From Tissierellia bacterium (GTDB taxonomy: Bacteria; Bacillota; Clostridia; Tissierellales; Peptoniphilaceae): a stretch of DNA of 53,634 nucleotides. The stretch is taken from the NCBI GenBank assembly GCA_030537815.1, contig JAUNVF010000007.1, forward strand, positions 1 through 53,634, written 5' to 3'. The translations under genes were made by a program, and so were the position numbers. Every line of letters starts with the position of its first letter. The stretch's first letter is position 1. The notes under the pieces are model-generated. The model searched no databases, was not told the origin of the DNA, and was given only the letters and a program-made list of their open reading frames with translations. Shown piece by piece: positions 1-53,634 of the stretch.

Positions 1-1585
1 TATGACGTATGACTTCCTCTCTTTTTGTAAAATTATTATTTATTTCTATCAAATTTTTATCGATTATTTTTAATAAAATATCGTTATCAGTTGTTTTATA
101 TTTTTTATCTTTATTATTAATATATTTCTTTTTATAAAACTTTAATATATTTTCTTTATCTCTATCATTTATAAGAGATGATACTAAAACAATAGGCTTA
201 TTAATTTCTTCTATATCAACTGTAGAAATAATAAAATCTATACTTTGAAGTTGTTGCATTGATATTTCGGATATCGAACGAGTCTCAACAATATCTAATG
301 GCGGTAAAATACATTTAATTCTATTAACAATTAGGTTAGAAGTAGCTATACCCGTAGGAGATACTACCAAAACCCTCTTAATTCTTTTCTTCATTTCTAA
401 TGCAATTTGCACATATATTACTAAAAAACTAACCTCATCTTCTGTAATATCAATTTTATTCTTGTAGAACTCATCTTGTAATGCAATCCATAATACATCA
501 AATAATAGCCTGAACTCTTTTTTTATATCTTTTAATAACACATTTTTAATGTGGATATTATTTTTAAGTCTATAGATCATTGGTCTTAGATGCTCTATCA
601 ATTGATTTTTTAAATTATTGTCATCTGAAAGATCTATTCCTAGCATTGAGTTAATGCTATTTAATATTTTCTTGGTCATTTCATTAATTTCTTTTTCATA
701 GGTGGAAGTAACTTGTAGTAAAACTACTTTATTTGCAATTAAGTGACTAGCTAAGTAACTACAATCGCTTTCCTCAAATACAATTGATGTTTCTTTTGAA
801 AGTCTAAGTAATAGATCTTTTGATAATATGAAGTATTGTATATGATGAGGATCTTTATGATCTATTATTAGAACATTATCCTCAATATGACGCTTAATAT
901 TTGCCCTATATGAAGTTACGATTAAAACATTAAATATATTTTTTAAATAATTCGGATCTTCTATTTTGACTCCTGACTTGATTAAACTATTTATGATATT
1001 TTTGCAGGATTCAACTAATTTATTCCCATAATAATAACTCATATCCTTTTGTAGTCGTTCATTAATAAAACAAGTGCATAATTTTTGAATAATCAATTCA
1101 TTGAAAGCAATCAGTGTATTTCGAATTTCAATTTCGTTACCTTCCATTCTTGTACCTTTATAATCACTTATAATTTTTGCACCATTTTTATTTAAAAATG
1201 TTGATTTTATAAATTTTATATCACGCTGTAATGAACTTATAGAAACCCTAAATTTTTGTGCCAGTTCTTCATAAGTTAAAATTTTTTCGTCAATAAAAAG
1301 CATCTTTGCTATTATAAACTTCCTATATTCCGTAGAAGAATTATCTATTGAAGGTAGAATTTGATTAGAGGTAATTGTTTTATTTTTGACAACATTAATA
1401 CCGATACCTTGTTTTCTATCAATATAGTATCCTTGATGACATAGAATAGATTCAACAACATTAAGATCATTGGATATTGTTCTATTAGAAACTGCAAAGA
1501 TATCTGCATATTCAGAGATTGTCTTTATACCCTGCTGATATTTTAATAAATCAATTAACCTAGCTTGCCTGCTGTTAATTCTCAT
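1..1585 (-). CDS. PRD-domain transcriptional regulator (BglG/MtlR/LicR type), 3' end outside window
   Basis: The reading frame is open from an ATG at 1585 down to base 1, giving 528 residues without a stop; the C-terminus lies outside the window. AAAGGAG stands just upstream of the start. An N-terminal HTH (residues about 1-60, starting MRINSRQARLIDLL) is followed by a second HTH near 80-130, two PRD-like helical domains (about 190-400) and an EIIB-like segment from about 405 (VLVVSPTGIATS). Regulators of this family are switched by PTS phosphorylation of PRD histidines and an EIIB cysteine. Here the EIIB cysteine position is Ser409, and the usual second-PRD histidine looks like Tyr (FLVIYVQIA), so phosphocontrol may be partly lost. 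PRD1 keeps a His (YLASHLIA). It lies 26 bp downstream of the aldolase gene on the same strand and probably controls that operon. The family call is firm; the inducer is unknown. Confidence 0.85.
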   Translation of the reverse strand, partial: MRINSRQARLIDLLKYQQGIKTISEYADIFAVSNRTISNDLNVVESILCHQGYYIDRKQGIGINVVKNKTITSNQILPSIDNSSTEYRKFIIAKMLFIDEKILTYEELAQKFRVSISSLQRDIKFIKSTFLNKNGAKIISDYKGTRMEGNEIEIRNTLIAFNELIIQKLCTCFINERLQKDMSYYYGNKLVESCKNIINSLIKSGVKIEDPNYLKNIFNVLIVTSYRANIKRHIEDNVLIIDHKDPHHIQYFILSKDLLLRLSKETSIVFEESDCSYLASHLIANKVVLLQVTSTYEKEINEMTKKILNSINSMLGIDLSDDNNLKNQLIEHLRPMIYRLKNNIHIKNVLLKDIKKEFRLLFDVLWIALQDEFYKNKIDITEDEVSFLVIYVQIALEMKKRIKRVLVVSPTGIATSNLIVNRIKCILPPLDIVETRSISEISMQQLQSIDFIISTVDIEEINKPIVLVSSLINDRDKENILKFYKKKYINNKDKKYKTTDNDILLKIIDKNLIEINNNFTKREEVIRH

Positions 1586-1611
1586 TTCTATCTCCTTTAA
1601 TAAATAAAATA

Positions 1612-2208
1612 TTATTCAAAATTTTTAATTGACAGCAATAGCTGATCCTCATTACAATTTACAATATCCTCGCTTCGGAATATACCACCTGCTGATGCGA
1701 CAAAGTCATATCCTGATTGAAGATACAATTTATAATTACTAGCGTTTATACCACCAACAGCCATCAACTTATATTTTCCTAAAGGTTCTTTTACTTTAGC
1801 ACCGTACCCTATATTAAATTCATTGGCGGGAAAAACCTTAACTATATCAGCACCTCTGTGAAAGCACTCTTTTATTTCCGTTGGGGTAAAGGCTCCAGGA
1901 ATTGCTATAATACCTTTATCATTGCAATATTTAATTACTTCACGGGACATCATACATGGTGATAAAACAAATTTTGCTCCGGCTTTTTCTGCTTTCTTTA
2001 AGTTATCTAAATTTAAAATAGTTCCTGCACCGATAAATAATTCAGAACTAAATTCATAGCTTAATTTCTCGATTATATTAAAAGCATCGATAGTATTTAA
2101 AGATATTTCTATACTTCTAATTGAGCTATTAATAAGAGTCTTAGCTACTACTCTAATTTGTTCATAAGTATAACCTCTTAATATTACTGTAACTTTATCC
2201 AAATACAT
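1612..2208 (-). CDS. KDPG/KHG aldolase family protein (2-dehydro-3-deoxy-phosphogluconate aldolase)
   Basis: This 198-residue protein has the class I KDPG/KHG aldolase pattern: Arg11 in ILRG, catalytic-type Glu34 in SIEISLNT, a GAGT motif at 60-63, and the Schiff-base lysine Lys124 in VKVFPA. A GGxN-like phosphate loop (VGGINASN) and SAGG near the C-terminus complete the barrel. The family cleaves 2-keto-3-deoxy-6-phospho sugar acids to pyruvate and a phosphorylated aldehyde in the cytoplasm. The length is normal for the family. The start ATG has AGGAGG about 9 bases upstream. It is the first gene of a minus-strand operon with the PRD regulator, and faces a decayed glycerate kinase, which suggests a sugar-acid (hexarate or uronate type) pathway. 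The exact substrate cannot be read from sequence. Confidence 0.85.
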   Translation of the reverse strand: MYLDKVTVILRGYTYEQIRVVAKTLINSSIRSIEISLNTIDAFNIIEKLSYEFSSELFIGAGTILNLDNLKKAEKAGAKFVLSPCMMSREVIKYCNDKGIIAIPGAFTPTEIKECFHRGADIVKVFPANEFNIGYGAKVKEPLGKYKLMAVGGINASNYKLYLQSGYDFVASAGGIFRSEDIVNCNEDQLLLSIKNFE

Positions 2209-2559
2209 AATAAAATCCTCCTATTTAAAAGATAACACAATTGAAAATATATTTCCATGACAAAAAATTTCATAAAGTTAAGGAATATTTTAGTAAATAT
2301 AAGAAATAGAATAATTAAGTTAGGAGGTAGATATATATATTTGTATTAGCATTTTTGTAATAGAATAGCTACTAAAACTAATAATTACTTGAGGTAATAA
2401 TACACCTTATTTATGAACGAAATCTTAAAAATTATTGTTCAAATATAGTATAGTAATATTATATTAGATAAATATTAATTGATTTTGGTATTCTGGAATT
2501 TATTAAGAAAATTAGTTTACTAGTATATTGAATAAAATAATTAATCTCCAGGAGGTTTT
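2209..2559. other. Divergent intergenic region between aldolase operon and decayed glycerate kinase
   Basis: This AT-rich gap of about 350 bp has no open frame. It should hold the promoter of the minus-strand aldolase operon and the former promoter of the glycerate kinase. I could not fix either promoter with confidence. Confidence 0.5.
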
Positions 2560-3673
2560 ATAGAAAAGCTAAAAATAGTTATTGATTCGGATTCTTTCAA
2601 AGGATGTTTAAGTTCTGCTGAAGTTCATAATGAAATTGAAAAATGAATAAGAGATATGTTGATATCTGTGAAAATATTAAGGTCCTATGGCAGATGGTAG
2701 AGAGGGAACTGTTAAGCTATTATTTATGCTATCTCCTATTGGTGAATAGATCGAAATAAATACGGCTACTTGATAATCAAAATGCCGAAATACTAGAATC
2801 TGATTCTCCTTTGGGCAGGATAAGCTTGATAAAGATAATTTAAATCCTAATAAAGCCAGCAGTATTGGTCTGGGAAAATTGATTATTTACTTATTGGATA
2901 GGGGATTGAGAGATTTTTATATCGGTTTAGGTGGTACTTCCACCATTGATGCCGGATATGGAATGTTAAGGGCATTGGGGGTAGAGTATTATGATTCAAT
3001 AGGAAATAATCTTGAAAATTCCGTTCTTTCCTTAAAAGACTTAAAAGAAATAAATTTTAAGAATATAGATGATAGATTAAAAAAATCTAAATTTACTATT
3101 TTATCTGATGTAAAAAATCCGCTATGCGGAAAGATGGGAGCGGCTTATACATATGGACCTCAGAAAGGAGTAAAAGAAAATCAATTAAAAGATTTTGACG
3201 AGGCATTAAATAATTTTGGTAAAATTATTGGAGAAAAATTAGGAATTGATATTATAAATAGAGCTAGCGCCGGTGCTGCAGGTGGATTGGGAGCGGCATT
3301 CATATCCGTTTTAAAAGCCGAAGTAATAAGCGGTATAGATGAAATTTTAAAGATTATTAATTTTGAAAACCAAGTTAAAAATGTTGATTTGGTCATCACA
3401 GGAGAAGGCAGGATGGATGGTCAGTCTATATATGGAAAGGCAACTATTGGAATTGCTAAATTAGCAAAGAAATATAATATCCCTGTTATTGCTATTGTAG
3501 GAAGTATGGGAGAAGGGGCTGAAAAAGTTTATGATTATGGGATTGATCTTGTAATAGATATTATAAGTGAAGCTATGAGCTTAGAAGAAGCATTTGAAAA
3601 TACAAAATATAATCTAAGAATAGCGGCTTATCATGCAATAAATGCATTTGTTAAATTAAGAAAAATAAAATAA
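2560..3673 (+). pseudogene. Glycerate 2-kinase (GlxK/GarK family), decayed
   Basis: A good Shine-Dalgarno (GGAGG, 2551-2555) precedes ATA at 2560, where an ATG would be expected. The frame from there reads EKLKIVIDSDSFKGCLSSAE, the hallmark N-terminus of glycerate kinase, but stops at TGA 2644. The family motif PMADG.EGTV continues in another frame from 2684, which then meets stops at 2747, 2771 and 2774. From about 2840 the same frame is intact to 3673 (SSIGLGKLI, IGLGGTSTID, ITGEGRMDGQS), leaving a 264-codon open piece whose TTG at 2879 is not a genuine start. Roughly 25 codons of the middle also seem to be missing. The family phosphorylates D-glycerate with ATP, the last step of hexarate and glyoxylate breakdown. 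With a lost start, frameshift, stops and a deletion, this is a pseudogene and not a short enzyme. Confidence 0.9.
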
Positions 3674-4013
3674 TATAATAAATAAGAATTTAATCGGCTT
3701 AATAAAGATAATTACAAAGATTTATCTTGCTTTTATCATATTAATTTTAATTTATATTTATTTTATTATATTGATAATAGCTAGTGTATATAATTATAGA
3801 TAAATCTAAAATCTTAGACAAATTTCAATAAAACTTGGGACTTGTCTATTTATTATCCCAAAAGCTTTTTTATTTTAGAAAATGATATGGATTTTTATCT
3901 GATAATTTTAGAAATAGATACATTATGAATAATATGCTAAAATTACTTTATGATAAGAAATTAGATTATTAAAAAACTATTGTTTGAAAATACAAATGAA
4001 AAGAGGAATATAA
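3674..4013. other. Intergenic region
   Basis: This is an AT-rich spacer. The only structure I can support is the terminator-like hairpin near 3835-3869. The helicase ribosome binding site (GAGGAAT) sits at the right end. Confidence 0.5.
3835..3869 (+). terminator. Probable intrinsic terminator after glycerate kinase remnant
   Basis: TTGGGA (3835-3840) pairs with TCCCAA (3856-3861) across a 15-base loop, followed by AGCTTTTTTA. The stem is short. AGACAA (3816-3821) and TTGTCT (3842-3847) offer an alternative pairing. Confidence 0.5.
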
Positions 4014-7000
4014 ATGGGATATAGAGAAGTTATTGATTACTGGAGAGTTATAAATAATTTATCTCCTGTTGAAGTAAGAGGAAAAAAGATTTCACAGAAA
4101 TCTGATTTTAATATTCTCGATGATAATAGGAGATGGATTAAAAGAGATTATGAGGGCAATTTACCAATTCCCTACAATGAAAAAATGAATTCTAAACAGA
4201 AGATTTTTATAGAAATTGTTTGCGGAAATATTAAAAATGAGGAGTTATACTCGATTGCGAATATTGAGGAAGATCATATAGTCGATGGTGACAGCGAAAA
4301 ATCATTTATATGGAAAATTTCAATTGAATTAAGTGGAGAATATATCCAGAAAAGCTTTGAAATATCTCATTTCTTTTATATAGTATTAAACAAACTTTAT
4401 CATGAAGAGATAGATTATATCGAAAAAAGTTTATTTGAATTTAACGAAAAAATTGATGAGATAATTGAAAATCAGATTTATAGAACTGTTGATGATCTTA
4501 ATAGACTATATACTATTGTATTAGATCAACTTGGATTGACAAATATAGATAGCGAGATGGGTTTTTATTTAAGACTGGAAAAAGAAGGTTCTTTTGATAA
4601 TGCTATACTTCAAAAAAATTTTTATGGGGAAGATTTAAAATTTGTTAAAGATAATATGGACGAATCTCATTTTATCAATAGCATAATAGTGGGGGAAAAT
4701 AAGGGTAGAAGAAAGATAGATGATGATGTCGATTTTTTGAAAGAGGTATTGATGCCTGAAAATATGCCAAGGGGAAAATGGCCATCGAAGTTTAATCCTA
4801 GTATGATGCAAGCTGTGGCAATATATATTTCTACAAATGAAAAGTATAAGACCAAGGTATTTTCGGTTAATGGACCTCCGGGAACGGGAAAGACGACTTT
4901 ATTAAAGGAGATAATTGCAGAAAACATAATAAAAAAAGCTAAATTCATAGCAGATCACGAAAATATCAACTCTACAATCAAAAAAATCTCAACAGGATCT
5001 CCAAAATATTATAAAAATTATTATGATTTACCTGAGGAATTAAAAGAACTAGGAATTCTTATAGCTAGTAATAATAATTCAGCTGTTGAAAATATATCTT
5101 TAGAGCTACCTTTAAGTGAAGATGTTAAAGCCAAAGACACATTGACAGGTTATTTTGATGTAGACAAAAATGAGAATATATATTTTACATCTTTAGCAAA
5201 TAAATTATTTTCAGAAGATGATAATAAATCGTGGGGATTGATCTCTGCTACTTATGGAAAGATAAATAATATAAAGAAAATAATAAATATTTTGCCCGAA
5301 AAGTTCACACCGGTTAAAGATATAAAATTTGAACTTGATGACGACTTTTTATCTTTTGATGAAGCAAAAAAGAAGTTTAAAGAAAAGTATGATGAGATTG
5401 AAAAAGAAATTAATATTTTAAATGATTTTGCTAAAGAAATTTATAAAATAAAAGATGATATAAAAGAAATTGAAAGCTCAAATATATCTTTGTTAAAATC
5501 TGACAATAATATGGAAATTGAAAAGCATGAGCTCAATAAGGAGAGGGACAATTGTATATCAAAGATAAAAGCATATAATAATTTAATAGATGAGAGTAAT
5601 AAAAATAGAACTATTGCCAAAAAAATAAAAAATTTCTTTTCAAAAACTAATGATGAAGAAAGTTTGAAATATAAAGGAGAAATAGATAGTCTTTTAAGAA
5701 AGATAAATAATATAGAAATAAAGATATCTAAAATAGAAGAGAAGATATCTTTAAGACTCAAATATGAAAAGAAAAAATCTGAATTAGAAAAAATCAAAAA
5801 AGAGATCTGTGATAGGATATCATTATCAGAGAATGACTCTGATTGGTTTAGAGTTTTTGATGATGATTATTTTAAAGATATAGAAAGAAATGAAAAAACA
5901 CAGGAAAGCTGTCCATGGGTTTACGAAGAGTTAAATATTAAAAGAGAAGAATTGTTTTATCTCAGTCTTCAGCTTATCCAGGCTTTTATAATGACAAATG
6001 ATGGAATAAAGCATAACTTAAAATTATTGCCGATATTATATGATCGTAGTGAGGATATGGGTTACAATAAAGAAGAAAGAAGAGCTGTATTAAATGCTTG
6101 TTTTCATACCTTAAACTTTTTAATACCTGTTTTATCAACTACATTTGCTTCAGTTCAAAATGCCTTTTCAACATTTGGAAAGTCTGAACTCGGAACTGTT
6201 TTAGTTGATGAGGCTGGACAAGCTACTCCTTTAAGTGCTATGGGACTACTTTTCCGTTCTAAAAGTTGTATAATTGTAGGAGATCCACTCCAAGTTGAGC
6301 CGATAATAACAACTCCTTCGAGTCTTAATAGAGAGGCGTTTAACACATATTTAAAAGATAAAGAAAAGAGAGAGTTTAAAATAGGTTCAAAGATTATAAA
6401 TCTGTCTTATCCCGAGATTTCTTTGCAGGTTTTAGCAGATTCTGTGAATCCTTATTACGGGAAAATAGGAAGTACAGAAGTAGGATGCCCTCTTGTAATT
6501 CATAGAAGATGTATATCACCTATGTTTGAGATATCAAATAGAATTTCATATGATGATAGAATGATTAATAAGACCTTTTCAAAAGATAAAAAATTTGCAT
6601 TAGATTCTAGTTCTTTTATTAATGTAAAAGGCAAGGAGAATGGAAATAGAAATCATTATGTAAAAGAGCAAGGTGAAAAAGTTATAGAAATTATAGAAGA
6701 TGCTATAAAAAAAGGTATTAAGATATTTGAATCTGCGGATGAATTATATATAATATCCCCTTTTAAATCGGTTGCAAATGAAATGAAAAAAACTATATTA
6801 AAAAAATATGGTTCAAAAATTAAATGGGCATATACAAATATTGGAACAGTTCATAAATTTCAGGGAAAGGCCGCTAATTCTGTAATAATTCTACTCGGTT
6901 GTGATGATACTGCAAAAAATGCTGCAAAATGGGCTGCGAATGAGCCAAATATTTTAAATGTTGCAGTATCAAGAGCAAAATATAGAATTGCAATCATAGG

Positions 7001-7076
7001 GGATAAGGATTTATGGGAAGTTCTTCCAAATTTTGATATAGCTATAAAGATACTTGAATCTCAAGATGAAGGATAA
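4014..7076 (+). CDS. Superfamily 1 helicase (DNA2/UPF1-like) with long coiled-coil insertion, function unknown
   Basis: This 1020-residue protein carries SF1 helicase motifs: Walker A GPPGTGKTT (287-295), DEAGQ (732-736, motif II), VGDPLQVEP (motif III), a segment YIISPFKSV, motif V GTVHKFQGK (from residue 944) and motif VI NVAVSRAKYR (982-991). Between Walker A and motif II lies a Lys/Glu-rich predicted coiled coil, about residues 446-600. The N-terminal 280 residues have no domain I recognise; I see no clear nuclease motif. The start has GAGGAAT upstream and the gene stands alone between two spacers. The family uses ATP to translocate on DNA or RNA. Proteins with this layout are often found in accessory and defence loci, but nothing next to it identifies a defence system, so the role is open. 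Confidence 0.85.
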   Translation: MGYREVIDYWRVINNLSPVEVRGKKISQKSDFNILDDNRRWIKRDYEGNLPIPYNEKMNSKQKIFIEIVCGNIKNEELYSIANIEEDHIVDGDSEKSFIWKISIELSGEYIQKSFEISHFFYIVLNKLYHEEIDYIEKSLFEFNEKIDEIIENQIYRTVDDLNRLYTIVLDQLGLTNIDSEMGFYLRLEKEGSFDNAILQKNFYGEDLKFVKDNMDESHFINSIIVGENKGRRKIDDDVDFLKEVLMPENMPRGKWPSKFNPSMMQAVAIYISTNEKYKTKVFSVNGPPGTGKTTLLKEIIAENIIKKAKFIADHENINSTIKKISTGSPKYYKNYYDLPEELKELGILIASNNNSAVENISLELPLSEDVKAKDTLTGYFDVDKNENIYFTSLANKLFSEDDNKSWGLISATYGKINNIKKIINILPEKFTPVKDIKFELDDDFLSFDEAKKKFKEKYDEIEKEINILNDFAKEIYKIKDDIKEIESSNISLLKSDNNMEIEKHELNKERDNCISKIKAYNNLIDESNKNRTIAKKIKNFFSKTNDEESLKYKGEIDSLLRKINNIEIKISKIEEKISLRLKYEKKKSELEKIKKEICDRISLSENDSDWFRVFDDDYFKDIERNEKTQESCPWVYEELNIKREELFYLSLQLIQAFIMTNDGIKHNLKLLPILYDRSEDMGYNKEERRAVLNACFHTLNFLIPVLSTTFASVQNAFSTFGKSELGTVLVDEAGQATPLSAMGLLFRSKSCIIVGDPLQVEPIITTPSSLNREAFNTYLKDKEKREFKIGSKIINLSYPEISLQVLADSVNPYYGKIGSTEVGCPLVIHRRCISPMFEISNRISYDDRMINKTFSKDKKFALDSSSFINVKGKENGNRNHYVKEQGEKVIEIIEDAIKKGIKIFESADELYIISPFKSVANEMKKTILKKYGSKIKWAYTNIGTVHKFQGKAANSVIILLGCDDTAKNAAKWAANEPNILNVAVSRAKYRIAIIGDKDLWEVLPNFDIAIKILESQDEG

Positions 7077-7163
7077 TTTTTTGTGGCTGATAAATTTATA
7101 AATATTTTGATAAATAGATTTTTAAAATAAAAAGATTATAAAATGAGCTTTTAAATAAAAGAG

Positions 7164-7188
7164 GTCGGATTAGTTCCGACTTTCCTTT
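7164..7188 (+). terminator. Terminator-like hairpin after helicase gene
   Basis: GTCGGA (7164-7169) and TCCGAC (7175-7180) form a GC-rich six-pair stem with a 5-base loop, followed by TTTCCTTT. The T-tract is imperfect, so efficiency may be moderate. Confidence 0.6.
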
Positions 7189-7338
7189 AAATTATTTATT
7201 AAAATAGATCTTAAAAAATTTATAGTATCAGATTCATAATTATTATAAATATAATAAGAAAATGATTTCAAATTAAATAAACTATGATATTATTAATATG
7301 ATAATGATAATTAACTAATATTGGAAAGGAGAGATATT

Positions 7339-7638
7339 ATGTCTATTTCTGAAAATATTAAAAAATACTTTTTGTATTTACCTATGTGCGGAATTACCGC
7401 TTCTGTCCTTGTTCTTATATTTTTTATGTTGAATAAAAGGCCAAGCTCAGCTGAAGCTATTGCATATGCTCTACTACCGACTGTAATTAATACTATCGTC
7501 TCGATTATTGTAATCAGTATTTATTTAATAAAGAAAAAAATTGATCTTAATAAGGAATTTAAAGAAATTAAATCGACAACAGGAATAATGATGCTATCTT
7601 TGCCTATCTTTATAGCTGTATATTCTATATTTTTTTAA
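7339..7638 (+). CDS. Small membrane protein of unknown function
   Basis: I do not recognise this 99-residue protein. The start is taken as ATG 7339 because GGAAAGGAGAG lies just upstream; the longer frame from TTG 7321 would place that ribosome binding site inside the gene. Three hydrophobic helices are visible: LPMCGITASVLVLIFFML, then ALLPTVINTIVSIIVISIYL, then the C-terminal TGIMMLSLPIFIAVYSIFF. A short basic segment (KKKIDLNKEFKEIKS) separates the last two. It is probably an integral cytoplasmic membrane protein. It follows the helicase by about 260 bp behind a terminator-like hairpin, so it is probably transcribed separately. Confidence 0.6.
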   Translation: MSISENIKKYFLYLPMCGITASVLVLIFFMLNKRPSSAEAIAYALLPTVINTIVSIIVISIYLIKKKIDLNKEFKEIKSTTGIMMLSLPIFIAVYSIFF

Positions 7639-8173
7639 GATAAAATTGTAAAAACAAGAAAGCATTGATTTATTGTTAGCGATAATTTATTATATCAGCT
7701 CTTAAATTATAAGATTAGAATTTAGTAAAATAAGTTTAAAAACTAGCATATAAATTAAATTATAATCTCTTAGAAAAAGACTAAAAGAGAATTAATTTCA
7801 TTTTATGATATCTGATTGACTAAATTTACAAATGAATAATTTAATGCTGAGTATCTTTAAAATATCGATATGAGTTAATCAAAAATAATATTCAGGATTT
7901 GTTTATGATAATAATTGTATAAATTTAAAAGGAAGTGAAGATTTTTAATCACTTCCTTTTTTGTATTGATTAGCAGTGGTCTTTTTATTATTTATTTTCA
8001 ATCTATCTTAAATAAATTATATTTATCAAGAGTTATCGTCGATTAATTTTCTTTGTATATTTTCAATATTTCTTATTTATTATTATATTACAATTGCATT
8101 AAATGAGGCTTTAAGATTTTCGAACTTTTATTAAAATTATTTTATCATTTGCTCTTTTATTTTATTAAAATAT
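7639..8173. other. Intergenic region between small membrane protein and his operon
   Basis: This region has no open frame of note and is very AT-rich. It contains one strong hairpin-plus-U-tract at 7927-7962, listed separately. I see no T-box, riboswitch or tRNA in it. Confidence 0.5.
7927..7962 (+). terminator. Strong intrinsic terminator
   Basis: GGAAGTGA (7931-7938) pairs perfectly with TCACTTCC (7949-7956), extended by four A-T pairs, and is followed by six T residues. It lies almost 290 bp after the nearest plus-strand gene, so the transcript it ends has a long untranslated tail or is a small RNA. Confidence 0.8.
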
Positions 8174-8202
8174 TTGACTTATATATTTCTTTGTAGTATA
8201 AT
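8174..8202 (+). promoter_or_regulatory. Promoter of the histidine operon
   Basis: TTGACT (8174-8179) and TATAAT (8197-8202) are separated by exactly 17 bases. Transcription would start near 8209, just ahead of the leader peptide ribosome binding site. Confidence 0.85.
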
Positions 8203-8230
8203 TCAATAAATGCTTTAAAGGAGTAGCAAG

Positions 8231-8335
8231 ATGAAGAAGGAAATATTTACACGTAAAAAAGTACATGCTCATCATATCCATTTTAACCATGTGATCATTA
8301 GGGATGCTATCAGATGGCTTTGTTTGCGTGATTAA
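8231..8335 (+). CDS. hisL: Histidine operon leader peptide (attenuator peptide)
   Basis: This short open frame of 34 codons has AAAGGAG (8217-8223) seven bases before its ATG. The middle reads VHAHHIHFNHV: residues 12, 14, 15, 17 and 20 are histidine, five in nine codons (8264-8290). A terminator follows at 8358-8383, and the first his structural gene starts at 8404. This is the layout of a classical ribosome-mediated attenuator: shortage of charged tRNA-His stalls the ribosome in the His run and favours antitermination. The peptide itself need have no function. The reading is inferred from codon content, ribosome binding site, position and RNA pairing. Leader-peptide control of his genes is best known from proteobacteria; in Gram-positives T-boxes are more usual. 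Confidence 0.88.
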   Translation: MKKEIFTRKKVHAHHIHFNHVIIRDAIRWLCLRD

Positions 8336-8383
8336 TAGATTGCGAAACTGCTATTATACCATCCCGTTGAGGATGGTTTTTTT
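8301..8383 (+). promoter_or_regulatory. His attenuator: candidate antiterminator pairing
   Basis: GGGATG (8301-8306), inside the leader frame, is exactly complementary to CATCCC (8360-8365), part of the terminator 5' arm. GATGG (8313-8317) is complementary to CCATC (8359-8363). Either pairing would prevent the terminator. A ribosome stalled at the first His codons (from 8264) leaves both segments free, while one that reaches the stop at 8333 covers the second. The exact fold was judged by eye only. Confidence 0.6.
8358..8383 (+). terminator. Attenuator terminator ahead of hisZG
   Basis: ACCATCC (8358-8364) and GGATGGT (8371-8377) form a perfect seven-pair stem with a 6-base loop, followed by a run of T to 8383. 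It lies between the leader peptide stop and the hisZG ribosome binding site. Confidence 0.9.
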
Positions 8384-8403
8384 GATTTTGAGGAGGAGAT
8401 TTT

Positions 8404-9993
8404 GTGAATTATGAGATAACCGGCTCGAGGACGATTTTTGGCGATGAAGTTAAAAGGATGAGGGAAATTACGAATGTGCTTATAAATGAGTCGGAAAAGT
8501 CTGGATTTGAAGAGATAATGATACCTAATTTTGAAGATTATGATTTGTATAAAAATCATAGGGGTATCGATAGGCTGCAAATGGTCAAGACTATTGACAA
8601 TGACGGAAGGGTGATAGTCTTAAGGCCAGATGCGACTATTGGGATAACAAGATTTGTGAGCAAGAATTTTCCGATTCCCGAATCGCCCGTCAAACTTTTT
8701 TATATTTCAACTATTTTTAGGGAATTTAAGGGAGTAAAAAAAGTTGGTAGAGATTTCATTCAGGGTGGTGTCGAGTTTTTTGGCGTACCCGGGATAGAAT
8801 GTGAGGCTGAAGTTATAAAGCTCGCAATCAGTATAATAAGGAATTTAAATATAAATAATATTCAGATAGGACTGGGAAGTGCTGAATATTTGAGTGGATT
8901 TTTATCTACTCTCAATCTCGACAGGGAAGATGAAGATACGATTATGGAATTTCTCGAGGGAAGAGATTTAAGTGGTTTGATTCCATTTTTAGAATCTCGT
9001 GGACTTTCTGCCGAAGATATAGATGCATTTATAGAGCTTACAAGCATGGTTGGAGAAAGCAAAAAAGTTCTTCCTAGAGCCATAGAGCTTATAAGAAATG
9101 AAAAGATGAAATCAGCATTAAATAGATTGGAAGATTTAAGCGATATGATAAGGGAGATTGATTCTAAGATTTGCATAAAACTGGATTTTACCCTTACGAA
9201 GAGATTTAATTACTATACAGATACCATATTTGAATTATATGCCGGTGGCATGCATGTTCCGGTAGTTTCAGGCGGCAGATATGACAAATTGGCAGCGGAA
9301 TTCGGCGCTGAAAGACCTGCTGTGGGATTCGGTATGAATTTGAGTCTTTTATTGGATTTCAACGAGAATAATGCTGAAGATATTGTAACTGTTGCAATTG
9401 CTAAGGGAAGATTCACTGATGAGGTTGTTAGAGTGCTTTCTGAAGGTGGCCTTGATTTTCCGGATTATCATAAAGAAACTAGAAAACTTTTATTTAAGGA
9501 CAGCGAAAACAAGTACAAATTAATTTTTGTAAAATCGCCTGATGTGCCTACATATGTTGAGTCCGGTGCGGCTGATTTAGGTATAGTAGGCTCGGATATA
9601 TTAGATGAAGGAGATTTTGACGGATATATTTTAAAGACCACGGGCATAGGAAAATGTAGGATGTCATTTGCTAAACTTAAGGAGTCTAATATTCCCAAAG
9701 GAAGTATAACAGTGGCGAGTAAATATCCGAGGATTGCGGCTGATTATCTTAAAAATCAAGGTGTCAGTGCAAATCTAATTAAATTGAACGGATCGGTTGA
9801 GCTGGGGCCAATCGTCGGCTTATCAGATCTCATAGTCGATATAGTTGAAAGTGGAAAGACTTTAAAAGAAAATGGTTTAGAAGAGATGGAGTCATTTAAG
9901 GATATATCCTCAAAAGTGATTTGCAATAAAGTTTCTTTTAAAACTAAACAGGAGTATATAGAAAAATTCTTGGAATTATTAAAAGATATATAG
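8404..9993 (+). CDS. hisZG: HisZ-HisG fusion: ATP phosphoribosyltransferase, regulatory and catalytic parts in one protein
   Basis: One uninterrupted frame of 529 codons starts at GTG 8404 behind GAGGAGGAG. Residues 1 to about 320 are HisZ, the histidyl-tRNA-synthetase-like regulatory subunit (VLRPDATIGITRF; a YYTDTIFELYA motif; GGRYDKLAAEFG). Residues about 327-529 are short-form HisG (VTVAIAKGRF, DLGIVGSDIL, and a PRPP-site-like segment ELGPIVGLSDLIVDIVESG). The short spacer FNENNAED joins them. HisG condenses ATP and PRPP in the first step of histidine synthesis; short-form HisG normally needs separate HisZ subunits for activity and histidine feedback. Those two genes are usually separate, so a single-chain version fixes a 1:1 ratio. 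It opens the his operon directly after the attenuator. Confidence 0.93.
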   Translation: MNYEITGSRTIFGDEVKRMREITNVLINESEKSGFEEIMIPNFEDYDLYKNHRGIDRLQMVKTIDNDGRVIVLRPDATIGITRFVSKNFPIPESPVKLFYISTIFREFKGVKKVGRDFIQGGVEFFGVPGIECEAEVIKLAISIIRNLNINNIQIGLGSAEYLSGFLSTLNLDREDEDTIMEFLEGRDLSGLIPFLESRGLSAEDIDAFIELTSMVGESKKVLPRAIELIRNEKMKSALNRLEDLSDMIREIDSKICIKLDFTLTKRFNYYTDTIFELYAGGMHVPVVSGGRYDKLAAEFGAERPAVGFGMNLSLLLDFNENNAEDIVTVAIAKGRFTDEVVRVLSEGGLDFPDYHKETRKLLFKDSENKYKLIFVKSPDVPTYVESGAADLGIVGSDILDEGDFDGYILKTTGIGKCRMSFAKLKESNIPKGSITVASKYPRIAADYLKNQGVSANLIKLNGSVELGPIVGLSDLIVDIVESGKTLKENGLEEMESFKDISSKVICNKVSFKTKQEYIEKFLELLKDI

Positions 9994-10005
9994 GGGGAGC
10001 TTTAG

Positions 10006-11298
10006 ATGAGAATTATAGAAATAAAGGGCAATGACAAAAAAGAATTGGTAAAAAAATATCTCGATAGAACCGATAATCCGAATCCGGAAATAGAATCTTC
10101 TGTTGCGGATATATTAAAGAAAGTAAGACAATCCGGAGATGAGGCTCTGAGGTATTACACAAAAGGATTTGACAGAGTCGATATTGGAGAATTTAAAGTT
10201 AGTGAGGAAGAGATAGAAGAAGCGCTTTCTATTGTCGGCGATGAATTTATAGAAGTTCTTAAAAGCGCATATAAAAATATATACGATTTTCATAAAAAAC
10301 AAGTCGAGACGACTTGGTTTGAAGAGATGAGAGATGGAGTTAGATTGGGACAAAAAATAACTCCTATCGAGAGGGTTGGCATATATGTACCTGGAGGTAC
10401 TGCCGGATATCCGTCTACCGTATTGATGACGGCGGTTCCTGCTGTGGTTGCAAATGTCGGTTCTATAACCATGGTCAGCCCTCCTAATAGAGATGGGAAA
10501 ATAGATCCTTATATCTTGTCGGCGGCATATGTCTCAGGAGTTAAGGATATCTACAAAGTTGGAGGAGCTCAAGCTGTTGCGGCATTGGCATATGGAACCG
10601 AGTCCATACCATCAGTAGATAAGATAGTTGGACCAGGAAATATATTTGTAGCGACAGCTAAGAGACAGGTTTTTGGAACTGTAGGAATAGATATGATTGC
10701 AGGACCGAGTGAGATAGGGATATTGGCCGATAAAAATGCAGATCCTAAATATGTTGCAGCGGATTTATTGTCACAAGCTGAACATGATGTGAAAGCGGCT
10801 AGTATTTTAATCACTGAGGATATGGATTTTGCTAATAGTGTATCTGAAGAAGTGGAAATCCTTAAAAATAAATTGAAAAGAAATGAGATAGTAGACCAAT
10901 CTCTTGAAAACTATGGGATAATATTCGTCGCTGATTCTAAAGAAGAATGTATAGATATGATGAATATAGTTGCTCCTGAACATCTCGAGATTTTATGGGA
11001 AGAACCTGAAAATTATATTGATAGAATAGTCAATGCTGGCGCAATATTTTTAGGGCAGTATACTCCTGAACCTGTCGGTGATTATTATGCTGGACCAAAT
11101 CACACATTACCTACAGGTGGCACAGCAAGATTCTCTTCTCCATTAGGGGTCTACGATTATATAAAGAGATCGAGTCTTTTATCTTATGATAGATCGGCTT
11201 TAGTTAAAGATGCGAATAATATTATGGACTTCGCTAAGAATGAGGGGCTGACAGCTCATGCAGCGGCGGTAGAAGTGAGAGTAAATAATGGTGATTAA
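10006..11298 (+). CDS. hisD: Histidinol dehydrogenase
   Basis: This 430-residue protein is standard HisD, the zinc enzyme that oxidises L-histidinol to L-histidine with two NAD+ in the last two steps. Visible motifs include RVGIYVPGGTAGYPSTV, VDKIVGPGNIFVATAK, GPSEIGILAD, the catalytic region VAPEHLEI, and GPNHTLPTGGTARFSSPLG with zinc-ligand type residues. GGGGGAG precedes the ATG by 7 bases and the gap to hisZG is 12 bp. Its stop is directly followed by the hisC ATG. Confidence 0.97.
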   Translation: MRIIEIKGNDKKELVKKYLDRTDNPNPEIESSVADILKKVRQSGDEALRYYTKGFDRVDIGEFKVSEEEIEEALSIVGDEFIEVLKSAYKNIYDFHKKQVETTWFEEMRDGVRLGQKITPIERVGIYVPGGTAGYPSTVLMTAVPAVVANVGSITMVSPPNRDGKIDPYILSAAYVSGVKDIYKVGGAQAVAALAYGTESIPSVDKIVGPGNIFVATAKRQVFGTVGIDMIAGPSEIGILADKNADPKYVAADLLSQAEHDVKAASILITEDMDFANSVSEEVEILKNKLKRNEIVDQSLENYGIIFVADSKEECIDMMNIVAPEHLEILWEEPENYIDRIVNAGAIFLGQYTPEPVGDYYAGPNHTLPTGGTARFSSPLGVYDYIKRSSLLSYDRSALVKDANNIMDFAKNEGLTAHAAAVEVRVNNGD

Positions 11299-12351
11299 AT
11301 GAAGATAAAAAATTATTTAAATAAAAGTCTGTATGATTTTAAAAGTTATGAGATTTCAAAACCGATGCAGAGAATAAATCTAGGCTCAAATGAGAGTCCC
11401 TTTAATCTTATGGAAGATGAGTATTTTAAATCGGGATATACTGAGATTCTTAGTGATTTGGATCTAAATAGATATCCTGATCCCGCATCATCTGAATTGA
11501 GAGCCGAGATTGCGAATTATGTAAATGTGGATTCAGACAATATAATAATGGGTTGTGGAGCAGATGAAGTCATAAATATGATACTTGCTACATTTGTGAA
11601 TCCCGGAGAAATTGTAATAACTCATAGCCCTAGCTTTGAGATGTATAAAATCAGCTCGAAAATAGTTCATGCTGAAATAGTCGAAGTAGAGGACAGAGAG
11701 TATGAGATAGACATAGATTCCATTATCGAAAAAGCAAATCATCTAGATGCTAAAATAGTATTTCTATGCACTCCAAACAATCCGACCGGTTATATCATTC
11801 CTGCAGATGAAGTTCAAAGACTGATAGACAATACAAAATGCATCGTAGTTTTAGATATTGCATATATAGAATTTTCAGACGAACAATATTCTGATTTAAA
11901 TTTGAATGAAAGAGTTATAAGACTTAGGACTCTTTCTAAGGCTTTTGGCTTAGCATCTCTCAGGGTTGGATACGCAATTGCCGATGAGAGTATAATAAGG
12001 GCTATCAATCTAGTAAGACCACCTTATAATCTAAATGAATTGAGTCAGAGATTAGCCTTGTTTACTGTAAAAAATAGGGATAAGATATTCAAATATATAG
12101 AAAAGATAAAATTAGAAAAAAATAGATTTACAAAGATAATTACTGAAATGGGATACGAAGTTTTGCCCAGTTCGGCGAATTTCGTTTTATTGAAGGTAGA
12201 GAATTCAAAAGAATTTAGTGAAAAACTAAAAAGTGAGAATATAAGGATAAGAACGTATTCTCCCGAATCTTCATTAAAAGACTACTATAGAATAAGCGTA
12301 GGGCTTCCTGAAGAAAATGACGAGATAATAAGACTTTTAAGGGGTGATTAA
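11299..12351 (+). CDS. hisC: Histidinol-phosphate aminotransferase
   Basis: This 350-residue PLP enzyme of fold type I converts imidazole-acetol phosphate to histidinol phosphate with glutamate as amino donor. The PLP lysine is Lys214 in RTLSKAFGLASLRVGYA. Other motifs are LGSNESPF near the N-terminus, RYPDP, GCGADEVI and CTPNNPTG. The ATG at 11299 abuts the hisD stop, and GGTGAT inside the hisD end serves as ribosome binding site. The same GGTGATTAAATGA junction recurs at hisC-hisB, so both pairs are tightly coupled. Confidence 0.95.
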   Translation: MKIKNYLNKSLYDFKSYEISKPMQRINLGSNESPFNLMEDEYFKSGYTEILSDLDLNRYPDPASSELRAEIANYVNVDSDNIIMGCGADEVINMILATFVNPGEIVITHSPSFEMYKISSKIVHAEIVEVEDREYEIDIDSIIEKANHLDAKIVFLCTPNNPTGYIIPADEVQRLIDNTKCIVVLDIAYIEFSDEQYSDLNLNERVIRLRTLSKAFGLASLRVGYAIADESIIRAINLVRPPYNLNELSQRLALFTVKNRDKIFKYIEKIKLEKNRFTKIITEMGYEVLPSSANFVLLKVENSKEFSEKLKSENIRIRTYSPESSLKDYYRISVGLPEENDEIIRLLRGD

Positions 12352-12942
12352 ATGAGACAGAGTGAATTGACCAGAAAGACGGCTGAGACATCTATTTTTA
12401 TGAGAATGGATTTGGACGGGGAGGGCTCCTTTGAAGGTCAAACCGGAATTGGTTTTTTTGATCATATGATGGTTCTCTTCAGTAGGTATTCCGGTTTTAA
12501 TCTTATGATTGATGCTGTAGGAGATATCGAAGTCGACACTCATCATCTCGTTGAGGACTTGGGAATTGTCATGGGAAATCTCTTCAAAGAATCCATTGGA
12601 GATTGTAGAGGGATTGAGCGATATGGATCTTTTAGATGTCCAATGGATGAAGCTCTTACAGAAGTTGATTTAGATATAAGTGGAAGAGGCTATCTCGTTT
12701 ATAATGTAGAACATAGAAGAGATAAAATCGGAGATTTTGAGACGGAAATGTTGAAGGAATTCATGTATGCATTTGCTATAAATGCTGGAATTACACTTCA
12801 TATAAATAATTTATACGGAAGCAATGAACATCATATCATAGAGTCGATTTTTAAAGCATTTGGAAAGGCTCTTGGGAGAGCTTCCGAAATAACAGATAAA
12901 TCCGGAAGGATACCATCTACAAAAGGAAAGATAGGTGCTTAA
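12352..12942 (+). CDS. hisB: Imidazoleglycerol-phosphate dehydratase
   Basis: This 196-residue monofunctional HisB removes water from imidazole-glycerol phosphate to give imidazole-acetol phosphate. The metal-binding His/Glu clusters are present: GIGFFDHMM, DTHHLVEDLG and NEHHIIESIFKAFGKAL. There is no N-terminal phosphatase domain; the phosphatase is the separate PHP protein at the operon end. In many bacteria hisH follows hisB, but here hisA starts straight after the hisB stop, leaving no room for hisH. Confidence 0.95.
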   Translation: MRQSELTRKTAETSIFMRMDLDGEGSFEGQTGIGFFDHMMVLFSRYSGFNLMIDAVGDIEVDTHHLVEDLGIVMGNLFKESIGDCRGIERYGSFRCPMDEALTEVDLDISGRGYLVYNVEHRRDKIGDFETEMLKEFMYAFAINAGITLHINNLYGSNEHHIIESIFKAFGKALGRASEITDKSGRIPSTKGKIGA

Positions 12943-12943
12943 T

Positions 12944-13672
12944 ATGTTTGTTTATCCAGCAATTGATTTGATAGACCAAAAATGTGTTAGATTATCAAAG
13001 GGAGTCTATACAGAAAAATCCGTGTATGACGACGACCCTGTAAATATGGCTAAAAAATTAGTTTCAGAAGGTGCAAAGAGGCTACATATAATAGATCTCG
13101 ATGCAGCAATAAAAAGTTCTGATTGTAATTATAAAATAATTGAAGAAATCAGAAAAGCAGTTGATGTACCCATGCAGGTCGGAGGGGGAATAAGGAGTAT
13201 TCAAAGAGCGAGAGAGCTTATCGAGATCGGAATTGAAAGGATAATAGTCAGTACGGCTGTCGTTACAAATCCGGATTTCTTTGATGAACTTATGTCTAAA
13301 TACTCGGACAATACCGCCGTTTCTGTAGATACGAGAGAAGAAACAGTCCTAATAAGGGGCTGGGTAAAGGAAACAGATTTAAATATATATGATTTTTCAG
13401 AAGAATTATACAATAAAGGCTTAAAGACAATAATATATACCGATACAGAAAGAGATGGAATGCTAAGAGGCCCTAATTTTGAGATTCTCGACAAATTAAA
13501 TAAAAAATTAGATTTAAATCTTATCGCTGCAGGAGGAGTCACTACTGTTGAAGATTTAAATAAATTGGCAGAGATGAATTTATATGGAGCGATAATAGGA
13601 AAGGCTTTGTATGAGAATCAGATTTCAATGAAAGATATTAAGGCATTTCAAGAGAGGATAAAAGATGAATAA
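12944..13672 (+). CDS. hisA: Phosphoribosylformimino-AICAR phosphate isomerase
   Basis: This TIM-barrel isomerase opens the ribose ring of ProFAR to PRFAR. The start [17 protein letters not shown] gives the usual distance to the catalytic aspartate of PAIDL; an upstream GTG at 12935 is possible but would add three unusual residues. VGGGIRS and AAGGV phosphate loops and the second aspartate in YTDTERDGM are visible. The length is about 242 residues, normal for HisA. It overlaps hisF by 8 bp, so translation is coupled. Confidence 0.93.
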
Positions 13673-15017
13673 AACTAAAAAAGTGGTAGCTTGTTTGGAT
13701 GTCGCTAAAGGAATGCTCGTAAAAGGAATCAAATTTGACGAGATAGTAAGTATAAAAGATCCGGTTGAGGCCGGTCTAAAATATGTGGAAGACGGAGTTG
13801 ACGAATTAGTATACTACGATATTTCTGCGACTGTAGAAGATAGGTCCATATTCGAGAAGCCCATAGAGGAGATTTCAAGAAAAATATCCATTCCATTTAC
13901 AGTTGGCGGTGGAATAAAAAGCATTGAAGATATCGATAGGGTATTCAAATTGGGAGCAGATAAAGTTTCTATAAATTCTGCAGCCCTTACAAATCCTGAA
14001 TTTATCAAAGAAGCATCTAAAAAATTTGGCAGTGATAGAATTATGGGAAGTATGGACGTAAAAAAAGTCGACGGCAAATATATAGTTTTTAGAGGAGCTG
14101 GTAAAGTCGCCACCAGTTTAGATGCAATAGAATGGGCGGTCGAGCTTGAAAAGCTCGGTGCCGGAGAGCTATGTATAAATTCGATAGACAATGACGGAAT
14201 GAAAGAAGGATATGATTTAAAATTATTAAAAGAGATTTCGTCAAGAGTTTCGATTCCCATCATAGCATCTGGAGGGGCCGGTAAATATGAGCATTTTATT
14301 GAAGCTTATGATGCCGGTGCATCAGCAGCTTTAGGGGCATCGGTATTTCATTTTGGCATACTCGATATAAAAAAATTAAATGAATATATCTTCGATTATG
14401 AAATAGAATCCTTGAAATTCGATGATAAAAATCTAATCCCTGCAATAGTTCAGGATTCTAAGACGGATGAAATTTTAATGCTCGCTTACATGAATAAAGA
14501 ATCTCTTAAGAAAACCATGGAAACGGAAAGCAGTTGGTTTTATAGTCGATCTCGTCAAGAATTATGGGAAAAGGGAGCGACATCTGGAAATACGCAAAGA
14601 GTCGTATCGATAGCTGCAGATTGCGATAAAGACTGTTTGCTTTTGAAGGTGATTCCAAATGGACCCGCCTGTCATACTGGAGAGAAGAATTGCTTTTTCA
14701 ATAAAATAACAGAGTCAAAAGATCTCGTAAATAGGCAGGTCTTATTTGAGGAATTTGAACTCATAAAAAATAGAAAAACTCATCCGCAAAAAGGTTCTTA
14801 TACTAATTATCTATTTGAAAAAGGCGTAGATAAAATATGTAAAAAGATCGGTGAGGAATCGGCAGAAACCATAATAGCGGCAAAAAATAATTCTAAAGAA
14901 GAATTAATATATGAAACTTCTGATTTATTGTATCATTTAAATGTTCTTTTGGCTGAGATGGGGGTAGATTTAGATGATATAATGAAGGAGATCTCTGATA
15001 GGCTTAAAGGAGAATAA
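13665..15017 (+). CDS. hisFIE: HisF-HisIE fusion: IGP synthase cyclase plus PR-AMP cyclohydrolase and PR-ATP pyrophosphatase
   Basis: This 450-residue protein holds three activities. Residues 1-246 are HisF (CLDV with Asp12; [32 protein letters not shown] with the second catalytic aspartate; [11 protein letters not shown]). Residues about 252-342 are HisI ([43 protein letters not shown] with zinc-type Cys/His). Residues about 350-450 are HisE ([21 protein letters not shown]). HisI and HisE are often fused, but HisF with HisIE is unusual. The protein catalyses steps 2, 3 and the cyclase half-reaction of step 5. HisF normally takes ammonia from HisH; no hisH is in this operon. The invariant ammonia-gate Arg5 of known HisF proteins aligns with Lys6 here. 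Confidence 0.93.
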
Positions 15018-15018
15018 G

Positions 15019-15828
15019 ATGTATATAAAGGTAGATGGTCATACACATACGGAATTTTGTCCCCATGGAAATGGAGATTATGCTGAAGAGATGATAATTA
15101 GGGCGATTGAGTATGGATATGATTCATATAGCATCACAGAACATGCACCTCTTCCTAAGAATTTGCTAAATAGTTCGGACATCAGTAAAGTTTATGATTT
15201 AGATGAATTCAATATGAAATCATCGGATCTGCCTTATTATTTTAAGGAAATGAACAGATTAAAGGTCAAGTATAAAGACAGAATTAAGATAAATGTGGGA
15301 TTTGAATTTGATTATTTTGAAGATTATGAAATTGAATTAAGGGATTTTCTAGAAGAGTACCATTCTCTAATAGATGATGCTTTAATATCAATACATTTTA
15401 TGCCCGGAAATGGAGGGCTGAGGGCAGTCGATTATTCTGCCGAGGATTTTGGTGACGGATTACTCGACTACTACGGTTCTTTTAAAGAATTGGAAAAAGC
15501 TTATTTAAATTTGATATCCAAACTTATATACGCAGATTTAGGCAGATACAAGCCAAATAGAATCGGACATATCAGCCTATACAAAAAATTTATTTTATAT
15601 GATTACAAAAGAGATTTTGGAAGTATAAAAGATTCAAAACTCCCCGACGATTTGATAAGGCAAATTTTACATTCAGATATGGTACTCGATTTCAATCAAA
15701 GTGGATTTAGAAAGAAATATCTTCAAGACAGCTATCCGCCTAGAAATGAGATGCCAGATTTATTGAGAAAGGGTGTGAAATTCTATCTCGGCTCTGATGC
15801 CCATGGGGTAGAGGATTTAGTAAAATAG
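15019..15828 (+). CDS. hisK: Histidinol-phosphatase, PHP family (HisJ/HisK type)
   Basis: The N-terminal motif DGHTHTEFCPHG and later SITEHAPLP, GFEFDYFEDYE, ALISIHF, GHISLYK and LGSDAHG are the metal-site signatures of the PHP phosphoesterases that remove phosphate from histidinol phosphate. AAAGGAG precedes the ATG, which starts one base after the hisFIE stop. It is the last gene of the operon, which therefore has every histidine step from PRPP except the HisH glutaminase. At 269 residues it ends right after SDAHGVEDLVK, about ten residues earlier than the family usually does, perhaps a recent C-terminal truncation without loss of the metal ligands. Confidence 0.92.
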   Translation: MYIKVDGHTHTEFCPHGNGDYAEEMIIRAIEYGYDSYSITEHAPLPKNLLNSSDISKVYDLDEFNMKSSDLPYYFKEMNRLKVKYKDRIKINVGFEFDYFEDYEIELRDFLEEYHSLIDDALISIHFMPGNGGLRAVDYSAEDFGDGLLDYYGSFKELEKAYLNLISKLIYADLGRYKPNRIGHISLYKKFILYDYKRDFGSIKDSKLPDDLIRQILHSDMVLDFNQSGFRKKYLQDSYPPRNEMPDLLRKGVKFYLGSDAHGVEDLVK

Positions 15829-15870
15829 TGGTCAAGCTAAAATAATATAAGCTAAGAGCTAAATTAAAAA

Positions 15871-15892
15871 GGTGCGCAAATGCGCGCCTTTT
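15871..15892 (+). terminator. Terminator of the his operon
   Basis: GGTGCGC (15871-15877) and GCGCGCC (15882-15888) form a GC-rich stem with one G-T pair and an AAAT loop, followed by TTTT. Confidence 0.85.
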
Positions 15893-15983
15893 CTGATACG
15901 GGTTATAAGAGAATACTATCTGTTTTAGATAGATTTTAATAAGTAAATTTTAAAATAAAACAAATATTAATCGATAATCATTA

Positions 15984-16012
15984 TTGACATAATATAATAA
16001 CTTATATATAAT
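15984..16012 (+). promoter_or_regulatory. Promoter of the ComG/type IV pilus-like operon
   Basis: TTGACA (15984-15989) and TATAAT (16007-16012) are both perfect consensus hexamers with a 17-base spacer. The 5' untranslated region would be about 100 bases. A perfect sigma-A-type promoter suggests steady expression or strong repression, not an alternative competence sigma factor. Confidence 0.85.
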
Positions 16013-16117
16013 AATCATAACTTAAAGATACAATCGTTTTCATCAGACTTTATAAAATCGTTATATATCAATAGGATAGATATTTTCTTTGTTGTGGATT
16101 AAATAGAGGAGTAGGCT

Positions 16118-17323
16118 ATGCTAAATAAAGAGCTTGAATTGATAGAGGAGTTTAATGTCGTTGATTTCTTGGATTTGATAATTAATGAGGCTATAAATTT
16201 TCAAGCTTCCGATATTCATATAGAACCTGACGAGGATTATACTAGGATTCGGTATAGAATAGATGGAGACTTGATAAATATTTACAGGATATCAAAATCC
16301 AGACATAGTGAACTCATAACAAGGATAAAGATACTATCAAATCTCAATATTGCGGAGAGAAGGCTTCCTCAAGACGGTAGGATAGGTTGGTCAGATGATG
16401 AAAAGACCGATCTAAGGATTGCAATATGCCCTGTCGTATGCGGTGAAAAGGTTGTTATAAGAATTCTAAATACAAGTAGATATAATATATCTTTAGATGA
16501 ATTTGGATTCCCAAAAGAAAATTATGATAAATTAAAAAATATGATTTCAAGATCAAGTGGGATGCTTATAAGTTCAGGACCTACAGGTTGTGGTAAGTCT
16601 ACTACTCTCTATGCTTTGATTAGAGAATTAAATGTCGAAAATAGAAATATTATAACTATAGAGGATCCTGTTGAGTTTAGAATAAGGGGAATAAATCAGA
16701 TACAAGTTAACGACAAGAGCGGTATGAGTTTCAGTACTGGTTTAAGATCTATCCTAAGGGCAGATCCAGATATAATAATGGTTGGAGAGATAAGGGATTC
16801 AGAGACCGCTCAAATAGCTATAAGAGCTGCGATAACGGGACATCTGATCCTGAGTTCGCTTCATACTTATGATAGTTATTCTGCTATTATAAGGCTAATG
16901 GATATGGGGATAGAACCGTATTTAATCGCTTCTGCACTTGCAGGCGTTCAATCCCAAAGATTGGTAAAGAAATTATGTCCTGAATGTTCTCGTCCTTATC
17001 AGCCGGACATGAGAATCAGATCTATAATACAATCTGTTTTGGGAGATAATGTGGAATTAAATTTAAAGAAACCTATCGGATGTGAGAAATGCTTTGAAGG
17101 TTTTAAAGGAAGGCAAGTAATTTCAGAAGTGTTTACAGTCGATGAAGATATGGTTTCTGCTATAAAAAGAAAGGCCGATATTTCTGAACTGAGAAATATT
17201 GGCAAGGATAATTGCGTAAAAAGTATTTTACATGATGGTCTTAATAGAGCTTGTAGGGGCGAGGTTTATATTGAAGATGTTCTAAGAGAATCTATAGGAG
17301 ATTGGAATGGAAAATATATTTGA
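16118..17323 (+). CDS. Pilus/pseudopilus assembly ATPase (PilB/GspE/ComGA family)
   Basis: This 401-residue secretion ATPase powers pilin polymerisation at the inner face of the membrane. It has Walker A GPTGCGKSTT (154-163), the Asp box ITIEDPVE, Walker B IIMVGEIRDSETA and the His box SLHTYD. A tetracysteine zinc motif follows (Cys287, Cys290, Cys322, Cys325), as in PilB and unlike Bacillus ComGA. It lacks the long N-terminal domain of PilB and starts almost directly at the N2 region (SDIHIEP), making it about ComGA-sized. GAGGAG precedes the ATG. It overlaps the next gene by 17 bp. Confidence 0.93.
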   Translation: MLNKELELIEEFNVVDFLDLIINEAINFQASDIHIEPDEDYTRIRYRIDGDLINIYRISKSRHSELITRIKILSNLNIAERRLPQDGRIGWSDDEKTDLRIAICPVVCGEKVVIRILNTSRYNISLDEFGFPKENYDKLKNMISRSSGMLISSGPTGCGKSTTLYALIRELNVENRNIITIEDPVEFRIRGINQIQVNDKSGMSFSTGLRSILRADPDIIMVGEIRDSETAQIAIRAAITGHLILSSLHTYDSYSAIIRLMDMGIEPYLIASALAGVQSQRLVKKLCPECSRPYQPDMRIRSIIQSVLGDNVELNLKKPIGCEKCFEGFKGRQVISEVFTVDEDMVSAIKRKADISELRNIGKDNCVKSILHDGLNRACRGEVYIEDVLRESIGDWNGKYI

Positions 17324-18401
17324 TAAAACTATTAAAATTCTTAATACCGATATTGGTTATTCTGTTGATATAAGAACGATGTCGGTATTCTTAAATCAGC
17401 TTTCTGTAATGCTTTCTTCCGGCATTTCTATTCATTCAGCTCTTGACATAATAAGGGGACAAAAGATATCTAAGAAATTGAAAAAGATGATAGATAGGAT
17501 TTTAATTAAGATTGAAGAGGGGATTTCAGTATCGGCTGCTTTTGCTGATGAAAACTTTGACAGTTCCAGATTGCTGGCTGCGATGATAAAAGCTGGTGAA
17601 AATAGCGGAAGCCTAGATTCAATCATGAATATAATGTCTAATTATTATAAGGAAAAATCTGAGAATCGAAGAAAAATAAAAGGAGCGACTCTATATCCTT
17701 TAATTCTAATATTTACTTCAATAATAGTGATTTCTTTTCTTTTAACATATGTGATACCAACTTTTTTGACCTTATTTGAGGGAAATGGAAGGGATTTGCC
17801 AAAACCCACGAGGATTTTAATCGGCATAAGTTCATTTTTACATGATTATGGTATCTATCTTTTGTTTACAATTGTGGGAATAATAGCTTTATTTATTATT
17901 ATAAATAAGCTGAGCTTTTCATTTAGAAAAAATATAGATAAAATCAAAATTAAAATTCCAATATTTTCGACTTATTTTAAATATATTGTTCTTTCAAAGA
18001 CGGCTCTCACATTTTCTATACTCTCTTATAATGGGGTGCCTGTTTTGGAGACTTTAAATATAGTTAAAACCGGCTTGGGCAATGAATATTTAGTTGAAAA
18101 ATACGACGGAATAATTGGTGATTTAATTCTTGGAAAATCATTAAATCAAGCTTTTGAAAATGCGAATTATTTTCCGCCCATATTTGTATCTATGCTTAAA
18201 GTCGGAGAGGAATCGGGCAAATTGGATAAGGTAATGGGAAAAACAGCTGAATACTATGATGCAGAATTAAAATACGGTATATCAAAATTCATAACTATTT
18301 TTGAACCGATTCTAATTCTCATCATGGCATTGATAGTCGGATTTATCGTTTTATCTATTGCCATTCCCATGTTCGATTTGATAAATTATGTCGAAATCTA
18401 A
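17307..18401 (+). CDS. Polytopic assembly platform protein (PilC/GspF/ComGB family)
   Basis: This 364-residue protein has two GspF cytoplasmic domains, each with the pattern FLNQLSVMLSSGI (N-terminal) or ALTFSILSYNGVPVLETL (C-terminal), each followed by AAMIKAGENSGSLD or SMLKVGEESGKLD. Hydrophobic segments lie near residues 130-155, 175-200 and 335-360. It anchors the ATPase to the membrane and guides pilin subunits into the filament. The start codon lies inside the ATPase gene, so translation is coupled. Confidence 0.92.
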   Translation: MENIFDKTIKILNTDIGYSVDIRTMSVFLNQLSVMLSSGISIHSALDIIRGQKISKKLKKMIDRILIKIEEGISVSAAFADENFDSSRLLAAMIKAGENSGSLDSIMNIMSNYYKEKSENRRKIKGATLYPLILIFTSIIVISFLLTYVIPTFLTLFEGNGRDLPKPTRILIGISSFLHDYGIYLLFTIVGIIALFIIINKLSFSFRKNIDKIKIKIPIFSTYFKYIVLSKTALTFSILSYNGVPVLETLNIVKTGLGNEYLVEKYDGIIGDLILGKSLNQAFENANYFPPIFVSMLKVGEESGKLDKVMGKTAEYYDAELKYGISKFITIFEPILILIMALIVGFIVLSIAIPMFDLINYVEI

Positions 18402-18411
18402 GGAGGAAGAT

Positions 18412-18777
18412 ATGAGACAAAAAAAGAAAAGGGCCTTTACCTTAATCGAGCTTATAATTGTTGTATCAATTCTTGCATTACTCGTGGCGATCGCTTTGCC
18501 TAAATATGTGAACTCAAGAAAAAAAGCGGCAGAGACTGCTCATAATGCCAATGTAAGAGTTTTGGAATCGGCAGCGGCGACTTATTTAGCGGATGAGGGA
18601 CTTCCTGAAGAAAAGATTAATTGGCATGAAAATGATCTCTGGGAAAAATATTTAGAATCATGGCCGGATAATCCTTATAAAAATGGCGAATATTCAGTTA
18701 CAATCGATACAGATGGGGAAATAGTAGTTACACCTGGAATTATAAAGCAGAATAATGAAAATGATTCCGGCGATTAG
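18412..18777 (+). CDS. Major prepilin/pseudopilin (ComGC-like)
   Basis: The start ATG 18412 is fixed by AGGAGGA seven bases upstream; a frame open from 18388 is not needed. The 121-residue precursor has a class III signal: MRQKKKRA, then FTLIELIIVVSILALLVAIA with Glu5 of the mature helix, and a cleavage site after Ala rather than the usual Gly. The globular part is short (about 85 residues) and ends in a segment rich in Asp, Asn and Gly (SWPDNPYKNGEYSV). It is probably the main filament subunit and lies third in the operon, as comGC does. Confidence 0.9.
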   Translation: MRQKKKRAFTLIELIIVVSILALLVAIALPKYVNSRKKAAETAHNANVRVLESAAATYLADEGLPEEKINWHENDLWEKYLESWPDNPYKNGEYSVTIDTDGEIVVTPGIIKQNNENDSGD

Positions 18778-19504
18778 CATCATCATTGGCATGATTATGG
18801 GTTCATTTTTACATTTAGTAGCATTGAGGAGGTCGAGGGGGATATCTATTATTTCCCCTTCATCTCATTGCTTTAATTGCAAGAGAATTTTAAAGCCATT
18901 TTCTCTAATACCAGTGTTTAGCTATATCATTCAAAAAGGGAAATGCAGATATTGTGGAGAAGAGATAGGTATTGGAAGTTTTTTTGCTGAAATAATCATG
19001 CCTTTATCTTATATTTGCCTATATTTTAAATTCGGATTATCAGCAAAATTATTTATGATGATCTACTTGGTTTCAGTTTTATATATCATGAGTATCACGG
19101 ATATTTTAGAGAAAAATATTTTCGATATAGATCTCGTCTTTTTATTTATCGCAGCTTTTATTTATTTGATTTACGCTTATTTTTACAAATTTTTTGATAT
19201 GAGAATAGGGATAATCCAATTATTTTTATTTGGATTGTATTTTATTGTAAAAAGACTTGAAAAACCCCCGCTTGCAGAGGGAGATATTTTAGTATATATA
19301 GCTCTTTTGACTTTCTTGAATATATTTGAAGGAATTTTATTTATATTTTCATCTTTTTGGATTGCCGCCATAGTATTGATTGCTTTAATAAAGATGAAAT
19401 CTTTAGAGAGCGATAAAATTCCATTTATACCATTTATAGCCATATCTTTCTTTTTAGTAATCCTATTAGGTGAAGATATACTGAAATTCATGGGGTGGTT
19501 ATAG
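18755..19504 (+). CDS. Prepilin peptidase (PilD/ComC family, A24 aspartic protease)
   Basis: This 249-residue membrane protein should cleave and N-methylate the operon's prepilins. It has the N-terminal GSFLHLVALR, the two CxxC pairs CFNC and CRYC of the methylase loop, and two catalytic-type aspartates in MSITDILEKNIFD and LAEGDILVY. Six to eight hydrophobic helices fill the rest. It overlaps the prepilin gene by 23 bp. In Bacillus the equivalent comC gene is unlinked to comG; here enzyme and substrates are co-transcribed. Confidence 0.9.
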   Translation: MKMIPAISIIIGMIMGSFLHLVALRRSRGISIISPSSHCFNCKRILKPFSLIPVFSYIIQKGKCRYCGEEIGIGSFFAEIIMPLSYICLYFKFGLSAKLFMMIYLVSVLYIMSITDILEKNIFDIDLVFLFIAAFIYLIYAYFYKFFDMRIGIIQLFLFGLYFIVKRLEKPPLAEGDILVYIALLTFLNIFEGILFIFSSFWIAAIVLIALIKMKSLESDKIPFIPFIAISFFLVILLGEDILKFMGWL

Positions 19505-19923
19505 TGAAAAGATCTTTTACTTATATCGAAATAATCGTCACTATGGCAATAATTTCGATTATCATGTCTATAGCTGTAATAAAATTGGGAACTTTAGATA
19601 ATATAAAAGAGAAAAACGAGTTTAGGACGATTATAAAAAATATAAAATACGCAAGAAATCTTGCTCTATCTTCAAGAGAACAGGTTGAAGTCGGATTTAA
19701 AAATGATCATTATGATATAAGAATATCAAATAAAAGCGACAAGAAATATTATGAAAATCTAAAGATGTCTAAATGTGAATATTCGGGTAATTCGCTTAAT
19801 TTTAATGCGGCCGGCCGCCCGAATAGAGCTGGTACTATCGTTTTTCTCGGCAAAGAGAGAAAGTATATTTTAACTATAGGAGTGGCTACTGGAAAAGTAA
19901 ATATCAAGGGGAAGATCGAATGA
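19504..19923 (+). CDS. Minor pseudopilin (ComGD/GspH-like)
   Basis: This protein starts at GTG 19504 with GGGGTGG upstream and shares one base with the peptidase stop. The 139-residue precursor reads MKRS then FTYIEIIVTMAIISIIMSIA, a class III signal with Ser at -1 and Glu5. The middle has a GspH-like pattern (EFRTIIKNIKYARNLALSSREQVEVGF, then SLNFNAAGRPNRAGTIVF), typical of tip-complex pseudopilins and ComGD. It probably helps to start pilus assembly. Confidence 0.85.
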   Translation: MKRSFTYIEIIVTMAIISIIMSIAVIKLGTLDNIKEKNEFRTIIKNIKYARNLALSSREQVEVGFKNDHYDIRISNKSDKKYYENLKMSKCEYSGNSLNFNAAGRPNRAGTIVFLGKERKYILTIGVATGKVNIKGKIE

Positions 19924-20270
19924 AGAATAATAGGGGATTTACTTTAATAGAGGCTGTAGTTGGACTTTCTATACTCGGAATCGTCGTGATATATATGCTT
20001 CCGGTGATTTACAATACTGCCGGTAATATAAAGGACAATCAATCTGAAATCATATTGGCCAATCAAGCACAAATGATAATGGAGAATTATAAATCGAATT
20101 ACTTTACCGGTGAAATAGTAGAGATGAATTTACAAGAAGATTTAAATTATGAGATTACAGAAGAAGATAAAGGCGAATTAATAATGGTATCAGTGAGGGT
20201 ATACAATGAATCAAAAGAATTTAAATTGGAATTATCGCTGCCAAAAGAAAAGGGCCTTTACACTCCTTGA
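19920..20270 (+). CDS. Minor pseudopilin (ComGE/GspI-like)
   Basis: This 116-residue precursor has a canonical signal, MKNNRG then FTLIEAVVGLSILGIVVIYM, with Gly at -1 and Glu5. Short size and position after the ComGD-like gene suggest ComGE or GspI. It overlaps the previous gene by 4 bp, and its last 65 bases are shared with the next gene in another frame. Confidence 0.82.
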   Translation: MKNNRGFTLIEAVVGLSILGIVVIYMLPVIYNTAGNIKDNQSEIILANQAQMIMENYKSNYFTGEIVEMNLQEDLNYEITEEDKGELIMVSVRVYNESKEFKLELSLPKEKGLYTP

Positions 20271-20769
20271 GCTAATAATAGTAATATTTATATCATCAAT
20301 AATCGTAGGTATATTTTCGATGCTATTAGATTTCAGCATAAAGACACTCGAGTACTCATATACCATCGACGATGATGCATCTGCGGGAATTCACTGTCTC
20401 AATCAGATTGTCGAGGAGATAGAGGAATCAGAAAAAGTTTACGATTCTAAAGATTTTATTTTAAATAAAGACTATGGCGATTCGCTAGGTTTTGTTCTCA
20501 AAAAAAGGTATGAGAATAGATTTGCGTATATTTATTTTGCTCATAGAGATGGTATTGTTTGGAGAATTGCTTATAATACTCATATAGATAATCCAGCAGA
20601 GATATCATTTGGAAATCTAAAAGACAAGGGCGTCAATGCTATAAGCGACGGGATTTTATCTGTAGAAAATTCAAATTTCGATGATAAATCTGGTCTTATC
20701 AGTTTAAATATAAAGGTATCAGAAGATAAAAACGGAAATTACAGTACTCAAATATATAGAGGTAAATGA
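20206..20769 (+). CDS. Minor pseudopilin (ComGF/GspJ-like)
   Basis: The frame starts at ATG 20206 with GAGGGT six bases upstream, which puts the first 65 bases inside the preceding gene. This yields a 17-residue leader, MNQKNLNWNYRCQKKRA, then FTLLELIIVIFISSIIVGIF, a class III signal with Ala at -1 and Glu5. The rest of the 187-residue protein has the long pattern of GspJ/ComGF, with DDDASAGIHCLNQIVEEIEES after the helix. No better-placed later start exists, because the KKRAFTLLE motif itself lies within the overlap. Confidence 0.82.
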   Translation: MNQKNLNWNYRCQKKRAFTLLELIIVIFISSIIVGIFSMLLDFSIKTLEYSYTIDDDASAGIHCLNQIVEEIEESEKVYDSKDFILNKDYGDSLGFVLKKRYENRFAYIYFAHRDGIVWRIAYNTHIDNPAEISFGNLKDKGVNAISDGILSVENSNFDDKSGLISLNIKVSEDKNGNYSTQIYRGK

Positions 20770-20770
20770 T

Positions 20771-21964
20771 ATGAAAAGGAGAGCTTTTGTCGTATTATAT
20801 TCGATATTTATAATAGCACTCGTTTTTATTGTTATTGTGAGCCTTACCGATACGAATATAAACCGCAGTTTAATCAATCATTATTATAAAGATAGAATAA
20901 AATCCAAATATATTACAGAGTCGAGTATATATGGAATTATAAATGAATTAGACAAGAGGGGATATTTTGACGAGCTATTGTTGAGATTTGCGAGGAAAAA
21001 TAAAAGTCCTGAAAATGATGAAATTTTACAGATAGATATACAATCGGAAGCTCGATTAATCAATCCTCTATTAAAAAGATATGCAAATGGAGATATGATA
21101 TTAAGTTTTGAATCAGTATATAATGGAATAAGGTATTCACCTAAGATAAGATTTAAAACTTATAATGATTTATTCGATGACAAGGGATGTTTATATAAGG
21201 TAAAAAGAGATGATGAAGAGTATTTGGCATTTATAAATTCAGATATAATAAGTGAATGTATCGAATATATGCTATTTTTAGATGAAGATAAAAGGATGGA
21301 GATAAAGACGATGCCATTTGCTTATAGATTTATTGAGGGAGAAGAGAATCTGGAAATTGAAAATTCTGATTCAGATAATAAAGATATGCAAAATCAGATT
21401 GAAGATATTGATGAGAATAAAGGTGAATCTTTTGATAATCCGGATAATTCTAAAAGCGAAGAAAATGATAGTCAGACTGGTTTAGAAGAAGATGAAACCG
21501 AAGAAAATCAAGAAGATAATGATGATCGGGAATCAGATGAAGAGGATAAAGAAATCTCACAGGATACAGAAGAAAATTCAGACGAGGAAATACAGCCAGA
21601 TAAATTTGAAGATGAAGAAAAGAATGAGAAAGAAGAAAGTGAATTTATAGAGCCTAGCGCTAATTATTCCGAGTATTTTATCGGGAGTAATATTATTTAC
21701 AGAAATGAAAATACTTATATTAATGGAATCGTTAAATTCGATTCAAATACTATAATAGATTCTGATATTGAAATCACAGGTTTACTGATTATATTTGGAG
21801 AGCCGGAGCATAGAAAAGGTGATATAAAAGTTAATGGTGGAATAATTACGGAAGTAGATCTTCCGAATTATATAGAATTGAATCCTATTTATAGCAGATT
21901 TGCAAAATACGCATCGGTATATAAGGGATTTATAGACCCGAGAATCGAGAGCATAAATTATTAG
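20771..21964 (+). CDS. Large minor pseudopilin-like protein with acidic linker (ComGG/GspK position)
   Basis: This 397-residue protein begins MKRRA then FVVLYSIFIIALVFIVIVSL, a pilin-like helix without Glu5, as in GspK and ComGG. Residues about 190-295 are an extreme acidic, low-complexity stretch of Glu, Asp, Asn and Ser. After it comes a C-terminal domain (YSEYFIGSNIIYRNENTYING, IIDSDIEITGLLII) with a beta-helix-like look. Lack of Glu5 marks the likely tip subunit. The acidic linker is far longer than in usual ComGG proteins (about 125 residues in Bacillus). It ends the operon. Confidence 0.78.
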   Translation: MKRRAFVVLYSIFIIALVFIVIVSLTDTNINRSLINHYYKDRIKSKYITESSIYGIINELDKRGYFDELLLRFARKNKSPENDEILQIDIQSEARLINPLLKRYANGDMILSFESVYNGIRYSPKIRFKTYNDLFDDKGCLYKVKRDDEEYLAFINSDIISECIEYMLFLDEDKRMEIKTMPFAYRFIEGEENLEIENSDSDNKDMQNQIEDIDENKGESFDNPDNSKSEENDSQTGLEEDETEENQEDNDDRESDEEDKEISQDTEENSDEEIQPDKFEDEEKNEKEESEFIEPSANYSEYFIGSNIIYRNENTYINGIVKFDSNTIIDSDIEITGLLIIFGEPEHRKGDIKVNGGIITEVDLPNYIELNPIYSRFAKYASVYKGFIDPRIESINY

Positions 21965-22036
21965 ACATAATGAATTAAAAGAGATAGAATATCAATAATA
22001 AATTTTACATTATAGTCCTTGGTTAGGTGATTTAAA

Positions 22037-22993
22037 ATGAAGGAATGGTATAAGAATAGCAGGCTTATCGATGAAAGTGATTACCGTATAGAGGTTGAAT
22101 ACAATTGCGAGGGATCTGGAAGAGCCATTTGGTATAATATCTTCCCAGGATTGACCTTGTTTTTTCTATTTTTTAATACTGAAGATAAGTTTGTATCGGG
22201 AAATTACGATTCAGATATCATATGTATAAGTTATTGTTATAGAGGTAGATATGAATGTGAATTTGAAAATCATCAAAATTCACAATTGCAAATGGGTTAT
22301 ATGTCGGTATATGGAACAGAATACCTGCCTTCATCTTCTTATTTTCCTCTAAAAGAATACGAGGGACTATCGATTGTTATTGAGGAGAATGAAATTTCTG
22401 AGGATTTAAAATCTATTTTTAATATATTTGGAATAAATTTAGAAAAGATAAAGGAAATAATAAAATATAATAAGATTTGGTATGTCAGTAAAGTAAATGA
22501 TGAATTAGAAGATATTTTTACAGAATTGTACAAAGCCAATGATATGGCTGAATTAGGGTATATCAGAGTAAAAATAATAGAATTGCTAAATCAAATAAAT
22601 TATATGATTGAAAATCACAATAGAAAGCTTAACTACCATAAACAAAGTGAAATTCAAGAAGTTAAGAGGATTTGGGAAGAGATGAAATCAAATTTGGAAT
22701 CCAAATTGTCAGTCGAAAAACTAGTCAAAAAATCCAATCTTCCAATTAAGAAATTCTATATTATATTCAATCAAATTTATGGAAACTCCCCGTATTTTTA
22801 TCTAAAAAAATATAAAATGAATATCGCTGCAAATCAACTTTTAAATACGGAAAAAAGGATTATAGACATAGCTTTGGAGCTTGGTTATACAAAGCCTGGA
22901 AAATTTACAGAAGCTTTTAAATCGGTATATGAGGAAACACCCAGCGAATATAGAATAAAAAGAAAAGGCAGGAATGGGGCATACGATAACTAA
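22037..22993 (+). CDS. AraC-family transcriptional regulator
   Basis: This 318-residue protein has a C-terminal AraC/XylS double HTH: LSVEKLVKKSNLPIKKFYIIF and then RIIDIALELGYTKPGKFTEAF with the family ending TPSEYRIK. The N-terminal 200 residues resemble the sensor part of YbtA/PchR-like regulators, but the match is by layout only. AGGTGAT precedes the ATG. It sits directly ahead of the ECF and ABC genes and probably controls them. It is separated from them by a long palindrome (23041-23076). Confidence 0.88.
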   Translation: MKEWYKNSRLIDESDYRIEVEYNCEGSGRAIWYNIFPGLTLFFLFFNTEDKFVSGNYDSDIICISYCYRGRYECEFENHQNSQLQMGYMSVYGTEYLPSSSYFPLKEYEGLSIVIEENEISEDLKSIFNIFGINLEKIKEIIKYNKIWYVSKVNDELEDIFTELYKANDMAELGYIRVKIIELLNQINYMIENHNRKLNYHKQSEIQEVKRIWEEMKSNLESKLSVEKLVKKSNLPIKKFYIIFNQIYGNSPYFYLKKYKMNIAANQLLNTEKRIIDIALELGYTKPGKFTEAFKSVYEETPSEYRIKRKGRNGAYDN

Positions 22994-23040
22994 TATCAAT
23001 ACGAACGGGAAAGAAAAGAAATAATATACTTGTTATAATG

Positions 23041-23083
23041 AACTTAAATTAAGATAGATCTATCTTAATTTAAGTTCTTTTTT
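23041..23083. terminator. 36-bp perfect palindrome followed by U-tract
   Basis: Bases 23041-23076 read the same on both strands: an 18-base arm, with AGATCT at the centre and no unpaired loop. CTTTTTTT follows. It can act as the terminator of the AraC gene. A TATAAT at 23034-23039 directly before it raises the possibility that it also overlaps the start of ECF transcription and acts as an operator. Confidence 0.75.
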
Positions 23084-23095
23084 TATTATCAGGAG

Positions 23096-23794
23096 GTGGT
23101 TTATATTGATATAAGAGTAAAATTAATCTTATTTTTAATTTGCAATATTTTAGTTTTTGTGAGAAAAAACCTGATATTTGGAATTTCGGTTTTCTCTATG
23201 ATTTTTATAATCTCTAATATATTAGGTGAGGGAAAGATTGGGATAAAATATCTTGTCAAATATATTGTGCTTATAGGATTTGAATATATTTTTATAAATT
23301 CCGATAATATATTCTTGGGCATATTGGGTTCTATGTGTATCTTTATAAGATTATTATTTCCCATTATCTTATTTGCAAATTTAATCATAAAGACGAGCAG
23401 GCTAAATGATCTCATGACGGCATTATACTATTTTCGTTTTCCTAGGAGTTTTATCATAACATTGGTTATGAGTATTCGATTCTTTCCAAGTTTGAGAAGA
23501 GAATTGAAAAGCATATATGATGGAATGAAATTGCGAGGCTATAGATTAAATATAAAAAATATAGTATTTAGACCTAGGCAATTAATGAATGCTGTTCTTG
23601 TCCCAACTATAATGAGAAGCACAATTATAGCCGATGAAATTGGGATTGCAGCCGTTACAAGGGGGATTGATAATCCAAAAGAAAGAACCGGCTTTATAGA
23701 ATTATCAATGACCGGCAAGGATAAGATAATATTATTTCTTTTTATTTTGTTTTTGGGATTTGCCTTTTATTTTAGCGGAAAAAGGTTTAGATAA
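23096..23794 (+). CDS. ECF transporter transmembrane (T) component
   Basis: This protein of about 230 residues is a CbiQ/EcfT-like membrane protein with five or so helices and the coupling motifs that contact the ATPases (MSIRFFPSLRRELKSIYDGMKLRG). The frame opens at GTG 23096, but that GTG lies inside the ribosome binding site AGGAGGTGG. The best-placed in-frame codon is ATT 23105, eight bases after AGGAGG, giving a start at IDIRVKLILF. The next ATG is about 30 codons later, inside the first helices. It forms the energy-coupling module with the fused ATPase and the S component downstream. Confidence 0.88.
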   Translation: MVYIDIRVKLILFLICNILVFVRKNLIFGISVFSMIFIISNILGEGKIGIKYLVKYIVLIGFEYIFINSDNIFLGILGSMCIFIRLLFPIILFANLIIKTSRLNDLMTALYYFRFPRSFIITLVMSIRFFPSLRRELKSIYDGMKLRGYRLNIKNIVFRPRQLMNAVLVPTIMRSTIIADEIGIAAVTRGIDNPKERTGFIELSMTGKDKIILFLFILFLGFAFYFSGKRFR

Positions 23795-23795
23795 T

Positions 23796-25190
23796 ATGAT
23801 AAAAATATGCGATGTAAATTACAAATACAAGGGTGCAGAGGATTATTCATTAAAAAATATCAATTGTGAGATTGATAAGGGAGAATGTATTTTAGTGACA
23901 GGGAATTCAGGCTGCGGCAAGTCTACCTTGACGAGGATCATAAATGGACTTATTCCTCATGAATTTGAAGGGGAGTTTTCAGGGCGGGTAAATCTTGACG
24001 AAAGCGACATAAGTTTAATGGAAATGTGGGAAATTGCAAGCAGAGTGGGATCTGTTTTTCAGAATCCGAGAAATCAATTCTTTAGCTTGGATACTACAGG
24101 TGAAATCGTATTCGGAATGGAGAATTTATCTTTTTCTGTCGAAGAGATGAGGCATAGTTTTCATGAAACTGTGAAAACTTTGAGGATAGAAGAATTATTG
24201 GATAGAAATATTTTTGAAATCTCAGGAGGAGAAAAGCAATTGATTGCCATTGGTAGTATCTACGCTTTAAAACCGGAGATATTTATCATGGACGAGCCTT
24301 CGGCGAATTTGGATAAAAAGAATATTTTGAAACTTAGAAATATAATAAAAATATTAAAATCACAAGGTAAAACAGTGATAATAGCCGAGCATAGAATATA
24401 TTATCTCCACGATCTTATCGACAGGATGATCTATATGAAGGATGGGAAGATAGATCGAGAGTATACAAGAAGAGAACTTTCGGAAATTGAGAAAGAAGAA
24501 TTTGAAATTTTAGGTATCAGGAGTATTCATCCTGTTGAAATAAAATTAACTGAATTTGAAAATTCAAAAAATTCACCCATAGCATTAGAAGTGAGAAATT
24601 TGGTGCTTCCCTATGGCAAAAAAACAAGACCTATAAATTTTTCCATTAGAGAAAATGAAATCATGGGAATAATCGGGAGTATAGGTTGTGGGAAAACGAC
24701 TTTATCTAGAATATTAACGGGCCTTTTAAGAGAAAAAAGTGGACAGATTTATTTTTACGGCAATACTTTATCTTTAAAAGAAAGATGCGATAAAGCCTAT
24801 ATGATAATGCAGGATCCGGATTATCAATTATTTATGGATACGGCATATAATGAATTAAAATATTCAGATCTGAATAGTGGAAAAGAGAGTATAAAAACAG
24901 ATGAAATAGAAAGAATTTTGGGAAATTTAAATTTACTTGATTATAAAGACAGACATCCAATGGCATTATCAGGTGGTCAAAAGCAGAGATTATCGATCGC
25001 CGTATCGATGATGATGAATAGTAAGATTGTGATTTTCGACGAGCCTACGAGCGGATTGGATTATAAAAACATGTTGAGAGTATCAAAAATCATAAAAGAA
25101 TTGTCGGAAAGAGGGAAGTTGATTTTAATCATTTCTCATGACTATGAATTTATAAATAATACTTGCAATAGAGTTTACAGTTTTAATTAA
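23796..25190 (+). CDS. ECF transporter fused ATPase (A-A')
   Basis: This protein contains two complete ABC ATPase halves. Half one: Walker A GNSGCGKST (from residue 36), Q-loop FQNPRNQF, signature ISGGEKQ, Walker B IFIMDEPS. Half two: Walker A GSIGCGKTT (from residue 294), QDPDYQLF, LSGGQKQR, VIFDEPTSG. The start is taken as ATG 23796 with AAAAAGG upstream, not the TTG at 23760 inside the previous gene. EcfA and EcfA' are usually separate; fused forms such as this are typical of dedicated ECF systems. It hydrolyses ATP to drive uptake through the T and S partners. Confidence 0.93.
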   Translation: MIKICDVNYKYKGAEDYSLKNINCEIDKGECILVTGNSGCGKSTLTRIINGLIPHEFEGEFSGRVNLDESDISLMEMWEIASRVGSVFQNPRNQFFSLDTTGEIVFGMENLSFSVEEMRHSFHETVKTLRIEELLDRNIFEISGGEKQLIAIGSIYALKPEIFIMDEPSANLDKKNILKLRNIIKILKSQGKTVIIAEHRIYYLHDLIDRMIYMKDGKIDREYTRRELSEIEKEEFEILGIRSIHPVEIKLTEFENSKNSPIALEVRNLVLPYGKKTRPINFSIRENEIMGIIGSIGCGKTTLSRILTGLLREKSGQIYFYGNTLSLKERCDKAYMIMQDPDYQLFMDTAYNELKYSDLNSGKESIKTDEIERILGNLNLLDYKDRHPMALSGGQKQRLSIAVSMMMNSKIVIFDEPTSGLDYKNMLRVSKIIKELSERGKLILIISHDYEFINNTCNRVYSFN

Positions 25191-25210
25191 TTTTATAAAA
25201 GGAGAATAAA

Positions 25211-25789
25211 ATGAAATCAAGAGATTATATTAGTTTAGGTATTTATACTGCATTATTTTTTGTAGTGATCATGCTTGTTGTTTTTATAACGTCGATGTCG
25301 ATCGTAGCCTATGCTTTTGGGATAACAATTGCGGCAATTCCAGCTGCAATAATATATATTTTGATGAGATTAAAAGTGAAGAAAAAGGGAAGTGTGCTCT
25401 TGAGTGGATTAGTGATTGCCGCTCTGGAATTTTTAATAGGTGCAGGTTGGCCGATTGCTTTAGCGATGGCAATAGGATCTTTAATTGCTGAATTAATAAC
25501 TCAAAGAGGGCAATATGAAAAGTTTTGGCCGATTTCAATCGGATATAGTATTTTTATGACTTGTACTGCATTGGGAACTTATGGGCCCATAATATTTATG
25601 AAGGATTATATAAGTAAGCAATCAGCTTCAAATAAAATAGATCCCAATTATATGAATGCGCTGCTGAATTTCCTTCAACCTAAAATATTGATAATTATCT
25701 TAATTTCGACTTTTGTTTCGGCGATATTGGGCTGTTTGATTTCCAAGAGAATCTTAAATAAGAACTTCAAAAAAGCAGGGATTATATAG
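25211..25789 (+). CDS. ECF transporter S component, MptE-like (TIGR02185-type)
   Basis: This 192-residue protein of about six hydrophobic helices has the pattern MKSRDYISLGIYTALFFVV, then AIPAAIIYILMRLKVKKKGSVLL and SLIAELITQRGQY, matching from memory the MptE-like S-component family found next to exporter-fold ABC pairs. The substrate is not established by sequence. It lies 20 bp after the ATPase and completes the T, A-A', S set. Confidence 0.82.
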   Translation: MKSRDYISLGIYTALFFVVIMLVVFITSMSIVAYAFGITIAAIPAAIIYILMRLKVKKKGSVLLSGLVIAALEFLIGAGWPIALAMAIGSLIAELITQRGQYEKFWPISIGYSIFMTCTALGTYGPIIFMKDYISKQSASNKIDPNYMNALLNFLQPKILIIILISTFVSAILGCLISKRILNKNFKKAGII

Positions 25790-25839
25790 GAATCATTCGC
25801 TAATTGTAAATCGATTTTTAATAGAGAAAGGAATTCATC

Positions 25840-27627
25840 ATGAATGGAATGAAAAATAGAAAAAAGAAGGGGCTTAGCAGATGTTTAGAAATCGCTAAGG
25901 ACAAAAGTTTTTTAGTAATTATGTCGGCTGTGCTTTCATCTATATCTGCGATAGCATCATTTATCCCTTTTATAGCGGTGTATTTCATAATTAGATTGAT
26001 TTTATTTTCATATCCCGATTTGCAATCCATCAAATTAAATGAGGTGATGAAATTTGCCTATTTGTCATTGGCCGGGGTGGTATTAAATATAATTTCATAT
26101 TATCTGTCTATTATCTGCTCACATTATGCGGCATTTAATACTGTATATAAATTAAAACTAAAATTTGCAGATCATGTCAGCAAAATCCCTTTGGGCTATC
26201 ATTTAAATATAGGTAGCGGAAGATTGGGAAAGATAATGAATGGAAATATAGATAGCATAGAAGATTTTATAGCTCATCAATTTCCTGACTTAGTAGCAGC
26301 GATTACTGCGCCCATTGTCATGATCATTATTTTAATGACTGTGGATTGGAGATTTGGACTTGTGACTATGCTTGCGATAACCATTGCATTCTTAGTCCAG
26401 TTTTTAAGTTATGGGGGTAAGGAAATGAAAGAAAATATGGGGCGATATCAATCGGCACTCGAAGAAATGAATAGTGCATCTGTTGAATTTGTCAGGGGGA
26501 TCCCCGTATTGAAGGCTTATAATCAAACGGCTAACTCTTTTCAAAATATTAAAAAATCAGTTGAAGATTATACTAAATGGGTCTTGAAATTTTCATTGGG
26601 TTGGAAAAATCGAATGCCTGCTTTTACGACATTGATAAATAATATATATCTTATAATAATTCCATTTGGAATAATTGTAGGGCAAAAAGCATCAGATTTT
26701 AAAAGTTTTTCAATAAATTTTATATTTTATTTGCTATTTGTTCCCTCTGTTGCAGGCGTTTTAAATAAGATACTCTATATATCTGATTTTTTTATAAAAC
26801 TCAATGGAAATGTGGACAGAATAGATGAAATATTGGAAATAAAAGAATTATCTGATATCAAAGAATCAAATGAAATTAAAAATTATGATATAGAATTCGA
26901 TAATGTCAGCTTTTCTTATAATGACGATGACAATTTCGCTTTAGAAGAATTGTCCTTTTACGCTAAAAATAAAGAGATAACGGCGATAGTAGGACCATCA
27001 GGAGGAGGCAAAAGCACTATTGGAAATCTAATATCAAGGTTTTGGGACATTCAATCCGGCAGTATTAAAATAGGAGATATAGATATAAGAGATATAAAAT
27101 ATGAAGATTTGATGGATAAAATCAGCTTTGTATTTCAGGATACATTTTTATTTAAGGATAGTATTTATAAAAATATCAGTTTGGGAAAATCGGATATATC
27201 TATAGATGAAGTCATGGAAGCTGCAAAACTTGCTCAATGTCATGATTTTATACAGAAATTGCCAAAGGGATATGAAAGCGTATATGGAGAATCTGGAATT
27301 CATCTCTCGGGAGGAGAGATACAGAGGATAATAATAGCCAGGGCAATACTTAAAAACTCGCCGATTATAATACTCGATGAAGCGACTGCTTTTAGCGATC
27401 CCGAGAATGAATACCTGATCCAGAAAGCATTCCAGTCTCTAGTCAGAAATAAAACTGTTATCATGATTGCTCATCGGCTATCGACCATAAAAAAAGCTGA
27501 TAAAATCATTGTTATGGAAAAAGGAAGACTTGTGGAAGAGGGAAATCATGATTATTTAATCGCAAAGGGCGGATTGTATAAGAAGATGTGGGATCATTAC
27601 ACGACTGCAATCGAATGGAAATTATAG
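25840..27627 (+). CDS. ABC transporter, exporter fold, half 1 (YbtP/IrtA-like)
   Basis: This 595-residue half-transporter has an N-terminal six-helix domain (about 1-310) and a C-terminal ATPase: Walker A GPSGGGKST (from residue 385), Q-loop VFQDTFLF, signature LSGGEIQR, and Walker B with LDEATAFSDPENE. DEATAFxDPENE is characteristic of the YbtPQ/IrtAB group, which import iron-siderophores despite the exporter fold. GAAAGGA precedes the ATG. It pairs with the next gene. Confidence 0.85.
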   Translation: MNGMKNRKKKGLSRCLEIAKDKSFLVIMSAVLSSISAIASFIPFIAVYFIIRLILFSYPDLQSIKLNEVMKFAYLSLAGVVLNIISYYLSIICSHYAAFNTVYKLKLKFADHVSKIPLGYHLNIGSGRLGKIMNGNIDSIEDFIAHQFPDLVAAITAPIVMIIILMTVDWRFGLVTMLAITIAFLVQFLSYGGKEMKENMGRYQSALEEMNSASVEFVRGIPVLKAYNQTANSFQNIKKSVEDYTKWVLKFSLGWKNRMPAFTTLINNIYLIIIPFGIIVGQKASDFKSFSINFIFYLLFVPSVAGVLNKILYISDFFIKLNGNVDRIDEILEIKELSDIKESNEIKNYDIEFDNVSFSYNDDDNFALEELSFYAKNKEITAIVGPSGGGKSTIGNLISRFWDIQSGSIKIGDIDIRDIKYEDLMDKISFVFQDTFLFKDSIYKNISLGKSDISIDEVMEAAKLAQCHDFIQKLPKGYESVYGESGIHLSGGEIQRIIIARAILKNSPIIILDEATAFSDPENEYLIQKAFQSLVRNKTVIMIAHRLSTIKKADKIIVMEKGRLVEEGNHDYLIAKGGLYKKMWDHYTTAIEWKL

Positions 27628-27636
27628 GGGGAGCAT

Positions 27637-29385
27637 ATGAAAAGATTAAGGGATTATTTATTTATATCCGATGACGGCTATAAAAATTTAAAGAAAGCTA
27701 TATTTGCCTGCACAATTACAAATATGGCACTCTTCCTACCTTTTATTATAACTACTCTCTTCTTTGGAGAATTGATTAGAGGATTTATCGGGATAGGTTT
27801 GGATTGGAATAAGATGTGGATTATATGGGGATTTGGTATGATTTCTGCTCTATTGGTATTCCTATCTGCGAGAAATGATTATGAGAAAACTTATATCAGT
27901 TCATATAAGGAATCTAAAAGAACTAGATTTAAGATAGCTGAGCATTTGATATCTTTGCCCATGAGCTTTTTTAACGAAAAAGATCTTTCCGATTTGACGA
28001 GTAATATGATGTCTGATTGCTCGGCTTTGGAATCCATGTTGAGTTCGACAATTCCACCTTTAATAGCGAATTTTATATCTGTATTTTTGACTTGTATTAT
28101 TCTAGCTTTTTTTGAATGGAGATTGGCGGTTTTGATTTTTATTACAATACCTATATCATTCATAATCGTGATGATGAGCAAGAAAAACCAAAAAAAAATA
28201 TTTGAAGAGCATCGAGATTCTAAATTGGAGCTGTATTCTAAGATACAGGAATATCTAGACGGAATAAAGGTCATAAAATCTTATGGATTAGGTGGAAAAG
28301 AATTTAAAAAACTGGATGAAGCTCTGATCTATATGAAGAAGATGTCGATAAAAGTCGAACTGATAGTCGGCGTATTCATGTCAAGTGCCAGTATTATTTT
28401 ACAGGCCGGAATAGGAATTACGATTTATTTTGGAACTAAATTGCTTTTGAAAGGCGAGATAGATTTATTGACTTTACTGATCTTTCTTTTGATTTCGACT
28501 AGGATATATGGTCCCTTCCTTGCGATTCTATCCCAATTGTATAATCTATTAAATCTTGATGTCGTGACTGAAAGGATGAATCAACTTCTATCAGCTCCGA
28601 TCATGTCGGGCGATATAAAAGAAATCAAAGATTTAAATATAAAAGCAGAGCATATAAGCTTTTCTTATAATGATGGATACCCCGTCATTCAAGATATTTC
28701 TTTTGAAATAAATGAGGGAAAGGTATTTGCTTTTGTAGGCCCATCAGGGTCGGGCAAAAGTACTCTCATGAAATTAATAGCCAGATTTTGGGATACAGAT
28801 GATGGAGAGATTTATTTAGGGGATAAGAATATTAAAGAATTAGAACAGTCAGAAATCATGAAGAATATGTCTATAGTATTTCAGGATATAATCTTATTTA
28901 ATGATACTATTTTTAATAATATTAAAATAGGAAACTCTGAAGCGAGTAGGGAGGATATTATTCGTGCGGCTAAATTAGCTCAATGTGAGGAGTTTATTAA
29001 TAGATTGCCTAATAAGTATGAAACTTTACTCGGTGAAAATGGCAGCACTTTATCAGGAGGAGAAAGACAAAGAATATCAATAGCAAGGTCTATTCTTAAA
29101 GATGCACCCATAATATTATTGGACGAAGCTACTTCATCTTTAGATCCAGAGAACGAAGTGCTGGTGCAAAGAGCCATTTCAGAATTGACAAAGAATAAGA
29201 GGGTTATAGTGATAGCGCATAAGCTAAATACGATTGAAGAAGCTGATAAAATTTTGGTTTTAAATCATGGCAGAATCGTTGAAGAAGGAAGACATGATGA
29301 ATTAATGGAAAGAAATGGTTTATATAGAAAGATGTACTCTCTTCAGAGGGAGAGTATGAATTATAATATCACAAGTATCGATTAA
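27637..29385 (+). CDS. ABC transporter, exporter fold, half 2 (YbtQ/IrtB-like)
   Basis: This 582-residue partner of the preceding half-transporter has six N-terminal helices and a C-terminal ATPase: Walker A GPSGSGKST (from residue 368), VFQDIILF, LSGGERQRISIAR, and LDEATSSLDPENE. It starts nine bases after the first half behind AGGGGGAG, so the two are made together as a heterodimer. Gene order AraC, ECF T, A, S, then two ABC halves suggests a single metal-chelate or heme-type uptake unit, though drug export cannot be excluded. Confidence 0.85.
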   Translation: MKRLRDYLFISDDGYKNLKKAIFACTITNMALFLPFIITTLFFGELIRGFIGIGLDWNKMWIIWGFGMISALLVFLSARNDYEKTYISSYKESKRTRFKIAEHLISLPMSFFNEKDLSDLTSNMMSDCSALESMLSSTIPPLIANFISVFLTCIILAFFEWRLAVLIFITIPISFIIVMMSKKNQKKIFEEHRDSKLELYSKIQEYLDGIKVIKSYGLGGKEFKKLDEALIYMKKMSIKVELIVGVFMSSASIILQAGIGITIYFGTKLLLKGEIDLLTLLIFLLISTRIYGPFLAILSQLYNLLNLDVVTERMNQLLSAPIMSGDIKEIKDLNIKAEHISFSYNDGYPVIQDISFEINEGKVFAFVGPSGSGKSTLMKLIARFWDTDDGEIYLGDKNIKELEQSEIMKNMSIVFQDIILFNDTIFNNIKIGNSEASREDIIRAAKLAQCEEFINRLPNKYETLLGENGSTLSGGERQRISIARSILKDAPIILLDEATSSLDPENEVLVQRAISELTKNKRVIVIAHKLNTIEEADKILVLNHGRIVEEGRHDELMERNGLYRKMYSLQRESMNYNITSID

Positions 29386-29429
29386 TTTATAAAAAGAAAT
29401 CTTTCGAATAGGTAAATTAGAATTATTAT

Positions 29430-29488
29430 AAATCACTCCTTAATGATATAATCATATGAGTATGATAAATATATTTAAGGAGTGATTT
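29430..29488 (+). promoter_or_regulatory. 14-bp inverted repeat that includes the deoD ribosome binding site
   Basis: AAATCACTCCTTAA (29430-29443) is the exact reverse complement of TTAAGGAGTGATTT (29475-29488). The right arm contains the deoD Shine-Dalgarno AAGGAGTGAT, ending one base before the ATG. A TATAAT (29447-29452) lies in the loop, without a good -35. RNA read through from the upstream ABC genes could fold and hide the site; RNA started in the loop could not. Confidence 0.65.
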
Positions 29489-29489
29489 T

Positions 29490-30188
29490 ATGTCAACACC
29501 ACATAATAAAGCAAAAAAGGGAGATATTGCTGAGAAAATACTTTTGCCGGGAGATCCTCTTAGAGCAAAATTTATAGCCGATAATTTTTTAGAGGATGCG
29601 GTACAATTTAATGCGGTCAGAAATATGTTTGGATATACAGGTTATTATAAGGGTGAAAAAGTTTCTGTCATGGGGACCGGAATGGGAATCCCATCTATTG
29701 GAATTTACTCTTATGAATTGATAAATAAATATGGAGTTAAAAAACTAATAAGAGTCGGTTCATGTGGAGCATATGCGGAAGAATTAGATTTATTTGATAT
29801 AGTCATCGCACAAGCTGCTTCGACCGATTCCAATTATGCTTACCAATACGATCTACCGGGAATTTATTCGGCGACATCTTCTTGGAAACTCTTATCAAAG
29901 GCTGCCAGCATATGTGAAAAAAAGGGCCAGAGATATTATGTGGGCAATATTTTGACTTCGGATATTTTTTACGATAATAATCCTGAAATTTGGAAGAAAT
30001 GGGCTGCAATGGGAATCCTCGCAGTCGAGATGGAGAGTTATGCATTATTTTGCAATGCTGCGAAGGCAGGGGTCGATGCATTGACGATACTTACTGTGTC
30101 AGATTCATTAGTTCATCACAAGGAGACGACCACCGAGCAGAGGGAGAAGAGTTTCACGAAAATGATGGAGATAGCTCTTGAGATTTAA
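29490..30188 (+). CDS. deoD: Purine nucleoside phosphorylase (DeoD type)
   Basis: This 232-residue protein matches hexameric DeoD: MSTPHNKAKKGDIAEKILLPGDPLRAKFI, TGMGIPSIGIYSYEL for phosphate and ribose, VEMESYALF for the ribose hydroxyls, and VSDSLVHHKETT with the catalytic-type aspartate. It cleaves purine (deoxy)nucleosides with phosphate to the base and (deoxy)ribose-1-phosphate. It overlaps the next gene by 11 bp, which encodes the matching nucleoside-binding lipoprotein, so uptake and cleavage are linked. Confidence 0.95.
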   Translation: MSTPHNKAKKGDIAEKILLPGDPLRAKFIADNFLEDAVQFNAVRNMFGYTGYYKGEKVSVMGTGMGIPSIGIYSYELINKYGVKKLIRVGSCGAYAEELDLFDIVIAQAASTDSNYAYQYDLPGIYSATSSWKLLSKAASICEKKGQRYYVGNILTSDIFYDNNPEIWKKWAAMGILAVEMESYALFCNAAKAGVDALTILTVSDSLVHHKETTTEQREKSFTKMMEIALEI

Positions 30189-31308
30189 AAAGGATATAAT
30201 TGAGATAATAAAATTTACATCTGTCATAATTCTAATATCAATATTATTTTCGGCTTGCGCCAAAGATTTGGAACCAGTTCAAGAAGATAATGAAGTTTTG
30301 AGAATCGCACATCTCGTCAACGGTTTTCTCGGTGATAAATCTTTTCACGATTCTGCCGAGAGAGGATTTTCAAATTTAAAGCGGGAACTTGGAGATGGTT
30401 TTTATTACAAGACTGTCGAGATGACTAATGATACTACAAGACATTTGCCGACATTATACGAGTATGCCGAGTCGAGAGAATGGGATATTATAGTAGTCGG
30501 GACTTGGCAGATGGTCGATAATCTTATTGAGGTTGCAAATGAATATCCGGATCAAAAATTTATAATATATGATGATCAATTAAATTATGAAAATGGAGGA
30601 TTTAAAAATGTTTACTCCGTTAAATTCAAGCAAAATGAGGGTTCATTTTTAGCGGGATATCTGGCAGCAAAACTATCTGAGAAAGAGGATGATCCAAAGA
30701 TAGACCCGAATAATTGCAAGATAGGTTTTTTAGGTGGAATGTCGACTCCGGTAATAAATGATTTCCTAGTTGGATATATTGAAGGAGCTAAGTATGCTAA
30801 TCCGGAAGCGGAGGTAATAGTTTCTTATATAGGAGATTTTTTCGATGCTCCAAAGGGAAAGTCATTAGCCTTAGTTCAATATCTGAATTTAGGGGTGGAT
30901 ATAGGATTTAATGTAGCTTCGCTTGCAGGCATAGGACAAATAGATGCTGCTTATGAAGCTGATAAATATGCTATAGGAGTAGATTCAGATCAAGCTGAAC
31001 TTGTTGGAGAACCGAGGGCTTCCAATATACCAACATCGATGCTGAAAAATGTCGATAAAGCTATGGAGAGGGCAATTAAACTCCATATGAATGGCGAATT
31101 GAAATATGGAGATGTAGAAATTCTAGGATTAAAAGACGAAGCTGTGGGCCTTGTTAAAAATAGAAATTATGAGAAGATAGTACCTGAAGATATTAAAAAA
31201 AGTATCGACGAGGTGGAAGAAAAGTTGATATCAGGAGAAATAAAGGTAGGCACTGCTTTTGGCAAGACATCTCAAGAAATAGATGAGCTGATAGAATCAG
31301 CAAAATAA
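30178..31308 (+). CDS. BMP-family lipoprotein, nucleoside-binding component of ABC importer
   Basis: This 376-residue protein starts at TTG 30178 inside deoD with GGAG upstream. It has a lipoprotein signal, hydrophobic run then FSAC with Cys27 as lipid anchor. The mature part is of the BMP/PnrA type (IAHLVNGFLGDKSFHDSAERGF, then FIIYDDQLN, FKQNEGSFLAGYLAAKLS, IGFLGGMSTPV, AIGVDSDQAE). The family captures purine nucleosides outside the membrane for an ABC importer, here probably the ATPase and two permeases at 32929-36243. Confidence 0.92.
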   Translation: MRFKKDIIEIIKFTSVIILISILFSACAKDLEPVQEDNEVLRIAHLVNGFLGDKSFHDSAERGFSNLKRELGDGFYYKTVEMTNDTTRHLPTLYEYAESREWDIIVVGTWQMVDNLIEVANEYPDQKFIIYDDQLNYENGGFKNVYSVKFKQNEGSFLAGYLAAKLSEKEDDPKIDPNNCKIGFLGGMSTPVINDFLVGYIEGAKYANPEAEVIVSYIGDFFDAPKGKSLALVQYLNLGVDIGFNVASLAGIGQIDAAYEADKYAIGVDSDQAELVGEPRASNIPTSMLKNVDKAMERAIKLHMNGELKYGDVEILGLKDEAVGLVKNRNYEKIVPEDIKKSIDEVEEKLISGEIKVGTAFGKTSQEIDELIESAK

Positions 31309-31327
31309 AATATCAACTAAAGAAAAG

Positions 31328-31365
31328 GCTGTTTGAGATTTCCAATTAAAATCTCAAACAGCTTT
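31328..31365. terminator. Bidirectional terminator between converging genes
   Basis: GCTGTTTGAGATTT (31328-31341) pairs with AAATCTCAAACAGC (31349-31362), 14 perfect pairs. TTTATTT follows on the plus strand, and an A-rich flank lies on the other side, so it can serve both the lipoprotein gene and pncB. Confidence 0.85.
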
Positions 31366-31367
31366 AT

Positions 31368-32813
31368 TTATGAATTCTCTTCCAGCATCTTATCTTTTAT
31401 CGTCCAAAGATCTAGACTCAAGTCCACTATATATTTATGCGGAAATTCAAATCTCTTTACTTCATCCCACATTGAATCGACTTCTCTTTTGCAGAATGAT
31501 TTAATATCGTCGAGTTCTGGGAGGTCGTAAATCAGATTGCCTTTATCAAAAACTTTTACCATTAGTTTTTCAGAGTAGAAGTCATTGATCTTCTTTCTCT
31601 TCCATGTGTGTATGGGATGAAAGATTTCCAGTTCTTTGCTGTCATCTATCTCTTCGTCATGCAATGTTATAAGATCCGCCTCGGCTTTACCGGTATTTCT
31701 GTCGTATATCCTGTAGACATTTTTAAAACCCGGGGTTGTAATTTTTTCTATATTTTCACTAATCTTGATTTTTGGAATTATCTTTCCATCTTGTTCTATG
31801 GCTACTAATTTATAAACTCCTCCAAATACGGGGGAAGATTTAGATGTTATGAGCCTCTCTCCTACTCCAAATGCATCCAGCTCGGAGCCCTGCAATAGCA
31901 TATCCCTTATCTTATATTCGTCTAATGAACTGGAAGCGACTATCGGACAATCTTCATAGCCGGCCTCATCCAATAATTTTCTGGCATTTTTAGAAAGATA
32001 TGCTATATCGCCACTGTCTAGTCTTATTCCTTTTGGCCTTTTTCCCAATGGTTTTAATATCTCGTCAAATGTCTTAATTGCATTTGGAACTCCTGATTTC
32101 AATGTATTATAAGTATCTACGAGTAGTACACAGTCATTTGGAAAGACTCTCGCATATGCTTTAAAAGCTTCGATTTCGGTAGGGAATAGCTGCACCCATG
32201 AATGTGCCATCGTACCCAATGCGGGAACTCCGAAATCTCTATCGGCCATCGTATTTGCAGTTCCGACGACACCTCCGATATAAGCGGCTCTGGCTCCGTA
32301 ATTAGCAGCATCTGCTCCCTGAGCTCTCCTCGAGCCGAATTCCATAACAGTTCTTCCTTGTGATGCACGCACTATTCTATTTGCTTTAGTTGCTATGAGG
32401 CTTTGATGATTTATCAGCAGAAGTAGCATCGTCTCTATCATCTGAGCTTGCACTACAGGGCCTCTGACAATAACCATCGGCTCTCCGGGGAATACAACTC
32501 TTCCTTCCGGCATTGCCCAAATATCACAGCAAAATTCAAAATCTTCCAGAAATTTTATGAATTTTGAAGAAAAGATCGATTTCGTATTGAAATAATCTAT
32601 ATCTTCTTTTGTGAATTTTAGATTTTGTATATATTCAATCGCCTGTTCTAGGCCTGCAGCTATTGCAAATCCACCATTATCGGGAACGGTTCTAAAATAA
32701 AGTTCAAAATATGCTATGAGATCTTGCATATCGTTTTCCAGATAACCATTCGCCATCGTGAATTCGTAAAAATCAGCGAGCATGGTTAAATTTCTATCGT
32801 CTCTCCAGTTCAT
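31368..32813 (-). CDS. pncB: Nicotinate phosphoribosyltransferase
   Basis: This 481-residue enzyme turns nicotinate and PRPP (with ATP) into nicotinate mononucleotide in NAD salvage. It begins NWRDDRNLTMLADFYEFTMANGY, and has the family motifs MEFGSRRAQGADAANYGARAAYIGG and IRLDSGDIAYLSKNARKLLD. AAAAGGAGAG precedes the ATG. It is transcribed against the nucleoside transporter genes and separates the binding protein from its ATPase and permeases. Confidence 0.95.
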   Translation of the reverse strand: MNWRDDRNLTMLADFYEFTMANGYLENDMQDLIAYFELYFRTVPDNGGFAIAAGLEQAIEYIQNLKFTKEDIDYFNTKSIFSSKFIKFLEDFEFCCDIWAMPEGRVVFPGEPMVIVRGPVVQAQMIETMLLLLINHQSLIATKANRIVRASQGRTVMEFGSRRAQGADAANYGARAAYIGGVVGTANTMADRDFGVPALGTMAHSWVQLFPTEIEAFKAYARVFPNDCVLLVDTYNTLKSGVPNAIKTFDEILKPLGKRPKGIRLDSGDIAYLSKNARKLLDEAGYEDCPIVASSSLDEYKIRDMLLQGSELDAFGVGERLITSKSSPVFGGVYKLVAIEQDGKIIPKIKISENIEKITTPGFKNVYRIYDRNTGKAEADLITLHDEEIDDSKELEIFHPIHTWKRKKINDFYSEKLMVKVFDKGNLIYDLPELDDIKSFCKREVDSMWDEVKRFEFPHKYIVDLSLDLWTIKDKMLEENS

Positions 32814-32928
32814 TGCTCTCTCCTTTTAAAGATTAAATTATAAATTGATTATATCATATATTCAAAAGGATTATACCGGTAGACTATAAAATGGCAGTAT
32901 GGTATATTTATAAAAATAGGAGAATATA

Positions 32929-34374
32929 ATGAAAAGAGATAAGATTAAAATCGAAATGATCGGAATAAATAAGAGATACGGCGATGTCATTGCAAATAAA
33001 GATATTGATTTTAATTTGTACGAGGGAGAGATAAGGGCGATAATAGGAGAAAATGGAGCTGGAAAATCTACTCTTATGAGGATTCTTTCCGGAATGGAGA
33101 GGCCCGATTCCGGAGAAATAAGGATAGATGAAATTCAATTAAATTTAAATCAGTTTTCCGAATTTAAAAAAATAGCTTATTCAAAACAGGACTTTGAATT
33201 AATCGATGAATTTAAAGTTTATGAGAATATCGCCCTCGGATGTGAAAAGAAAAAGCTTTTCATATATGATAGAAAGAAGACGATAGATGAAGTCGAAGAG
33301 CTTATAGCTGATTATTCCTTTGATATATCGGCGAAATCAGATGCAATAGATCTCAGCATATCTCAAAGACAGATTGTCGCATTACTCAAATTTTTGTATT
33401 CCAAAAAAGAGATAATCATATTTGATGAGCCGGGTTCAATATTGGGAAATGAGGCCAATCATTTTTTTAAAATCCTTAAAAGCTTAGCAGATCTTGGTAA
33501 GACGATAATAATAATCACGCATAATTATAAAGAAATAGAGAAAATTGCAGACAGAGTATCGATCATGAGCAGAGGTGGTTTAAAGACATTCGACAATAAT
33601 CCGGAAGATCAGGTTTTAAGAGATTTATTGACAGAGGATTGCACAGATAAATTTAAAATGGAAAATTCAGAGTCTAAAAAAAGATTAAGCATTAAATTTA
33701 GAAATAAAATATTTGAAATTGGAAATGAAGTTCTTGGTATTGCTGAGATAGGTGGGAAATTTAGCGATTGCTTAATAGACTATATTTTAGGAATAAAAAA
33801 GTCGGATGATTTTGTAATTAAATTTGACGGGACAGACATTTCTAGGATTGATTCCTATGAGAGATTGAAATTTGGAATATCTTATATCCCAAAGGAGCGT
33901 ATGACAAGGGGGATTTCCAGAGGATTGACAGTAAGAGAAAATCTGATTAAACCAAATGGGAAATTTGAAGGCATTTTTTTAAATCAGTCAATAATTGATG
34001 AATACTGTGATAAACTAAAGGCGGAATTTAATATTGAATATGAAAGTCTAGATGAAGATATCTATAATTTATCGGGCGGAAATATTCAGAAAGTAATTAT
34101 AGCGAGAGAAATTTCAAATAATCCCAAATTAGTTATAGCAGATAATCCGACGAGAGGTCTCGATAAATTTTCTGCAATAAATTTTTTTGAAAGAGTCAAA
34201 GATATGAGAAAAAATACATCATTTATTTATATTAGCAGCAATCCTGATGAGCTGATTGGTATTTCTGATCGGATTGCAATTATATCATCGGGAATTTTGG
34301 TTGATATCGTTGAAAATAAGGGAATAAATGCAATGTATATTTTTGAGAAGATGATGAGAGGGCGAGATGGATAG
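32929..34374 (+). CDS. Nucleoside ABC importer, double ATPase subunit (YufO/NupA type)
   Basis: This 481-residue protein has two ABC ATPase halves. Half one has Walker A GENGAGKST (40-48) and Walker B IIIFDEP, but its signature reads LSISQRQ instead of LSGGQ-like. Half two has no intact Walker A (GIAEIGGKFSD), yet a good signature LSGGNIQK and ADNPTRGLD. A degenerate second Walker A is normal in this RbsA/YufO group; the weak first signature is less usual. It powers uptake through the two following permeases, with which it overlaps. AGGAG precedes the ATG. Confidence 0.88.
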   Translation: MKRDKIKIEMIGINKRYGDVIANKDIDFNLYEGEIRAIIGENGAGKSTLMRILSGMERPDSGEIRIDEIQLNLNQFSEFKKIAYSKQDFELIDEFKVYENIALGCEKKKLFIYDRKKTIDEVEELIADYSFDISAKSDAIDLSISQRQIVALLKFLYSKKEIIIFDEPGSILGNEANHFFKILKSLADLGKTIIIITHNYKEIEKIADRVSIMSRGGLKTFDNNPEDQVLRDLLTEDCTDKFKMENSESKKRLSIKFRNKIFEIGNEVLGIAEIGGKFSDCLIDYILGIKKSDDFVIKFDGTDISRIDSYERLKFGISYIPKERMTRGISRGLTVRENLIKPNGKFEGIFLNQSIIDEYCDKLKAEFNIEYESLDEDIYNLSGGNIQKVIIAREISNNPKLVIADNPTRGLDKFSAINFFERVKDMRKNTSFIYISSNPDELIGISDRIAIISSGILVDIVENKGINAMYIFEKMMRGRDG

Positions 34375-35386
34375 AATTAGCATTAAAAATTATTTAAAAA
34401 TGATCGCTTTAATCTTCTTGATCATATTTCTATTTTGTTTTTTTACAGATGAAAACTATATTTCATTTATTTATTTTATCAAAGGACCTTTAATGAATGT
34501 CGGGGCAATTAAAGAGCTGCTTTTGATATTCACTCCACTTTGTATAATGGGACTTTCGCTGACCATGATATTTACGGTGGGAAAAATTAATTTGTCTTCA
34601 GAACCCTCATTTATTATAGGTGGGCTTGTGGCGGCTATAATATCTGTAAAATTCAAGTTGAATCCCATAATACACCCTCTTGTTGCGATATTGTCAGCGG
34701 TTATTGCAGGGGCATTTGTAACGGGACTTTGTGCATATTTTGATGAAAAGCTTGGTCTCAATATAATAATTACTTCGCTTATGATAAATTATATAGTTTT
34801 TTACATTTCTAGATATTATCTCTTATATTATTTTAGAGACGGTGCTGAAACTATGGTGGCTTCAGGATTGATAAGGGAGAGCGCTAGACTGCCTAGATTT
34901 TATTTTGGCGATATTTCTGTCTTAATAGCCATATTATCTGCTTTTGCTTTGTATATATTCTTGAGAAAGACAAATTTGGGTTTTAAAATAAGATTGACGG
35001 GAGCAAATCCCGTATATGCAAAATACAAGGGAATAGAAATAGGATATCATTCTCTGTTGGCACAATGTATTGCCGGAGCTTTATCGGGTTTATCTGGAGC
35101 TTTATATTTATTGTCAGGATTTAAGAGATTCGATTGGCTCAATATGCCGGGATTTGGATTAGATGCTGTTTTGATTTCCCTTCTAGCCGGACTCAACCCA
35201 GCCTATATGCCTATATCCGCTTTTGTAATAGCATATATAAGAACGGGTAGCAATATATTGTCGAGAAATTCAAATATGAGTCCCGATATCGCTTTGGTAA
35301 TGGAAGCCATTTTGATTATTTTTATATTGAGAATCAATTTAAAGAGCGGGAAAATTCCAAGCATAGATATGAGGAATAAGATATGA
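34367..35386 (+). CDS. Nucleoside ABC importer permease 1 (BPD_transp_2 family)
   Basis: This 339-residue polytopic membrane protein has about ten helices and the family's conserved cytoplasmic loop, LRKTNLGFKIRLTGANPVYAKYKGI, followed by SGALYLLSGFKRF. Its start lies inside the ATPase gene and its stop overlaps the second permease, so all three are co-translated. It forms half of the membrane pore for purine nucleosides. Confidence 0.9.
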   Translation: MDRISIKNYLKMIALIFLIIFLFCFFTDENYISFIYFIKGPLMNVGAIKELLLIFTPLCIMGLSLTMIFTVGKINLSSEPSFIIGGLVAAIISVKFKLNPIIHPLVAILSAVIAGAFVTGLCAYFDEKLGLNIIITSLMINYIVFYISRYYLLYYFRDGAETMVASGLIRESARLPRFYFGDISVLIAILSAFALYIFLRKTNLGFKIRLTGANPVYAKYKGIEIGYHSLLAQCIAGALSGLSGALYLLSGFKRFDWLNMPGFGLDAVLISLLAGLNPAYMPISAFVIAYIRTGSNILSRNSNMSPDIALVMEAILIIFILRINLKSGKIPSIDMRNKI

Positions 35387-36243
35387 ATATAAATATAATC
35401 GAGTTTTTAAAGTCCTGTATGATTCTTCAAACTCCGATAATTTTTGCTGCACTCTCTTCGAATATATCTTCAAAGGCAGGTTATTTTAATATAGGAATAG
35501 AAGGAATCATGACTCTCTCTGCATTTTTTGCAGCATATTTCAGCCATTATTTTCAAAATCCCTATATCGCTCTATTTATTGTGATTTTAATTGCGATTTT
35601 GCAGGCTTATATACTGGCTTTCCTAAAATGCAAATGGGGATTGAACTCGATTTTATCGGGGATTGCATATAATTTTTTTGCATTTGGTCTAAGTTCCACA
35701 CTTTTGTATCTTACAGGAAATAAGGGTATCTCGACATCATTTAAAACTTTTAAAATACCAGATTGGAATTTTGGAATTCTTAAAATCAATCCCATGGTCC
35801 TATTAGCTATTATATCAATATTTTTAATTTATTTATTAAATGAAAAGACCGTCTTGGGAATAAGGATAAAATCAGTGGGATATGATGAAGAATTCGTTAA
35901 GATAAGCGGAATGGACCCCGATATATATATTTATTATGCCCTCACTATTTCATCTATAATGGCTGCAATAGGAGGTGCCTTTATGAGCTTGGTCTATATA
36001 CCATGGTTTTCGAGGGATATGATAGCGGGCAGGGGCTTTATAGGGCTTGCAGCAGATGCGATAGGAGGGGGATCTGCATTGAGAGCCGGTTTGGTATCTA
36101 TTTTATTTGGAATTATCTTTGGACTATCAAATCTCCAGCCTGAAATAAGTATTAAGCCCGAAATTTTTCAAATGCTCCCTTATTTGTCTGTCATGGTTTT
36201 TTTCTTAATTAAGAAATTAATTGATGAATTAGGAAAGAGATAA
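35383..36243 (+). CDS. Nucleoside ABC importer permease 2 (BPD_transp_2 family)
   Basis: This 286-residue permease has the typical start AALSSNISSKAGYFNIGIEGIMT, the coupling loop NEKTVLGIRIKSVGYDEEFVKISGMD and the end motif GFIGLAADAIGG. GAGGAA lies before the ATG, which overlaps the preceding stop. It is the second half of the nucleoside pore. The paired permeases, the double ATPase and the upstream BMP lipoprotein make a complete importer. Confidence 0.9.
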   Translation: MNINIIEFLKSCMILQTPIIFAALSSNISSKAGYFNIGIEGIMTLSAFFAAYFSHYFQNPYIALFIVILIAILQAYILAFLKCKWGLNSILSGIAYNFFAFGLSSTLLYLTGNKGISTSFKTFKIPDWNFGILKINPMVLLAIISIFLIYLLNEKTVLGIRIKSVGYDEEFVKISGMDPDIYIYYALTISSIMAAIGGAFMSLVYIPWFSRDMIAGRGFIGLAADAIGGGSALRAGLVSILFGIIFGLSNLQPEISIKPEIFQMLPYLSVMVFFLIKKLIDELGKR

Positions 36244-36280
36244 TATCCGATAGCATTTTAATAATAAAGGCTCCCTTTCT

Positions 36281-36309
36281 TTACATCTATTAATTTTATT
36301 TGTTATAAT
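36281..36309 (+). promoter_or_regulatory. Promoter of pyrG
   Basis: TTACAT (36281-36286) and TATAAT (36304-36309) are separated by 17 bases. The start codon is 34 bases after the -10. I see no C-rich initial transcript or terminator of the known Gram-positive pyrG reiterative-attenuation kind. Confidence 0.65.
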
Positions 36310-36342
36310 TAGACTTGGTTAAGTATTTTCAGGAGGTATGAT

Positions 36343-37938
36343 TTGAATACTAAATATATTTTTGTTACAGGTGGAGTAGTTTCATCTTTAGGAAAGGGAA
36401 TAACGGCTGCATCTTTGGGAAGGCTTTTGAAAAATAGAGGTTTAAAAGTCTTATTGCAAAAATTTGATCCATATTTAAATGTAGACCCGGGTAATATGAG
36501 TCCACTTCAGCATGGAGAGGTTTTTGTCACCGATGACGGCGCAGAAACGGATCTCGATATAGGTCATTACGAGAGATTCGTAGATGTCAGATTAAACAGA
36601 CATTCCGACATAACTACCGGGATGGTCTATAGATCTGTATTGAATAAGGAAAGAGATGGATTTTTTGAGGGCGGAACAGTACAGGTGATTCCGCATATCA
36701 CTAATGAGATAAAAGATAGAGTTAGAAAGGTGGCCAGTGAGCAAGAAGTAGATATCGTAATTACTGAAATTGGCGGGACTGTTGGAGATATAGAAGGGCT
36801 TCCGTTTTTAGAAGCTATAAGACAAATCAAAAAGGATCTCGGTAGGGAAAATGTGATGTATATCCATGTTACTCTTCTTCCTTATCTGACTAAATCTGAA
36901 GAGCTTAAGACCAAACCGACTCAACATAGTGTAAAAGAATTGAGGAGTATCGGTATTCAACCCGACCTTTTGATTATAAGAACCGAACATGAGATAGACG
37001 AGGCGTCAAAGGAAAAGATAGCTTTGTTTTGCGATCTTGAGCCTGAAGAAGTCATAGAAAACAATGATGCCGACTCGATATATGAAATACCTCTTATGTT
37101 GGAAAAGCAGGGGCTTTCAGATCTCGTAGTAAACCATCTCGGGATAGATGCGCCTCCTGTTGAATTGGCTGAGTGGAAGAAATTAGTCGAGAGGATTAAG
37201 CAAATAAATGACGAAGTCAAAATAAGCATGGTCGTAAAGTATATAGACTTAAAAGACGCTTATATTTCTCTTGTCGAAGCGCTTAAACATTCAGGTATAG
37301 CAAATGATGTAAATATAGATTTTAATTGGATAGATGCTGAAATGATAGAGGAAGATAATTATGAAGAAATCCTTGACGGTTCAGATGCCGTACTAATACC
37401 TGCTGGCTTTGGAGATAGAGGTCTGAAAGGAATGATACTAGCTTCAAAGTATTCTAGAGAAAAGGGGCTTCCATTTTTGGGAATAAGCATGGGAATGCAT
37501 GCAGCCATACTCGATATAATGAGGAATAAGGCGGGTATGGAAATCACATCAGAAAAATGTATTTCTTCCGGATATGATGATGTGATTCACGCACCCAGAG
37601 AAGACAACGAAAAAGACGACAGAAGACTTGGTTTAATGCCATGTAAAACAATGGATGGCAGCAAGGCGAGAGAAATCTATGGAAATGAATTAATCTACGA
37701 GAGACATAGAAATAAATATGAATTTAATTTAAAGTATTTAGATAAATTAGTTGAAAATGGAGCTATTGCATCCGGTTTCACTCCTGATGAAAAATATCTG
37801 CAGATATTTGAATTAAAAGATCACGACTGGTTTATGGGAGTACAATTCCATCCGGAATTTGTGTCTAGACCTGATAAGCCACATCCTTTGATAACGGATT
37901 TTGTTTTGAAAGCCAAAAAATTTAAAGAAAATAAATAG
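36343..37938 (+). CDS. pyrG: CTP synthase with a substituted glutaminase nucleophile
   Basis: This 531-residue protein is full-length PyrG, starting at TTG 36343 with AGGAGG six bases before. The synthetase domain is well kept: [70 protein letters not shown]. It makes CTP from UTP, ATP and ammonia. The C-terminal glutaminase domain usually supplies ammonia through a Cys in GICLGMQ; here that segment is GISMGMH, with Ser382 (codon AGC). The oxyanion-loop motif PGGFG.RG.EGK reads [12 protein letters not shown]. His503 and Glu505 of the triad remain (VQFHPEF). The synthetase should work with free ammonia; glutamine use is doubtful. Confidence 0.95.
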
Positions 37939-38636
37939 ACTATGCCTCCGGCTCTCTGATAGATATTTCAGAGAAGGCTTGGAGGCATTTAATTTCAGTT
38001 GGGAGCGGGAAAAGTGAGATTTAATCTGAAATAAGTCATTTACTTAATATTTTAATGGAATAGTGATGGATTAGAGCGGATAATGGAGTTATTAGATGAT
38101 TTAAGCATGATAGAAGATTAAATAAAAATTTTTAAGTATTTAAAGTTAAAATAAGAGTTTATGATTAAAATCGAAAAATATATGGGCGATATATTAAAAT
38201 AAGATTATAATATATTTCTGTGATTATTTAGATTATATTTTCTTTGATGTCTAAATTTGAATAGATTAGATTATATAAAATAATCTTTTTATTTATCAAA
38301 AAGCCTATGATGAGATATTATTTTTTTAAAATACTTTATGAGAGGAATCTAATTATCGCTATATAAAATGTAAAATATAGAAATTAGAGCATAATTATTC
38401 CGGCTTAATTACGAGAAAAATATTTGTTTAATCGTTCTTTTATGATATAATTAATATTAGAAATCATAGAATTTAAATGTCATTCGATCATTATATTTTT
38501 TCAATATAATCTTATATATACAATTCATTAATTTTCCAATTGGTTTAAGGAGTATAATTTAAAGTGTTTTATAGTTTATATTTAAGAAATCTTTTCCGAT
38601 TTGATATTTAAATAATTATAAAGGAGAATTGCGAAC
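37939..38636. other. Intergenic region between pyrG and transaldolase-like gene
   Basis: This AT-rich stretch of nearly 700 bp contains the pyrG terminator at its left end. A possible promoter (TTGTTT 38424-38429, TATAAT 38446-38451, 16-base spacer) lies about 190 bases before the next gene. I see no open frame of useful length and no structured RNA in the remainder. Confidence 0.5.
37942..37990 (+). terminator. Terminator of pyrG
   Basis: ATGCCTCC (37942-37949) pairs with GGAGGCAT (37981-37988), with an inner stem TCTCTGA (37953-37959) and TCAGAGA (37968-37974). Only a short TTT follows. Confidence 0.75.
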
Positions 38637-39278
38637 ATGAAGTTTTTTATTGACACTGCTAATATTGATGAGATCAAAGAGGTTGCGACATGGGGGATAC
38701 TCGATGGAGTGACGACAAATCCTTCTCTTATAGCTAAAGAGGGCAGGGTATTTGAAGAGGTAATAAAAGAGATTTCTGAAATAGTCGACGGACCGATTTC
38801 AGCAGAAGTTATTTCAACTGAATCTGAAGGAATGTTGGAAGAGGCTAGGGAACTTGCGAAGATACACGAAAATATCGTAATCAAGTTGCCCATGACGAAA
38901 GAGGGATTAAAGGCTTGCAGTAAACTCACTCAAGAGGGGATTAAGACGAATGTAACTCTTGTGTTCTCTACAAATCAAGCATTATTAGCTGCTAAGGCAG
39001 GAGCTACATATGTGAGTCCATTCTTAGGAAGATTAGATGATATCGGATTTGACGGGATGGATTTGGTATCTCAGATTGCCGATGTATTTTTTAATTATGA
39101 CATAAAAACTGAAATAATAGCAGCATCAGTAAGACATCCGCTTCATGTCACAAAAATAGCGGAAAGCGGTGCGGATATAGCGACGATACCTTATAAGGTA
39201 TTTAATCAAATGCTCAATCATCCACTAACCGATATAGGAATTGAAAGATTTCTAAATGATTGGAAAGGCGTAAAATAA
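38637..39278 (+). CDS. Transaldolase / fructose-6-phosphate aldolase-like protein (TalC/MipB family)
   Basis: This 213-residue TIM barrel belongs to the small transaldolase family: [29 protein letters not shown], the Schiff-base lysine in [33 protein letters not shown], and [11 protein letters not shown]. It probably transfers dihydroxyacetone in the pentose phosphate pathway. Family members may be transaldolases or F6P aldolases; sequence alone does not fully separate them. AAAGGAG stands ten bases before the ATG. It leads the cluster with glpX, rho and rpmE. Confidence 0.93.
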
Positions 39279-39335
39279 AGATTTTTGAGTATCATATCGG
39301 TCAAAGAGCCGGTAAAGAAATAGGAGGGTTACAAT

Positions 39336-40337
39336 ATGGATAGAAATTTACCTTTGAACTTAGTTAGGGTTACAGAAGCTGCGGCAATATTGGCTTCTAA
39401 ACATCTTGGAAGAGGAGATAAAAACTCTGCTGACCAAGCGGCTGTTGACGGAATGAGATCGATGCTTGAAGATCTTGATATGGATGGTGTTGTAGTAATA
39501 GGAGAAGGGGAGATGGATGAAGCTCCCATGCTTTATATCGGTGAACATGTCGGTAGAGCGGAAGGCAATAGTCCTAAAGTTGATATAGCCGTGGATCCGG
39601 TTGACGGAACCGAATTGGTCGCTAAAGGTGCTAGCAATGCAATTGCAGTAATCGCTGCTGCTCCGAGAGGAACACTTCTGCATGCACCCGATATGTATAT
39701 GGATAAATTAGCTGCGGGACCTACTGCGATGGATGCAGTCCATATTGATCTACCTGTTGAAATGAATATAAGGAGATTGGCAAAGGCTCTTAATAAAGAT
39801 ATCACTGAGCTAATAATAGCAGTTTTGGATAGGCCGAGACATGCCGAATTAATCAGGAGAATAAGAGAAACCGGTGCCAGAATTAAACTTTTCGGCGCTG
39901 GAGATATCGCTTCTGCAATATCAACTTGTTTCCCTCAAGCCAATGTCGATATGATGATGGGTATTGGTGGAGCGCCTGAAGGAGTTATAGCAGCTGCTGC
40001 TATGAAAGCTATGGGTGGAGTATTCCAAGGAAGACTTATTCCTGAAGATGATAAACAAATTGAAAGATGTAAAGAAATGGGAATTGAAGATATAAATAAG
40101 ATTTGGGAAATGGATGACTTGGTCAGCGGAGATGATTGTATGTTTGCTGCTACAGGCGTTACCGATGGAGATTTCTTGAGGGGAGTAGTTCAGCTTTCAA
40201 ATGGTCAAGTTAAAACTTATTCTGTAGTTATGAGGGCCGAAACCGGAACTATCAGATTTATAAATGCAATCCATAAAGTGGATAGAAAACCGGAATATGC
40301 TGAAAGACAGACTACAATTCCCATAATCAGATTATAG
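39336..40337 (+). CDS. glpX: Fructose-1,6-bisphosphatase, class II (GlpX)
   Basis: This 333-residue protein carries the class II FBPase motifs VVIGEGEMDEAPMLYIGE and VDIAVDPVDGTELVAKG (metal-binding Glu and Asp), then GAGDIASAISTCF and GIGGAPEGVIAAAA. It removes the 1-phosphate of fructose-1,6-bisphosphate in gluconeogenesis. AGGAGG precedes the ATG. It lies between a transaldolase-like gene and rho, and the 9-bp gap to rho suggests co-transcription. Confidence 0.96.
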   Translation: MDRNLPLNLVRVTEAAAILASKHLGRGDKNSADQAAVDGMRSMLEDLDMDGVVVIGEGEMDEAPMLYIGEHVGRAEGNSPKVDIAVDPVDGTELVAKGASNAIAVIAAAPRGTLLHAPDMYMDKLAAGPTAMDAVHIDLPVEMNIRRLAKALNKDITELIIAVLDRPRHAELIRRIRETGARIKLFGAGDIASAISTCFPQANVDMMMGIGGAPEGVIAAAAMKAMGGVFQGRLIPEDDKQIERCKEMGIEDINKIWEMDDLVSGDDCMFAATGVTDGDFLRGVVQLSNGQVKTYSVVMRAETGTIRFINAIHKVDRKPEYAERQTTIPIIRL

Positions 40338-40346
40338 AGGGGTTTT

Positions 40347-41693
40347 ATGCTGATTAATCACGAAGTACTAGCTGATAAAAAACTTGATGATTTACGGGTG
40401 ATTGCAAAAGCTGTTGGTGTTCCCGGAATCACTAAATATAGAAAAAAAGAACTCATCGAAGCCATAATCAAGCAGACCGGTGAAAATGATAGACTTAATG
40501 GAGAACTGGAAAATGAAGATTTGGAAGAAGATGAGGATATAATCTCTGACGAATCCCAAGAAAAAGAGGAGATAATCGTATCAGGTGTCCTTGACCTTCA
40601 TTCTGATGGATATGGTTTTTTAAGGTCAAATCATTATGACTCCGGCGATGAAGATATATATGTCTCACCAGTCCAGGTCAGGAGATTTAGGCTTAAGACA
40701 GGAGACTATATAGTCGGAATCACCAGGGAAAAAAGGGAAAAGGAAAAATTTGGTCCTTTAATTTATGTCAAGACAGTAAATGGAGATACTCCTGATTTTG
40801 CTAGGAATAGGGCTCAATTTGAAGACTTGACACCCATATACCCGATTGAAAAAATTAAACTCGAAGGCGGAACTAAGGAGATATCTGCGCGGATTATAGA
40901 TCTGATATCGCCTATCGGCAAGGGGCAGAGGGGATTGATTGTATCGCCGCCCAAGGTCGGTAAGACGACATTGATTAAATATATCGCAAATGCTGTGGTA
41001 AAGAATTATCCCGAGACTCATGTGATAGTCCTTTTAATCGACGAAAGGCCTGAAGAAGTTACCGATATGCAGAGGTCTGTAATCGGTGAAAAGGTCGAGA
41101 TAGTTGCTTCGACATTCGATGAATTGCCGATAAATCATGTGAGGGTATCTGAGATAGTCCTAGAGAGGGCGAAAAGACTGGTAGAACATGGAAAAGATGT
41201 GATGATACTTCTCGATAGTATAACCAGACTTACGAGAGCTTATAATATAACTTCTCCGATATCGGGCAGAACATTATCGGGAGGACTTGATCCCATGGCG
41301 CTTCATAAGCCGAAGAGATTTTTTGGCGCTGCTAGAAAGATTGAAAATTATGGATCGCTTACCATACTCGCAACTGCTCTTATAGATACCGGTTCGAGAA
41401 TGGACGATGTAATTTACGAGGAGTTTAAGGGGACTGGTAATATGGAGATTCATCTAGACAGAGCCCTGTCCAATATAAGGATATTCCCTGCTATAGATAT
41501 TTACAAGTCGGGAACCAGAAGAGAAGAATTGCTTCAAACTGAAGACGAATTGGAAGCGATGATCAAAATTAGAAGAGCTCTTTCAAATTCTTCAAATTAC
41601 GATATTGCCGATTCCATACTTTCTACATTAGCGAAGACTAAGACAAATGAAAAATTTGTCAGTATAGTTAATGATGACAGGATACAATTTTAA
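40347..41693 (+). CDS. rho: Transcription termination factor Rho
   Basis: This 448-residue Rho has an N-terminal helix bundle (LDDLRVIAKAVGV), an acidic insert (residues about 55-75), the cold-shock-like RNA-binding domain (GVLDLHSDGYGFLRS), and the RecA-type motor: Walker A SPPKVGKTTL with Lys206, LLIDERPEEVTDM, ILLDSITRLTRAYN and the Q/R loop region SGGLDPMALHKPKRFFGAAR. It ends untranslated transcripts by ATP-driven translocation. GAGGGG precedes the ATG. Confidence 0.97.
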   Translation: MLINHEVLADKKLDDLRVIAKAVGVPGITKYRKKELIEAIIKQTGENDRLNGELENEDLEEDEDIISDESQEKEEIIVSGVLDLHSDGYGFLRSNHYDSGDEDIYVSPVQVRRFRLKTGDYIVGITREKREKEKFGPLIYVKTVNGDTPDFARNRAQFEDLTPIYPIEKIKLEGGTKEISARIIDLISPIGKGQRGLIVSPPKVGKTTLIKYIANAVVKNYPETHVIVLLIDERPEEVTDMQRSVIGEKVEIVASTFDELPINHVRVSEIVLERAKRLVEHGKDVMILLDSITRLTRAYNITSPISGRTLSGGLDPMALHKPKRFFGAARKIENYGSLTILATALIDTGSRMDDVIYEEFKGTGNMEIHLDRALSNIRIFPAIDIYKSGTRREELLQTEDELEAMIKIRRALSNSSNYDIADSILSTLAKTKTNEKFVSIVNDDRIQF

Positions 41694-41785
41694 ATAAATA
41701 AAAAACACTTACTTAAACTATTATTCATGATATTTATCGATAATTTAATTGAAGATAAAGCATGCTATCTAAGCCTTAACTTTTC

Positions 41786-41814
41786 TTGCAATTGTCTTTA
41801 TATCGTGTTATAAT
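41786..41814 (+). promoter_or_regulatory. Promoter of rpmE
   Basis: TTGCAA (41786-41791) and TATAAT (41809-41814) are separated by 17 bases, about 43 bases ahead of the rpmE start. Confidence 0.75.
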
Positions 41815-41856
41815 TCAATAGTTAGATATTAGTTTTAAACAAAAGAGGTGATATTC

Positions 41857-42057
41857 ATGAAGGAAGGTATTCATCCAAAATACCATGAATCTACAGTGAC
41901 ATGTGCATGTGGAAATACTTTTACGACCGGTTCCACTAAGGAAAATCTAAAAGTTGAGATCTGTTCTGACTGTCATCCATTCTATACAGGACGTCAAAAA
42001 TTCGTAGAGCGTGGTGGTAGAGTAGAGAGATTCAAGAAGAAATACAATAGAGACTAA
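41857..42057 (+). CDS. rpmE: Ribosomal protein bL31, zinc-binding form
   Basis: This 66-residue protein starts at ATG 41857; GAGGTGAT just upstream is the ribosome binding site, so the in-frame GTG 41848 is not the start. It reads [22 protein letters not shown], then [22 protein letters not shown]. The cysteines CAC and CSDC mark the zinc-containing C+ form. It follows rho, the usual clostridial order, but has its own promoter and terminator. Confidence 0.96.
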
Positions 42058-42069
42058 TTTCTTCATCAC

Positions 42070-42100
42070 AAAGGTTAGTGGAAGCACTAACCTTTATTTT
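42070..42100 (+). terminator. Terminator of rpmE
   Basis: AAAGGTTAGTG (42070-42080) pairs with CACTAACCTTT (42085-42095) around a GAAG loop, followed by ATTTT. Confidence 0.85.
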
Positions 42101-42112
42101 ATGGAGTATATA

Positions 42113-43063
42113 ATGAACAGAAATAAAAATAAAGATGAAATAAAGAAGACTACTATTGGAGGTCAGGCCTTAATAGAGGGAATTCTCATGAGAGGGCCTG
42201 AGAAGACTTCGATAGCAGTTAGAAAACCCGATGGTATTATCGAATTAAAGATGGACGATACTCCCACGATTATGTCAAAAAGTCAATTTTTTAAACTTCC
42301 ATTTATAAGAGGAGTAGTCGCTCTTGTAGATTCTATGAGATTGGGGACAAATGCCCTGATGTATTCGGCATCTTTTTACGATGACGAAACTGAAGAAAAG
42401 TCTTCAGGCGAGAGTTTTATCCGGAAGATATTCAAAGATAAGACGGATAAGATAATAGAATCTTTTTCTTTCGTTTTCTCAATACTGATCGCAATGGTTT
42501 TATTCTTTTTTATACCGACATTTACGACATCGATTTTTAAAAAGCATATAAATAGTTCATTGGCATTAAACTTGATTGAAGGCTTGATTAGAATATGTAT
42601 ATTCCTGATATATATAGTTTCAATTTCAAAGATGGAGGAGATGAAAAGAGTTTTCCAATATCATGGAGCTGAACATAAATCTATATTCTGTTATGAAAAG
42701 GGTCTGGATTTAACTACTGAAAATGTCAGGATTCAGTCGAGACTTCATCCTAGATGCGGAACCAGCTTTTTATTCTCAGTCATGCTGATTTCGATTGTCG
42801 TGCTATCATTTTTCGGTTGGCCAAACCCGATAGTTCGTATAATTACGAGGATTTTGGTATTGCCGATAATCATGGGAATCTCCTATGAAGTCAATAGGAT
42901 ACTGGGCAGATCTGATAGTGGTATAGCTAAAATTCTGGTAATGCCGGGACTTTTTATACAAAAGATTGCAACTGTCAAGGAACCATCCGATGATCAGATA
43001 GAGGTAGCCATTGAAGCGCTTAAGGCGGTTATACCCGAAGATCCGGAGCTTGATCAATGGTAA
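42113..43063 (+). CDS. DUF1385 (YqhQ-like) membrane protein
   Basis: The start is taken as ATG 42113, because GGAG at 42102-42105 is better placed for it than for ATG 42101. The protein of 316 residues has the family start TTIGGQALIEGILMRGPEKTSIAVRKPDG, RGVVALVDSMRLGTNALMYSA, two central hydrophobic hairpins, and the conserved HGAEHKSIFCYEKG with RLHPRCGTSF. The function is not established. The gene usually stands between rpmE and prmC in Clostridia, as here, and overlaps prmC by 7 bp. Confidence 0.92.
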   Translation: MNRNKNKDEIKKTTIGGQALIEGILMRGPEKTSIAVRKPDGIIELKMDDTPTIMSKSQFFKLPFIRGVVALVDSMRLGTNALMYSASFYDDETEEKSSGESFIRKIFKDKTDKIIESFSFVFSILIAMVLFFFIPTFTTSIFKKHINSSLALNLIEGLIRICIFLIYIVSISKMEEMKRVFQYHGAEHKSIFCYEKGLDLTTENVRIQSRLHPRCGTSFLFSVMLISIVVLSFFGWPNPIVRIITRILVLPIIMGISYEVNRILGRSDSGIAKILVMPGLFIQKIATVKEPSDDQIEVAIEALKAVIPEDPELDQW

Positions 43064-43857
43064 TCAGCGATCTATTTGGATTATGGGATAAGTCAGAATT
43101 ATTTATAATAATCGAGGAAGTTTTAGGTCTTAAAAGACATGATATTTTTTTAAATCCGGGATACGAAATCCCAGATGAGAAGATTGACTTGATAAAGGAT
43201 ATGATAGAAAAGAGAAAGAGGCATATTCCTCTTCAGTATATAATTGGCAAATGGTGGTTTTATGATTTTGAAATAGAAATAAGACCGGGCGTTTTGATAC
43301 CGAGGCCGGAGACTGAATTGCTCGTCGAAAAAGCTATTCAAATCTCAAGGCCCGGCATGAATATACTGGATATCGGAACAGGTTCAGGTGTAATAGCCAT
43401 TGCATTGGCAAAGCATATAAAAGATGCCAATGTATTCGCTGTAGATAAATCCGAGGAAGCCATTGAGCTAGCAAAATTGAATGCAAGGAAGAATTCGGTA
43501 GATATAGATTTTAGATTGGGAGATTTATATAATCCTGTCGAGGGAATTAAATTCGACATCATCGCAACCAATCCTCCTTATATCGAAAGCGAATACGAAG
43601 GTAAATTAAAGCCTGAGCTCAGCTATGAACCGCATGATGCCTTGTACTCAGGAGAAGATGGACTCGATTGTATAAAAGAAATTATAGAGAAATCAGATTA
43701 CTATATTAATAAAAAGGGTATTATTCTAATAGAGATTGGTTTTAATCAAGGTAAAAAGGTAAAAGAGATCTTAGATAAAAAAGCTTATACAGATATTGAA
43801 ATAATAAAAGATTACAATGGCTTTGACAGATTAGTAAAAGCCGAATGGCATGGTTAA
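43057..43857 (+). CDS. prmC: Release factor glutamine methyltransferase
   Basis: This 266-residue SAM-dependent enzyme methylates the Gln of the GGQ motif in release factors. The N-terminal helical part (residues 1-80) leads to RPGVLIPRPETELLVEKA, the SAM loop ILDIGTGSGVIAIALA and the catalytic NPPY (172-175) in IIATNPPYIESEYEG. GGAG precedes the ATG, which lies within the end of the DUF1385 gene. Its substrate gene prfA follows after a short decayed region. Confidence 0.96.
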   Translation: MVISDLFGLWDKSELFIIIEEVLGLKRHDIFLNPGYEIPDEKIDLIKDMIEKRKRHIPLQYIIGKWWFYDFEIEIRPGVLIPRPETELLVEKAIQISRPGMNILDIGTGSGVIAIALAKHIKDANVFAVDKSEEAIELAKLNARKNSVDIDFRLGDLYNPVEGIKFDIIATNPPYIESEYEGKLKPELSYEPHDALYSGEDGLDCIKEIIEKSDYYINKKGIILIEIGFNQGKKVKEILDKKAYTDIEIIKDYNGFDRLVKAEWHG

Positions 43858-43877
43858 TAAATACGAGGTGCAAATTA

Positions 43878-44143
43878 ATGGTTTTATAAAGATTTATTAT
43901 CGTTCTTAAAGACAGCTGCTTTGGACTTCGGCGGTTTGAATAATAAATATTAAAAAATGGTCGGAAGTCTATTTGCTCCAAGATTTTCTAATCTATGAGC
44001 AAAGCAGAAATAAAAATTAAAATTTTTGACAACGATATTAATTGCTGCACTGATTTCAATAAGAAATAAGTCCTATAGTTTTTATTTTGGTTGGCGGCTT
44101 TGGATATATCGTCTACAAAATAATATTTAATATTAAGAGCTGA
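43878..44143 (+). pseudogene. Decayed small membrane protein gene between prmC and prfA
   Basis: A ribosome binding site (GAGGTG, 43865-43870) and ATG at 43878 are followed, one base out of frame, by a protein-like stretch FYKDLLSFLKTAALDFGG, then a stop, more stretches in the same frame (SLFAPRFSNL, LTTILIAALISI) broken by stops, and finally, in another frame, [19 protein letters not shown] ending at TGA 44141. The pieces line up as one protein of about 85 residues with two hydrophobic helices. Two frameshifts and at least three stops show it is broken. I cannot name the family. Confidence 0.6.
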
Positions 44144-44165
44144 TCAAGCAAAGCGAGGAGATAAT

Positions 44166-45233
44166 ATGATTGAAAAATTAAAAGCTATAGAAGATAAATA
44201 TATGGATCTTGAGAAAAAGATAATAGATCCTGAAGTTATTAAAGATATGCCTACATGGCAAAGATATTGCAAGGAGCATTCGGATCTCAAGCCGATAATC
44301 GAAAAGGCTAGAGAATATATCGACAATAGCAAGATACTTGAAGAAGATAAGGAAATGCTCGGAGAATCTCTTGATGATGATATGAAAGAGATGATCAAAG
44401 AGGAAATAGATGAAAGAAGCAGAGAGATTGAAAAGCAGGAAGAAGAAATAAGAATTCTGCTACTCCCTAAAGATCCAAATGACCACAAGAATGTCATCGT
44501 AGAGATCAGAGCGGGAGCCGGTGGAGATGAAGCTGGATTATTTGCTGGAGATTTATACAGAATGTACCATATGTATGCTGATTCGCAGGGCTGGAAGACA
44601 GAACTTATGAGCATGAATGATCAAGGAGTAGGCGGAATTAAAGAGGCGATTTTTATGATTAAGGGAAATGGTGCCTATTCGATGCTAAAATACGAATCGG
44701 GAGTTCATAGGGTTCAAAGGGTCCCGACGACTGAATCAAGTGGTAGAATACATACATCGACGGCAACGGTAGCTGTTTTACCGGAAGCTGAAGACGTCGA
44801 TGTCGAGATAAATCAAAATGACTTGAGAGTCGATGTTTACAGGTCATCCGGAAATGGAGGCCAGTCTGTAAATACTACTGACTCTGCCGTCAGGATAACC
44901 CATATACCGACAGGTATTGTAGTTTCATGTCAAGATGAGAAATCTCAGTTGAAAAATAAAGATAAGGCAATGAAGATATTAAAGACCAGATTATACGATA
45001 AGATGCTCGAAGAACAAAATGCGGAGATTTCAGAAAATAGGAAATCCCAGGTTGGAACAGGAGACAGATCCGAGAGGATAAGGACTTATAATTTTCCTCA
45101 GGGAAGGATTACAGATCATAGGATTAATATGACAGTATACCAGTTGGAATCTTTTTTGAATGGTGATATTCAGGAGATGATAGACGCTTTAATCACTGAA
45201 GATCAAGCTAAAAAGCTTGCTACTGTCAGCTAA
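44166..45233 (+). CDS. prfA: Peptide chain release factor 1
   Basis: This 355-residue RF1 has the GGQ motif at 231-233 ([16 protein letters not shown]) and the RF1-type codon-recognition tripeptide PTT in [17 protein letters not shown] (PxT, not the SPF of RF2). It reads UAA and UAG stops. GAGGAG precedes the ATG. After GGQ the usual His is Ser (GGQSVN for GGQHVN), a conservative-looking oddity. Confidence 0.97.
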
Positions 45234-45256
45234 GTTATAAATATATAATAGAATTT

Positions 45257-45287
45257 GAGTTTCTTTTTCGATAAACTCCGGTTTTTT
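45257..45287 (+). terminator. Probable terminator of prfA
   Basis: GAGTTT (45257-45262) and AAACTC (45273-45278) form a short stem, followed by CGG and six T residues. The stem is weak. Confidence 0.5.
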
Positions 45288-45440
45288 GCACTGCCTTAAT
45301 CGTAAGCAGCTGTTAGATAGCTTAAGTTGATTTATATGACACATTATAAAAACGAAAATAGAAAAAAGACTGACGACAGTTCTTATTGACGATTTTAATC
45401 GTTTGATGAGGGTTAATATAAATTAAAATTTACGAAAGAG

Positions 45441-45968
45441 GTGATTGCTATTCCAAAGCAAAGAATTACTAGAGAAATGATATTGGATGAATCCTACGAG
45501 TTGACGAGGAAAAAGGGTATAAGTGCGGTTAATACAGCGGTGGTATCTAAAGCTGTCGGATGTTCCGTCCAACCGATCTACAGCTATTTTAAAAATATGG
45601 ATGATTTAAAAACGGCTATATATGAAAAAGCTATGGATGAATTTATGGAAAGAGCGAACAAGGCGGAGCATGATTTTTATGAATCTGTACTTGAATATGT
45701 TAGATTTGCATCTGATGAGAAAAAATTATTTTCATTGCTATTTTTAGCAGATGGGATGATTTTCTCGGAAAAGGATAGAATAAGTGGAAAATCCGGAGCG
45801 CATAGCGTTTTTATTAATATTCTTCATGGAGAAGAGAAAAATAAGACGGCATTCGATTTATTTATATTTGCTCATGGTTTAGCATCTTTGATAGCCAATG
45901 ATAAATTGTTATTTGAAGAGCTAAGTTTAGAGGAGTATATGGAGCAGATCAAGCACAAATTGATTTAG
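45441..45968 (+). CDS. TetR/AcrR-family transcriptional regulator
   Basis: This protein of about 175 residues has an N-terminal TetR HTH (REMILDESYELTRKKGISAVN, then SKAVGCSVQPIYSYFKNMDDLKTAIY). The C-terminal ligand domain is not recognisable. The frame opens with GTG 45441, but that GTG is part of the ribosome binding site GAGGTGATT; the in-frame codon at the right distance is ATT 45450, giving PKQRITREMI as N-terminus. ACGATT and AATCGT (45389-45402) form a small inverted repeat in the upstream gap and might be its own operator. No linked target gene is evident; the neighbours are housekeeping. Confidence 0.85.
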   Translation: MIAIPKQRITREMILDESYELTRKKGISAVNTAVVSKAVGCSVQPIYSYFKNMDDLKTAIYEKAMDEFMERANKAEHDFYESVLEYVRFASDEKKLFSLLFLADGMIFSEKDRISGKSGAHSVFINILHGEEKNKTAFDLFIFAHGLASLIANDKLLFEELSLEEYMEQIKHKLI

Positions 45969-45976
45969 TCTAAATT

Positions 45977-46006
45977 AAGGTGATGTAGTACCAACTACAT
46001 CGCCTT
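45977..46006 (+). terminator. Terminator-like hairpin after TetR gene
   Basis: AAGGTGATGTAGT (45977-45989) pairs with ACTACATCGCCTT (45994-46006), 13 pairs with one G-T. The T-rich tail (ATTTATAT) is imperfect. Confidence 0.7.
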
Positions 46007-46185
46007 ATTTATATATCTTGAATATGTGTATAATAGAATATATAATTTATTGAGATGCTTTTCTCTGTTTTTTAATATAATTAATACAATTATATCTGGA
46101 AAACCGAGATAAATTAATATAAAATAGAAAATGAATATAAAATTAAAATTATCAGACCGGCTTGAAGTATAGAAAGGAAAAAGAA

Positions 46186-47226
46186 ATGCAGACGAAAATT
46201 GTAGATATTTTAAGCGTGAAAGATGAACTGAATAAGATCCAAAGAGCTGCGGATATTATAAGATCAGGTGGCCTTGTAGCTATGCCTACGGAAACCGTAT
46301 ACGGATTGGCAGCTGACGGATTAAATGAAGAAGCTGTAAAAAAAATATTTGATGTAAAGAAAAGACCTGCTGATAATCCTCTCATACTTCATATATCGAG
46401 TGAGGCAGAATTACATCCGCTTGTATCTGAAATAAGCGATTGGGCAAAGATACTTATCGATAAATTATGGCCGGGACCATTGACGATAATTTTTAAAAAA
46501 AGTGATATCGTACCGAGCATAATATCGGCCGGAGGCGATACTGTCGCCATAAGGATGCCTGATAATGAGATAGCTAAATCGCTTATCAGATTATCTCAAA
46601 CTCCTATAGCGGCTCCTAGTGCTAATTTAAGTGGCAAGCCATCACCTACAAATGCCATAGATGTATATGTGGATTTAAATGGTAAAATAGATATGATATT
46701 AGATGGTGGAGGCTCTGAGATTGGCATTGAGTCAACTGTTGTCGACACTTCCGACGATATACCCAGGATTTTGAGACCGGGATTTTATGACTATGAATTG
46801 CTCAAGGAGATAATACCCGACATAATTTACGATGATGCACTAATAGAAGATGATCAAAGGCCGAGATCTCCCGGTCAGAAATACAAGCATTATGCGCCGA
46901 TAGCAGATCTATATGTATATAGCACCAAGCTTGACGATAAGATTGGCAGGATGCAGAGCGATGTAGAGAAATACAAGAGTGAAAATAAAAATGTCGGGAT
47001 ATTGACATTTAATGAAAATATGCCGTATTTTAATGCCGATGTAATGCTTAATGTCGGAAGTAAATACGATATTAGAGAGATGGCCAGAGTTCTTTTTTCT
47101 AAATTGAGAGATTTCGATAGAATGGGAGTAGATATAATCTTGGCTGAAGGCGTTGAAGAGAAAGGCCTTGGGTTTGCGATAATGAATAGATTAAAAAAAT
47201 CAGCTGGAAATAAGGTGATAGAGTAA
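46186..47226 (+). CDS. L-threonylcarbamoyladenylate synthase (Sua5/YwlC type)
   Basis: The start ATG 46186 has AAAGGA upstream; the TTG frame from 46162 is an extension. The protein of 346 residues has the YrdC domain (RSGGLVAMPTETVYGLAADG, KKRPADNPLILHI, LWPGPLTIIFKKS, VAIRMPDN, PIAAPSANLSGKPSPT) and a C-terminal Sua5 domain after RPRSPGQKYKHYAP. It makes threonylcarbamoyl-AMP from Thr, bicarbonate and ATP for the t6A modification of tRNA position 37. It shares one base with the next gene. Confidence 0.95.
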   Translation: MQTKIVDILSVKDELNKIQRAADIIRSGGLVAMPTETVYGLAADGLNEEAVKKIFDVKKRPADNPLILHISSEAELHPLVSEISDWAKILIDKLWPGPLTIIFKKSDIVPSIISAGGDTVAIRMPDNEIAKSLIRLSQTPIAAPSANLSGKPSPTNAIDVYVDLNGKIDMILDGGGSEIGIESTVVDTSDDIPRILRPGFYDYELLKEIIPDIIYDDALIEDDQRPRSPGQKYKHYAPIADLYVYSTKLDDKIGRMQSDVEKYKSENKNVGILTFNENMPYFNADVMLNVGSKYDIREMARVLFSKLRDFDRMGVDIILAEGVEEKGLGFAIMNRLKKSAGNKVIE

Positions 47227-47648
47227 TGTGTAATATCGCTTTTATCTGTACTGGAAATACATGTAGATCGCCAATGGCTGAGGCGATTTTTAATCGATAC
47301 TCAAAAAATAATAAATCAGAATCTATGGGAATATTTCCGACTGGATTTACAGCGGCTGAAAATAGTATCAAAGCTATGGATATTATGGGGCTAGATATAA
47401 GGTCACATAGACCTAAGCCGGTAGAAAATTTAGAAAAATACGATTTAATACTGACCATGACAAAAAGCCAATCTGATATGCTTAATCAAATAAGCAGCAA
47501 TGATAATATTTATTCTTTAAAATCATATGCTATCGGAGAAGAAGGAGATATTTCTGACCCCTATGGCGGTGATCTCGCTGAGTATATAAGTATATCTAAA
47601 GAGCTTGAATATATAATTTTAGAATTGATAAAAAAACTGGAGGTTTGA
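47226..47648 (+). CDS. Low-molecular-weight protein tyrosine phosphatase family protein
   Basis: This 140-residue protein has the P-loop CTGNTCRS (Cys8 to Ser15) straight after the first strand and an acidic DPYGG loop near residue 112. Such phosphatases (YwlE-like) act on phospho-Tyr or, in Bacillus, phospho-Arg; the Thr in GNTCRS is the feature associated with arginine phosphatases. The gene stands between sua5 and rpiB, the same place as ywlE in Bacillus, which supports a YwlE-type role. Confidence 0.9.
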   Translation: MCNIAFICTGNTCRSPMAEAIFNRYSKNNKSESMGIFPTGFTAAENSIKAMDIMGLDIRSHRPKPVENLEKYDLILTMTKSQSDMLNQISSNDNIYSLKSYAIGEEGDISDPYGGDLAEYISISKELEYIILELIKKLEV

Positions 47649-47650
47649 TT

Positions 47651-48725
<1,075 letters not shown>

Positions 48726-48830
48726 TTAAAATCTCTCCCTTTTGTAAATATTTTTATCTAAAAACAATGATTTATTACGGGAATTTGTGATTTTTTATCA
48801 TCACTTTTACTGGAATTAGGATATGAAGGC

Positions 48831-48859
48831 TTGCAAACGATAATTCAAAGAGGTATAAT
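48831..48859 (+). promoter_or_regulatory. Promoter of the V-ATPase operon
   Basis: TTGCAA (48831-48836) and TATAAT (48854-48859) are separated by 17 bases. The untranslated leader is about 105 bases. Confidence 0.75.
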
Positions 48860-48971
48860 AGATACAGAATTACAATAGGGGGAGAATTTATTTTTTTTAT
48901 TTTTCTAAGTGAAGATATTTTGAGAAATCGATATCTTTTTTAAATTTACTATTTATTTGGAGGTGAAGTCT

Positions 48972-49292
48972 ATGGATGCCATAAAGTTGGTCAAAAAAGC
49001 TGAAGAAGAAGCCAGAGAGCTGATAGATTCGGCTAGAATAAAATCAAAAGAACAACTTGAAGAAGCCAGAAAGAAGGCGGAAAACGAGTATCAATTGATT
49101 TATGACAAGGCAACTGAAGAGGCTAAGAAGATCAACGACGAAGCAAAGGAAGAGGGAGATGAATTGGCAAGACCTCTTTTAAATACCGGACGAGATATGT
49201 CAAAGAAAATCGACGATATCTCAGAAGCCGACATCGACAAGGCGGTTTCGATCATAGTTGAGAGGATAGTGAAGACAGATGGCAATAGTTAA
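48972..49292 (+). CDS. ntpF: V-type ATP synthase peripheral stalk subunit (NtpF / subunit G-H like)
   Basis: The start ATG 48972 is set by GGAGGTG a few bases before; the frame opens at TTG 48957. The protein of 106 residues is almost wholly charged coiled coil (AEEEARELIDSARIKSKEQLEEARKKAE), as in the stalk subunit that pairs with subunit E. It leads the operon in the order of Enterococcus hirae ntpFIKECG and overlaps the subunit I gene by 14 bp. Confidence 0.85.
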   Translation: MDAIKLVKKAEEEARELIDSARIKSKEQLEEARKKAENEYQLIYDKATEEAKKINDEAKEEGDELARPLLNTGRDMSKKIDDISEADIDKAVSIIVERIVKTDGNS

Positions 49293-51216
49293 AATGAGCA
49301 AATTCAGTTTGTTTGCTTTTGAAGAGGACAGAAAAAATCTATTAGACGAATTGCAAAGGTTTGAATATGTTCACTTTTCTGATACTACTGATTTATCTGA
49401 ATCCAATGAGATTAGTAAGGTTCAAATTCCGGAATCTATACAGTCGAATCAACAGGAATTATCCAAGCTTCACTGGATGATTGACCTACTAAAGCCTAGA
49501 GCGAGCCTGCCTACAGGAATAAAAGCTTTAAAAGCGGGTTTGAAGACATACTCGATTCCTCAGCTGGAATCTGAAGCTGAAAATATCGAGTACGAAAATC
49601 TCTATGACAAATTAAAAGAGGTCACGAATAGGCTGGATGAGATTAATCAGGAAAACAGCAATATAAAGCAACAAATTGAAGATTTAAGACCTTGGGATAG
49701 CTTGGATATTAAGATTTCCGATCTTGGGGATGGCAGAGATACTCATCTGATTGCTGGAACACTCCCTGCTAAACAATTAGATGAAGTAAAATCCAATCTT
49801 AATGAATTGAAATACACTTATCTTCAAGAAGTGTCTACCGAGAAAAACTTAAATTATGTAATAGTAGCAATTCTAAAAAAAGAGTATAATGAATCTATTG
49901 AAATGCTTAGAAAACACGGTTTTAATAGGATAAGCATTGAAGGAAAAGAAAGTCCAAAGCAAGAGATAGAATCTCTTGAAAAGAGAGATTCCCAATTAAA
50001 TTCAGAGAGGGAAGACCTTGAAAAGCAATTAGATCATTACACAAAGCATCTTGAAAAACTCGAGCTTTCTTATGAGTATTTAATGAATCAGAGATTGAAA
50101 TTGTCGGCTACGGAGAATTTCCTCGAATTAAAAGACGTCAATATCACAGAAGGATTTATTCCGACGGAGATGGCGGGAGATTTTAAGAATCTCTTAGACA
50201 AAACTCTCGGCAATAGATATTATGTCGCTATAGAAGATGCTGATAAAAACGATCCCGATATACCAATACTGCTAAAGAATAACAAATTTACGCAGACATT
50301 TGAATCGATTACAACGATGTATGCACTTCCAAAGTATAATGAAGTTGATCCTACGCCGTTTTTTGCTATATTCTACTGGGTATTTTTCGGAATGATGGTC
50401 GCCGATGCCGGATATGGGCTTGTCGTATTATTGGGGACTGCATTTGCTTTAAAGGCGTTTAATTTAGATGACAAAATGAGAAAATTTGTCGGATTCTTCT
50501 TCTTTTTAAGCATCAGTACTATAATATGGGGATTTGTATACGGCTCCGCATTTGGAATATCGCTTCCTTTCAGATTGATAGATGCAAGTAGCGATGCGAT
50601 AAAATTACTGGTACTATCTGTCGTCTTTGGTGGTATCCATCTATTCTATGCGATGGGAATTCAAGCATATATGAAGATAAGAGATGGAAAACCAATGGAT
50701 GCGGTTTATGATGTACTTTTCTGGTATATGGCTCTTATGGGGGCAATAGTATTGCTTCTAACGAAGATGTTGCCATCATTACCGGCTGCTGCAGGCAGCA
50801 TTGCTAAATGGGTAATGATAGTCGGTATGATCGGAATAGTATTATTCGGTGCCAGAGATTCAAAAAAACCTGTCGGAAGACTGGTTGGAGGACTTTACGA
50901 ACTCTATGGAATATCTTCTTATATCGGAGATTTCGTATCTTATTCAAGACTAATGGCACTTGGATTGGCAGGAGGATTTATAGCGGTCGCTATAAATATG
51001 ATCATAGGAATGTTATCAGGTTCAATTATTGGAATGGTATTCGGAGCTGTAATATTTGTATTTGGTCACATATTTAATGCCTTTTTAAGTTTACTGTCAG
51101 CTTATGTCCACACTTCAAGGTTAACATATGTAGAATTCTTCGGTAAATTCTACTCAGGTGGAGGCAAGGCATTTAATTTATTCAAAAATGATGCAAAATA
51201 CATTAATATTAAATAA
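49279..51216 (+). CDS. ntpI: V-type ATP synthase subunit I
   Basis: This 645-residue subunit holds the stator. The N-terminal half (to about 340) is cytoplasmic with coiled coils (EIESLEKRDSQLNSEREDLEKQ). The C-terminal half has about seven helices, beginning DPTPFFAIFYWVFFGMMVADAGYG, and includes the channel-lining region YISSYIGDFVSYSRLMALGLAGG with the essential arginine (SRLMALGLAG). The ending AYVHTSRLTYVEFFGKFYSGGGKAF is typical of the family. Confidence 0.96.
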   Translation: MAIVKMSKFSLFAFEEDRKNLLDELQRFEYVHFSDTTDLSESNEISKVQIPESIQSNQQELSKLHWMIDLLKPRASLPTGIKALKAGLKTYSIPQLESEAENIEYENLYDKLKEVTNRLDEINQENSNIKQQIEDLRPWDSLDIKISDLGDGRDTHLIAGTLPAKQLDEVKSNLNELKYTYLQEVSTEKNLNYVIVAILKKEYNESIEMLRKHGFNRISIEGKESPKQEIESLEKRDSQLNSEREDLEKQLDHYTKHLEKLELSYEYLMNQRLKLSATENFLELKDVNITEGFIPTEMAGDFKNLLDKTLGNRYYVAIEDADKNDPDIPILLKNNKFTQTFESITTMYALPKYNEVDPTPFFAIFYWVFFGMMVADAGYGLVVLLGTAFALKAFNLDDKMRKFVGFFFFLSISTIIWGFVYGSAFGISLPFRLIDASSDAIKLLVLSVVFGGIHLFYAMGIQAYMKIRDGKPMDAVYDVLFWYMALMGAIVLLLTKMLPSLPAAAGSIAKWVMIVGMIGIVLFGARDSKKPVGRLVGGLYELYGISSYIGDFVSYSRLMALGLAGGFIAVAINMIIGMLSGSIIGMVFGAVIFVFGHIFNAFLSLLSAYVHTSRLTYVEFFGKFYSGGGKAFNLFKNDAKYINIK

Positions 51217-51231
51217 TATTAGGAGGAATAA

Positions 51232-51729
<498 letters not shown>

Positions 51730-51751
51730 AAAAATTTAAGGATGTGATGTT

Positions 51752-52309
51752 ATGTCAAACCTAGAGAACATAACCCAAAAGATAATGGAAGATGCCAAAA
51801 AAACGGTAGCTGAGATAGATATGGAGACCGGCGCTAAAACAGAACAGATTATTAAAACTCGCGTTGATGAAGCCATAAAGGTTAAAGAGAAAATACTCGA
51901 AAGAGCAAAACTTAATGCTGCTTCAGCTAAAGATAAAATCATATCTACAGCCCAGTTAAAGGCGAGAGATGAACAGTTGACGGCAAAGCAAAGGGTTATG
52001 GATAGAGTTTTTGAGAAATCAAAAGAAAAATTAAAAAATCTGAGCGACGAAGATTATCTTGGATTTGTTGAAAAGAGATTAAAGGAATTAAATTTAAAGG
52101 ATTCCAAAGAGATTATCGCCCAAAAGGGTAGAGAAAAATTATTGGAATCCAAAGGATATAAAGTTTCTACAGGTGAATCGGTTGATTCCGGTTTTGCCAT
52201 ATTGGATGGCAAGACTGTTATTAATTACGATTTTAGCGATCTAGTTGATTTTAATCGATTAGATTTAGAAGGAGAAATAGCAAAGATACTATTTGATGGG
52301 AAGGAGTGA
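51752..52309 (+). CDS. ntpE: V-type ATP synthase subunit E
   Basis: This 185-residue stalk subunit has a long N-terminal coiled coil (to about 105) and a globular C-terminal domain (LSDEDYLGFVEKRLKEL, then SGFAILDGKTVINYDFSDLVD). It pairs with the NtpF-like coiled-coil protein and joins the catalytic head to subunits C and I. AAGGATGTGATGTT precedes the ATG. Confidence 0.9.
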   Translation: MSNLENITQKIMEDAKKTVAEIDMETGAKTEQIIKTRVDEAIKVKEKILERAKLNAASAKDKIISTAQLKARDEQLTAKQRVMDRVFEKSKEKLKNLSDEDYLGFVEKRLKELNLKDSKEIIAQKGREKLLESKGYKVSTGESVDSGFAILDGKTVINYDFSDLVDFNRLDLEGEIAKILFDGKE

Positions 52310-52313
52310 GGCT

Positions 52314-53315
52314 GTGAAAAGAGAAGATTTTATTCAGAGCTCAACCAGAATAAGAGTTCTAGAAGCAAAACTCCTAACCAAAGAGCAATTCGACAGGATG
52401 GTAGAAGCGAAAGAGATTGAAGATGTAATGAGGGTTTTAAATGAGACTGCTTATGCAAATTCATTTAATAAGCTTGCCAGACCTGAAGATTATGAGGAAG
52501 CTTTAAGCTATGAGATAGAGAATCTTTACAAAGAAGCAAAGGAAATTTCTCCGGACCCGGAAATAGTTCATTTTGCAGCTTTGAAATACGATGCTCACAA
52601 TCTAAAAGTCTTATTTAAAGATCATATATTAGGACGAGAGTCAGATGATCTTTTGATCGATATCGGTAAGATAGATATCGACGATATAGCCGATAAAGCT
52701 GAAGCTGGTGACAGAAGAAAAATAGACAAGTATTACGATAATATAGCCTCTGACATCGTAGAAAAATTTGAACATACTACAGATCCTCAGTATGTGGAGA
52801 TAGTTGTTGATAGACATTTTTACAATACAATGATGAGAATCGCCAAGGAAATTGGATCTGATAAATTTATCAAATATGCTAGAGATTATATAGATTTCAG
52901 TAATATCAAAACTCTGCTGCGAACAAAAAAACAAGACAAAGACCCGAGTTTTGTTGAATCTACACTAATGGACGGTGGAGCGATTGGCGTCAATGAGCTT
53001 AAAGAAATGTATTTTGAGCCAATTGATACTATAATTCAGAAACTCAAACTCAAAGATATCGGACCTGCTCTACAAAAAGGATTCTCTGCTTATGAGAATT
53101 CAGGAAGATTATCCGAGTTTGAAAAATCCATGGATAACTATCAGCTGGATTTTATGAAAGATACCAAGCTCGTTAGTTATGGTCCGGAGGTTATATTGGC
53201 TTATATTCTAGCGAAAGAAACTGAAATTAAAAATATTAGGATAATTTTAGTTTCAAAACTGAATAAGCTTTCTCCTGAATTTATAAGGGAAAGGTTGCGT
53301 GATATTTATGTATAA
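52314..53315 (+). CDS. ntpC: V-type ATP synthase subunit C
   Basis: The start is taken as GTG 52314, set by AAGGAG at 52301-52306; a TTG at 52293 in the same frame lies inside the subunit E gene. The protein of 333 residues has the family pattern [38 protein letters not shown], and [26 protein letters not shown]. It joins the rotor stalk to the proteolipid ring. It overlaps subunit F by 8 bp. Confidence 0.92.
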
Positions 53316-53616
53316 AGTTGCGGTAATTGGTGACAAAGATTCAGTTTTAGCTTTTAAAGCGCTCGGAGTAAGCGTATATACTTCGATCGAGGCAAATGAA
53401 ACGAGGAAACTTGTAGATAAATTGGCTCGTGAGAAATACGGCGTCATTTATATAACCGAGCAATTAGCTAATTTAATTCCGGATACGATTAATAGATACA
53501 ATGAAGAAATTATACCCGCGATTATTCTAATACCAAGCAATCAAGGTACATTGAATATCGGCATGGACAGAATCAACAGAAATGTCGAAAAAGCGGTTGG
53601 GTCAAATATTTTATAA
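53308..53616 (+). CDS. ntpG: V-type ATP synthase subunit F (NtpG)
   Basis: This protein of 102 residues has [36 protein letters not shown] and the tail IPSNQG, the small central-stalk subunit F. The start is uncertain: ATG 53308 gives the usual N-terminus, while GTG 53299 has AAGG at a better distance and would add three residues. Confidence 0.93.
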
Positions 53617-53631
53617 AGGAGAGGGCTTATA

Positions 53632-53634
53632 TTG
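53632..53634 (+). CDS. Start codon of the next gene, probably V-type ATP synthase subunit A (window edge)
   Basis: AAAGGAG (53616-53622) is followed nine bases later by TTG, the last three bases of the window. By operon order the gene should be catalytic subunit A; only the start codon is visible, so the identity is inferred from neighbours. Confidence 0.5.

Follow-up and report, generated by a model that had tools for sequence, protein, structure and literature searches.

A full-length CTP synthase with serine at the glutaminase nucleophile position and a predicted recurrent switch to free ammonia in its bacterial order

The direct use of free ammonia has traditionally been regarded as the mark of glutamine synthetase, glutamine being the donor for the other ATP-dependent amidotransferases, and the single-domain NadE represents a bacterial exception to this rule (PMC3376133). 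In Table 1 of that study, the CTP synthase PyrG (800 genomes) and the GMP synthetase GuaA (730 genomes) were 100% fused to a glutaminase domain, and NadE was given as the family with glutaminase-free members. Since the table counts domain arrangements, a dead glutaminase domain would pass unseen in it, whereas a domain-less GuaA would not.

Ordinary CTP synthases accept NH3, and variants altered on the glutaminase side retain NH3-dependent activity; in Escherichia coli, G352P showed almost full NH3-dependent and no glutamine-dependent activity, and R429A showed unchanged NH3-dependent activity with a 15-fold lower glutamine-dependent kcat (PMC9138612). The cleft that binds GTP is the presumed entry of exogenous NH3, with GTP acting as a plug (PMC9138612; PMC8325340). 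The roles of the residues in the L13 wing, or GTP loop, were described in the former study, and those of Lys18, Lys40, Asp72, Glu140, and the tunnel gate in the latter.

In the present study, we analyzed 53,634 nucleotides of DNA (contig JAUNVF010000007.1 of assembly GCA_030537815.1; hereafter, the window) from a Tissierellia bacterium of the family Peptoniphilaceae in the order Tissierellales. Its pyrG gene is predicted to encode a working CTP synthase that does not hydrolyze glutamine and aminates UTP with free ammonia, as part of a recurrent loss of glutaminase function; we assign this reading a probability of approximately 0.83.

The pyrG gene and the state of its two domains

The product of pyrG (Table 1) scored 713.5 bits with TIGR00337, for which the cut-off is 462.75, matched NF003792 above its cut-off, and carries fused CTP_synth_N (PF06418, 424.3 bits) and class-I GATase (PF00117, 90.5 bits) domains. 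By family, it is a CTP synthase; judged from its sequence, it fails at the defining nucleophile of glutamine-hydrolyzing amidotransferases. Codon 382 is AGC (Ser) and aligns with the nucleophile Cys379 of E. coli, and this codon reading and alignment bore out the original prediction of GISMGMH in place of GICLGMQ. The predicted alteration of the oxyanion loop was also found (PAGFGDRG versus PGGFGYRG in E. coli), as was the predicted retention of the other two members of the Cys-His-Glu triad, His503 and Glu505, so that the triad is incomplete at the nucleophile. Gly351, which we take to be the oxyanion residue, is replaced by Ala; among the presumed glutamine contacts, Gln383 is replaced by His and Glu403 is lost, the alignment at 403 being loose (no nearby Glu in G001 and G029, and a Glu two residues off in the window protein and G012).

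Table 1. Features of the window that bear on pyrG (residue equivalents refer to E. coli CTP synthase)
Feature	Positions	Strand	Remark	Basis
DeoD-type phosphorylase gene	29490..30188	+	upstream of pyrG; nucleoside salvage	
Bmp/PnrA binding protein gene	30178..31308	+	upstream of pyrG	
Nicotinate phosphoribosyltransferase gene	31368..32813	-	upstream of pyrG	
ABC ATPase gene	32929..34374	+	upstream of pyrG	
Two permease genes	34367..36243	+	upstream of pyrG	
pyrG, CTP synthase	36343..37938	+	531 aa, full length, TTG start	open reading frame
Asn51	36493..36495	+	Thr51 in E. coli; GTP cleft	alignment
Tunnel gate Pro54, His57, Val60	36502..36522	+	all retained	alignment
L4 loop DGFFE	36655..36669	+	RGDYL in E. 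coli	alignment
Oxyanion-hole motif PAGFG	37399..37413	+	canonical PGGFG; Gly351 to Ala	alignment
Nucleophile motif GISMGMH	37480..37500	+	canonical GICLGMQ; His386 for Gln383	
Ser382, codon AGC	37486..37488	+	Cys379 in E. coli	alignment
Shortened L13 wing (GTP loop)	37594..37626	+	Gly436, Gly437, Thr438 columns deleted; Arg440 kept	alignment
Asn-Lys for His469-Arg470	37711..37716	+	RHRNKYE versus RHRHRYE	alignment
Triad His503 and Glu505	37849..37857	+	retained; His515, Glu517 in E. coli	alignment

The serine is common to four genomes of three genera (hereafter, the window clade): the window genome (G000), its sister genome (G001), a Tissierellia MAG (G029, JAUNUQ010000003.1), and a Gallicola MAG (G012, JAAZME010000251.1), Gallicola being placed in Peptoniphilaceae, Tissierellales, by the NCBI taxonomy. 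The PyrG proteins of the last three are 85, 77, and 61% identical to the window protein, respectively. The GISMGMH and PAGFG motifs recur in G029 and G012, and the triad His is also replaced, by Gln, in the latter. The codon is AGC, one base from TGC, in three of the genomes and TCT in G012; because AGC and TCT are not interconvertible by a single base change, the site changed more than once or drifted. A comparison with sister species had been suggested to see whether Ser is fixed, and since G001, G029, and G012 share the serine, a sequencing error at codon 382 was ruled out. The window genome is a 1.9-Mb draft in 68 contigs (84.6% complete), and G001 is one 2.51-Mb contig (97% complete); each has a single PyrG match, and the search for a second pyrG, also suggested, found none in either genome.

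Nucleoside-salvage and uptake genes (29490-36243) lie directly upstream of pyrG in the window, and in G001, a single region upstream of pyrG was matched by both permeases when used as queries. In the window's family, PF06418 had no match in 52 of the 130 genomes, among them near-complete ones assigned to genus g24; these genomes presumably rely on cytidine salvage, and pyrG may be dispensable in this family. Most of the genomes compared are drafts, and the comparison is deep for a single order but extends little beyond it.

We aligned 248 distinct PyrG sequences with the E. coli protein, 227 of which have Cys at the nucleophile site, and regarded columns conserved in at least 95% of these Cys-type sequences as near-invariant. 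Changes present in three or more of the four window-clade members affected 15 of the 66 near-invariant columns of the glutaminase half versus 3 of the 118 columns of the synthase half, and the window protein alone had 19 and 3 changes, respectively; the means in the 227 Cys-type proteins were 0.80 (maximum 12) and 0.89 (maximum 32). The changes shared by the clade affect Gly351, Gln383, Glu403, His469, Arg470 (kept in G012), and wing columns 436-438, which are deleted. The claim of a well-kept synthetase domain was substantiated by the 3 of 118 columns and an intact active site and gate. Lys18, Lys40, Asp72, Glu140, Lys187, and Lys223 were kept in all 20 tabulated non-Cys sequences, as were the gate residues Pro54, His57, and Val60; the degenerate second copy of G013, which lacks Val60, was left out of this table. 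We take Lys187 and Lys223 to be conserved active-site residues of the synthase.

The divergence of the glutaminase domain was also compared with that expected from the synthase domain in 101 order-type sequences (86 Cys and 15 non-Cys), a set from which two partial sequences and the principal lineage of PyrG in the window's family were excluded. The glutaminase domain of the window protein lay 4.4 standard deviations above expectation, with the 86 Cys tips reaching at most 1.78. Of the 15 non-Cys tips, six (G218, G229, G230, G231, G244, and G182) showed no excess and fell within the Cys range, and only 2 of the 66 glutaminase columns were changed in G027; the Cys losses in these genomes look recent. 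Regarding selection, dN/dS was 0.02-0.04 for the synthase domain in three non-Cys pairs, and 0.08 and 0.14 for the glutaminase domain in the two non-Cys pairs with unsaturated dS, compared with 0.02-0.09 in Cys pairs. Purifying selection on the dead domain in these two measurable pairs points to a structural role. The ratio was saturated for the window pairs, and dN between the window and G001 was 0.044 in the synthase half and 0.178 in the glutaminase half.

Recurrent loss of the nucleophile in the order

The window PyrG was matched in 185 genomes of the order, and the nucleophile position was readable in 175; ten genomes were left out (G081, G108, G110, and G120, whose matches were weak or partial, as well as G186, G188, G196, G208, G224, and G227), and the second copy of G013 was excluded from the genome counts. 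Cys379 was absent in 19 of the 175 genomes; these 19 belong to four family codes and have Ser, Gly, Ala, or Gln at the site, and genomes with Ser also include G218, G240, G241, and G244. In a phylogeny built only from the synthase domain, at least seven changes of the nucleophile state were counted. The window clade falls in a group of nine non-Cys tips (SH-aLRT 76) that also contains G034 and non-Cys members of family f4, and is separate from the 73-tip group that holds most PyrG proteins of its own family. Among 74 distinct sequences not identical to those of the order genomes, which were chosen by similarity to the window protein and do not represent a survey, L096 from an Oscillospiraceae MAG (Gly) was the sole non-Cys sequence. 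The window protein had been called remarkable as a single gene; its rarity stands (21 of the 248 distinct sequences are non-Cys), while its status as a one-gene oddity does not, given several losses in the order and similar losses in GuaA and CarA.

Two genomes have additional PyrG sequences. G013 encodes a second, strongly degenerate PyrG (L211, contig C51; GIASGQH, and QPQ for HPE) beside a Cys-type copy. G181 has a Cys-bearing C-terminal PyrG fragment (L311, contig C150) and another PyrG with Gly; this fragment represents contamination or a second gene, and the status of G181 is uncertain.

In the window genome, PF00117 matched PyrG and two C26-like proteins and nothing else. The latter (L125 and L134, contig C20) are encoded in tandem, one with Cys (GICRGLQ) and the other with Arg, and with HLD for HPE. 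Two neighboring PF00117-matching frames of 229-276 aa were found in each of G000, G001, G029, G012, and G027; we take these frames to be C26-like, a name based on motif and length, and loci L310 and L126 were excluded from this reading.

GMP synthetase (PF00958) was matched in 234 of 249 order genomes, with no match in the window genome. Of 73 GuaA loci, all but L381, which had too short a frame, were read, and 29 of these 72 proteins had lost the nucleophile or the domain, a fraction that is not a prevalence because the sample was partly picked for odd frame lengths. Forty-three were of full length with Cys, 12 were of full length without it (Gly in 10, Asn, and Glu), and the glutaminase domain was truncated in 8 and absent in 9. 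Examples of GuaA with Gly, Asn, or Glu for Cys, with a truncated domain, or with no domain (316-330 aa) include L374 (G034), L312 (G218), L379 (G126), L376 (G244), and L120 (G041). GuaA was present in 17 of the 19 genomes with non-Cys PyrG (absent in G000 and G027), and none of those read in four such genomes (G034, G126, G218, and G244) was intact. Besides PyrG, no GuaA-size PF00117 frame was found in G001, G029, G012, G127, G229, G230, G231, G233, G240, G241, or G221; since PF00117 detects even Cys-less GuaA frames (G218 and G126), GuaA in these eleven genomes probably lacks the glutaminase domain. In genomes with Cys-type PyrG, GuaA was intact in 38 and not intact in 20 of the 58 read, and the presence of both states suggests that GuaA was disarmed first.

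The small subunit of carbamoyl-phosphate synthase (PF00988) was matched in 55 of 249 genomes, with no match in the window genome. The nucleophile Cys was missing in 15 of the 50 CarA genes read out of 51 (L367 was too short), and Gly occupied the site in each of the 12 genes that came from the window's family, in which 18 genomes have CarA. Cys-less loci include L132 (G034), L373 (G245), and L429-L433. PF00310 gave weak matches in 2 of 20 genomes and was uninformative on Ntn-type amidotransferases. We read nucleotide synthesis in this order as showing a recurrent replacement of glutamine by ammonia. On balance, we lean toward the broader proposal that this order of anaerobes repeatedly converted CTP synthase, GMP synthetase, and carbamoyl-phosphate synthetase to ammonia by inactivating or discarding the glutaminase, and that the GTP plug was dismantled in the window clade to leave an open ammonia port.

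Glutamine synthetase (PF00120) had a match in 148 of the 249 genomes of the order and in each of 14 controls, and a profile search found no match in G000, G001, G029, or G012. A match was lacking in 17 of the 19 non-Cys genomes versus 44 of the 156 Cys genomes (Fisher 2.9e-7, kinship ignored). An exact prediction of Cys loss from the loss of glutamine synthetase fails on the same counts, with 44 Cys genomes lacking the enzyme and two non-Cys genomes (G181 and G182) having it. An independent-pairs test showed no signal (median p = 1; four usable pairs, giving little power). Branches that lack glutamine synthetase account for 0.39 of the tree length and carry six of the seven losses (binomial 0.017); this event count, read off the tree, is rough and only indicative. 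The link with glutamine synthetase is not supported once kinship is considered. In 43 of the 54 family genomes with both genes, glutamine synthetase is encoded on the strand of pyrG and no more than 2.5 kb from it (for example, G003:C1, G022:C2, and G148:C2).

Proposed mechanism and alternative explanations

At the GTP site, the window clade shows changes at Thr51, wing residues 436-438, and Arg470 (the last kept in G012). Since Glu68, Arg356, Gly360, Arg440, and Arg468 are kept, GTP may still bind. The L4 residues at positions 105, 107, and 109 are not those of E. coli, although these positions also vary among Cys-type enzymes. Given the loss of residues at the glutamine site and in the GTP wing and the retention of the gate, the use of free ammonia through an unplugged cleft is the simplest interpretation, and we infer that ammonia is the substrate. 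UTP would be phosphorylated in the conserved synthase domain, and NH3, which would be plentiful in the cytoplasm of a bacterium that ferments amino acids, would enter the cleft between the two domains, which is plugged by GTP in ordinary enzymes and would be open to NH3 here, with a possible loss of regulation by GTP. NH3 would then pass the conserved Pro54/His57/Val60 gate, and the dead glutaminase domain may be retained for its structural contribution to the enzyme and to the tunnel mouth. Amino-acid fermentation, the likely source of this ammonia, has been stated for the related genus Peptoniphilus (PMC3813181) and is assumed by analogy for the window bacterium.

The retained triad His and Glu and most of the glutaminase domain in the window protein, together with serine at the same site in G218, G240, G241, and G244, would also fit an adapted Ser-type amidotransferase in which serine serves as a substitute nucleophile and slow glutamine hydrolysis persists. 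We consider this quite unlikely because related non-Cys enzymes have Gly, Ala, or Gln at the position, the window clade has lost oxyanion Gly351, Gln383, Glu403, and wing residues 436-438, the triad His has gone as well in G012, and human CPS1, with Cys replaced by Ser, is unable to use glutamine (PMC4655335). The proviso in the original prediction that serine might keep weak activity looks unlikely in view of the same Gly, Ala, and Gln residues. Its central claim, a full-length, glutaminase-dead PyrG that would make CTP only from ammonia, is supported by conservation across the clade, the joint loss of glutamine- and GTP-site residues, the kept synthase half and gate, and the single pyrG. Alternatively, pyrG may be a decaying relic on its way out, with CTP coming from salvage, as might be expected from the missing PyrG match in 52 of 130 family genomes, the nucleoside-uptake and salvage genes next to pyrG, and the degenerate extra copy beside the Cys-type one in G013. 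However, pyrG has no in-frame stop in any of the four genomes of the window clade, the window protein keeps 115 of the 118 near-invariant synthase columns, and synthase dN between the window and G001 is low next to that of the glutaminase half, which makes decay unlikely.

Glutamine-derived ammonia could also be supplied in trans by a class-I glutaminase-like protein, such as those encoded by the tandem C26-like genes, and the paired PF00117 frames in G000, G001, G029, G012, and G027 are in keeping with such a supply. C26-like proteins also occur in G034 and G230, and frames of similar length in the Cys-type genomes G228, G245, and G028, so that they are not specific; moreover, they are encoded on other contigs or far from pyrG, and one of the pair in the window genome itself lacks Cys. 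We regard this supply as very improbable. From a draft at the stated completeness, one might suspect an error of assembly or binning, or a second pyrG of the canonical type in sequence absent from the draft, but this has a negligible probability because the same serine is present in G029, G012, and the nearly complete single contig of G001 with its one pyrG match.

Comparison with described enzymes

No report of natural Cys-less CTP synthases was found in the titles and abstract openings listed by searches of open-access literature. Natural full-length enzymes with a dead glutaminase would separate the two halves of a well-studied channeling enzyme, and may be used to test which role the glutaminase domain plays besides hydrolysis and how external ammonia enters. 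If the order-wide pattern holds, it would represent a repeated metabolic switch. These proteins also mark a limit of annotation: TIGR00337 would label the window PyrG as a glutamine-hydrolyzing CTP synthase, and NF000848 would label the Cys-less GuaA L120 as a glutamine-hydrolyzing GMP synthase, with TIGR00888, the N-terminal GuaA model, falling below its cut-off on L120.

The window protein resembles E. coli PyrG (1S1M; TIGR00337) in its domain order, length class, synthase active site, and tunnel gate, and the nearest Cys-type PyrG proteins are 60-64% identical to it. Unlike the E. coli enzyme, it has lost Cys, Gly351, Gln383, Glu403, and wing residues 436-438, and is not expected to use glutamine. 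The E. coli variants G352P and R429A are similar in that glutamine-dependent activity was abolished or reduced with NH3-dependent activity kept (PMC9138612); they are single laboratory changes, whereas the window clade has a natural and conserved set of changes.

Among other amidotransferases, human CPS1 also carries Ser for Cys in a retained class-I glutaminase-like domain and is an ammonia-only enzyme (PMC4655335). CPS1 is a different synthetase in animals, whereas the present case concerns a bacterial CTP synthase and several losses in one order. The single-domain NadE is likewise a bacterial ATP-dependent amidotransferase that uses free ammonia in vivo (PMC3376133). In contrast to NadE, which has no glutaminase domain, a state thought to be ancestral in that study, the window PyrG has the domain, which appears to be secondarily dead.
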